Source: Corallococcus terminator | GTDB lineage: Bacteria > Myxococcota > Myxococcia > Myxococcales > Myxococcaceae | Assembly (NCBI RefSeq): GCF_003611635.1 | Contig: NZ_RAVZ01000054.1 | Location: 1-37,278, forward strand | Reading direction: 5' to 3' | DNA: 37,278 nt | In this document: positions 1-37,278 of the stretch, one piece after another | Numbering within the stretch: position 1 is the stretch's first letter | Layout: each line of letters starts with the position of its first letter | The notes under the pieces: generated by a model | What the model saw: the letters and a program-made list of their open reading frames with translations, nothing else | The model's database searches: none | What the model was told of the DNA's origin: nothing | Made by a program: the position numbers and the translations under genes

Positions 1-119
1 CCCCCACGCTCCTTGACGCCCACCCTCCCACCTGTGCCGCAAGCCCTCGCTTCCGGCAGGGGCCGCTCCGCCGCGCGTCGGTGTTGGAGGCACCGGCGCG
101 CGAGCGAGAGCCGCCTGTC

Positions 120-995
120 TCAGCGCCGCGCGTAGGAGCCGCTGCGCAGCTCGTCGATGATGCCGGGGCCCTTGGGCACCCAGCCCAGCAGCGACTGCGC
201 CCGCTCGGCGGAGAACTTCTGGTCCAGGGCCAGCGCGTCGGCGAAGGCGCCGAACTGCTTGCGCGCCTCCTCCAGCGGCCAGGCGACCGTCTTGCCACCC
301 GCGCCAGCGCCCTCGCTCGCGGCGGCGGCGATGTCCTTCACCTTCAGGGGCGGGCCCTGCACGGCGACCAGCACGGTGCCGGCGGGGGCCTGCTCGACGG
401 CGCGAACATAGAGGTCCGCCAGGTCCTCCACGAACACCACCGGCCAGTGGTTCTCACCCGTGCCCATGAAGCGGGCGGCGCCGCCGTCCTTCACGGACGA
501 GCTGAGCATGGAGGGGATGCCGGCGCCACGCCCGTAGACGATGCCCGGGCGGATGACGATGCCGCGCACGCCCGGCGTGCCCAGGGTGCGCTGCTCCACG
601 GCCGGGCGCCAGGCGACCAGCGCCGCCGCGCTCAGCGGGGTGTCCTCGTTCACGACGGTGCCGCGCGTGTCGCCGTGCACCCAGACGCCGCTGGTGTAGA
701 CGAACGTCTTGTTGGTGCCCTTGAGCGCCTCCAGCACCGCCGCGACAGCGGGCGCGTCCACGGCCTCGCTGTTGGTCGTCGCGGTCCAGACGACCGCGTC
801 CAGGTCCTTCACCAGCGCGGCCAGCCCCGCGGTGTCCGCGAGGTCGCCCGCCACGGCCTGGACGCCACGGCCGGTCAGCTTGTTGCGCGCATCCTCGGAG
901 CGCGCGAGGCCCAGGACCTGGTGGCCCGCCTTCTTGAGCGCATCAACCACCGCGCCGCCGATGTAGCCCGTCGCGCCCGTGACAAGGATCTTCAT
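120..995 (-). CDS. NAD(P)-binding epimerase/reductase-like protein (atypical SDR)
   Basis: A 291-residue Rossmann protein of the NAD-dependent epimerase / NmrA-like extended SDR group. The N-terminus reads MKILVTGATGYIGG, with the dinucleotide-binding GATGYIG at residues 7-13. Further in, FVYTSGVWVHG and VIRPGIVYGRG resemble the SDR active-site and substrate-binding strands, but a clear YxxxK is not seen, so a sugar-epimerase reaction is uncertain. A cytoplasmic NAD(P)H-dependent reductase or sugar-nucleotide enzyme is likely; the substrate is unknown. An in-frame ATG 33 bases upstream exists, but the start at 995 has a good ribosome site (AGAGG) and places the glycine motif at the usual distance. 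It lies 29 bp downstream of the lipoprotein gene on the same strand, so the two may be cotranscribed. Confidence 0.88.
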   Translation of the reverse strand: MKILVTGATGYIGGAVVDALKKAGHQVLGLARSEDARNKLTGRGVQAVAGDLADTAGLAALVKDLDAVVWTATTNSEAVDAPAVAAVLEALKGTNKTFVYTSGVWVHGDTRGTVVNEDTPLSAAALVAWRPAVEQRTLGTPGVRGIVIRPGIVYGRGAGIPSMLSSSVKDGGAARFMGTGENHWPVVFVEDLADLYVRAVEQAPAGTVLVAVQGPPLKVKDIAAAASEGAGAGGKTVAWPLEEARKQFGAFADALALDQKFSAERAQSLLGWVPKGPGIIDELRSGSYARR

Positions 996-1024
996 GTTCC
1001 GCCTCTTCTCAAGTTCAGGTTGCG

Positions 1025-1645
1025 TCATTCGACAGTCACTCCCACCACCTGGCCGTCATGGGCCCAGGCGTAGGAGCGCAACAGCAGTTGCCACACGACC
1101 TCGAGCTCATCCGCGTCGCGAGGTCCATAAAGCATGGGTGTTCCGGAGCGCGGATGCGGCATGCCCCAGCCCTGCTGGAACACCTGCCGCGCCAGGTCCG
1201 GCGGGAACTTCACGTGCAGGCTGCCGTCCTCCGCCGGGTGGATGTGCGCGAACTCCGTGCCCACCTGGAACGCCGCGCGCGGTCCGCGCACGGAGTCCGG
1301 CCGCAGCCAGAACGCGCGAGCCCCCGGCACGGAGATGCCACTGGGCGCCACCGTCACGTCCGGCAGCGCCGCCGCGCGGGTGAAGAGCCGCTCCTGGATG
1401 TCCGTGGGGGACACCTGGCTCAACTGCCGGTGCGCCAGCGGCGTGCCCGGAGGCGCGTCGGTCGTCTCCGGACGCGGCCCCTTGCGCGCCGCCAGCCGGA
1501 AGGAAGGCTCCGGCGCCGTGGAGGAAAGCACGCGAGATACGCCCGGCGCCTCGGCGCGGGGCACTTCGTTCGCGGGAGGGGTGCAGGCCGTCGCGGCCAG
1601 GAGCAGCGCCACGTGCACCCCGAGGACCTTCCTTCGGGAAACCAT
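1025..1645 (-). CDS. Lipoprotein of the luciferase-like / DUF5519 type
   Basis: A 206-residue protein starting with a lipoprotein signal peptide: basic VSRRK, a hydrophobic stretch and a lipobox ending ATAC with the acylated Cys at residue 21. The mature part has a Pro-rich linker and then a domain with FAHIHPAEDGSLHVKF and QQGWGMPHP. I associate these with the so-called luciferase family (DUF5519), a group without a settled biochemical role despite its name. The start at 1645 follows GGGAAG at proper spacing. It is divergent from the LysR regulator at 1721, with only 75 bp between the starts, so it and the downstream SDR gene are candidate targets of that regulator (inference from position). 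Confidence 0.75.
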   Translation of the reverse strand: MVSRRKVLGVHVALLLAATACTPPANEVPRAEAPGVSRVLSSTAPEPSFRLAARKGPRPETTDAPPGTPLAHRQLSQVSPTDIQERLFTRAAALPDVTVAPSGISVPGARAFWLRPDSVRGPRAAFQVGTEFAHIHPAEDGSLHVKFPPDLARQVFQQGWGMPHPRSGTPMLYGPRDADELEVVWQLLLRSYAWAHDGQVVGVTVE

Positions 1646-1691
1646 GACTTCCCTATAGAGCGGGTTGATGACTGGACACTACGCGCAGGAG

Positions 1692-1708
1692 GGAAAAGGA
1701 TTGTTTCC
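1692..1708. promoter_or_regulatory. Small dyad before the LysR gene
   Basis: GGAAA-AGGATTG-TTTCC, 5-bp arms with a 7-base spacer, directly upstream of the ribosome site of the LysR gene and inside the divergent intergenic region. LysR regulators often bind short interrupted dyads near their own start, so this could be an autoregulatory site. Short arms make chance occurrence possible. Confidence 0.25.
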
Positions 1709-1720
1709 TGGAGGTGACCA

Positions 1721-2647
1721 ATGGAGCACGTCGCGCCCTATTTCACGTTCGCCGAAGTGGTGCGGACCGGCAGCTTCACGGTGGCGGCCAAGACGCTGGG
1801 CCTGTCGAAGGCGACGGTGAGCAAGCAGGTGATGCTGCTGGAGAGCACGCTGGGCGTCCGGCTCCTGCACCGCACCACGCGCAAGCTGTCCCCGACGGCG
1901 GAGGGGCGCGCGCTGGCCACGCGGTGTCAGCGGATGACGGAGGAGCTGGAGGCGGCGAAGGCGGAGGTGCTGCTCTTGCGGCGCAAGCCGCGCGGGCGCC
2001 TGCGCGTGAGCCTGCCGATGACGTTCGGGCTGATGCAGGTGGTGCCGGCCATGCCGGAGTTCCTGGAGCGCTACCCGGAGATCGACCTGGACATCCAACT
2101 GGATGACCGCGTGGTGGACCTGGTGGAGCACGGGTTCGACGTCTGCATCCGCATCGCGCAGATGCCGGACTCGTCACTGGTGGCGCGCAAGCTCGCGTCC
2201 AGCCGCCGCGTCATCTGCGCGACGCCCGCGTACCTGAACCGCCACGGCACGCCGCGAAGGCCCGAGGACCTGCGACAGCACCGGTGCGTGCAGTACACCT
2301 ACCTGGCCTCCGGCACCGCCTGGAAGCTGCGCGGGCCCAACGGCGAGGAGTCCCTGGTGGAGACCACCGGCCCCTTCCAGGCCAACAGCAGCCTCGCCCT
2401 GAAGACGGCGGTGCTGGGGCATGCCGGCATCGGGCAGTTCCCGCTGTTCGCGGTGGCGGAGGAGCTCAAGGGCGGCCAACTGGTGGAGGTGCTGGCGGAC
2501 CACGCGCTGCCGGACCTGTCCATCTGGGCCGTGCACGCGCCGGGACGCACCATCACGCCGAAGATCCGCGCGTGGGTGGACTTCCTGGCCCGGCGCTTCG
2601 CGAGCGACACGGGCTGGAGCCACGACGCCGCGGCGAAGCACGGCTGA
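1721..2647 (+). CDS. LysR-family transcriptional regulator
   Basis: A 308-residue LysR-type regulator of normal family length. Residues 1-65 form the winged helix-turn-helix (FAEVVRTGSFTVAAKTLGLSKATVSKQV, then LGVRLLHRTTRKLSPT), followed by a linker helix and a periplasmic-binding-protein-like effector domain of the CrgA/PBP2 kind (LRVSLPMTFG, FDVCIRIAQMPDSSLVARKL). The start has a strong GGAGGTG ribosome site. LysR proteins usually control a divergently transcribed target and themselves, which here would be the lipoprotein/SDR pair. The effector is not predictable. It converges with the thioesterase gene, and a hairpin separates the two stops. Confidence 0.96.
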   Translation: MEHVAPYFTFAEVVRTGSFTVAAKTLGLSKATVSKQVMLLESTLGVRLLHRTTRKLSPTAEGRALATRCQRMTEELEAAKAEVLLLRRKPRGRLRVSLPMTFGLMQVVPAMPEFLERYPEIDLDIQLDDRVVDLVEHGFDVCIRIAQMPDSSLVARKLASSRRVICATPAYLNRHGTPRRPEDLRQHRCVQYTYLASGTAWKLRGPNGEESLVETTGPFQANSSLALKTAVLGHAGIGQFPLFAVAEELKGGQLVEVLADHALPDLSIWAVHAPGRTITPKIRAWVDFLARRFASDTGWSHDAAAKHG

Positions 2648-2654
2648 AGCACAG

Positions 2655-2687
2655 CCGAGGCTCGGACGGAGCTCGGCCGAGCCTCGG
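2655..2687. terminator. Bidirectional terminator hairpin
   Basis: A perfect 11-bp inverted repeat, CCGAGGCTCGG and CCGAGCCTCGG, with an 11-base loop. It sits between the convergent stops of the LysR gene (2647) and the thioesterase gene (2694). There is no T tract, as is common in high-GC bacteria, so termination strength is uncertain. Confidence 0.6.
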
Positions 2688-2693
2688 GAGGCT

Positions 2694-3155
2694 TCAGCCC
2701 TTGCGGGCCGCGCCGTCCTGCCAGTCCACGCGCATGCGGAACTTGCTCAACTGCGCGGAGGCGATCTGCGTGCGCTGGCCGTCCTCCGCGATCTTCCAGG
2801 CCTGGCTCTGGGTGAAGATGAGGTTGCGGCCGCTTCTCAGCACGCTCGCCTCGAAGAGGACCTCCGCGCCCAGGGGGGTGGCCGACATCATCATGCTGTT
2901 GAAGCTGTTGGTGAGCGCGTACTCGTCGGGCCCCAGGAGCGGCAGGGTGGCCAGCATGCTGACCACGTCCAGCATGGAGTAGATGACCCCGCCGTGCAGC
3001 GTGTGGCTCAGGTTGTCGACGGCCTCCGTGACGCGCAGGCGGCACTGGCAGAAGCCGGGGCGCTGCTCGATCAACCGCAGGCCGCAGTAGCGCTGGTATG
3101 CGTGCTCCAAGAGCGCCTGCGAGTGCGCCCGGGCGTGTTCACTCACGTCCTTCAT
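2694..3155 (-). CDS. Hotdog-fold thioesterase (PaaI/acyl-CoA thioesterase type)
   Basis: A 153-residue hotdog protein. The signature is HGGVIYSMLDVVSMLAT, matching the HGGxxxxxxD/E catalytic-helix motif of PaaI-type thioesterases, where Asp/Glu and the Gly-rich turn hydrolyse acyl-CoA or acyl-carrier thioesters. The N-terminal 40 residues form an ordinary helix-strand lead-in. It is last in a minus-strand operon whose first genes encode an amidotransferase, an FAD monooxygenase and an acyl-CoA dehydrogenase; the gap to the dehydrogenase is 11 bp. Its probable job is releasing or proofreading the acyl product of that pathway. The ATG at 3155 follows the dehydrogenase stop closely, consistent with coupled translation. 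Confidence 0.85.
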   Translation of the reverse strand: MKDVSEHARAHSQALLEHAYQRYCGLRLIEQRPGFCQCRLRVTEAVDNLSHTLHGGVIYSMLDVVSMLATLPLLGPDEYALTNSFNSMMMSATPLGAEVLFEASVLRSGRNLIFTQSQAWKIAEDGQRTQIASAQLSKFRMRVDWQDGAARKG

Positions 3156-3166
3156 GGTGTCTCCCG

Positions 3167-4258
3167 TCACAAGGCCCGTCCGATGACTTCCAGCATGACT
3201 TCGCGCGCGCCCCCGCCAATGCCGAGCAGCCGCGCGTCGCGGTAGATGCGCTCCACCAGGGCCGGTTCGACGCAGCCGTGCGCGCCCTGCAACTGGACCG
3301 CGTCGTGCGCGACGCGCTCCAGCACATCCACCGCGGAGTTCTTGGCGATGGCGGCCTGCGCCGGGGACAACCGTCCCTCCGCCTGCCAGCGCACCGCCTG
3401 CTCCACGTACACCCGCACCACGCTCAATTCGGAGTGCCGCTCCGCCAGGCGCTGGCGCAGCACGGACTTGTCCAGCAGCGCCTCGCCGCCCACCCGGCGC
3501 GCGCGGCAGTGCGCCACCGTATCGCGCAGCGCGAGCTCCGCGGACGCCACCGCCATCACCGCCAGGTTCAGCCGCTCCTGTTGCAGGCACTGCTGGAGCA
3601 GGCGCCCCGCCTCGCGTCCGGTGATGAGGAGGCGCGCGGGCGTCGCTTCGAACTTCAGGGCGGCGAGCGGCAGGCACCGCCAGCCCAGGCAGGCCAGCCG
3701 CGTGCTGCTCAGGCCCGGCGCGGAGGCCTCGACCAGGAACAGCCCCAGGGCCCCCTCGTGGACCGCGCCCACCAGCAGCAGGTCCGCGCGGCCCCCGTTG
3801 CAGATGAAGCGCTTCTCCCCGGTGAGCCGGTACCCGCCCCCGTGCGACTCCGCCCGGCACTCGAAGGCGCGCAGGTCGGAGCCCGCCTGGGGCTCCGTCA
3901 ACGCCAGGACGATGCCCTGGTCGCCCTTGAGCACCGCCGGCACCACCCGGGCGGCCACCTCCGCGCTGCTGCCCTGCACCGCCTTCAGGCTGACGAAGTG
4001 CGAGGCGAGCCCCATGGTGATGCCCTGGGAGCCCCCCAGGGTCAGCTCCTCCACCAGCACCGCGAGCGCCCGGGGGTCGTCGGGGAGCTGCTCCGGGGAC
4101 TTCCCCAGCGACAGCAGGCCCGCCCTGCCCGCCTGCCGGTAGAGCTCCAGCGGGTACGCGCCCTCGCGCTCCCAGACGTCCACGTGAGGCCGCACGTGGT
4201 CGTTGACGAAGGCGCGCACCTGCTCCCGGAAGGCTTCTGTCATCGCGTCCGTGCCCAC
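3167..4258 (-). CDS. Acyl-CoA dehydrogenase family protein
   Basis: About 363 residues, similar in length to short-chain acyl-CoA dehydrogenases. The N-terminal helical domain is followed by LALTEPQAGSDLRAF (the flavin/substrate signature) and GEKRFICNG, and the C-terminal helical domain ends with QLQGAHGCVEPALVERIYRDARLLGIGGGAREVM. In classical short- and medium-chain enzymes the last segment carries the catalytic Glu of the EGT motif; here that position is Gly. The base must come from elsewhere, as in isovaleryl- or long-chain-type enzymes, or the enzyme is not a simple dehydrogenase. GTG at 4258 immediately follows the upstream stop; ATG at 4243 is the alternative start. Middle gene of the operon; it probably installs a double bond in an acyl thioester. 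Confidence 0.88.
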   Translation of the reverse strand: MGTDAMTEAFREQVRAFVNDHVRPHVDVWEREGAYPLELYRQAGRAGLLSLGKSPEQLPDDPRALAVLVEELTLGGSQGITMGLASHFVSLKAVQGSSAEVAARVVPAVLKGDQGIVLALTEPQAGSDLRAFECRAESHGGGYRLTGEKRFICNGGRADLLLVGAVHEGALGLFLVEASAPGLSSTRLACLGWRCLPLAALKFEATPARLLITGREAGRLLQQCLQQERLNLAVMAVASAELALRDTVAHCRARRVGGEALLDKSVLRQRLAERHSELSVVRVYVEQAVRWQAEGRLSPAQAAIAKNSAVDVLERVAHDAVQLQGAHGCVEPALVERIYRDARLLGIGGGAREVMLEVIGRAL

Positions 4259-5383
4259 CTAGAAGACCGTGGTCTGCGCCAGGTGCTGGAAGCGCTGGAC
4301 GATGGGGGACAACCGCGCCGGGGACACCTCGCCCTCCGGCTCGAAGTAGTAGAGCTGGGTGAAGTCGTTCATCACCTGGAGCATCTCGCGCGAGCGCCGG
4401 GCGGCCCGGATTTCGTAGCGCTTGAGCGCCGTCTCCAGGTCCGCGTCGCAGTGCCCCACCAGCGCCTGGGCCAGCATGAAGCCGTTCTCCAGCCCCAGCG
4501 TCAGTCCGTAGCCCAGGGTGGGCAGCATCGCGTGGATGCTGTCGCCCAGCATCACCACGCGGCCCCGGAACCACTGGCCCTCGCCGGTGAGCGCCTTGAG
4601 CTTGTGGGTGAGGATGTCCTCCTCCGGCGTCATGGCCATCATCCGCAGCAGGTCCTCCGGCAACTGCGCGAACAGCTCCAGCAGGCCCTGCCTGTCCAGC
4701 AGGGGCTGGTTCTTGTGCTGGTAGGCGGCGAACCAGTAGCGCAGCGAACTGGCCTTGCTGAGCGGATAGGTCACCACGCGCGAGTGGTGGGACGTGAAGA
4801 TCTGACAGCGGTCGGAGTGCAGCAGGGGCGAGTCGAACGTCACCACGCCCCGGCTGGCGACAAGCCCCGTGTCATGCGGCTGGAGCCCCGGGTTGACGAA
4901 CCCTCGCGTCGTGGAGGAGACGCCGTCCGCACCCACCACGAGGTCGAAGTCGAAGCGGTGGCCGTTGGTGAAGGTGAGGCGCACCTGGTCGCCCAGGTTC
5001 TCCAGCTTCTCGCAGCCCATGTCGTAGTGGATGTCGTCCTCCTCCAGGCTGTCCGCCAGCAGGCGGAACAGCTCCGTGCGAAGGAACATCATCGCGGGCG
5101 CGGGCAGGCCCAGGCCGTCCGGGCGCACCGGCTGGCTGTGGATGAGCCGGCCGTGCTTGTCGTGCGTGTCCAGGAACTCGATGGGCTGGCCGCGGGAGAG
5201 GAACTTCCGGTCCTTGAGCACGAAGCGCAGCACCTGCATGGCCTGCGGCCACACGTAGATGCCCGTGCCCGAGTCCCGGGGTCCCTTGCCGCGCTCGAAG
5301 ACGACGCAGTCGATGCCCAGGCGCTTGAGCATGACCGCGCAGGCCAGGCCGTTGAGGCCCGCGCCGATGATGGCGACCCTCAT
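4259..5383 (-). CDS. FAD-dependent monooxygenase (UbiH/PHBH-like)
   Basis: A 374-residue group A flavoprotein monooxygenase. It begins MRVAIIGAGLNGLACA with the GxGxxG FAD motif at residues 7-12. It has a middle LVVGADGVSSTTR (DG motif) and a late VVMLGDSIHAMLPTLGYGLTLGLENG (GD motif plus flavin-binding helix). Such enzymes hydroxylate aromatic or activated substrates using NAD(P)H and O2. The ATG at 5383 overlaps the upstream amidotransferase stop by 4 bases (ATGA) and has a GAGGAGG ribosome site, so the two are translationally coupled. The substrate is unknown. The operon context suggests tailoring of a small molecule and not ubiquinone synthesis. Confidence 0.92.
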   Translation of the reverse strand: MRVAIIGAGLNGLACAVMLKRLGIDCVVFERGKGPRDSGTGIYVWPQAMQVLRFVLKDRKFLSRGQPIEFLDTHDKHGRLIHSQPVRPDGLGLPAPAMMFLRTELFRLLADSLEEDDIHYDMGCEKLENLGDQVRLTFTNGHRFDFDLVVGADGVSSTTRGFVNPGLQPHDTGLVASRGVVTFDSPLLHSDRCQIFTSHHSRVVTYPLSKASSLRYWFAAYQHKNQPLLDRQGLLELFAQLPEDLLRMMAMTPEEDILTHKLKALTGEGQWFRGRVVMLGDSIHAMLPTLGYGLTLGLENGFMLAQALVGHCDADLETALKRYEIRAARRSREMLQVMNDFTQLYYFEPEGEVSPARLSPIVQRFQHLAQTTVF

Positions 5384-7332
5384 GCCGCCTCCTCGCGGGC
5401 GCTCCACAGGGGCTGGGAGTTGGAGGAGCTCAGCGAGTAGCGGTTCTGCAACAGGCAGAGGCTGGTCAGCTCCATCAGCATCGGATCCAACAGGCCCTGC
5501 TCATGGACGCTCAGCTTGGGCAGGCGGTGGAGCAGGTCGCGCACGCGGGCCGGATCGAAGAAGGGCAGCGAGTCCAGCTCCGAACCGTTCAGCACGTCGC
5601 GCACCAACTGGTAGAGCCGGCCCTTCTGCTGGAGGGTGGCGGGGGGCGCGCGGAAGTAGTGCTTCTTGCGCTTGTAGAGCGCGTCCGGCAGGTAGGACTT
5701 CATCGCCTCGCGGAACACGTACTTCTCCGTGGAGCCGCGCACCTTCATCCAGACGGGCATCTGGCAGGCCAGCTCCACCACGTGGTGGTCCAGCAGGGGG
5801 ACGCGGCCCTCGATGCTGTTGGCCATCTCCATACGGTCGCCCAGCGTGGTGAGCACGAAGTTGGGCAGGTAGGACTTGGCCCACAGGTACATGGACTTGT
5901 GGACCGGGTCGCGGCCCTCCAGGTTGCGGTGGTCCAGGCGGTCGTAGAACTGGCGGTAGGGGTCCGTGCCCTCGAAGCGGTCGCGGAAGTCCTTGCGGTA
6001 GAGGGCCTCCAGCGCCTTGAACCAACCGGCCTGGTTGTCCAGCCAGGACACGCCGTGGCTCAACTGCTCCACCATCCAGTGGATGTCCTGGGGCATGTCC
6101 GGCCGCTGGTAGCCGTTCTCGCTCTCCTGGATGCGCTGGCGAAGCTGGGTGACGAGCTTCGGGTCCTGGCGCTCCGGGTTGTACAGGAGCATGTCGCGGC
6201 GGAAGTGCGGGTAGCCGGCGAAGACCTCGTCGGCGCCCTCGCCGGTGAGGACGACCTTCATCCCGGCGTCGCGCACCGTGCGGCTCAGGATGTACTTGGC
6301 CACGCCGTGCGCGTTGAAGAACGGCGTCTCGTTGTGCCAGAGGGCCTGCTCGAAGTTGTCCGCGAGGTCGTCCTGGGACACGGCCACGGTGTGGAAGCGC
6401 GCGCCGTTGTGTTCGGCGGCCAGCCGGGCGAAGCGGTTCTCGTCGTAGTCGTCCATGTCCGTGAAGGACAGGTTGAACGCGTCCAGCGGCTGCCCGGACA
6501 ACTGCGTGGCCACGCCCAGCATGGCGGAGGAATCAATGCCGCCGCTCAGGTAGACGCCCATGGGCACGTCGGCGCGCAGGCGCAGGCGCACGGACTTCTC
6601 CACCGCGGCGCGCACGGCTTCAATCATGCCCTGCTCGTCGGACGGATCCGGCGCGTCCTGGCGGGCGAACTCCATGTCCCAGTAGCGGCCATGGTGCAGG
6701 CCACCGCTGTCCGCCATCACCCAGCAGCCCGGCTGCACGCTGCGCACGCCCTTGAAGAGGGTGTGGTCGCGCAGATAGAAGGCGCGGCTCGCGTAGGCGT
6801 CCTCGTCCCACTCCGCGGGGACCCCGGCGGCCAGCAGGGCCTTGATCTCCGACGCGAAGTACCAGGCGCCCCGGTGCTGGGCGTAGAACATCGGCTTGAT
6901 GCCCATGCGGTCGCGCACGGCCAGCATCAGGCGACGCTGACGGTCGAACAGCAGGATGGCGAACTCGCCGCGAAGCTGCTTGAGGCCCGCGAGGCCGGAG
7001 CGGCGGTACAGGTGCAGGGCGATCTCACTGTCGGAGTCCGTCTTGAACTCGCAGCCGAGCGCCTGGAGCTCGCGGCGGATCCGCTCGTGGTCGTAGAGCT
7101 CGCCGTTGACCACCAGCGCCAGATCGCCCTGATCCGCGACGATGGGCTGCTTGCCGTTGTCCAGACCGATGATGCTCAGGCGGACGTGCCCCAGCACGGC
7201 GCGGCCGGCAGGGTCATGCCACAGGCTGCGCTCATCGGGACCGCGGTGGTGGATGGTGGTCAGCGCGGTGATGAGGGCCCGCTCGTCAAAGGACGAGGGA
7301 GTACGCTGGTAGACGCCAATGAATCCGCACAT
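5380..7332 (-). CDS. asnB: Asparagine synthetase B-like amidotransferase (glutamine-hydrolysing)
   Basis: A 650-residue class II glutamine amidotransferase. Cys2 directly after Met is the glutaminase nucleophile, and the glutaminase pocket is seen in RLSIIG and NGELYDHERIR. The synthetase half has the ATP-pyrophosphatase loop SGGIDSS at 263-269 and GEGADEVFAGY. It should transfer ammonia from glutamine to an adenylated carboxylate. In primary metabolism that is aspartate to asparagine, but AsnB paralogues are common in natural-product operons, where they amidate other acids. It is the first gene of a coupled operon (4-base overlap with the FAD monooxygenase), which argues for a specialised substrate. 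The start at 7332 is fixed by Cys2. Confidence 0.93.
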   Translation of the reverse strand: MCGFIGVYQRTPSSFDERALITALTTIHHRGPDERSLWHDPAGRAVLGHVRLSIIGLDNGKQPIVADQGDLALVVNGELYDHERIRRELQALGCEFKTDSDSEIALHLYRRSGLAGLKQLRGEFAILLFDRQRRLMLAVRDRMGIKPMFYAQHRGAWYFASEIKALLAAGVPAEWDEDAYASRAFYLRDHTLFKGVRSVQPGCWVMADSGGLHHGRYWDMEFARQDAPDPSDEQGMIEAVRAAVEKSVRLRLRADVPMGVYLSGGIDSSAMLGVATQLSGQPLDAFNLSFTDMDDYDENRFARLAAEHNGARFHTVAVSQDDLADNFEQALWHNETPFFNAHGVAKYILSRTVRDAGMKVVLTGEGADEVFAGYPHFRRDMLLYNPERQDPKLVTQLRQRIQESENGYQRPDMPQDIHWMVEQLSHGVSWLDNQAGWFKALEALYRKDFRDRFEGTDPYRQFYDRLDHRNLEGRDPVHKSMYLWAKSYLPNFVLTTLGDRMEMANSIEGRVPLLDHHVVELACQMPVWMKVRGSTEKYVFREAMKSYLPDALYKRKKHYFRAPPATLQQKGRLYQLVRDVLNGSELDSLPFFDPARVRDLLHRLPKLSVHEQGLLDPMLMELTSLCLLQNRYSLSSSNSQPLWSAREEAA

Positions 7333-7633
7333 AGCAGGCTGCTTCCTTCGAGATAAAACGGGTCCGTCAGCGCCAGCGACGTGAGCACCCCCAAGGTACC
7401 CACGACACGGCGAAGCACATGGCGGTCCGTCCTGGAGACACGTCCAGACCGGCCACGGTTTTCTGGCAATGGATTGGAGCCCGCTGGAAGGGAGAACGCG
7501 TGCGCTACCGAGCGCCCCTCCAGAGGTGACTCGTCAGGCGGTCGTCGATTGCATCCCCATACCGCTACAATGTTTTCCCATCACTCCCCCTCTGGAACCA
7601 CGACCCATGACGGGTCACCCCGGCGGACTGTCT

Positions 7634-7654
7634 CATCGCAACCGGGTTGCGATG
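7634..7654. promoter_or_regulatory. 21-bp palindrome, probable operator
   Basis: CATCGCAACC-G-GGTTGCGATG: perfect 10-bp arms around one central base. This size and symmetry fit a binding site for a dimeric repressor (TetR-, GntR- or Rrf2-like); no such gene is adjacent, so the protein is unknown. It lies about 300 bp upstream of the amidotransferase start and 540 bp upstream of the Mpo1-like gene. Confidence 0.5.
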
Positions 7655-7771
7655 GACATAACACCACAAAAGCCAGAGCGATAGCGGAAATCTCGTATCA
7701 AGCGACTTAATCCGCTTAATTCAATGTAACTGGACTTGCTCCGCGCTACTCTGGAGAGAGCATTGGAAAGC

Positions 7772-7904
7772 GCAGATTACGCCTGCCTTTGGGGCTCCAT
7801 CGACAGCAGATTTCGCCTGCCTGTCGTGCAGCGGCACCGGTGTATGCATTCACGGCAATAGCTGCCTGGAACCCGCAAACTTTGCCGGCAGAGTTCGCCT
7901 GCCT
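7772..7904. repeat. Three dispersed 17-bp direct repeats (GCAG-N7-CTGCCT)
   Basis: GCAGATTACGCCTGCCT at 7772-7788, GCAGATTTCGCCTGCCT at 7806-7822 and GCAGAGTTCGCCTGCCT at 7888-7904. They differ only within the central bases, and each has GCAG/CTGC ends in inverted orientation. A weaker relative may lie near 7855 (GCAATAGCTGCCT). Start-to-start spacings of 34 and 82 bp do not fit CRISPR. The third copy sits inside an 8-bp stem, TTTGCCGG at 7881-7888 and CCGGCAAA at 7908-7915. Clustered regulator sites or RNA structure are both possible. Confidence 0.55.
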
Positions 7905-8141
7905 TTTCCGGCAAATCCTCTCACGCCCTTCACGCGAAGTTCCTCGCAATGTCACACCATCCCCCAGGGATTGCCTGTCTCCACCAGCGCGTGTCGGCAT
8001 CGAATCCAATCCCATGCACCCAAAAGCACGCGCCCATCGCGCGGCAGCCACCGTTCCAGGGGCTGCCACCAGCGAGGTCTTGCGGAATCCGGGCCATGAC
8101 GGCGGGTGCGGCCCCACAGGTACGCCCGGCGGGGTCGATAT

Positions 8142-8157
8142 TCTCCGGGCCCGGAGA
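8142..8157. promoter_or_regulatory. 16-bp perfect palindrome upstream of the Mpo1-like gene
   Basis: TCTCCGGGCCCGGAGA, with no spacer, ends 36 bases before the start codon of the Mpo1-like gene. It could be an operator or a leader hairpin. GC-rich perfect palindromes this long are uncommon by chance, but I recognise no specific regulator. Confidence 0.35.
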
Positions 8158-8193
8158 TGTCCCCCTGGCGCCAATCGCCTAAATTCCGCGCCC

Positions 8194-8709
8194 ATGAGCT
8201 TCGCCGACAAACTGCGCCCCTGGCTGCCCCTGCACGAGAACGGCGTCAGCCGCGCCGTGCACTTCGTGGGCGCCTACCTCTTCACCTTCTCCCTGCTCGT
8301 GCCCCTCTCCTGGGTGCGGCTCCCGGTTCCCGGCGTGTCCCTGACGGCCGCGCACCTGCTGGTGCTCGCGGTGGTCCTCTATGCCGTGATGCTGGAGTGG
8401 ACCGCCGGCCTGCTCATGGCCCTTCCGCTACTGCCCACGCTCATGGCCGCCGAGGCGGTGGCACGCCTTGCGACCGGGACCGCCGTGGGTGTGGCGGTGG
8501 GCGTGATGGTGATGCGGTTCGCGCTGGTGGTGGGCGCGCACGTCGTCTTCGAGAAGAAGACCCACGGGCTGTCCCTGGGCGGCCCGCTACTCTTCTTCAT
8601 CGAGCCCGTGTACCTCATCACCCTGGTGCTCTTCTCGCTGGGCTTCAAGCGCGACCTGTACGCCCGGGCGACGTCGCAAGGCACCGGCCCCGCCTCCGCC
8701 GCTCGCTGA
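8194..8709 (+). CDS. Mpo1-like (DUF962) membrane protein
   Basis: A 171-residue integral membrane protein with about four or five hydrophobic segments. The N-terminus has WLPLHENGVSRAVHFVGAYLF, corresponding to the conserved H...N..R..H..G of the Mpo1/DUF962 family. Later it has VVGAHVVFEKKTHG and LLFFIEPVYLI, matching the family's (Q)xxGH..FE and P..F..E segments. Yeast Mpo1 is an Fe(II)-dependent dioxygenase that shortens 2-hydroxy fatty acids by alpha-oxidation; bacterial relatives are mostly untested. The ATG at 8194 gives a proper N-terminus. It converges with the WD40 gene. Neighbouring genes do not reveal its pathway. Confidence 0.82.
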   Translation: MSFADKLRPWLPLHENGVSRAVHFVGAYLFTFSLLVPLSWVRLPVPGVSLTAAHLLVLAVVLYAVMLEWTAGLLMALPLLPTLMAAEAVARLATGTAVGVAVGVMVMRFALVVGAHVVFEKKTHGLSLGGPLLFFIEPVYLITLVLFSLGFKRDLYARATSQGTGPASAAR

Positions 8710-8727
8710 GCAGTTCCCGGCACCGAA

Positions 8728-8759
8728 GGCCACGTGCACGGGCCGTTGATGCCGTGGCC
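8728..8759. terminator. Possible bidirectional terminator
   Basis: GGCCACG at 8728-8734 and CGTGGCC at 8753-8759 form a 7-bp stem with a long loop, in the 51-bp gap between the convergent stops of the Mpo1-like and WD40 genes. There is no T tract. The location is the main support. Confidence 0.35.
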
Positions 8760-8760
8760 G

Positions 8761-10875
8761 TCAGCGGGACTGGATGAGGAACCGCGCGGAGTCCCAGACC
8801 AGCCCATGGCGTCGCAGGAGGTCTTCAATCCCTGTCCCCGCCGGGGGTGGATGGGCCAGGGTCTGGAACCCGACCAGGTGCACGGTCCGGTCGGAGGCCG
8901 CGGAGGCCAGGAGCGCGCCGTCGGGTGAGAAGGCCAGCGCCGACAGGAAGCCCTGCTGTCCTCCGAGCCGCCCCATCAGCTCCCCGGAGGTCAGGCCCCA
9001 GACCTTCACGTCCGCGTCCAGGCCCCCGGAGGCCAGGAACCGCCCGTCAGGCGACAGGGCCAGGGACAGGACCCCGACCGTGCCCTCATCCATCGCCATC
9101 AACCGCTGGCCGGTCACCGCGTTCCAGAGGCGGATGGGCTGCCGCATGCCCGCCGTCACCAACTGGTCACCGGACGGCGTGAAGGCCACCGCCCGGACCC
9201 GCTCCCCGGCTTCGAGCCGCAGCAACGGCTGAAGCGTGTCCACGTTCCAGGTCCTCACGGTCATGTCCGCTCCGCCCGACGCGAGCCGATGCCCCGTCCC
9301 ATCGAAGGCCAGGGCCCAGAGCTTCCCGGTGTGCCCCTGGAGCCGCCCCACGGGCGTGCCCTCGGGCAGGGACCAGAGGTGGATGTCCGGGTCTCCCGCC
9401 GCGGCGAGCCTCTTCCCATCCGGGCTGAAGGCCACCGCGCGCACGGAGCCCTTCACACCCGACAGCTCCAACAGCGGTCGGCCCGAGCCGGCTTCCAACA
9501 CCCGCACCCGCCCCTTCAACGTGCCCACCGCGAGGAGCTTCCGGTCCGGACTCACGGCGAGCGACACCGTGGCCTCCGTCCCCTCCGCGCTCGAAACGAC
9601 GCGGTTCCAATCCGCGACGCGCCACCGTCGCAGCCCGTCCTCCGCGCCGGAGATCAACTCCTGCTCCTGGGAGAACGCGAGCGCCTCCACCCAGGCCCCA
9701 TGTCCGCGAAGCAGCGTGTCCGGCGGAGCACCCGGCCGGGACCAGACCTTCAGCACGCCATCCATCCCGCCGGAAGCGAAGGTGCGCCCGTCGGGAGACA
9801 ACGCCACGCACATCACGAAGCCCCGGTGTGCATCCAGCCGCTCCACCAGGGCTCCGCCACGCGCCTCGACGAGCTGGACGCGCCCATCCCATCCCGCCTG
9901 GATGACGAGCGTGAACGCGGGGTCGATGGCGGCGGCGGACACATCCCCCGCGTTGCGCACGACATCGACGAGCTGCCCTGACCTCGCATCCCAGAAGCGC
10001 AGGGCGTGGTCGGCCGCGGCGGTCATGATCCGCTGACCGTCCAAGGAGAAGGCCCCTGACTCCACCTTCTCCTCGTGACCCATGAGGCGGTGCGCTTCCT
10101 TGCGCGTCTCCAGGTCCCAGACCCGCGCGCTCTTGTCCATGCTAGTCGAGAGCAGCCGCTGTCCATCCGCGGAGAAGGCCACCGCGATCACATGCTCGTC
10201 ATGTTCGAAGCGCAGGTGCTCCGTGCCGGTGGCCAGGCTCCAGACACGGACCGTCTTGTCCAACCCTCCGGAAGCCAACCGGTCACCCGTGGGTGAGAAC
10301 GCCAGCCCTCGCACGACGTCCGCGTGTCCCTGCAACAGCGCCACCTGGCGCCCCTGCCGCCAATCCCAGACACGAATCTCCCCGGGCCTGCCGGCGGACG
10401 CCAGCCATTGACCGTCCGGCGTGAAGGCCACGGCGTGCACCTCCGCCGTGTGCCCCTTGAGCTCCGCTAGCAGCTCCCCGCGCTCCACTCCCCAGAGCCG
10501 GACGATGGAGTCGTAGCCCGCGGAGGCCAGCACCCGCCCATCCGGAGAGAACGCGACGGCGAGGACGGAGCCTTCGAACGGCTTCGTCCAGCGCAACGTG
10601 GAGGCTCGGACCGACGCCTGTCCCTGCCCCCACCGCGCCGCCAGCGAGTCGTGGGAGGCCCGAGCGATGGCGAAGGAGGCCGCCGCCACGCCCCACTGCC
10701 GGGACTCGACGGCTGCCTCGCCCTTCGCCAGGTAGATGCGCGCGCGCAGCTCCCTCGCCCCCGTGTCGTTCCGGTCCTCCGCGCGGGTGGGCTCGTGCGC
10801 CGCGCATGAGACGATGAGCAGCGCCAGGACACCCCACCACGGCTTCAGGCGCTTCAAGGCAGAACGCGAAGGCAT
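8761..10875 (-). CDS. WD40-repeat lipoprotein with 14 repeats
   Basis: A 704-residue protein. It starts MPSRSALKRLKPWW, then has a hydrophobic stretch and a lipobox LIVSC with the acylated Cys at 24. After a short helical, TPR-like region (about 45-95) come 14 consecutive WD40 repeats, recognisable by VxAVAFSPDGxxLASGGxDxxVRxW, enough for two seven-bladed propellers. Repeats 6, 8 and 9 are degenerate. WD40 propellers are protein-binding scaffolds, here anchored to a membrane and facing the periplasm or surface. Stand-alone WD40 lipoproteins and WD40-kinase fusions are frequent in myxobacteria. An upstream in-frame ATG at 11010 would spoil the signal peptide, so 10875 is chosen. No partner is evident in the neighbourhood. 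Confidence 0.9.
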   Translation of the reverse strand: MPSRSALKRLKPWWGVLALLIVSCAAHEPTRAEDRNDTGARELRARIYLAKGEAAVESRQWGVAAASFAIARASHDSLAARWGQGQASVRASTLRWTKPFEGSVLAVAFSPDGRVLASAGYDSIVRLWGVERGELLAELKGHTAEVHAVAFTPDGQWLASAGRPGEIRVWDWRQGRQVALLQGHADVVRGLAFSPTGDRLASGGLDKTVRVWSLATGTEHLRFEHDEHVIAVAFSADGQRLLSTSMDKSARVWDLETRKEAHRLMGHEEKVESGAFSLDGQRIMTAAADHALRFWDARSGQLVDVVRNAGDVSAAAIDPAFTLVIQAGWDGRVQLVEARGGALVERLDAHRGFVMCVALSPDGRTFASGGMDGVLKVWSRPGAPPDTLLRGHGAWVEALAFSQEQELISGAEDGLRRWRVADWNRVVSSAEGTEATVSLAVSPDRKLLAVGTLKGRVRVLEAGSGRPLLELSGVKGSVRAVAFSPDGKRLAAAGDPDIHLWSLPEGTPVGRLQGHTGKLWALAFDGTGHRLASGGADMTVRTWNVDTLQPLLRLEAGERVRAVAFTPSGDQLVTAGMRQPIRLWNAVTGQRLMAMDEGTVGVLSLALSPDGRFLASGGLDADVKVWGLTSGELMGRLGGQQGFLSALAFSPDGALLASAASDRTVHLVGFQTLAHPPPAGTGIEDLLRRHGLVWDSARFLIQSR

Positions 10876-11038
10876 GGACGCGGAGCCTACGCGGGCGGGG
10901 CTTCTTCCCTGAACGGTGGACGACCGGACGAGCAGCCGGGGGAGGCGATGCGAAGGCCGGCGCGGCTCCCCACCTTGTCGCTCCGCGCCGCGGCCACAGG
11001 TTTGGGCCATGGCGCGCTCAGCCCGTCAGGAGGAACCC

Positions 11039-11209
11039 ATGCCCGACAAGCAGCCCCCCGACAAAGCCAGGAAGGACCCCCGCGAGGACAAGCGACCCAT
11101 GACCGTCCAGGGGGAGTTCATCCGCGAGGAGCCGGTCCCCGCACGCACGCCCAAGCAGGACCCGGCGAAGAGCGCGGTGCCGCGGGGCAAGGCCCGGACG
11201 GGGAGGTAG
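11039..11209 (+). CDS. Small basic hydrophilic protein, unknown
   Basis: A 56-residue Lys/Pro/Asp-rich protein (MPDKQPPDKARKDPREDKRP...), with no hydrophobic segment and probably disordered. The ATG at 11039 has a strong AGGAGG ribosome site, the main evidence that it is real. It ends six bases before the DUF3175 gene, whose ribosome site lies in its last codons, so the two are probably cotranscribed. I do not recognise a family. Small proteins of this composition are common hypothetical genes in myxobacteria. Confidence 0.65.
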   Translation: MPDKQPPDKARKDPREDKRPMTVQGEFIREEPVPARTPKQDPAKSAVPRGKARTGR

Positions 11210-11215
11210 CGCGCG

Positions 11216-11542
11216 ATGGCAGCCGCCCCCCGGAAGACGTCCACCGCGTCCCATTCACCGGAGCGGCGCCGCTGGTCCCAGGCGGTGACGGAGCACAGCG
11301 ACGCGATGACGCTGGAGGAGCGGATCTTCACACGCTCCCCGAAGGAGATCGCACGCTCCGTGAAACGCTCCGCCGAACGCAGCACCCGGAGGAAGGCCTC
11401 TCCGTTCCAGTCCGCCATGTCGATGCTCACGTTCTACGGCAACCGCGCGGGGAAGAACCTCCCGGCCTCCCGCAGACGCGCGCTCCAGGAGGCCAAGGAG
11501 GAGCTGCGCAAGCTCTACCACCGGCCTTCCAAGCCCCTGTAG
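11216..11542 (+). CDS. DUF3175-type small basic protein
   Basis: A 108-residue basic protein. RRWSQAVTEHSDAMTLEERIFT, then KEIARSVKRSAERSTRRKASPFQSAMSMLTFYGNRAGKNL and a C-terminal KEELRKLYHR, match my memory of the DUF3175 family, whose members are about 90-110 residues long and lack a known function. The Lys/Arg-rich helices and conserved SxxRRKxxPxxSAMSMLTFYxNRAGKNL suggest a nucleic-acid or acidic-partner contact (inference). It has a good GGGAGGT ribosome site. It is followed by a terminator hairpin that overlaps its stop codon, so the downstream RiPP-like cluster should have its own promoter. Confidence 0.8.
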   Translation: MAAAPRKTSTASHSPERRRWSQAVTEHSDAMTLEERIFTRSPKEIARSVKRSAERSTRRKASPFQSAMSMLTFYGNRAGKNLPASRRRALQEAKEELRKLYHRPSKPL

Positions 11543-11555
11543 TCACAGGGGTTTT
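11534..11555 (+). terminator. Rho-independent terminator overlapping the DUF3175 stop
   Basis: CCCCTGT-AGTC-ACAGGGG followed by TTTT: perfect 7-bp stem, 4-base loop, short T run. The stop codon TAG spans the 5' arm and loop. It separates the two small-protein genes from the precursor/ATP-grasp cluster. Confidence 0.75.
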
Positions 11556-11665
11556 CGCGACACGGACGGCCGGCTGGGAAGAAACGGGCGAGCAGGCCTC
11601 TCATGTTCGGAGAATCAAGCAACTCACAGGGAATCCGGCGCGATAACCCATCGCAAAGGACCCCC

Positions 11666-12463
11666 ATGACCAAGATCAAATCGCCGACTGGATTCGTTTC
11701 AACGCCCAAGACCGCGCCGAAGAGCGCCACGACCGAGGGCAAGCCGGCTGGCGCGCCCGAGCTGAAGAAGGCCCCCAAGGCCCCTGGCGACTCCTTCGAG
11801 CAGACGAAGACCGCCCCGAAGTCCGGCAAGGAGGGCCTCAAGATCAATGACCGCATCATCATGAAGGTCATCGCGGACGAGCCCACCACCCCCGCCAAGG
11901 GCGAGAACACGGGCCTCAAGGTCAATGACCGCATCATCATGAAGGTCATCGCGGACGAGCCCACGACCCCTGTCACGGGCGGCGGAACCCCGGGCCTCAT
12001 CGACGACCACATCGTGAAGATCGTCGCGGACGAGCCTACCAACCCCGTCACGGGCGGCGGTGACATCGGCTTCAAGGGCAACATTGGCGGCAAGGGCGAC
12101 TTCAAGGACGACATCGGCTTCAAGGGCAACATCGGCGGCAAGGGCGACTTCAAGGACATCGGCTTCCCGCACGGGCCCATCAAGGTCATCGCGGATGAGC
12201 CCACCACCCCCGTCAAGGGCGATGGGGACTCTGGCCTGAAGATCGACGACCACATCGTGAAGGTCATCGCGGACGAGCCCACCAACCCCATCAGCGGGGG
12301 CAACGGCGGCAGCATCAAGGACATCGATGACGGCGTCATCGTGAAGATCATCTCCGACGACCCCATCCGTGGGCCCTCGGAGCCTTCGTTCAAGCCGCCG
12401 AAGCTCGACATCAAGCCGCTGGACACCCACGTGCTGAAGGTCCGCATGGACAGCCCGGTCTGA
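11666..12463 (+). CDS. Repetitive multi-core precursor of a candidate graspetide-like RiPP
   Basis: A 265-residue hydrophilic protein without signal peptide or Cys. Residues 1-58 are a Lys/Pro/Thr-rich leader-like region. Seven core-like repeats follow, centred on (I/V)-(M/V)-K-(V/I)-(I/V)-A-D-E-P-T-(T/N)-P. They lie at 59-76, 85-102, 111-127, 168-182, 192-208, 218-237 (ISDDPIRGP) and 249-265 (KVRMDSPV); the last two are degenerate. Gly-rich linkers separate them, and a tandem 16-residue repeat lies at 133-164. Each core keeps Lys/Thr/Ser next to Asp/Glu, the residues ATP-grasp ligases join by amide or ester bonds. The ATP-grasp gene starts 28 bp downstream. The start has AAAGGA as ribosome site. 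I do not recognise the core as the microviridin TxKxPSD or plesiocin TTxxxxEE type. Alternative: a repetitive structural protein. Confidence 0.75.
   Translation: MTKIKSPTGFVSTPKTAPKSATTEGKPAGAPELKKAPKAPGDSFEQTKTAPKSGKEGLKINDRIIMKVIADEPTTPAKGENTGLKVNDRIIMKVIADEPTTPVTGGGTPGLIDDHIVKIVADEPTNPVTGGGDIGFKGNIGGKGDFKDDIGFKGNIGGKGDFKDIGFPHGPIKVIADEPTTPVKGDGDSGLKIDDHIVKVIADEPTNPISGGNGGSIKDIDDGVIVKIISDDPIRGPSEPSFKPPKLDIKPLDTHVLKVRMDSPV
11840..12460 (+). repeat. Seven core-like coding repeats in the precursor
   Basis: Repeat positions in DNA: 11840-11893, 11918-11971, 11996-12046, 12167-12211, 12239-12289, 12317-12376 and 12410-12460. Repeats 1 and 2 are nearly identical in protein (DRIIMKVIADEPTTP). Repeats 3 and 5 share a DDHIVK...ADEPTNP version, and 4 is short. 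The alternation of ADEPTTP and ADEPTNP forms suggests duplication followed by selection on the same residues. Confidence 0.85.
12062..12157 (+). repeat. Tandem 48-bp repeat encoding DIGFKGNIGGKGDFKD twice
   Basis: Two units (12062-12109 and 12110-12157) inside the precursor, between core repeats 3 and 4, encode the same 16-residue segment twice; a partial third start (DIGF or IGF) follows. They lack the ADEP motif, so they may be a spacer or a second core type. Confidence 0.9.
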
Positions 12464-12491
12464 GCAGCCTCCCGGCGGAGTCACGGTCCCC

Positions 12492-13430
12492 ATGGCGTCC
12501 ATGAAGAAGGTCGTGATCATCGGCTCGCGGACGGACGACGCCACCCGCTTCGTCGCTGAAGCGGTGGAGCGCCGACGCGCGCGAGCCATCGTCGTGGAAA
12601 CCGACCGGGTGCCCGACTCCGCCACGCTGAGCTGGGAGGACGGCGACGTGCTCTGGGACGGTGAATGTCTCAGCGACCTGCGCTCGTTCTACATCAAGGC
12701 CATCCGGCTCTCGCTCCCGGTCCCCGAGGCCGAAGCCCTGTCCGCGCGGAACTTCCCGCGCTGGCAGGAGCAGTACCTCGCGGAGCGGGAGCGGCAGTCG
12801 CTGCTGCACTCCGTCCTGCGCTCGCTCAACAAGCGCGGGTGCTCCTTCATCAACCCGATGGAGTCGGTGGAGCTGCACTACCTGAAGCTGCACCAGTTGG
12901 CCCTGCTGCGACGGCACAAGATTCCCGTGCCCGCGAGCCTGGGCACCGCTTCGGCGGACGCGGTGCGGGAGTTCGTCGCCCGGCACAAGGCCGTCATCTA
13001 CAAGCCGCTGGGCGGCGGCGCGCTCGTGCAGAAGATTGGCGAAGCGGACCTCACCGAGGAGCGGATGGCGCTGCTCGCCAACTGCCCGGTCCTCTTCCAG
13101 CAGCAGATCCAGGGCGACGAGTTCCGCGCCTACGTGCTCGACGGCGAGCCCGTGGCCGCCTTCCGCATCCCCACCGAGGGTGTGGTCGACGCGCGGCAGA
13201 ACCTGGACAAGGTGAAGCCCGGCCGCCTGCCCAAGGAAGCCTGGGACATGTGCATCCGAGGCGCGAAGGCGCTGGGCATGGTCTTCACCGCGGTGGACCT
13301 GCGCCGTACCGCCGAGGGCGACTTCGTGGCCCTTGAATTCAACCCCACTCCCGCCATCTCCTTCTTCGATGATCCGCGCGACGGAAAAGTCATCACCCGA
13401 CTCGCCAGCTACCTCGTCGCCAAGGCCTGA
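12492..13430 (+). CDS. RimK-like ATP-grasp ligase, candidate RiPP macrocyclase
   Basis: A 312-residue ATP-grasp protein. The N-terminal pre-ATP-grasp domain (about 1-125) carries FYIKAIRLSLPVP and NFPRWQEQYLAERERQ. A hinge with YLKLHQLALLRRHKIPVPASLGT follows. The nucleotide site includes YKPLGGGALVQK (Lys171, Gly-rich loop 174-176), LFQQQIQGDEFRAYVLDG and the metal-binding ALEFNPTPAISFF with Glu282 and Asn284. This layout matches the MvdC/MvdD/PsnB kind of enzyme, which phosphorylates Asp/Glu side chains and joins them to Lys, Ser or Thr. Adjacency to a repetitive D/E/K/T-rich precursor supports that role. Simple amino-acid ligation (RimK-like) remains possible. ATG at 12492 is chosen; ATG at 12501 is an alternative. 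Confidence 0.88.
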   Translation: MASMKKVVIIGSRTDDATRFVAEAVERRRARAIVVETDRVPDSATLSWEDGDVLWDGECLSDLRSFYIKAIRLSLPVPEAEALSARNFPRWQEQYLAERERQSLLHSVLRSLNKRGCSFINPMESVELHYLKLHQLALLRRHKIPVPASLGTASADAVREFVARHKAVIYKPLGGGALVQKIGEADLTEERMALLANCPVLFQQQIQGDEFRAYVLDGEPVAAFRIPTEGVVDARQNLDKVKPGRLPKEAWDMCIRGAKALGMVFTAVDLRRTAEGDFVALEFNPTPAISFFDDPRDGKVITRLASYLVAKA

Positions 13431-14133
13431 GCGCCCCAGCGGCTTCTTCGTCGCGAACTTCGCCGACAGCGTCTTCGGCCACGTTCGCGCGAAGCCGCCG
13501 AGCGCGTTCCCCCCTTCCGCGTCCGGGTGGTCCCCGCTCGCGAACGCATCCCCGAAGCTGCACGACGCCATCCGCCACGAGTTCGTCTCCGGTGGACGGG
13601 TGCCGCACGTCTGCCTCCAGCGCGTGCTCCTGCCCGAGCGCGCCGAGGCCATGCGCCTGGCGCTCCGCGACGCCCGCTTCCAGCGCCACCACCACGGGCC
13701 CTATCCGCTGCACATCGCGCCCCTGGCGCAGCAGGCCCCCGGCGTCCTGTCGGACTTCTGCGCGTGGCTCGCGAGCGAGGACGGCGCGGACTTCCACGCG
13801 GCGCTCGTGGGCTGGCCCCAGAAGCTGGAGACCCGTCAGGTCCAGGTGTCGCGCATGGACGTGGGCGAGCAGTTCCCGGAGCACCGGGACACGGACGAGG
13901 AAGGGGTCGCGGTCGTCTACAACTTCACCCGTCCCTGGCAGGAGTCGTTCGGCGGGGTGCTCGCGTTCCCGCACCCGGACGGCGACCGGGACCTGATGCG
14001 CGTCCCGCCCATCTTCAACTCGGTGTTCATCTTCCGCGCCGTGAACGCCCCGCACCGCGTGACGGAGTGGCTGCCCGCGGCCCAGGGCCACCAGCGCTAC
14101 TCCATCACCGCCTTCATGCTCGCGAAGCGGTAG
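13369..14133 (+). CDS. 2-oxoglutarate/Fe(II)-dependent oxygenase (prolyl-4-hydroxylase-like)
   Basis: About 254 residues. The double-stranded beta-helix core shows the metal triad H172-R-D174 in FPEHRDTDEEG and H229 in NAPHRV. R243 in HQRYSITAF should bind 2-oxoglutarate, and FGGVLAF lies between. Enzymes of this fold hydroxylate peptide Pro, Lys, Asp or Asn residues. As third gene after the precursor and ATP-grasp genes it is the natural candidate to oxidise the modified cores. The start is uncertain: the frame is open back into the ATP-grasp gene, and ATG at 13369 (62-bp overlap) and TTG at 13333 both lack a clear ribosome site. Recognisable homology begins near PSGFFVANF, codons after the upstream stop, so translational coupling or an unusual start is possible. 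Confidence 0.85.
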   Translation: MIRATEKSSPDSPATSSPRPERPSGFFVANFADSVFGHVRAKPPSAFPPSASGWSPLANASPKLHDAIRHEFVSGGRVPHVCLQRVLLPERAEAMRLALRDARFQRHHHGPYPLHIAPLAQQAPGVLSDFCAWLASEDGADFHAALVGWPQKLETRQVQVSRMDVGEQFPEHRDTDEEGVAVVYNFTRPWQESFGGVLAFPHPDGDRDLMRVPPIFNSVFIFRAVNAPHRVTEWLPAAQGHQRYSITAFMLAKR

Positions 14134-14236
14134 CTTGAAGGGCCAGTCAGGCAGGCGGCCCCTCGCGGTCCCGCCCCCGTGAGGGATTGTCTCCCGTCGT
14201 GCGCGTTGAGAGTCAGTAACGGAGAGGAGACGCGAC

Positions 14237-15490
14237 ATGACGACGATAGAGCCGACGGGACAGGCCCCTTCCTCGACGCGGGTGACGGAGCCGCTGTCCC
14301 CGAAGGGGCTCGCCGGCGTGACAGCCGTCCTGCGCGGCCCGGTGGACCCGGGCGGACTGCCCGGCCTCGTCGCCCTGGTGGCGCGGGGGGATCAGGTCCA
14401 CGTGGACGCGTTGGGTGTGCAGGACGTCCAGTCCCGCGTGCCCATGCGGCGCGACACCCTCTTCCGCATCGCGTCCATGGGCAAGCCCGTCACGGCCGTG
14501 GCCACGTTGATGCTCGTGGAGGATGGAACGCTCCAGTTGGACACCCCTGTGGACCGGTGGCTGCCGGAGCTGGCGAACCGCCGCGTCCTGCGCGCGCTCG
14601 ACAGCCCGCTGGAGGACACGGTGCCGGCGCGCCGGCCCATCACGGTGCGCGACCTGCTCACGCTGCGGCTGGGAACTGGCGCGGTGATGGCGCCTCCGGA
14701 CACCTACCCCATCCAGAAGGCGATGCAGGCGGCGCGGGTGGCTCCGGGCTTCGACCCCATTCCCTACACCGCCGACGAATTCATGCGCCGGCTGGGAGCG
14801 CTGCCGCTCGTCCATCAACCGGGAGAACGGTGGATGTATCACACCGGTTTCGAGGTCCTGGGCGTGCTGGTCGCGCGCGCTTCTGGAAGGGGGTTCGATG
14901 ACTTCCTCGCCGAACGCCTCTTCCAGCCGCTGGGCATGAACGACACCGCGTTCAGCGTGCCGCCGGAGAAGCGGGGACGGCTGGCGACGACCTACCAGCG
15001 AGCCCCTGGCACCGGAGCGCTCACGGTCTGGCACGAGCCCCGGACGGCCCCGGGCTCGCAGCCTGCCGCCTTCCTCGCGGGCGGGGGACAGGGCGGCGGA
15101 CTGGTGTCCACCGCCGACGACTTCCTCACCTTCTGCCGGATGCTGTTGAACCAGGGCCGCCACGGTGCGACGCGCATCCTGTCCCCCGAGAGCATCCGGG
15201 AGATGACGACGGATCAGATCCCCGCCGAGCAGAAGGCCGCCTCGCCCTTCTTCCCGGGCTTCTGGGACACGTCCGGCTGGGGCTTCGGCGGAAGCGTCAC
15301 GACGCGGCCGGATGGCATCTCCCCCACGGCGGGTCGCTATGGCTGGGCCGGCGGCTTCGGCACCACGTTCTTCATCGACCCCGTGCAGGACCTGGTGGCC
15401 ATCCTGCTGACCCAGCGGATCCTGTCGGGCCCCGACGACGAAGCCTTCGCCGTGGCGTTCTCGAAGGCGGCGTACGCGGCGCTCGGTTAG
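14237..15490 (+). CDS. Serine hydrolase of the beta-lactamase/class C family
   Basis: A 417-residue protein with the penicillin-binding fold of EstB/class C-type esterases. The catalytic S80-M-G-K83 lies in LFRIASMGKPVTAVATL, the Tyr motif in RWMYHTGFEVLG, and a Gly-rich C-terminal strand in YGWAGGFGTTFF replaces KTG. Such proteins are usually esterases or peptidases and seldom true beta-lactamases. No signal peptide is visible, so it is probably cytoplasmic. It has a strong GGAGAGGAG ribosome site. It follows the RiPP-like cluster by 103 bp on the same strand; a role in processing that product would be speculation. Its stop overlaps the stop of the convergent SRPBCC gene. Confidence 0.92.
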   Translation: MTTIEPTGQAPSSTRVTEPLSPKGLAGVTAVLRGPVDPGGLPGLVALVARGDQVHVDALGVQDVQSRVPMRRDTLFRIASMGKPVTAVATLMLVEDGTLQLDTPVDRWLPELANRRVLRALDSPLEDTVPARRPITVRDLLTLRLGTGAVMAPPDTYPIQKAMQAARVAPGFDPIPYTADEFMRRLGALPLVHQPGERWMYHTGFEVLGVLVARASGRGFDDFLAERLFQPLGMNDTAFSVPPEKRGRLATTYQRAPGTGALTVWHEPRTAPGSQPAAFLAGGGQGGGLVSTADDFLTFCRMLLNQGRHGATRILSPESIREMTTDQIPAEQKAASPFFPGFWDTSGWGFGGSVTTRPDGISPTAGRYGWAGGFGTTFFIDPVQDLVAILLTQRILSGPDDEAFAVAFSKAAYAALG

Positions 15491-16077
15491 AGCGCGGACG
15501 CGGGCGTCGCCGTGCCGGCCTGCGCGCGCTGGGAGTCCGCCTGCGTCCCGCTGCGCGCCGCGGCGTCCAGGTTCGCGAGCCCCCTCTCGAAGTCCTTGCC
15601 CAGCATCGTGTCCATGTTCACGACGAGCGAGAACGCCTTGCCCATCAGGGTGTTCTCCCCCTCCATGCGCCAGCTCACCCGGGTGCCGCCCTCGACGGGC
15701 GCGAGCGTGAAGACGGTCTGGTTCGTCGCGGCGAACGGCTTGAAGAACTCCAGCTTGAGGACGACGCGCTCCGAAGGGCGGCTCTCCACGAGGGTCATGC
15801 GCCCCGCCCCCGCCTTGCTGCCGCCTTCCCAGGTGTAGCTGGCGCCCTGCCCCGTGGCCGGCCCCTCGAAGGACTTGCTCAGCCCCGGCGCGAGTTCGAA
15901 GCGATACGGCGACCACGCGTCGAACTGGCGCAGGTCGTTGATCATCGCGAAGACGACGGCCGGGGAGGCCTGGACCAGGGCGTGGCGCTCGATGCTGAAG
16001 CGGTCCGGGCGGGTGGCGATGAAGGTCCCCAGCGCTGCGAGGAGGATGAGGGCGGCGACGGCGAGCTTGATGGCCAT
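15487..16077 (-). CDS. SRPBCC (polyketide cyclase/START-like) family protein with N-terminal membrane anchor
   Basis: A 196-residue protein. Residues 3-21 (IKLAVAALILLAALGTFIA) form a hydrophobic anchor or uncleaved signal. The rest is a helix-grip SRPBCC domain: ERHALVQASPAVVFAMINDLRQFDAWSPY is the typical first strand and helix, TRVSWRMEGEN the later strand, and MLGKDFERGLANL the long C-terminal helix. This fold binds hydrophobic ligands; the ligand is unknown. The last 25 residues are low-complexity Ala/Thr/Gln. The stop codons of this gene and the serine hydrolase share TTAG (15487-15490), so there is no intergenic space. Confidence 0.85.
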   Translation of the reverse strand: MAIKLAVAALILLAALGTFIATRPDRFSIERHALVQASPAVVFAMINDLRQFDAWSPYRFELAPGLSKSFEGPATGQGASYTWEGGSKAGAGRMTLVESRPSERVVLKLEFFKPFAATNQTVFTLAPVEGGTRVSWRMEGENTLMGKAFSLVVNMDTMLGKDFERGLANLDAAARSGTQADSQRAQAGTATPASAL

Positions 16078-16284
16078 GGGGACGGCTCCGGGTCCAGACG
16101 AAGGTGCCTCCCGGGTGCATCCCAGGAGGCTTCAGCTCCACGTCGAACGAGGGGCCGTGAATTCGACACGGCATTTCTTCCGACGCTCGCGTGAGAGCGA
16201 GGAGGTCCCCCGGACCGGGAAGCCCCACCCCGGCCTACCTCCTCGTCCCGACGGGTCCACCGGACGCGCCGGAGGCGCGGCGCC

Positions 16285-16806
16285 CTAGAACGCGTTGACC
16301 CAGCGGGTGTTGGTGTCGCTCTGGAAGCGGTGCAGGGGGCTGCCGGCCTGGCTCACCAGGATGACGTTGGAGCCGTCCGCCATGCGGGCCGTCACCGTGA
16401 TGGCGTTCATGTTCCAGTTGTCGCCCGTGGAGAAGATGTCCGGCTGGCCGGAGGTGAACTGGATGGCGAAGTCCAGCAGCAGCCCCTGGTAGATGCCGGC
16501 CGGCGTCGCGAAGGTGACCGTCTTCGTGGAGGAGTTGGGCCACGACACGCCGTTGTTCAGGTTGAAGCTGGTGACGAGCTGGTTGCCCGACGTGTTCGTA
16601 TAGCGGAACGACGCCACCGCGTTGCTCGCGGTGCGCAGGTCGTCCCCGCCCGTGACGATGGTCACCGTGAGCTGGGTGATGCGGTGGGCGTCATCGATGG
16701 CGAACGCGGCACCGGGCGACAGGGTGACGACGGCCACCGCGACTGCGGCGACGAGGGTGGCGAAGGCGCGGCGGGAGACGGCGCTCAGGGAGCGGATTCC
16801 AGTCAT
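16285..16806 (-). CDS. Exported protein, unknown
   Basis: A 173-residue protein with a clear signal peptide: SRRAF, then an Ala/Val-rich hydrophobic stretch ending PGAAFA, cleaved near residue 36. The mature part is beta-rich and Asn/Thr-rich (ITQLTVTIVTGGDDLRTASN, SFRYTNTSGNQLV), ending SPLHRFQSDTNTRWVNAF. The alternating pattern suggests a small beta-sandwich of the lipase-associated PLAT kind (VTIVTGGDDLR resembles the first PLAT strand), but this is weak. The start at 16806 is chosen because it places a normal signal peptide at the N-terminus; the upstream ATG at 16860 does not. No operon partner. Confidence 0.75.
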   Translation of the reverse strand: MTGIRSLSAVSRRAFATLVAAVAVAVVTLSPGAAFAIDDAHRITQLTVTIVTGGDDLRTASNAVASFRYTNTSGNQLVTSFNLNNGVSWPNSSTKTVTFATPAGIYQGLLLDFAIQFTSGQPDIFSTGDNWNMNAITVTARMADGSNVILVSQAGSPLHRFQSDTNTRWVNAF

Positions 16807-16967
16807 GGCAGGCTTCTCTTTCGTGGGGTGCGGGGGTGGGACGGACACGTCACCCGCCACCTCCCAGAGGCGCGGGCTTCAAACACCCTGCCGGGAAGCC
16901 CCCGACGCGCACACTGCCAATCTTCTTGCACTGCCCCCGGGCGTGGCGACCGCGCGATACCGCGCGC

Positions 16968-18248
16968 ATGGCCCGACCTCTCTGCCTGCTGCTGCTCCTC
17001 GGATGGCTGGGGAGCACCTCCGCGCAAGCCGCGCTGCCCCCGGGTTTTGGCGAACATCCCGAAGACCTGCGCGTGAAGCTGGTGACGTTCGGTCCGGGCC
17101 AGGAGGCGCACCAACTCTTCGGACACAGCGCGCTGTGGCTTGAGGACACGCGGCTTGGCACCGACGTCCTCTACAGCTACGGGATGACGACGCACGAAGG
17201 CCAGGGCAGTGCGCTCCACTTTCTCGTGCGGCATCAGCCCTTCTGGGCCGCGCGCCTGCCGGTGGCGCACACGTTCGCCACCTACCAGCGGGAGGACCGC
17301 TCCATCACCGCGCAGGAGCTGCGCCTCACCCCACGGGCACGACGACGGCTGCTGGCCCGACTCGAACGGGACGTGAGTCCTGAACACCGCCTCTACGCCT
17401 ATCACCCCACCGACAACAACTGCGCGACGCGCGTCAGGGACGCGCTGGACGACGCCTGGGAAGGTTCGCTCCGCGCGGCGTCCACCCTCCCCGCGCGCCT
17501 CTCCTGGCGCGAACACCTGCGGCGCCATACCCGGCACCATCCGGTCGTGGGACTGCTGCTGCTGACCTGGGTGAACGACGTCATGGACGCCCCCAGGACG
17601 CGCTGGGAGGAGGCCTTCGTGCCCCGGGAGCTGGCCCGGCTGCTCGACACCGCCTCCGTGCCGGAGGGACACGGAGGGTTCGTGAGCCACCGGGTCAACG
17701 TGTCCGTGTCCAGCGCGACGCCTGTCTTTGACGAAGAGGCCAGCGCCCCCCTGCTCCAGGGTCTCTTCATCCTGGGCGCGGCCATCGCGGGCGGTGCGGT
17801 GCTGCTCTCCCCGCGGCGTGGGCGCGAGGCAACGCCGGGAGTCCGCATCGCCTCCGGGCTGTACCCCGCGCTGTTCGGGCTGATGTCCGGCGCGGTGGGC
17901 TGCGTGGGCCTGGTGCTGACGCGCTACTCCGAACACGCGGCCCTGCGCGGCAGCGAGTCCCTGCTGCTGTTCAACCCGCTCGCGCTCGCGCTCGTTCCGC
18001 TGGGAATCGGCGTGGCGTTCGGAAGCCAGCGCGCGGAGCGGTGGACACGCACCTGCGTGGTGGGGCTCACGGGCTGCGCGCTGCTCGCGGTGGCGCTCAA
18101 GGTGCTGCCCGCCTTCGGCCAGGACCTCCGGGAGCCGCTGGCGTTGATGCTCGTCGCGCACCTGGGCTTCGGGCTGGCCTGGGGACCCACGTGGCACCGT
18201 GCGCCTGGCGTGTCCTCGCGACTGGAGGCGCGGCCCCAGCGTGGCTGA
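16968..18248 (+). CDS. DUF4105 (LNB-type) membrane protein
   Basis: A 426-residue protein with a cleavable signal peptide (MARPLCLLLLLGWLGSTSAQAA). The N-terminal domain contains HQLFGHSALWLED, LYSYGM and HPTDNNCATRVRDAL. The His and Cys (in NNC) pattern is typical of DUF4105/Lnb-like NlpC-P60-related thiol hydrolases, which face the periplasm. The C-terminal half (about 265-410) has five or six transmembrane segments. This arrangement, a periplasmic putative Cys hydrolase followed by a membrane domain, is the usual family layout. Substrates are unknown; lipid or cell-wall amides are plausible. The start at 16968 matches the signal peptide. Confidence 0.85.
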   Translation: MARPLCLLLLLGWLGSTSAQAALPPGFGEHPEDLRVKLVTFGPGQEAHQLFGHSALWLEDTRLGTDVLYSYGMTTHEGQGSALHFLVRHQPFWAARLPVAHTFATYQREDRSITAQELRLTPRARRRLLARLERDVSPEHRLYAYHPTDNNCATRVRDALDDAWEGSLRAASTLPARLSWREHLRRHTRHHPVVGLLLLTWVNDVMDAPRTRWEEAFVPRELARLLDTASVPEGHGGFVSHRVNVSVSSATPVFDEEASAPLLQGLFILGAAIAGGAVLLSPRRGREATPGVRIASGLYPALFGLMSGAVGCVGLVLTRYSEHAALRGSESLLLFNPLALALVPLGIGVAFGSQRAERWTRTCVVGLTGCALLAVALKVLPAFGQDLREPLALMLVAHLGFGLAWGPTWHRAPGVSSRLEARPQRG

Positions 18249-18252
18249 AGGC

Positions 18253-19584
18253 TCAGCCGCCAGACGGCAGCAGCACGTCCACCCGGGCACCCCCTCCCGG
18301 TGGGCTGGAGGCGAGGAGGGAGCCGCCGCTCGCCTCGACCAGCCCGCCCACCAGGAGCATGCCCAGTCCCGAACCGTCCCGCTTGGTGGTGCCGCCCCAG
18401 GGACGCGCGCCCTCCAGCAGCCCCTCGCGGAAGCCGGGACCGTCGTCGCTCACGCGCAGCCGGATGAGCAGGGGATTCCCATCCGGCTCCACGCTGACCC
18501 GCACCGTGCGGGCGCCTCGCTGCCCATCGCCTTCGCAGGCATTCACGAGCAGGTTGGTCACCACATGGGACAGGCCCCGCTCACCGCCGACGATGCGGGC
18601 GCGGGGTGCCTGGCCCCGCGGCGTGTCGGGCGCCTCCGTCCCGACGACGATGTGGACGTGGGCGAAGCGCGACCGGACGACGTCCGCCGCGTGGCGCAGC
18701 GTGGCGCCAACATCCACCAGCTCCGCTTCGTCGATCATCGCCAGCTCGCCCAGCGTGCGCGACTTCACGCTGGACACGAAGTCCCCCAGCTCGCGCAGGT
18801 CCTGCACGAGCGCCTGGGCGTAGCGCGAGCACGCGGCGCTGGCAGGGTCCCGGACGAGGAGATCCGCGCGCAGTCGCGCCGAGGACAACAACGTCCTCAC
18901 GTCATGGTGCTCCCGCAGGAGCAGGTCCAGGTGCCGGCGGGTCCTCTCGACACGCGCGCTCTCACATCCCGCCTTGAGCACCATCCGCCGGGCGATGACA
19001 CAGGCCATGGAGGCAACCGCCCCCACGCTTCCGATGAAGATGAAGAGCAGCGCCACCTCCGACAGGCCGTAGGTGACGAAGCGGGCGTTGAGGTGGAAGT
19101 CCAGCGCGACGAGTCCTCCCATGAGCAGGAGGTTCGCGGCGGCGCCCGCCCAGGCGGCCCGGGGTGACAGGCGCAGCGCGGTGATGAACACGACTGCGAT
19201 GGCGGCGGACGGGTCGGGCATGCGCAGCAGCCCCGTGTAGTGGGGGCCGTGCCATACCAGCGTGGACAACAGCGAGGCATGGGCGAACACCGCGTCCAGC
19301 ACGGTGGAGGCGACCAGCAGGCCGGGACCGAACAGGCGCCGCCGGGCGGCCCACCTCGCGACCGCGGACGCGCCGATGGCGAAGCCCAGCACGGGCAGTT
19401 GCACCAGCGCCGCCGGAATCCCTCCCTCCGCGTGGATGCCGCCCAGCATCAGGAACCGCGTCAGCACCAGCCCGCAGAACACCATGCGCACCGTGCTCAC
19501 CCACGCCTCGCCGTCGTTGGAGGCGTCCGCCAGGACACGGTGGGCAATCTGTTCCGGCGTGGCCGGCGGAGGGTGCTCAGACAT
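18253..19584 (-). CDS. Membrane sensor histidine kinase
   Basis: A 443-residue kinase. Residues 30-205 contain about six hydrophobic segments forming the sensor. The phosphoacceptor region LLLREHHDVRTLL offers His227 (HDVRTLL mirrors the HExxxPL box but lacks its Pro). The catalytic domain has VVTNLLVNACEG (N box), VSDDGPGFREG (G1) and GSGLGMLLVGGLVEASGG (G2). It is divergent from the Fis-type response regulator at 19613, with only 28 bp between the two start codons, so they surely form a two-component pair, and the control sequences must lie partly inside the coding regions. The signal is unknown. The kinase/Fis-type regulator layout recalls the RegB/RegA family, but RegB's conserved sequence boxes are not seen. 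Confidence 0.9.
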   Translation of the reverse strand: MSEHPPPATPEQIAHRVLADASNDGEAWVSTVRMVFCGLVLTRFLMLGGIHAEGGIPAALVQLPVLGFAIGASAVARWAARRRLFGPGLLVASTVLDAVFAHASLLSTLVWHGPHYTGLLRMPDPSAAIAVVFITALRLSPRAAWAGAAANLLLMGGLVALDFHLNARFVTYGLSEVALLFIFIGSVGAVASMACVIARRMVLKAGCESARVERTRRHLDLLLREHHDVRTLLSSARLRADLLVRDPASAACSRYAQALVQDLRELGDFVSSVKSRTLGELAMIDEAELVDVGATLRHAADVVRSRFAHVHIVVGTEAPDTPRGQAPRARIVGGERGLSHVVTNLLVNACEGDGQRGARTVRVSVEPDGNPLLIRLRVSDDGPGFREGLLEGARPWGGTTKRDGSGLGMLLVGGLVEASGGSLLASSPPGGGARVDVLLPSGG

Positions 19585-19612
19585 CGGTGCTAGGTTTCAA
19601 GAGGTGGGCCGC

Positions 19613-20158
19613 GTGCGACATCTCTTGCTGGTGGAGGACTCGGAGCGGCTGGCGTCCGTGCTGGAGGACGCGCTGCGCTCCCACGCCGAGCACATCACCC
19701 ACGTGACGACGCTCGCCGCGGCCCGGAAGGTGTTGAAGGAGCAGCCCCCGGACGCCGTGCTGTTGGACGTCAGCCTTCCGGACGGCACCAGCGACACGTT
19801 GCTGGAGGACCTGCAGGCCGTGGAGCCCCTGCCGCATGTCATCGCCATCAGTGGCAACGCCACCGCCGAGCAGGCCTTCCGGCTGGCCTCCGGGGGTGTG
19901 CGGGCCTTCCTCCCCAAGCCCCTGGACCTGACGCGGCTGGAGGAGGTGTGGACGCGGACGCTGGCGCGGCCTCCCGACCTGGTGCACGCGCTGCGGGCGA
20001 GCGCCGGGCAGGTGCCGCTGCACCAGTTGGAGGGCGTCGTCCGGGACACGCTGGTGGACGAGGCCCTGGCGAAGTCCGAGGGCAGTGTGCGCGGCGCGGC
20101 GAAGCTGCTGCGCATCTCGCGGCAGTTGCTCCAGCACATCCTCAACGCCCGGAAGTGA
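19613..20158 (+). CDS. Response regulator with Fis-type DNA-binding helix (RegA/ActR-like layout)
   Basis: A 181-residue regulator. The receiver domain starts LLLVEDSERL (acidic pocket at E8-D9), the phosphoacceptor is Asp52 in AVLLDVSLPDG, and the conserved Lys is in RAFLPKPLD. The C-terminal 45 residues (VVRDTLVDEALAKSEGSVRGAAKLLRISRQLLQ) are a Fis-type helix-turn-helix. There is no ATPase domain, so it is not a sigma-54 activator. The GTG at 19613 is preferred over GTG at 19604 because AAGAGGTGG then lies at normal spacing. It is encoded divergently from the histidine kinase, its probable partner. Confidence 0.9.
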   Translation: MRHLLLVEDSERLASVLEDALRSHAEHITHVTTLAAARKVLKEQPPDAVLLDVSLPDGTSDTLLEDLQAVEPLPHVIAISGNATAEQAFRLASGGVRAFLPKPLDLTRLEEVWTRTLARPPDLVHALRASAGQVPLHQLEGVVRDTLVDEALAKSEGSVRGAAKLLRISRQLLQHILNARK

Positions 20159-20401
20159 CGCCACGAGGCCCGGCATCGGCCAGTCTCCCTTCCGCTTGCT
20201 CCGGGCGCACTCCGCGTCCGCTCCCGGCGAGCCAGGAGCCCGCTCACCTCTTCAAGCGCCGTACCAGCAGGCCCGGGGCGACGCGAAGGTCGCGCGTCCC
20301 TCGGGCCGTGAGGGCGCGACGGAGGCAGGCGCTCCGCGTTCGTGGGCTGGCAGGCTACAAAAGCGCGCTCCCGCGTGGACCGGGAGGCAACAGGGCCCGG
20401 C

Positions 20402-21700
20402 CTACCTCCCGACGGGGAGCAGCTTCGCGAGCCGCGCCTTCTCCAGCTTCGCGACGACGCCCACGCTGCGCCCCGCGAGGTTCGCGACGACGTACTGCAC
20501 GGAGCTGCCCAGCACCTGCGCGCTCTCCGACAGGGTGAGGCCGTACTCCTGCTCCAGCCACTGCGTGAGGCCCTGCGTCGCCGACCGCAGCGCGTCGTCC
20601 AGCGAACCACCCTGCCCCAACGCCATCAGGTGCGTGGGCGACTCCACGCGGGGCGTGGAAGGAGGCGCCTTGCCGCGCACCACGTCCACGGTGAACTCGA
20701 CCTCCATGGAGGTCTCCAGCGCGTACTGCGACGTTTCGCCATCGCCCTGCGCGGCGTGCGCGTCCCCCAGGTAGAGCAGCGCGCCCGGCTGGGACACGGG
20801 CAGGAAGACGGTGTTGCCCTCCACCACCTCGTTGAAGTCCATGTTGCCGCCAGCGCGGCCCGTGTCGCCGGTGGACGCAGACGCGGACCCGAACCCTGGC
20901 GCCACCGCCAGTCCGCCCAGCATGGGGCGCAGCGGGACGGTGAAGTGCTTCAAGCGCTCCGTCGGGGTCTCCGGGCTCGCGACGCCGCGCTCCAGGTCCA
21001 GCTTCCAGCGCACGGGCTTGCCCAGCTCCGTCGCCTTCGCGGCGAGGCCCGGCGTGAGGGCCCGGCCCACGATGCTGTCCAGGCTGTCCGCGAACGTCCG
21101 GTTCAATCGCAGGCGCTTGAGCCGGATGACCAGCGTGTCCCCCGGCTCCGCGGTGGCGATGAAGAAGGGACCTGTCTGCGGATTGCCGAAGAGCGCGCGC
21201 GTGACGCCGTGCTCGTCCATGCCGCCCGAGTCGAGCGTCGTGGTGCGCACGGTGTCTCCCGGCCAGAGCGTGAGGACCGGCTTGCGGTGGGCGGAGAATT
21301 CGTTGGACCACGAGGTGGGCTTGAACTCATGCACGCGCGGCGGGCCGGCGGGGCGCACGGGAAGCAACCGGGCCGTGAAGGCGTGCGTCACGCGCGTCTT
21401 CGGGTTGTTGCTGTCCGGGTAGTCCGCGGTACCGCGCAGCACCTCCCCGCCCACCTTGCCGCTGAAGACATACGTCTGCTTGCGCGCATCCGTGACGACG
21501 AAGCGGAGGTCGTTGCCCACGCGCTCGCCCTCCAGCGCGTCTCCGTCCAGCACGCCGGTGAGCCGCTTCCCGGCGCGCTCCAGCGTGAGCGTCTGGTAGG
21601 CGGGATTGCCCCACAGGTCGGTCGTCACCAGCCAGGACTCGGAGGCCGCGAGCACGGCCGTGGGCAGGCAGCAGAACAACAGGGCGAGGAGTCTGGGCAT
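20402..21700 (-). CDS. Exported acetamidase/formamidase family protein
   Basis: A 432-residue protein with a signal peptide (LLALLFCCLPTAVLAA). After about 110 residues of beta-rich N-terminal sequence, the acetamidase/formamidase fold follows. It shows VLTLWPGDTVRTTTLDSGG, GPFFIATAEPGDTLVIRLKRLRLNRT, GGNMDFNEVVEGNTVFLPVSQPGALLYLGDAHAAQGDGE and ALETSMEVEFTVDVV. The GGNMD and DxHAAQGDGE motifs carry the family's metal and active-site residues. It should hydrolyse short amides outside the cytoplasm. It starts 25 bp after the methionine S-methyltransferase-like gene on the same strand, suggesting a two-gene operon whose logic is unclear. The ribosome site is weak. Confidence 0.88.
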   Translation of the reverse strand: MPRLLALLFCCLPTAVLAASESWLVTTDLWGNPAYQTLTLERAGKRLTGVLDGDALEGERVGNDLRFVVTDARKQTYVFSGKVGGEVLRGTADYPDSNNPKTRVTHAFTARLLPVRPAGPPRVHEFKPTSWSNEFSAHRKPVLTLWPGDTVRTTTLDSGGMDEHGVTRALFGNPQTGPFFIATAEPGDTLVIRLKRLRLNRTFADSLDSIVGRALTPGLAAKATELGKPVRWKLDLERGVASPETPTERLKHFTVPLRPMLGGLAVAPGFGSASASTGDTGRAGGNMDFNEVVEGNTVFLPVSQPGALLYLGDAHAAQGDGETSQYALETSMEVEFTVDVVRGKAPPSTPRVESPTHLMALGQGGSLDDALRSATQGLTQWLEQEYGLTLSESAQVLGSSVQYVVANLAGRSVGVVAKLEKARLAKLLPVGR

Positions 21701-21725
21701 GGGGGAAGAGTGTAGTCCGCCAGGG

Positions 21726-24700
21726 TCAGCGCAGCCGCTGTCCGAAGGCGCGCAGCCGGTCGCGGGCCTTGAGCAGCTTCTCCCTGGGGATGGAGAACAC
21801 CGCGCGCACGCGCTCCGGGTCTCCGCACCACGCCCCGCCGTTGAGCACCACGTGGGTGTGCTCGTAGACGACGCGGGGCAGGTTCTCCGGCGTGAGCTTC
21901 ACCCCGTCCACCGTGCGGCCCAGCCAGGCCGTCATGGGGGGCGCGAGGAAGAGGCCTCCCGCCTCGGTGGACTCCGCGCGGCCGTCGTCGGGCAGCGCTT
22001 CGGCGATGAGCGCGCGCTTCTCCGCGAGGTCGCGCCGCATCCTCGCCAGGAAGGCCCGGAGCGCCTTGTGTCGCGCCGGATAGAGCAACTGTCCGTCCGG
22101 GCCCCGGGCATGGGCCGCGTACAGGTACGCCGCCGCGCGCGCGGTGGGCGCGTGCAGCACGCCCGGGGCGCTGTCGCGCAGCGCCGCCACCAGGGCCCGG
22201 TCCTTCGTCGCGAGCCAGCCCACGCGCAGGCCCCCGGCCGCGAACTCCTTGGACAGTCCCCCCAGCAGCACCGTGTGCGCGCCAATGCCGGGCACCGCGC
22301 CCTCCAGCGTTACCGGGCTGTGCACGGTCTCCGCCGTGGGATTGGTGAGGTTCACCAACCCGAAGATTTCGTCCGACACCCACAGGCAGCGCTGCTCCAC
22401 CACGTACGTCGCCAGCGCCATCAACTCCTCGTGGGAGAGGTAGTGGCCCGTGGGGTTCGCCGGCTGGGACATCACCACCGCGTCCGGTGCCCCGCCGCGT
22501 GAACGGCGCGTCAGCAGCGTGGAGAGCGGCCCTGACTCCACCTCACAGCCCGCAGCGAGGAACGTGGGTTCCAGCACGCCGTAGCAGGGCGAGACGAGGA
22601 ACACGCGCGGCCCCCGGCCCAGCCGCTTGCGCAGCGCCACGCCCAGGTGGTGCATGAGGGGCCAGACACCGGGGGCCACGACCACGTCCTCGGCGGTGTA
22701 GCGGGCGCCGCGCGTCTCCAGGAGGAAAGCCGCCACGGATTCGGCCAGGCCCGTCTGCGTGGAATCCGCGCGCGGGGCGACTCCCGCCGCGATGAGCCCT
22801 TCCACCAGCGGCAGCGGCAGCGGGCCTTCGTTCTCGCCGTAGTCCAGGCGCACGAGCTCCGGGTCGTCCTCGCGGAAGAAGCGGGGGGCGAACGCGGGCA
22901 GGGCGGACAGCCGGGCGATGCGCTGCGCGCGGGGCAGCGGCACTTCGGGTGCGCGGGGCGGCATGGGCGGCTCCGGCTCCGCGAAGGCCATGCGGAAGGC
23001 GAGCAGTTCAGAGAAGGTGCGCTCGTAGAACCACTCCGCGAAGACGCTGATGCGCGAGTATGTCACCTCCGCGGCCACCTCCAGGTCGGCGCGCAGCGGT
23101 TCGGGCACGGGCAAGAGCAGCGTCAATTCCAGGTCCGGCCACACCGCGTTCTTGATGAGCCCGTACAGGATGACCAGATTGGGTGCGTGCTGGGTCCTCG
23201 CGAGGAATTCGAAGAGCGTGCGCGGCTCCACTTCGCCGGTGATGTTGAAGAAGGCGCTCTCGTCCAGCACCACCCAGATGCCGCGCCGCGCGGCCTCCGC
23301 CACGATGTCGCGCAGCACCGCGAGGTTCGTGCGCTCACCGGGCTCCACCGTCAGCAGCACGGCCTTCACGTCGAAGGCGGTGAGCAGCCGGCGGATCTCC
23401 CCCAGCGCGTTGTGCGTCACCGTGGCGCGCACGCCCGCCTTGTCCAGCGCGCGGGCGTAGAGCGGGTGCAGGCTGCGCGACACCAGCACCGTGTCGCCCG
23501 GATCGCACGTGGCGAGCAGCAGCGAATAGACGGCCTGCTCACGCTCGGGCGCGACGAACAGGGAGTCCTCCGACAGGCGCAGTCCGAAGTGGCGGTCCAG
23601 GTAGCGGGCCACCAGCCGGCGGAAGGACGCATCGCCCGCTTCGTGCGCATAGGGCAGACGGGGCGACTGCGACAGCCGCTCCGCGAGCGCCGTGACGAAG
23701 CCGAGCTGTTCGGCGGACGCGGTGCCCAGGTCCAGCTCCTCTTGGAGCGAAGCGATGCCCAGGCTGCGCAGGGCGGCGCGCAGGGCCAGCGTCTCCCGGG
23801 GCAGCGACAGGTGCGCTTCCCACACGGCCACTTCGTGCCAGATGGGCTGGCCGGACTGGAGCCAGCCGAGCGCGGTCGCGGCGCGCAGAGGCTCCGGGCT
23901 GTGGGCCTCCATGAAGAACTCGAACTCCCGTCCGGTGCGCTGCTCCAGGGAGACCAGGGGACGGATGTCCGTGTCCGCCGCCTGCATCACGCGGCGGGCC
24001 ACGCGCACGCGGGTGGTGAAGCCGCGGCGGGTGAACATGCGCGCGATGATGGCGCGGCCCGGACGGCCCGCGAGGTTCAGGAGCAACCGTCCACCGGAGT
24101 GGAGCCGCTCCGGGGCCTCGTCCAGCAGCCGCGCGATGAGGCCAAGGCCGAAGTGGTCCTCGTAGACGTTCTGGAGCGAGGTGTAGTTGGACAGGTCCAG
24201 CAGGGCCTGCTCATCCGCCTGTGCGAGCTCCGCCGGCAGCTCGTCACCGCGAAGCACCTGGGGAATGCACCCGACGATGAAGTCCCAGTCGGGCTTCTGG
24301 GGCAGGCCGCGCAAGAGGTCGCTCTCCCCGAAGGACAGCCGCGAGACGAGTTGTTCGTCGCCGTTGAGCCACGCATTGCAGAGGCCCACGGCGGGAGCCT
24401 GCGGATTGAGGTCCAGGCCGCGGATGCGCGCGAGGCCGGTGAACTTCGCCAGCGCGATGCAGATCCACCCGGAGCCCGCGCCCACCTCCACCAGGTGCTT
24501 GCCGGCGTACTCGTCCAGCGGGACCTTGAGCAGGCCTTCCAGGAAGGTGAAGGCCCACGCCTCGGGCGCGAAGATGGACGGCGGGATGAGCAGCTCCAGC
24601 CGCTCCTGGGATGCGCCCACGGCGACCACCACCGACGCGAGGCGCAGCGGTGCGCCCTCGGGTTTGTCGCGCGACAGCTCCGCCAGTGCCCGCAGCTCCA

Positions 24701-24797
24701 CCAGCGCCTGGCCCCGCGTCTCCGGTTGGCTCAGCGCCTCGGCGAGCGAGCGAAGCTGGAGGAAGGCTTCACGGGGAGACGCAGGATAGGTGGCCAT
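21726..24797 (-). CDS. Plant-type methionine S-methyltransferase (methyltransferase fused to aminotransferase-like domains)
   Basis: A 1023-residue multidomain protein. Residues 1-320 are a class I SAM methyltransferase: VEVGAGSGW at 103-111, LDLNP at 128-132, then the diagnostic FIVGCIPQVL and FGLGLIARLL, and LVSLEQRTGREFEFFME. The remainder holds aminotransferase-like (PLP fold type I) sequence in two stretches, about 355-640 and 680-1010. The second has SQPANPTGHYLS and LGGLSKEFAAGGLRVGWLA, where the Lys could bind PLP. Plant methionine S-methyltransferase is about 1,090 residues with this order and makes S-methylmethionine from SAM and methionine. The bacterial DMSP enzyme MmtN has only the first domain. 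ATG at 24797 is chosen although no clear ribosome site precedes it. Confidence 0.85.
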   Translation of the reverse strand: MATYPASPREAFLQLRSLAEALSQPETRGQALVELRALAELSRDKPEGAPLRLASVVVAVGASQERLELLIPPSIFAPEAWAFTFLEGLLKVPLDEYAGKHLVEVGAGSGWICIALAKFTGLARIRGLDLNPQAPAVGLCNAWLNGDEQLVSRLSFGESDLLRGLPQKPDWDFIVGCIPQVLRGDELPAELAQADEQALLDLSNYTSLQNVYEDHFGLGLIARLLDEAPERLHSGGRLLLNLAGRPGRAIIARMFTRRGFTTRVRVARRVMQAADTDIRPLVSLEQRTGREFEFFMEAHSPEPLRAATALGWLQSGQPIWHEVAVWEAHLSLPRETLALRAALRSLGIASLQEELDLGTASAEQLGFVTALAERLSQSPRLPYAHEAGDASFRRLVARYLDRHFGLRLSEDSLFVAPEREQAVYSLLLATCDPGDTVLVSRSLHPLYARALDKAGVRATVTHNALGEIRRLLTAFDVKAVLLTVEPGERTNLAVLRDIVAEAARRGIWVVLDESAFFNITGEVEPRTLFEFLARTQHAPNLVILYGLIKNAVWPDLELTLLLPVPEPLRADLEVAAEVTYSRISVFAEWFYERTFSELLAFRMAFAEPEPPMPPRAPEVPLPRAQRIARLSALPAFAPRFFREDDPELVRLDYGENEGPLPLPLVEGLIAAGVAPRADSTQTGLAESVAAFLLETRGARYTAEDVVVAPGVWPLMHHLGVALRKRLGRGPRVFLVSPCYGVLEPTFLAAGCEVESGPLSTLLTRRSRGGAPDAVVMSQPANPTGHYLSHEELMALATYVVEQRCLWVSDEIFGLVNLTNPTAETVHSPVTLEGAVPGIGAHTVLLGGLSKEFAAGGLRVGWLATKDRALVAALRDSAPGVLHAPTARAAAYLYAAHARGPDGQLLYPARHKALRAFLARMRRDLAEKRALIAEALPDDGRAESTEAGGLFLAPPMTAWLGRTVDGVKLTPENLPRVVYEHTHVVLNGGAWCGDPERVRAVFSIPREKLLKARDRLRAFGQRLR

Positions 24798-24981
24798 GGC
24801 GCGCGCGACTGTCCGGGCCCGGGTGTCCCCTGTCAACGACGGTCGCGCAACGCGCCTCGTCATCGCGAAGACACCGCACGAGGCCACACACTTTCAGTCC
24901 TCGTCCGCGCCGCGTCCCGATTCTTTCAGCTCCACGGAGGGCTCCTCCCGGGCATCGGGCCGGACAGTAGGATGCGGCGGC

Positions 24982-25191
24982 ATGAGCCCGAAGCGACTTC
25001 CAGAACAGGTCATGGAAGCACTCCTGAACTTCCTGGCGGAAGAGCCTGATCTCCGCGTGGGACAGGCGATTGCAATCGCCGCCTCCCGGCTGACGGGGCA
25101 GTGCGATCCCTTCTCGATCGAGGATGAGAAGATGATCAAGGCCCTGCAAGAACTGACCATGGAGTACCGGGCGAGAAGGGCCACCCGCTGA
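24982..25191 (+). CDS. Small conserved-type hypothetical protein
   Basis: A 69-residue soluble protein. [29 protein letters not shown], followed by [17 protein letters not shown], follows a pattern I associate with short bacterial proteins of the form PDLRxGQLIxNA...FxxEDExLxxxL, which have no established function. It is divergent from the methyltransferase gene and 103 bp upstream of the PEBP gene. The start at 24982 is the only reasonable ATG, with GTAGGATG upstream as a modest ribosome site. Confidence 0.7.
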
Positions 25192-25294
25192 AGCGCCATC
25201 CCTCCACATTGCGACAGTCGGTGTGCGGGGGCGCGCGCCTCCCGGTGCGGGTGGTTATTTTCGCGCCCCCTCTTCTTCCCCTGGAGCCCGCCGC

Positions 25295-25822
25295 ATGAAG
25301 GTCAATCCCTACGACGCCCTGCCCAAGGTGCCCTCCTTCACCGTCACCAGCACCGACGTGCGCGACGGGCAGACACTGTCCACCGCGCAGCTCAGCGGCA
25401 TCTTCGGCGCGGGCGGCAAGGACGTGTCGCCGCAGCTTTCCTGGAGCGGCTTCCCGGAAGGCACCCAGAGCTTCGTCGTCACCGTCTACGACCCGGACGC
25501 GCCCACCGCGAGCGGCTTCTGGCACTGGGCCGTGGTCAACCTGCCCCGCTCCACCACCAGCCTCCCCACCGACGCGGGCTCCGAGGACGGCAAGAAGCTC
25601 CCCTCCGGCGCCTTCCAGTTGCGCAACGACGGCGGCATCGCCCGCTACATCGGCGCCGCGCCTCCGCCGGGCCATGGCGCGCACCGCTACTTCATCGTCG
25701 TGCACGCCGTGGACGTGGAGTCGCTCGACGTGCCGAAGGACGCCTCTCCCGGCCTGCTCGGCTTCAACCTGTTCAGCCACACGCTCGCGCGCGCCACGCT
25801 CGTCGGCACGTACGGTCGCTGA
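25295..25822 (+). CDS. YbhB/YbcL-type PEBP (Raf kinase inhibitor-like) protein
   Basis: A 175-residue phosphatidylethanolamine-binding-protein-family member of normal size. Family motifs are [42 protein letters not shown], with the DPDAP ligand-site loop and the HW pair, and [13 protein letters not shown] near the C-terminus. Bacterial members are cytoplasmic or periplasmic small-ligand binders whose substrate is generally unknown; no signal peptide is present here. It converges with the nsrR gene, and the two stops are 26 bp apart with a hairpin across the junction. Confidence 0.94.
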
Positions 25823-25832
25823 ACCTCTTCCC

Positions 25833-25867
25833 GGCCACGTCGGGGGCTTCAGCCCTCCGATGTGGCC
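25833..25867. terminator. Bidirectional terminator between PEBP and nsrR genes
   Basis: Nested inverted repeats: outer arms GGCCAC (25833-25838) and GTGGCC (25862-25867), inner arms GGGCT and AGCCC around a 2-base loop. It spans the nsrR stop codon at 25849. There is no T tract. Confidence 0.5.
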
Positions 25868-26301
25868 GTGGGGAAGAAGAGGTCGGCCAGGCCCGGCTTG
25901 GAGCGGCGCAGCAGGTCCTCCAGCGTGTACTTGTCCAGCGTGGCCAGGAACGCGTCCCGGGCCTCCGCCAGCACGCCCTTGAGGCCGCAGGCCGGCGCGA
26001 TGGGACAGGTGTTGCGCTCGCGGTCGAAGCACTCCACCAGGTGGAAGTCCGGTTCGCCCGCGCGCACCACCTTGCCCAGCCGGATGTCCCCCGGTGGCTT
26101 CGCCAGCAGCACACCCCCGGAGCGCCCCGGCTTCACCTCCACCCAGCCCTGCTGTCCCAGGGTCTGCACCACGCGCACCAGGTGGTGCTTGGAGATGCCG
26201 TAGGCGTCCGCCATCTCCTGCGTGGATGAGGGCCGGTCAGGACGCGCGGCCAGGTACATGAGGACGCGCAGCGCATAGTCAGCGTGAAGGGTCAGGTGCA
26301 A
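25849..26301 (-). CDS. nsrR: NsrR, Rrf2-family nitric-oxide-sensing repressor
   Basis: A 150-residue Rrf2 regulator. The N-terminus LHLTLHADYALRVLMYLA and helix-turn-helix ADAYGISKHHLVRVVQTL are typical. The iron-sulphur ligands are Cys91, Cys99 and Cys105 (ECF...NTCPIAPACGLKGVL), and Asp8 lies where characterised NsrR has a fourth, aspartate ligand. NsrR holds a [4Fe-4S] cluster that nitric oxide destroys, releasing DNA. A matching operator lies at 27711-27745, before the first gene of this operon, so the operon is autoregulated. The start is TTG at 26301, two bases after the reductase stop; no ATG would give the full DNA-binding domain. Third gene of the globin-reductase-nsrR operon. Confidence 0.9.
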   Translation of the reverse strand: MHLTLHADYALRVLMYLAARPDRPSSTQEMADAYGISKHHLVRVVQTLGQQGWVEVKPGRSGGVLLAKPPGDIRLGKVVRAGEPDFHLVECFDRERNTCPIAPACGLKGVLAEARDAFLATLDKYTLEDLLRRSKPGLADLFFPTATSEG

Positions 26302-26303
26302 GG

Positions 26304-27299
26304 TCAGGCGGCTCCGGCGACTCGCCCTGCTGGCGACGTGCTCGGCAGGAAGGCATCCGCGTGGATGTCCTTCAGCGAGAACCCCGCCAGGAAGAGCTTC
26401 TTGCGCAGGGATAGCACCCCTTCGGCGTTCCCGCAGAGGTAGGCCCGCCAGCCCGTGGGCCGCTTCGGCACGGTGGCGAGCACGAGCGCCTCCAGCGCCC
26501 CTTCGCGCACGTCCCCACCGCCGCCTGCCAGCACGGTGGGCTGGTAGTGGAGGTTCGGGTGCCACGCCGCCCATTCGCGCAGCCTCTCCACGAGGTACAG
26601 GCCGCCCGGCTCCCGAGCGCCGTGGAACAGGTGGATGGGCCCGGTGTGCCCGGCTTCCAGCGCGTCCCGGACAATCCCATACAGTGGCGCGAGCCCCGTG
26701 CCCGTACCCGCCAGCAACAACGGAGCTTCCGGCTGTCCGGGCACGTAGAAGCAATCTCCCGCCGGGCCCTGCACCTCCACGCGCTCGCCGGGCCGCACGT
26801 CCCGGGCCAGCCAGCCACTCATGGCGCCCCCAGGAATGAGCCGCACATGGAGCTCCAGGGTGCGCTCCCGGGGCAGGCTCGCCAGCGAGTAGCTGCGGGC
26901 AAGCCCGTCTTCGCGCACCACCGTGACGTACTGCCCCGCCCGGTAGGAGAGCGGGCCTTCCGTCTCCAACCGCACTGACAGCACGTCCGGGGACAGCGAC
27001 TCCAACGCGACGATGCGCGCGGGGATGCGCAGCTCGCGGGCGCCCGCCACCTCCAGCACCGCGCCGTCCGGGAGCCGGCACGCGCACGCGAGGAAGTAGT
27101 TGCGCGCCTGGAGCGTGTCCTTGAGTCCGACCTGCGCGGCCGGGGGCACGGTGCCCTCCACCGCGCGCATCAGACAGGACTGGCACGCGCCCGCCTTGCA
27201 CGCGTGGGGCACATTCACGCCCTGCCGCAAGAGGCCGTCCAGCACCGTCTCCCCGGACTCCAGCGGGTACCACGCGGCTTCGTGTTTCACCTTCGCCAT
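26304..27299 (-). CDS. [2Fe-2S] ferredoxin-flavin reductase, partner of the truncated globin
   Basis: A 331-residue electron-transfer protein. Domains in order: a plant-type ferredoxin with C34-x4-C39-x2-C42 and a fourth Cys at 72 or 74; an FAD-binding beta-barrel with RSYSLAS at 135-141; and an NAD(P)-binding domain with LLLAGTGTGLAPLYG at 195-208. The layout is that of oxygenase reductases such as BenC. In flavohaemoglobin the FAD/NAD domains are fused to a globin; here the globin is the separate gene 19 bp upstream. The sensible role is to reduce the globin haem for NO dioxygenation. It is preceded by the globin and followed 2 bp later by nsrR. Confidence 0.9.
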   Translation of the reverse strand: MAKVKHEAAWYPLESGETVLDGLLRQGVNVPHACKAGACQSCLMRAVEGTVPPAAQVGLKDTLQARNYFLACACRLPDGAVLEVAGARELRIPARIVALESLSPDVLSVRLETEGPLSYRAGQYVTVVREDGLARSYSLASLPRERTLELHVRLIPGGAMSGWLARDVRPGERVEVQGPAGDCFYVPGQPEAPLLLAGTGTGLAPLYGIVRDALEAGHTGPIHLFHGAREPGGLYLVERLREWAAWHPNLHYQPTVLAGGGGDVREGALEALVLATVPKRPTGWRAYLCGNAEGVLSLRKKLFLAGFSLKDIHADAFLPSTSPAGRVAGAA

Positions 27300-27318
27300 G
27301 GCGATCCCCTTTCCGGAC

Positions 27319-27684
27319 TCAGCGGTTCAGCACATCCGCCCGGGCCCCCTCCGCGACCGCCATCACCTTCCCCACCAGCTCCGCGGACACGCCCAGCTCC
27401 TCCAGCGTCTCCTTCAGGTGCCCCGCCACGGCGTTGAAGTGCGTCTCATTCAAGCCGCGCTGGACCAGCGGCCGGTGGCCCTCGCGCATGTCCTTGCCCG
27501 AGTAGTTCGCGGGGCCCCCGCACACCATCGTCAGGAACGCCTTCTGCTTCGCGGCCTGGCGCTCCATGTCCACGGTCTCGAAGAAGTGGCTGATGCGCTC
27601 GTCGCCCAGCACCTTCCGGTAGAAGAGCTCCACCGCCGCCGCCATCGCCGGCTCTCCGCCAATCTGCTCGTACACGCTCGACAT
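27319..27684 (-). CDS. glbN: Group I truncated haemoglobin
   Basis: A 121-residue 2-on-2 globin. YEQIGGEPAMAAAVELFYRKVL starts the fold, with Tyr22 at B10. FF at 34-35 covers the CD1 Phe, and His70 in MREGHRPL is the proximal haem ligand. HFNAVAGHLKETLEELGV follows as in GlbN proteins. Group I globins of this kind detoxify nitric oxide by dioxygenation when supplied with electrons. It is the first gene of an operon with a flavin/[2Fe-2S] reductase and NsrR, directly behind an NsrR-type operator, which strongly supports an NO-defence role. The start has GGGGAG as ribosome site. Confidence 0.93.
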   Translation of the reverse strand: MSSVYEQIGGEPAMAAAVELFYRKVLGDERISHFFETVDMERQAAKQKAFLTMVCGGPANYSGKDMREGHRPLVQRGLNETHFNAVAGHLKETLEELGVSAELVGKVMAVAEGARADVLNR

Positions 27685-27710
27685 GTCGCAGCTCCCCGCC
27701 CGGACCCGGG

Positions 27711-27757
27711 CCCTTAAAGATGCATTCAGGATGCATCTTTAAGGGCTGGCCCGTCAA
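27711..27757 (-). promoter_or_regulatory. NsrR operator and promoter of the globin operon
   Basis: Perfect 15-bp arms, CCCTTAAAGATGCAT (27711-27725) and ATGCATCTTTAAGGG (27731-27745), flank the 5-base spacer TCAGG. The inner AAGATGCAT...ATGCATCTT reproduces the known NsrR consensus of inverted AAGATGYAT half-sites. On the minus strand TTGACG at 27757-27752 is a good -35, which would place the -10 within the palindrome, so bound NsrR would block polymerase. The globin start is 26 bases downstream. Confidence 0.88.
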
Positions 27758-27825
27758 TCCGCCTGAAGCAGCGGAGCTGTTCGCACCGATTCGGTGGGAC
27801 GACGCTCGGCTTCGGCGTGTCGGGG

Positions 27826-27847
27826 GGGGCAGCGCCTACGCCGCCCC
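27826..27847 (-). terminator. Possible terminator at the end of the lipid operon
   Basis: On the minus strand GGGGCGGCG and CGCTGCCCC pair as a 9-bp stem with one G-U wobble and a 4-base loop, overlapping the stop codon of the last lipid-operon gene. There is no U tract. Confidence 0.35.
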
Positions 27848-28771
27848 GCTCACCGGCTGTGCCGGCAGTTGGAGCGTGGGCGCCACGATGCGCGCCAATT
27901 GCGGCATCCGGCCGTGCTTGCACTCCACCAGGAAGCCGTGGAGCAGCTCCGCGGACAGGCCGTGCAGCATCAACCGGAAGCCCGCGCGCATCGTCGTCAA
28001 TGGCACCAGCGGATGGCGGTTGTTCACCAGCGCCACCAGCCCCGGCGCCTGGAGCAGCGTCGCGACGTAGATGGCGATGGTCTCATCCAACTGCAACGAA
28101 TTGCTCGCGCGCCAGAAGTCCCGGTCCGTGAGGAACAACTGATACATCGGAGTGAAGAGCTCGATGGCCGATTGCAGGTCCAGGAAGTTCGTCCACCCGT
28201 TCGGCATCTCCTGGATGGGGAACTCGTCCGACACGCCACTGAAGTCCAGCTTCGCCGGCGGCGACAACGTGCGCCCCTGGTCCCTCAATGCACGGCTCAG
28301 CCGGATGACGAAGTTGTAGAGGTTCAGGTCGTGGTTCAGGAAGATCTCATCCCGGACGTGCACCAGCTCCGTCGGACGGATGGGGTTCGTGGGCACGTTC
28401 AACTCCGACGCGTTCCGGGCGATGAAGTCGAGAATCTCCGAGCCCACGTGGAAGTGCCGCAGGATGAGGTAGTTGGCCTCCGGGCTCACCCACGTCTTCA
28501 GCCCCCACGCCAAGAGCCGGTGCAGCAGCTTCGAGGACGTGAAGCGGTTGGGCATGAAGATCTTCATGCACTGGAACAGGATGATGCACAGCCGCGCGAT
28601 GGGCCGGATGACCGGCAGCATGAACTGCCTCGCCCGCGAACGCTGATCCACCAGCATCGCCGCCTTGGTCCGCTCGTGCATCGGCAGGCTGCGGTCCAGG
28701 AACAGCGCGACCCAGGGGTCGGGATCCCTCGGGTCGTGCGGTTCGCTGTTCAGCAGTTCGACGGGATCCAT
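27836..28771 (-). CDS. Uncharacterised protein of the lipid operon
   Basis: A 311-residue protein that I cannot assign to a characterised family. It has a polar N-terminus (PHDPRDPDPWVALFLD), a hydrophobic stretch MLPVIRPIARLCIILFQCMKIF at about 52-73, and a mainly helical remainder. That remainder includes ANYLILRHFHVGSEILDFIARN and DEIFLNHDLNLYNFVIRL, whose His/Asp/Glu spacing could bind metal (inference). No signal peptide is seen. It starts 3 bp after the desaturase stop, so it belongs to the same transcription unit as the desaturase, the ketosynthase/di-iron fusion and the cupin-type oxygenase. A part in handling the lipid product is implied only by position. Confidence 0.8.
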   Translation of the reverse strand: MDPVELLNSEPHDPRDPDPWVALFLDRSLPMHERTKAAMLVDQRSRARQFMLPVIRPIARLCIILFQCMKIFMPNRFTSSKLLHRLLAWGLKTWVSPEANYLILRHFHVGSEILDFIARNASELNVPTNPIRPTELVHVRDEIFLNHDLNLYNFVIRLSRALRDQGRTLSPPAKLDFSGVSDEFPIQEMPNGWTNFLDLQSAIELFTPMYQLFLTDRDFWRASNSLQLDETIAIYVATLLQAPGLVALVNNRHPLVPLTTMRAGFRLMLHGLSAELLHGFLVECKHGRMPQLARIVAPTLQLPAQPVSGAA

Positions 28772-28774
28772 GGT

Positions 28775-29647
28775 TCACCGGGACAGGGGGACGGAAATGG
28801 GACCCGACGGCGCCGGTCGGTGCATGCGCGCTTCGATGTCCGCCGGAGCCGGAACGCGCAGGTCGCTGGCAAGCCCCAGCCGCTCGAACAATCGCAGCAC
28901 GTGCCAGATGAAGTCGAACTGTCCTGGCAACAATCCGTGCCGCGCGCTCGACGGGAAGCTGTGGTGGTTCGCATGCCACCCCTCGCCCAGCGTGAACCAC
29001 CCCATGAACACGCCGTTGCGCGCCTGATGCACCTCCGCGTACGGACGCTCGCCCCAGAGGTGCGCCACGCTGTCGATGGCGTCCCCCAGGTTGAAGATGA
29101 CCACCAGCATGCCCCAGGCCGCCGCCACCCCCACCGGCCCGAAGAGCAGGTAGCCGCCTCCCACCAGGGCCAGCACGTGGAGCAGGCAGAGGACCGCGTA
29201 CGGCCCGGGCCGGCTCACGAAGGCGTACCAGGGGTCCGCCGCCACGTCCTTCGCCAGATGGTTGTATTGCAGGTTGCTGCGCGGCCGATGCCACCCGTCG
29301 TAGAGCACCCGCAGCGGCCCCGCGACGGAGTACAGGAAGCACACCACCGGGTTGCGCGTACCGATGTACCAGCCCACGTGCGCCCACCAGAACCCGTCCA
29401 GCACGGGCGAGTGCGGATCCCCCGCCACGTCCGTGTGCGAATGGTGCCAGCGGTGGTTGCCCGCCCATTGGATGGGCGTCCCCGCCGGCAGGCCCACCGT
29501 CACGAACAGCCGCTCCAGCCAGCGGTTCAACTTCAACGAGCGGTGCGACAACACCCGGTGGTAGGCGACGTTGATGGCCAGCCCCGCGAGCAGGAAGTAG
29601 CCCGCGCAGAACGGAACCAGCCACAGCGGGTGCAGGGGCTCAGACAT
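28775..29647 (-). CDS. Membrane fatty-acid desaturase (acyl-CoA desaturase type)
   Basis: A 290-residue integral membrane di-iron desaturase. The three His boxes are AYHRVLSHRSLK (HxxxxH, His30 and His35), NHRWHHSHTD (HxxHH) and GEGWHANHHSFP (HxxHH), with four transmembrane segments around them. This is the delta-9 stearoyl-CoA/acyl-CoA desaturase arrangement. The ATG at 29647 overlaps the ketosynthase stop by 8 bases and has GGAGGAG as ribosome site; a TTG two codons earlier is less likely. Coupling to a ketosynthase-di-iron fusion suggests that it desaturates the acyl chain of that pathway's substrate or product, beyond general membrane adaptation. Confidence 0.93.
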   Translation of the reverse strand: MSEPLHPLWLVPFCAGYFLLAGLAINVAYHRVLSHRSLKLNRWLERLFVTVGLPAGTPIQWAGNHRWHHSHTDVAGDPHSPVLDGFWWAHVGWYIGTRNPVVCFLYSVAGPLRVLYDGWHRPRSNLQYNHLAKDVAADPWYAFVSRPGPYAVLCLLHVLALVGGGYLLFGPVGVAAAWGMLVVIFNLGDAIDSVAHLWGERPYAEVHQARNGVFMGWFTLGEGWHANHHSFPSSARHGLLPGQFDFIWHVLRLFERLGLASDLRVPAPADIEARMHRPAPSGPISVPLSR

Positions 29648-31514
29648 TGCCAAGCTCCTCCAACTGCAACCGGTACAGCCGCGCCGTCACCTTCGCCGTC
29701 TTCACGACGCGCTCCGCCAGCTCCGGCGTGAGGATGCCGGAGGCCAGCGCCCCGTCCAGCCGGTCCAGGTGCGTGGCGTCATTTTCCCCGTGGTACAGGA
29801 AGAAGCGCACCTGGTCGTCCGTGAGGCCGAGCTGGTCCTTGATGGCCGTGCCCCAGCGGCGCGCCACCCGGTTGCCCAGGCCCTCGATGATGAACATCGC
29901 GCCCAGCAGGTCGAACGGGTTCTCCTGGCTGGCGCGCTGGAACATCCACGCGGACAGCGCCTCGCTGCCAATGTTCTTCGGCGCGCGGGTGATGGCCTCC
30001 TTGGAGCCGCCCACCGACACGTAGTGCCGCTCCAGCATCTCGTAGTCCCGGTGTTCGTCCCGGGCGTGGTGGATGAAGGAGGAGCGCAGCGCCAGGTGGT
30101 CCGCCGTGATGCTGGACGCCGCGCGGGCAATCCACCGCGAACCCTCCACCACCTGCTGGCGCAGGTTGATGAGCAGCGATTGGTAGTCCTCCACGGTGAA
30201 GACGCCGCGGTTCAGCTTCGACAACATGGGCACCTGGTTCAGGCTGGATTCGAAGTCCACCCAGACGTGCGTCAATTCGCGCACCAGCTTCTCGCGCAAG
30301 GGATCGCCGTCCACCTTCGGGGTGAGCGGCAGCGGGCCCGGCTCCGGCAATGTGGCCTGGACGCCAACCTCGGGCGCCGCGCGCTCCGGGCCCACGACGG
30401 TGAGCATGGCGTAGCAGGTGATGAAGCCGCCGCTCTCCGGCACCATGCAGAAGATGCGCTGGCCGGGGCGCGCCTTCCCCTCGTTCACCAGTTCCTCCAG
30501 CATGAGGAAGATGGAGGCGCAGCCGGTGTTGCCGCGCGTGGAGAGGTTGGTGAACCAGCGCTCCTCCGGGATGCGCACGCCGCCCTTCTCCAGCAGCTTC
30601 ACGATGGGCTGCTTGAAGTAGTGGGACGAGTAGTGGACGCAGAACCAGTCCAGCTCCTCCGGCTTGATGCGCCCCTGGTCCATCAGCGCGAAGAAGCCGT
30701 CCACGCCCAGCGCCACCAGCGACTCCAGCCGGCGGATGTCCTGCTTGATGTTGAAGAAGCCCTGGGCCGCGGCCTGCGTGACGTCGGGCGCGTCCAGCCA
30801 ACTGGGACCGAAGCCGCCGTCCGGAGCGCGGTTGGCGCCCACGGACATGCCCAGCTCGTGCCGGTTCGCATGCGAGCGGATGTCCATCCACTCCACCTTG
30901 AGGGACAGGCGCGTCGGGTGCGGTGTGTCCTGCACCACCGCCGCGCCCGCGCCGTCGGAGAGCATCCAGCGCAGGAACTCCGCGTCGAAGGGAACGGGCC
31001 CGTCTCCGGCGACCTCCTCGTAGTGGCTGGCCTTGATGAGGCGGCTGACCAGTTCGCTGGCGCAGACCACCGCCCGCTTCGACACCCCGGCGGCCACCTG
31101 GAGCGACGCCATGCGCAGGGCCTGCATGCCGCTGGAACAGATGCCGTGCAGGGACGCGATTTCACACGCGGGGCCTCCGAGCGCCCGGTGCACCTGGCTG
31201 GCGAAGCCGGGCAGCACCAGGTCCCCCTGCGTGCTGCCCGTGACGAGCAGGTCCATCTCATTCAGCGTGATGGGCGAGCGCGACAGCGCGTCATGGATGG
31301 CGTGGACCGCCAGGTCCCAGTTGCGAAAGAGCGTCTTCTGCTCGCGGTCGATGGCGTAGTGGCGGTGGGTGATGCCGTTCTGGGAGAGCACGCGGCTGCG
31401 CGCGCGCGAAGGGCTGCCCCGCACCCTGCCGAGGTAGTCCTCCATCTCGTCGTTGGAAATGGGTTCGCCGGGGAGGAACTTCCCCAGGCTCGTGATGAAC
31501 GCGTCGTGGGCCAT
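29640..31514 (-). CDS. Ketosynthase III fused to a haem-oxygenase-like di-iron domain
   Basis: A 624-residue fusion. Residues 1-375 are a KAS III-type ketosynthase with Cys126 in HGICSSGMQAL, His294 or His298 in CVHYSSHYFKQ and Asn329 in TRGNTGCASIF, giving a complete Cys-His-Asn triad. After a linker (380-400), residues 405-624 are an all-helical iron-containing redox domain. Its likely ligands are Glu457 (VVEGSRW), His482-Glu487-His488 (IHHARDEHRDYEML), Glu544 (FIIEGLGNR) and Asp579-His582 (HGENDATHLDRL). Haem-oxygenase-like di-iron enzymes such as UndA oxidise or decarboxylate fatty acids and amino acids. The protein may therefore extend an acyl chain and then oxidatively modify it. It is coupled to a desaturase; the product is unknown. 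Confidence 0.88.
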   Translation of the reverse strand: MAHDAFITSLGKFLPGEPISNDEMEDYLGRVRGSPSRARSRVLSQNGITHRHYAIDREQKTLFRNWDLAVHAIHDALSRSPITLNEMDLLVTGSTQGDLVLPGFASQVHRALGGPACEIASLHGICSSGMQALRMASLQVAAGVSKRAVVCASELVSRLIKASHYEEVAGDGPVPFDAEFLRWMLSDGAGAAVVQDTPHPTRLSLKVEWMDIRSHANRHELGMSVGANRAPDGGFGPSWLDAPDVTQAAAQGFFNIKQDIRRLESLVALGVDGFFALMDQGRIKPEELDWFCVHYSSHYFKQPIVKLLEKGGVRIPEERWFTNLSTRGNTGCASIFLMLEELVNEGKARPGQRIFCMVPESGGFITCYAMLTVVGPERAAPEVGVQATLPEPGPLPLTPKVDGDPLREKLVRELTHVWVDFESSLNQVPMLSKLNRGVFTVEDYQSLLINLRQQVVEGSRWIARAASSITADHLALRSSFIHHARDEHRDYEMLERHYVSVGGSKEAITRAPKNIGSEALSAWMFQRASQENPFDLLGAMFIIEGLGNRVARRWGTAIKDQLGLTDDQVRFFLYHGENDATHLDRLDGALASGILTPELAERVVKTAKVTARLYRLQLEELGNV

Positions 31515-31598
31515 GGCTCACACCATAAGCGGAGCCCTGCCACGACGCAGGCGGAGGCGCACGGACACTGTCTGTGCGCCTCGCGGACCCCGGGGGAA

Positions 31599-32477
31599 TC
31601 AGGCGGGGAGGAGCTGGCGCGCCCGGCGGACCACGCGCTCCACGCCGCTCTTCATGTGATCCAACGGAAGGAAGCGGTTCACCGGCACGGGCCGGTACCC
31701 CACGCGTCCCAGGCGCGTGCGCAGCGCGTGGTTGGCTCGCAGCGCGCGCAGGTGGCGGGCCGTCTCACGCGTGTTGAAGATGATGGAGAGCGACACGGAG
31801 ACATCCTCCAGGCCGTTCTTCACGTAGTGCGGCGCCACGAAGGGGATGTGCAGCGCGTCGCCGGGGCCGAACTCGTAGCGCGTCGCCGTCGCGTCGAAGG
31901 TGTCCCGGTAGTTCACCCGCGAGCCGGAGCGCACGACGAACGACTCCAGGTCGGGCGCGGGCACCACCTGCTCATCCCACGCCGGTGAGACGTGCACCGC
32001 CTTGCGCCCCCGGAACTGCATCAACAGCGTGGAGTAGCGGTCCAGGTGGAAGGGCGTGACGCTGCCAGGGGAGGCGATGAACAGGTAGAGCATTGGATCC
32101 ACGGCGGTGTGGCCCACGCCCTGCGCCTGCATCAGCGACTCCACCTCCGCGAGCAGCGCGCGGAACAACTCCTTGAAGCTGGGGTCCTGCTCCGGTGCGC
32201 GAAGCATGATGTACGAATTGCTCGTCATCATGTTCTCCACCGTGTCCTTCAGCGACAGCCCGGTGCGGTGGTCCACGTGCGCGCGGTCGAAGTCCGCGTC
32301 CTTGGGCAGCAGGCCGGAGCTGAAGAACACGTTGTCGGCGGGCAGCCGCTGCGCCACCCCCGCCAGGTTCTCCAACTCCAACGCCGGATGTCCCAGCAGC
32401 GTGTGACGGCACCGGTAGGACTCACGGTCGAAACACAACGGCGCTTCAGCGGATTCAAAGATGCGCTTCATGGACAC
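31599..32477 (-). CDS. Cupin/JmjC-type Fe(II) oxygenase
   Basis: A 292-residue protein with the JmjC/cupin_8 core: His144-x-Asp146 in TPFHLDRYSTLLMQFRGRKAVHVSP and His217 in GDALHIPFVAPHYVKNG, giving the two-His one-carboxylate iron site. It is likely a 2-oxoglutarate-dependent hydroxylase of a protein or small molecule. It is the first gene of the minus-strand lipid operon, 84 bp before the ketosynthase fusion, so a lipid or carrier-bound substrate is possible. GTG at 32477 has GGGAG at ideal spacing; ATG at 32471 is the alternative. Confidence 0.85.
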   Translation of the reverse strand: MSMKRIFESAEAPLCFDRESYRCRHTLLGHPALELENLAGVAQRLPADNVFFSSGLLPKDADFDRAHVDHRTGLSLKDTVENMMTSNSYIMLRAPEQDPSFKELFRALLAEVESLMQAQGVGHTAVDPMLYLFIASPGSVTPFHLDRYSTLLMQFRGRKAVHVSPAWDEQVVPAPDLESFVVRSGSRVNYRDTFDATATRYEFGPGDALHIPFVAPHYVKNGLEDVSVSLSIIFNTRETARHLRALRANHALRTRLGRVGYRPVPVNRFLPLDHMKSGVERVVRRARQLLPA

Positions 32478-32549
32478 GACGAACTCCCTACCGCCTTCGC
32501 GGCGTGGTGTTCACCAGATGCCAACAGAGCGCATGTCCTCCGTCAAAAT

Positions 32550-32630
32550 GGGGCGTTTTGCCCCGCGTTGTTTCTCCTGAAACCAACGTACGTCCGCTGC
32601 TGAACGGTGCGGGGCCTGGAATGCAGGCCC
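32550..32630. promoter_or_regulatory. Two small dyads in a divergent intergenic region
   Basis: GGGGC-GTTTT-GCCCC at 32550-32564 overlaps CAAAA-N7-TTTTG (32544-32560), and GGGCCTG-GAATG-CAGGCCC lies at 32612-32630. Both are between the divergent starts of the cupin-type oxygenase (32477) and the GlsB-like gene (32725). They may be operators or leader hairpins. I see nothing else in this 247-bp gap. Confidence 0.35.
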
Positions 32631-32724
32631 TCCGGTCGGAGAGGCATCGTCCTTGGGGGTGGGGCAAGCATCCTGGAGGCATCGTGCCCATGTTGCTCCC
32701 ATTCATTTGCGAAGGGGGAACGAC

Positions 32725-32994
32725 ATGGGCTTGGAAGCAATCCTGTTGTGGGCGGTCATTGGCCTCATCGCCGGGTGGCTCGCGTCCGCGGTGGTCGGGG
32801 GCGGTTACGGCGTGGTGGGCGACATCGTGGTGGGCGTGGTCGGTGCGTTCCTGGGCGGCTTCATCTTCCGGGCGCTCGGCACGAGTGCTCCGTTCGGCGG
32901 ACTCGCGGGCACCATCTTCGTGGCATTCATTGGAGCGGTGGTGCTGCTATTGGTGCTCCGGGCCATTCGATCGGCCACCGTCCGAAGGGCCTGA
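32725..32994 (+). CDS. GlsB/YeaQ/YmgE-family membrane protein
   Basis: An 89-residue membrane protein with three hydrophobic segments. It has the family's repeated Gly-rich pattern: GLIAGWLASAVVGGGYGVVGDIVVGVVGAFLGG, then GGLAGTIFVAFIGAVVLLLVLRAI. These small transglycosylase-associated or stress-response proteins are envelope components induced under stress; the mechanism is not known. GGGGGA at proper spacing supports the ATG at 32725. A rho-independent terminator follows, so it is probably a single-gene unit. Confidence 0.92.
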   Translation: MGLEAILLWAVIGLIAGWLASAVVGGGYGVVGDIVVGVVGAFLGGFIFRALGTSAPFGGLAGTIFVAFIGAVVLLLVLRAIRSATVRRA

Positions 32995-33016
32995 CCGTAG
33001 GGCGCTGAAGTCTTCC

Positions 33017-33048
33017 GGCCCCTCTCCCATGCGGAGGGGGGCCTTTTT
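33017..33048 (+). terminator. Rho-independent terminator after the GlsB-like gene
   Basis: GGCCCCTCTCC and GGAGGGGGGCC form an 11-bp stem with one T-G wobble around loop CATGC, followed by TTTTT. Confidence 0.85.
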
Positions 33049-33174
33049 CTTGGGGGCACGCGCACCGGCAGGTAATGCCACCCACGCCCGTCTGTCCTTG
33101 CACGTCGTTCCAACGTCCCCATGTTGCGAATGTCGGAAGAGGTGTTCGCTTCCGGAAGAAAGAGGGGGACGGCC

Positions 33175-34020
33175 GTGCGACCGAGCGTCAAAGACAGGCA
33201 TCACAGGAAGCGGTTGGCGGCTTGGGGGCTCTGCGCCGGCTGCCTGTTGGGCTGGAGTTCCCCCGCGCTCGCCGCGACCACCCCCCAGGAGAAGACCTCC
33301 AAGAAGACCTCCAAGACGGCCGCCTCGGTGGAGCCCCAGGCCATCGCCGCGCTGGAGCGGATGGGGGACTTCCTTCGCTGCCAGCGGACCTTCGAGGTCA
33401 CGGCGAAGACGACCACGGACGCGATCCTCGACACGGGACAGAAGGTCCAGTTCGCCGGGACCGCGGACATCCGCGCGCGGCGTCCGGACCGCCTCCGCGT
33501 CGACAGCGCGACCGACCTGAATCAGCGCCAGTACTTCTATGACGGCAAGCACTTCACGGTGAATGGACCGGGCACGGGCTTCTACGCGTCGTTCAAGGCC
33601 CCACCGACCCTGGAGAAGACCCTGGAGGCCGCCGAGCAGCGCTACGGCGTCGAGCTGCCGCTGGTCGACCTCTTCTACTGGGGCACCGACAAGGCGAGCG
33701 TCAAACAGATCAAGTCCGCCGTCTACGTGGGGCCCGCCACGGTCGAGGGCGTGGCCACGGACCAATACGCCTTCCGGCAGGGCGACGTGGACTGGCAGGT
33801 GTGGATTGAAAAGGGGGACCGGCCCGTGCCGAGGAAGTTCGTGGTCACGAGCGTCCAGGAGCCGTCGCAACCGCAACACGTCGCGACGCTCGACTGGAAC
33901 CTGAAGCCCCGCTTCGATGATGCGTCGTTCAACTTCGTCCCGCCCGGGGACGCCCACCGGATCGCCTTCGAGGACGCCCGGCAACGGGCCGGTCGGAGCA
34001 CCCCCAACAGGAGCCGTTAG
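33175..34020 (+). CDS. DUF2092-like exported protein
   Basis: A 281-residue protein with a signal peptide (basic DRHHRKRL, then a hydrophobic core ending SSPALAA). A short Lys/Thr-rich linker follows, and then a LolA-like domain: AIAALERMGDFLRCQRTFEVTAKTTTD, RRPDRLRVDS, QYFYDGKHFTVNGPGTGFYA and VDWQVWIEKGDRPVPRKFVVT. These fit DUF2092, periplasmic proteins thought to bind lipids or hydrophobic molecules. The frame is open upstream to ATG at 33121, but GTG at 33175 has GAGGGGG at ideal spacing and gives a normal signal peptide. It ends 2 bp before the His/Asp-repeat protein gene, so the two form an operon. Confidence 0.8.
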   Translation: MRPSVKDRHHRKRLAAWGLCAGCLLGWSSPALAATTPQEKTSKKTSKTAASVEPQAIAALERMGDFLRCQRTFEVTAKTTTDAILDTGQKVQFAGTADIRARRPDRLRVDSATDLNQRQYFYDGKHFTVNGPGTGFYASFKAPPTLEKTLEAAEQRYGVELPLVDLFYWGTDKASVKQIKSAVYVGPATVEGVATDQYAFRQGDVDWQVWIEKGDRPVPRKFVVTSVQEPSQPQHVATLDWNLKPRFDDASFNFVPPGDAHRIAFEDARQRAGRSTPNRSR

Positions 34021-34022
34021 CC

Positions 34023-34469
34023 ATGCGCCCCCTCAAGAGCCTCCAGGCCTTCGCACTCGTCGCCGCGCTCGGGGTCTTCACCGGGAGCACCGAAGCCCGC
34101 TCGGTGCACAACACCGCGCGGACCAGCGTGAACACCAACGTGCACCGCGACCGGGACGTGGACGTGCACCGCGACCGGGACGTGGACGTGCACCGCGACG
34201 TGGATGTGCACGACGTGGACGTGCACCGCGATGTGGATGTCCACGTCGACGACGACCACTTCGACCATCCCGTCGCGGCAGCGGCCGGGGTGGCGGCCGC
34301 CGCCACGGTCACCGCCGTCGCGGTCGGGTCCGTGGTGAATTCGATTCCGCCGTCGTGCACCACCACCGTGATCAACAACGTGGCGTACCAGAACTGCAGT
34401 GGCACCTGGTACCAGCCCCGCTACTCCGGCAGCGACGTCACCTATCTCGTCGTCAATCCGCCCCAGTAG
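34023..34469 (+). CDS. Exported His/Asp-repeat protein
   Basis: A 148-residue protein with a signal peptide (KSLQAFALVAALGVFTGSTEA). Residues 40-80 repeat DVDVHRDRDVDVHRD-type units, rich in His and Asp, which could bind divalent metals (inference). A hydrophobic Ala/Val stretch follows (83-105), possibly a membrane or outer-membrane insertion. The C-terminal domain has CTTTVINNVAYQNCSGTWYQPRYSGSDVTYLVVNPP, where the Cys pair may form a disulphide. I have seen similar C-terminal segments in exported proteins of unknown role. It is cotranscribed with the DUF2092-like gene (2-bp gap). Confidence 0.8.
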   Translation: MRPLKSLQAFALVAALGVFTGSTEARSVHNTARTSVNTNVHRDRDVDVHRDRDVDVHRDVDVHDVDVHRDVDVHVDDDHFDHPVAAAAGVAAAATVTAVAVGSVVNSIPPSCTTTVINNVAYQNCSGTWYQPRYSGSDVTYLVVNPPQ

Positions 34470-34493
34470 ATGCGCGGGGTCGGTGTCCCCGGG

Positions 34494-34532
34494 TGATGAC
34501 GCCAGACATCGGTCCGTGAACCGCGGTCATCA
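34494..34532. promoter_or_regulatory. Distal inverted repeat, candidate enhancer site (copy 1)
   Basis: TGATGAC (34494-34500) and GTCATCA (34526-34532) enclose 25 bases; the sequence TGATGACGCCAGACA is shared exactly with copy 2 at 35606. It lies about 84 bp upstream of a sigma-54 promoter, a usual distance for an activator (enhancer-binding protein) site. Confidence 0.55.
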
Positions 34533-34533
34533 G

Positions 34534-34550
34534 GTGACAGGCATTGTCAC
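34534..34550. promoter_or_regulatory. Second dyad before the copy 1 promoter
   Basis: GTGACA-GGCAT-TGTCAC, perfect 6-bp arms, just after the distal inverted repeat. Copy 2 lacks an equivalent. It may be an additional regulator site for the transglutaminase-like gene. Confidence 0.4.
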
Positions 34551-34615
34551 GGGGGACCGGGATGCCGCGACCAGGAGTTTCCAAGGGTTGGGCTTCGTGA
34601 AGCATGCACCGGGGT

Positions 34616-34631
34616 TGGCACAGGCCGTGCT
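34616..34631 (+). promoter_or_regulatory. Sigma-54 promoter (copy 1)
   Basis: TGGCACAGGCCGTGCT fits TGGCACGnnnnTTGCW with two mismatches and keeps GG and GC exactly 10 bases apart (-24/-12). The expected transcript starts near 34642. A leader hairpin GCCGA/TCGGC follows at 34650-34665, and the start codon is at 34694. Confidence 0.65.
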
Positions 34632-34693
34632 CTAGCCCCCTGCATCCCCGCCGATGCACGTCGGCCTTCACCTGCCTTCCGAGGACCTGCCCC

Positions 34694-35512
34694 ATGGCGC
34701 TCGCCCCCCTCTCCCGCCCGTCTGTCTCCAGCTCCTTCACGCAGCGTCCCTCCGGTGTCGCGCAGGGCTGTGGCGGGGCCGGACAGCAGGTCGTGGTGAA
34801 GGTCGTCAACGGCAGCGGAGCACCGCGACAGGAGCAGGGCGCTGGCACGCTTCCCCCGGAGCTGTCGTCCCTGTTGCGGCAACTGGGCGTGTCCCCCAAG
34901 GACATCCAGGGCCTCACCGACAGCCTCGGCGGCTCGAAGCAGGTCGCGCCGCGACAGTTCCAGCAGTCGTACCACCGCGACAGCTTCGAGCCGTCGAAGG
35001 GCCAGGGCCGGTCGGCCCAGAAGGCCCAGCCGGTCCCCCAGAACACGCCCGCGGTGCAGCAGCAGAAGACCCTGGCGCCCCAGGGCACGGCTTCCACCCC
35101 GACGCAGGACGCGAAGGGCCCCGCTTCCGGCAAGGGCGCGGAGCAGGTGGCGCAGGACATCGCCAGGGAAGCCACGTCGTGGAAGTACGACTACACCGGC
35201 GGCAAGTCGTGGCAGAGCGCCATGGACAACGCCGCGAACTTCGACACGTCGAAGGCCGGCGTCTGCGTGGACATGGCCATCGAGGCCGAGCAGCGCTTCG
35301 AGAAGGAGGGCGTGGAGGCCCACGTCGTCTTCGGCAAGACGGCCGAAGGCGGTCACGCCTGGGTGGAGTTCAAGGGCGACGACGGCAAGTGGCAGGCCTT
35401 CGACCCCACCGCCGCGGCCTGCACCAAGAAGGCGGACGACGCCATCACCCCCTACGAAGGCGGCCCCTACCACTACCAGGGCGTCGACGAGACCCACGAG
35501 GCCGTGGCGTAG
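34694..35512 (+). CDS. Transglutaminase-like Cys-His-Asp protein with MAL-P-S-SV leader
   Basis: A 272-residue protein. Residues 1-20 (MALAPLSRPSVSSSFTQRPS) share the motif MAL-x-P-x-S-x-x-SV with the next gene's product. Residues 20-150 are Gln/Pro/Gly-rich and probably disordered. The C-terminal domain (150-260) has the transglutaminase-like triad C191 (AGVCVDMAIEAEQRF), H221 (GGHAWVEFKG) and D237 (WQAFDPTAAAC). That fold contains proteases, deamidases and cross-linking enzymes. There is no classical signal peptide. The upstream region carries a sigma-54 promoter and distal repeat nearly repeated before the next gene, so both are probably induced together. An upstream in-frame ATG at 34604 would precede the promoter. 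Confidence 0.8.
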   Translation: MALAPLSRPSVSSSFTQRPSGVAQGCGGAGQQVVVKVVNGSGAPRQEQGAGTLPPELSSLLRQLGVSPKDIQGLTDSLGGSKQVAPRQFQQSYHRDSFEPSKGQGRSAQKAQPVPQNTPAVQQQKTLAPQGTASTPTQDAKGPASGKGAEQVAQDIAREATSWKYDYTGGKSWQSAMDNAANFDTSKAGVCVDMAIEAEQRFEKEGVEAHVVFGKTAEGGHAWVEFKGDDGKWQAFDPTAAACTKKADDAITPYEGGPYHYQGVDETHEAVA

Positions 35513-35550
35513 CACCCCCTCCCGCATCGACATCATCCCCCTCCCCCACG

Positions 35551-35594
35551 ACCCGGGCTTCCACCTCCACGGTGGAGGCCCGGGTTTGTTTCTT
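35551..35594 (+). terminator. Rho-independent terminator after the transglutaminase-like gene
   Basis: ACCCGGGCTTCCACC (35551-35565) pairs with GGTGGAGGCCCGGGT (35571-35585) over 15 bp with one T-G wobble, loop TCCAC, followed by T-rich TTGTTTCTT. Confidence 0.88.
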
Positions 35595-35605
35595 GGGGCC
35601 CGGCC

Positions 35606-35643
35606 TGATGACGCCAGACACCAGGGACCAACGGCAGTCATCA
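35606..35643. promoter_or_regulatory. Distal inverted repeat, candidate enhancer site (copy 2)
   Basis: TGATGAC (35606-35612) and GTCATCA (35637-35643) enclose 24 bases, with the same TGATGACGCCAGACA start as copy 1. It lies about 99 bp upstream of the second sigma-54 promoter. Confidence 0.55.
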
Positions 35644-35741
35644 GGACGCTGTCCTCCAGGTCCTCCCGCACGGCCACCGTCCCGCCGGCCTTCACGAGCA
35701 ATCCCGGAGGTTTGGCGCAGCGGGCGCGCTCATGTGGGCCC

Positions 35742-35757
35742 TGGCACGCCTCCTGCT
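35742..35757 (+). promoter_or_regulatory. Sigma-54 promoter (copy 2)
   Basis: TGGCACGCCTCCTGCT matches TGGCACGnnnnTTGCW with one mismatch and correct 10-base GG/GC spacing. Transcription should begin near 35768, just before the leader hairpin GCCGAC-GCG-GTCGGC at 35774-35788. The start codon is at 35826. Confidence 0.72.
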
Positions 35758-35825
35758 GTAGCCCCCCACATCAGCCGACGCGGTCGGCTTCCACCGCCGA
35801 CCCGCTCTCTTCGAGGAACATCGCC

Positions 35826-36923
35826 ATGGCGCTCTCCCCCATCTCCAAGTCGTCTGTTCCCAGCACCTCCCTCCACCGCACCCAGGCCCCCGAGCTCGCG
35901 TCTCCGATGCAGCGGCCCTCGCCGGTCGCGGCGGACTCGCTGAAGGGCGGCGCGCTGCAGGGCCTGCTCCAGCAGGACGGCTTCGACGCGGTGGGCGGCG
36001 CGGCCAAGGGCGGCATGGAGAAGCTGGGCCAGATGCTCGCGCTCCAGGTGCTGGGGGAGCTGTCGAAGATCCTCGGCGGCGAGGGCCTCGGCGGCGCGCA
36101 GGGCCCCCAGGGTGCCAGCGGGAACACGGGCGTCGTCGGGCCCAATGGCAGCCAGATGGGCCTGGGCGCGGACTCCTTCGACGGCGGCGGCGTGCCGGAC
36201 CTGGGCGCCGAGGGCGCGGACTTCGGCGGTGAGCAGCCCGCCGCCCTGCCACAGCCCCAGCAGGAGGCCGTCGCGGGCGACGCCGCCCCGGCGCCGGTCC
36301 AGACCCCGGCGCCCGCTCCCGCCGCGCAGAAGGAGCCGGCCGTCGCGGGCCCCCAGGGCGCCTCTCAGTCCCAGGGCGCGTCGAAGGGCAAGAACACCAT
36401 GACCCTGGTCAACGACGGCACCACGCCGATGAAGGTGAACTTCACCCCCAACGCGGGTGACAAGGCCGTGGACTCCGTCACCCTCAAGCCGGGTGAGACC
36501 CAGACGGTGCAGTTCCCCGACGGGTGGTCCGGCAACTTCCGCAGCGACGCTGGCGACGGCAAGAACGCGACGCTCGGTGAAGTGAAGTTCGACGGCGGGC
36601 ACGGGAACACCTACTACGACGTCAGCTACATCGAGGGTCACAACGCCTCCATGACCATGCAGCCGGAGAGTGGCGGCCGTCTGTCGGGCACGATGAAGAA
36701 CCTGCTGGATTCCGCCCCGGACTCCGTGAAGGCCAAGGGTACGGACGGGCAGGCGTACGGCATCAAGAAGAGCACCACGTCCAACGTGCAGGATTCGGAG
36801 GTGGTAGACTTCTTCCGCAAGCACGTCGGCGCGGATCAGGGCTACGTCATCCCCACCGACGACGCGAGCACGCTGGGCAGCAACGACAGCAACCTCGTCG
36901 TCCACATGAAGAACCTGGCCTGA
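35826..36923 (+). CDS. Gly/Gln-rich protein with possible C-terminal thaumatin-like domain
   Basis: A 365-residue protein without cysteine or a classical signal peptide. It begins MALSPISKSSVPS, matching the N-terminus of the preceding gene's product. Residues 35-85 include an amphipathic stretch (GLLQQDGFDAVGG, MEKLGQMLALQVLGELSKIL). Residues 86-190 are Gly-, Gln- and Pro/Ala-rich low complexity. The C-terminal 175 residues are beta-rich: NTMTLVNDGTTPMKVNFTPN, KPGETQTVQFPDGWSGNFR, NTYYDVSYIEGHNASMTMQP. The YYDVSxIxGxNxxMxxxP string is reminiscent of thaumatin-like proteins (moderate support). It is expressed from its own sigma-54 promoter, with GAGGA as ribosome site. The low-complexity gene starts 26 bp later. 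Function unknown; secretion by a non-classical route is a guess. Confidence 0.8.
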   Translation: MALSPISKSSVPSTSLHRTQAPELASPMQRPSPVAADSLKGGALQGLLQQDGFDAVGGAAKGGMEKLGQMLALQVLGELSKILGGEGLGGAQGPQGASGNTGVVGPNGSQMGLGADSFDGGGVPDLGAEGADFGGEQPAALPQPQQEAVAGDAAPAPVQTPAPAPAAQKEPAVAGPQGASQSQGASKGKNTMTLVNDGTTPMKVNFTPNAGDKAVDSVTLKPGETQTVQFPDGWSGNFRSDAGDGKNATLGEVKFDGGHGNTYYDVSYIEGHNASMTMQPESGGRLSGTMKNLLDSAPDSVKAKGTDGQAYGIKKSTTSNVQDSEVVDFFRKHVGADQGYVIPTDDASTLGSNDSNLVVHMKNLA

Positions 36924-36949
36924 TTCCCCCTCCCTAGAGGCCCCGTCCC

Positions 36950-37278
36950 ATGAGCGTCCGCCTTCCTCCCAACATCCCCCGACCGGGCGTGCCCGTTCGA
37001 GGTCCCAGGGAGGAAGGACCGGCCGAAAAGGCGAAGCCCTCCGAAGGCAAGGCCTCCTCCGGCAAGGCCTCCGCGAAGGGGGGCGCCGCGAAGGGCGCTT
37101 CCGCCAAGGGCACCTCCGCGAAGGGCGGTGCCCAGGAGTCCCAGGGCCAGGAGGGCACGTCCGCGCGGTCCGGGGAGGCCGGACGCGGAGGTGGCGGAGA
37201 GGCCGCGAAGAGCGCCCAGCAGAAGGACGGGATGGCGCCCAGCACCCAGCGCGGCGCCGGTGCGTCCGGGTTCGGGGG
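36950..37278 (+). CDS. Low-complexity Lys/Ser/Gly protein, cut by the window end
   Basis: An open frame of at least 109 codons running off the window without a stop. It begins MSVRLPPNIPRPGVPVRGPREEG and continues with imperfect repeats of ASAKGGAAKGA and SGKAS type, then Gln/Gly-rich sequence. It has no hydrophobic segment and is probably disordered in this part; a folded domain may follow outside the window. AGAGG lies upstream of the ATG. It is 26 bp after the Gly/Gln-rich protein gene and likely in the same sigma-54-driven transcript. The N-terminus does not share the MAL-P-S-SV motif. Confidence 0.6.
   Translation, partial: MSVRLPPNIPRPGVPVRGPREEGPAEKAKPSEGKASSGKASAKGGAAKGASAKGTSAKGGAQESQGQEGTSARSGEAGRGGGGEAAKSAQQKDGMAPSTQRGAGASGFG

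Follow-up and report, generated by a model that had tools for sequence, protein, structure and literature searches.

A very likely corallotide-type graspetide cluster in Corallococcus terminator, with divergent core units and leader, and its relatives within and beyond the genus

The stretch of Corallococcus terminator DNA analyzed here (37,278 nucleotides of contig NZ_RAVZ01000054.1, hereafter the window) very likely carries a corallotide-type cluster, i.e., one of graspetide group 15, in which lysine and aspartate side chains would be stapled and the lysine then hydroxylated at C5. Such a cluster, corABCD of C. exercitus, was described by Carter et al. (ACS Chem Biol, 14 March 2026; PMC13097080), whose main text reports a Lys(i)-Asp(i+4) isopeptide in five KxxxD motifs followed by hydroxylation of Lys C5, with shifts of -18 and then +16 Da measured, and remarks on collagen-like properties of the product. 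Orthology of the genes and of the motif, intact catalytic residues and conservation across genera are established in the present comparison. By analogy with the C. exercitus orthologue, the window's own peptide is very probably modified in the same way, by Lys-Asp staples and then hydroxylation.

The class itself, to judge from the sequences, is already published (PMC13097080); what is added here comes from comparison. Chemistry of the 5-hydroxy-isopeptide kind is very recent, and the locus contributes to it an orthologue whose units and leader differ. Comparing the loci bears on the relevance of CorD, on the recruitment of CorB and CorC (CorBC), and on the residues that distinguish Lys-Asp staplers from the remaining graspetide synthetases; in addition, an apparent enzyme fusion and a mixed plesiocin-like/corallotide-like precursor provide test objects on the way to doubly modified peptides.

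Relationship to the published corallotide cluster

The window and the corallotide cluster agree in gene order and protein families, in the KxxxD multi-core precursor and in host genus, and the features of group 15, namely a CorB-like synthetase, repeated KxxxD motifs, a PF13640 oxygenase and a PF00144 neighbor, are all present (Table 1). Compared with C. exercitus AB043A (L046), the window CorB is 84.6% and CorC 78% identical. The CorA of that strain, which is the same sequence as L008, contains the published tryptic fragment NPDDGVIVKIVADDPLR; by the pattern K...D[DEQSVT]P it has seven units against the five published, so that the strain or the count in the paper (PMC13097080) appears to differ. 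A scan of contigs with two CorC peptide patterns, which missed the g19 and g3 loci described below and is hence not exhaustive, confirmed 12 loci; seven are from named Corallococcus (CorC identity 75-94% for full-length matches and 73% for a partial one), the nearest being C. praedator at 94%, and the others are metagenome-assembled genomes (MAGs). The window differs from the published cluster in its ADEPT-type units, with seven candidates as against five reported, and in a leader that carries Leu-to-Pro changes and falls short of the C. exercitus AB043A leader by about 24 residues.

The original prediction, made from the DNA alone, had seen here a candidate new graspetide-like RiPP cluster. 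The assignment to multi-core graspetides stands, but the reading as a novel class is ruled out by the published group 15 system (PMC13097080). We found no mention of Corallococcus, group 15 or 2OG in the main text of PMC8939145. Oxygenases are also found within the cluster of a group 18 graspetide, where SmaO and SmaX act on the linear peptide at Asp, in contrast to CorC, which acts on the stapled Lys (PMC13097080).

Table 1. Features of the cor locus and its neighborhood in the window
Feature	Position	Strand	Description
WD40-like gene	8761-11010	-	WD40-like repeats (judged by eye); upstream of corA
DUF3175 gene	11216-11542		upstream of corA
corA	11666..12463	+	multi-core precursor, 265 aa; leader = residues 1-66, shortened, Pro-rich, then seven KxxxD(E/D/S)P units
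core unit 1	11864..11884	+	KVIADEP
core unit 2	11942..11962	+	KVIADEP
core unit 3	12017..12037	+	KIVADEP
core unit 4	12182..12202	+	KVIADEP
core unit 5	12260..12280	+	KVIADEP
core unit 6	12344..12364	+	KIISDDP
C-terminal unit 7	12437..12457	+	KVRMDSP; candidate core; many relatives with a similar C-terminal unit
corB	12492..13430	+	ATP-grasp graspetide synthetase, 312 aa; GDEFR / VVDAR / NPTP signature
corC	13369..14133	+	2OG-Fe(II) oxygenase (PF13640), 254 aa; complete HxD...H...R
corD	14237..15490	+	serine beta-lactamase-fold protein (PF00144, 3.5e-71), 417 aa

The precursor and its core units

The predicted repetitive precursor of 265 residues, lying 28 bp ahead of an ATP-grasp gene, is confirmed both as a gene and in its repeats (the corA stop ends at 12463 and the next ATG is at 12492). 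Its seven repeats, described beforehand as about seven ADEPT repeats, are better captured as KxxxDxP: the pattern K...D[DEQSVT]P recovers seven units, of which only five are of the ADEPT kind (KVIADEP four times, KIVADEP once), joined by KIISDDP and KVRMDSP. Residue shuffles of CorA (n=2000) yielded a mean of 0.12 units and a maximum of 2. The unit starts are spaced by 75 to 165 bp, and a 37-nt DNA repeat spans the units, with two of its nine copies at ≥60% identity not being KxxxDxP units. As had been anticipated, this core is unlike that of microviridin or plesiocin. The plesiocin core is TTxxxxEE with hairpin esters; plesiocin and its synthetase PsnB have in common with the window the ATP-grasp synthetase family and a multi-core precursor, and differ from it in the core (TTxxxxEE versus KxxxDxP) and in the synthetase motifs (DxR/DFR versus ExR/DAR).

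As to conservation of the repeats in relatives, proposed at the outset as a check, a KxxxD precursor adjoins the synthetase in all 22 CorC-linked loci examined, and in each of the 22 precursors the unit count exceeds that in all 2000 shuffles. Together they furnish 138 units, for which K, D and P are set in advance by the search pattern, which also restricts the residue after Asp. At the free positions, V or I follows Lys in 134/138 and M, A or S precedes Asp in every unit. Within the pattern, Asp is followed by D (81), E (37), S (16), T (2), V (1) or Q (1), and the residue after Pro is T in 64 units, the rest being I, V, L, A, S and others.

The synthetase and the nature of the cross-link

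Both motifs noted initially, KPLGGG and LEFNPTP, are found in the ATP-grasp protein encoded at 12492-13430. Its best PDB match is 7drm (E=1.3e-41), named in the search output just as an ATP-grasp protein, which we take to be PsnB, the plesiocin synthetase. Among NCBIfam models, TIGR04187 matches best, at 85.8 bits far under the curated cut-off of 350 for that model; this is the family given for CorB in PMC13097080. The only Pfam matches above cut-off are GSH-S_ATP and RimK, from which one might take the protein for a RimK/glutathione-synthetase-like ligase unconnected with the repeats. We consider this exceedingly improbable: in a PDB profile search 7drm reached 3.1e-57, whereas RimK-type ligases scored 6.4e-06 or weaker, and the KxxxD precursor sits next to the synthetase throughout the 22 CorC-linked loci. 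With CorB nearer to a graspetide synthetase than to RimK/LysX in the NCBIfam and PDB searches, a RimK-type ligase is rejected, and the graspetide-type assignment of the original prediction, for which this very comparison had been suggested, holds.

We compared 20 CorC-linked CorB proteins (the window included) with 50 of 54 other ATP-grasp matches of the same family. At three sites the linked proteins read E-x-R, D-A-R and N-P-T-P without exception (20/20). Among the 50 unlinked homologues, E-x-R is found in none (47 D, 2 N and 1 S at its first position) and likewise N-P-T-P in none; DAR is seen in 0 of 41 readable at that site, 9 being gapped in the pairwise alignment, and the residues there are DFR in 37/50, DFR one column off in 1 and DYR, SYR or DAG in 3 others. 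Likewise, 7drm reads GDDVR and IDFR where CorB reads ExR and DAR. The DFR motif is called critical for graspetide synthetases in a discussion of MirB (PMC13097080). A discussion of the ExR/DAR/NPTP substitutions was not found in the main text of that paper, nor was a mention of DFR or DxR found in a term search of PMC12291112. We infer that these substitutions might set the Lys-Asp specificity.

These observations bear on which residues are joined. The original prediction had allowed cyclization between Lys or Thr and Asp or Glu; Lys and Asp are retained, but Thr finds no support, being present after Pro in only 64/138 units, and Glu, found in 37/138, is not needed. Esters from Thr or Ser to Asp or Glu, as in plesiocin, would accord with the frequency of Thr after Pro in the window clade (ADEPTTP, ADEPTNP), but we hold them to be very improbable, since this position is otherwise occupied by I, V, L and others, the motif solved in the orthologue is a Lys-Asp link (PMC13097080), and DAR is universal in the 20 oxygenase-linked synthetases while related ones have DFR in 37/50, with 9 gapped. 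On the motif variation and the solved orthologue, Thr is rejected as the donor (PMC13097080).

The oxygenase and the proposed pathway

CorC, in its longer TTG-start reading, matches PF13640 at 3.2e-09. The TTG at 13333 is probably wrong and the ATG at 13369 the likelier start, because protein similarity begins there in many relatives; from this ATG corC overlaps corB by 62 nt. In the numbering that follows from it, the complete HxD...H...R set recognized earlier corresponds to H172-x-D174, H229 and R243, all of which are invariant in 12/12 rows (the window and 11 relatives). The predicted model (mean pLDDT 77.8, with residues 1-45 below 50) finds its best matches in OGFOD1 and Tpa1 (from 2.7e-11 downward), followed by PolD and PHD2-type prolyl hydroxylases. 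Hence, CorC is predicted to combine a complete iron/2OG set with a prolyl-hydroxylase-like fold.

We propose that CorB, probably complexed with CorC, would use ATP to activate the Asp of each KxxxD unit and join it to the side chain of the Lys at the fourth position before it, so that each unit gains an i,i+4 isopeptide and loses 18 Da. CorC would then hydroxylate C5 of the stapled Lys with O2, Fe(II) and 2-oxoglutarate (+16 Da each), such that the seven units could give a full-length product with up to seven 5-hydroxy-isopeptide staples, a net change of -14 Da. For the window, this order of steps is taken from the C. exercitus orthologue, and it agrees with the cyclization followed by oxidation that had been predicted, just as the mass changes measured for that orthologue are those predicted (PMC13097080). 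In the C. exercitus system, CorC copurifies with CorB and activates it, and a CorB-CorC complex was shown (PMC13097080).

Distribution beyond Corallococcus

Group 15 is stated to be confined to Corallococcus (PMC13097080). The family does, however, extend beyond this genus, past the scope of the main text of that paper. A CorC profile search matched 24 of 195 genomes of the phylum: 14 Corallococcus with full-length CorC, a Corallococcus with a decayed locus (G030), a marginal partial match (G066; 6.6e-9, positions 169-251), which was left out, and eight genomes outside the genus. The 14 include G027 (L019/L041), counted as CorC-intact, whose CorB is short by about 45 residues, be it genuinely or through an assembly fault. 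The eight are G069, G072 and G075 (genus g19), G002 (genus g3), G009 and G010 (genus g4), and G182 and G185, the last two belonging to two other families of the phylum. All eight carry CorC next to a KxxxD precursor and a synthetase of the CorB type, and the order corA-corB-corC is retained in six loci of other genera of the same family. A CorB tree places the g19 rows L013 and L016 within the Corallococcus rows and L017 outside; given the open forks at that point and the unsafe long branches of L052 and L118, transfer between genera is no more than a possibility. Among plasmid-borne records, five had ATP-grasp-like matches, with 0/5 covering 80% of the query.

Two of the distant loci depart from the usual architecture. 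G185 (L118) is a draft assembly in about 140 contigs; in it, a single 587-codon frame spans CorB and CorC and reads EWR, DAR and NPTP. This apparent fusion, for which a sequencing frameshift is a possible source, fits a CorBC complex; related work on a synthetase-oxygenase fusion was not found among the titles of the literature matches listed, which is no evidence of absence. The neighboring protein, of 470 residues from the chosen start, has two KIRADDP units between its N-terminal part and a long C-terminal part and no Pfam match. The second locus, L052 (MAG Co_bin.297; the same DNA as G182), encodes a precursor, then two synthetases and CorC. The precursor, cut by the contig end, has eight TT..[VL]GEEDGG units and two VIKVRADDP units, and from its sequence looks like a chain joining plesiocin-like and corallotide-like cores. 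Synthetase 1 reads DLR and DFR, and synthetase 2 EWR, DAR and NPAP.

The leader and substrate recognition

The first unit starts at residue 64-67 in the window and in L003, L004 and L019, as against 89-102 in ten other Corallococcus precursors examined. The short leaders are also richer in proline, with 6-10 per 63-66 residues versus 5-6 per 88-101 in the other Corallococcus; for instance, SSLKTALKT of the C. exercitus leader is STPKTAPKS in the window CorA. An AlphaFold2 model of CorA, of very low confidence (mean pLDDT 29, with an input of three rows), contains no helix. The N-terminal domain of the published CorA is helical and sufficed to bind CorB, CorC and CorD (PMC13097080). With much of this helical region missing, recognition may differ in the window clade. 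Still shorter leaders are seen in L020 and L021, whose first units begin after only 21 and 11 residues, respectively, if the mechanically picked start codons are used.

One tentative possibility, which we regard as somewhat unlikely, is that CorBC acts as a protein stapler guided by the motif, and not as a RiPP enzyme guided by a leader, with KxxxD(D/E)P being largely sufficient and placed in unrelated carriers. Such carriers may include the near-leaderless repeats (11 and 21 residues), the plesiocin-like repeats of L052 and the 470-residue protein of L118, and the eroded leader of the window clade may be a step on the way to leaderless carriers.

CorD and its neighborhood

The span originally predicted stops before corD, the fourth gene of the cluster as published (PMC13097080). 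The genomic distribution suggests that CorD is probably a bystander. That it works as a fourth component of the pathway, for instance by aiding hydroxylation, is suggested by its binding to CorA and by its omission in E. coli, which left a -18 Da product next to the -2 Da product (PMC13097080); moreover, it lies ≤150 bases from CorC in 10/11 full-CorC Corallococcus loci compared. We nevertheless judge such a role to be unlikely. CorD had no effect in vitro (PMC13097080), and it is found (E≤1e-100) in all 16 Corallococcus genomes, only 14 of which have full-length CorC. It is kept in G029, which has no CorC match and 39 bases in place of the 2539 that hold corABC in G018, CorD and the flanks aligning at about 87-90%; and in G030 it is left in place by a deletion that begins inside corA and reaches into corC. 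In C. sicarius it is 5.4 kb away from CorC, and outside the genus, where eight genomes bear cor genes, it is next to them in none (all candidates scored, E≤1e-40). CorD at 52-57% identity is also present in at least 15 of 80 other genomes of the family, with up to 18 candidates per genome scored; among those listed, only G002 has cor genes, and its CorD copy is far from them.

Absence and decay of corABC with CorD in place

The genes for the precursor (corA), the ATP-grasp synthetase (corB) and the 2OG-Fe(II) oxygenase (corC) are missing as a single 2.5-kb block in Corallococcus G029, as seen by comparison of its empty site with the corABC-bearing counterpart in G018, and CorD, the beta-lactamase-fold protein, is still in place there together with the flanks. 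In Corallococcus sp. AS-1-6, the cor locus has decayed through an internal deletion running from corA into corC, and it too retains CorD. The CorD of C. sicarius does not adjoin CorC but sits some 5.4 kb further downstream (L045 8762-14117).

Positions of altered cor loci and of the apparent fusion
Feature	Locus	Position	Strand
Empty site, G029	L123	8488-8526	
corABC-bearing counterpart, G018	L038	7432-9970	
Decayed cor locus, AS-1-6 (G030)	L124	8426-9001	
Apparent CorB-CorC fusion, single frame, with the neighbouring ~470-aa protein	L118	oriented 5832-9151	reverse

Repeats and variant architectures

The window's corA gene also carries, at 12062-12157, a direct repeat of 48 nt whose copies are 98% identical (DIGFKGNIGGKGDFKD); it contains no KxxxDxP unit. 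A strongly repetitive stretch also lies close to the cor region in G018 (L038 ~3000-4007) and G029 (L123 2433-5071), with numerous cross-matches in the locus alignments.

The CorA-like precursors of two loci outside Corallococcus, L020 and L021 (L049, L050), have only 21 and 11 residues, respectively, ahead of the first KxxxD unit, with start codons chosen mechanically. In the Myxococcaceae MAG G027, CorB (L019/L041) is without about 45 residues of its ATP-grasp part, the frame remaining open, which is either real or an assembly fault.

In the MAG Co_bin.297 (L052 3-389 and 507-3101), one precursor chain combines eight plesiocin-like TTxxxGEEDGG units with two KVRADDP units, these counts covering only the part present as the contig end cuts through the gene. 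Downstream of the precursor come two ATP-grasp synthetases that differ from each other, together with a homologue of CorC. In the draft genome locus L118, a protein of ~470 aa with two KIRADDP units adjoins the apparent fusion, and a Ser/Thr-kinase-like ORF, judged by eye, is next in line.
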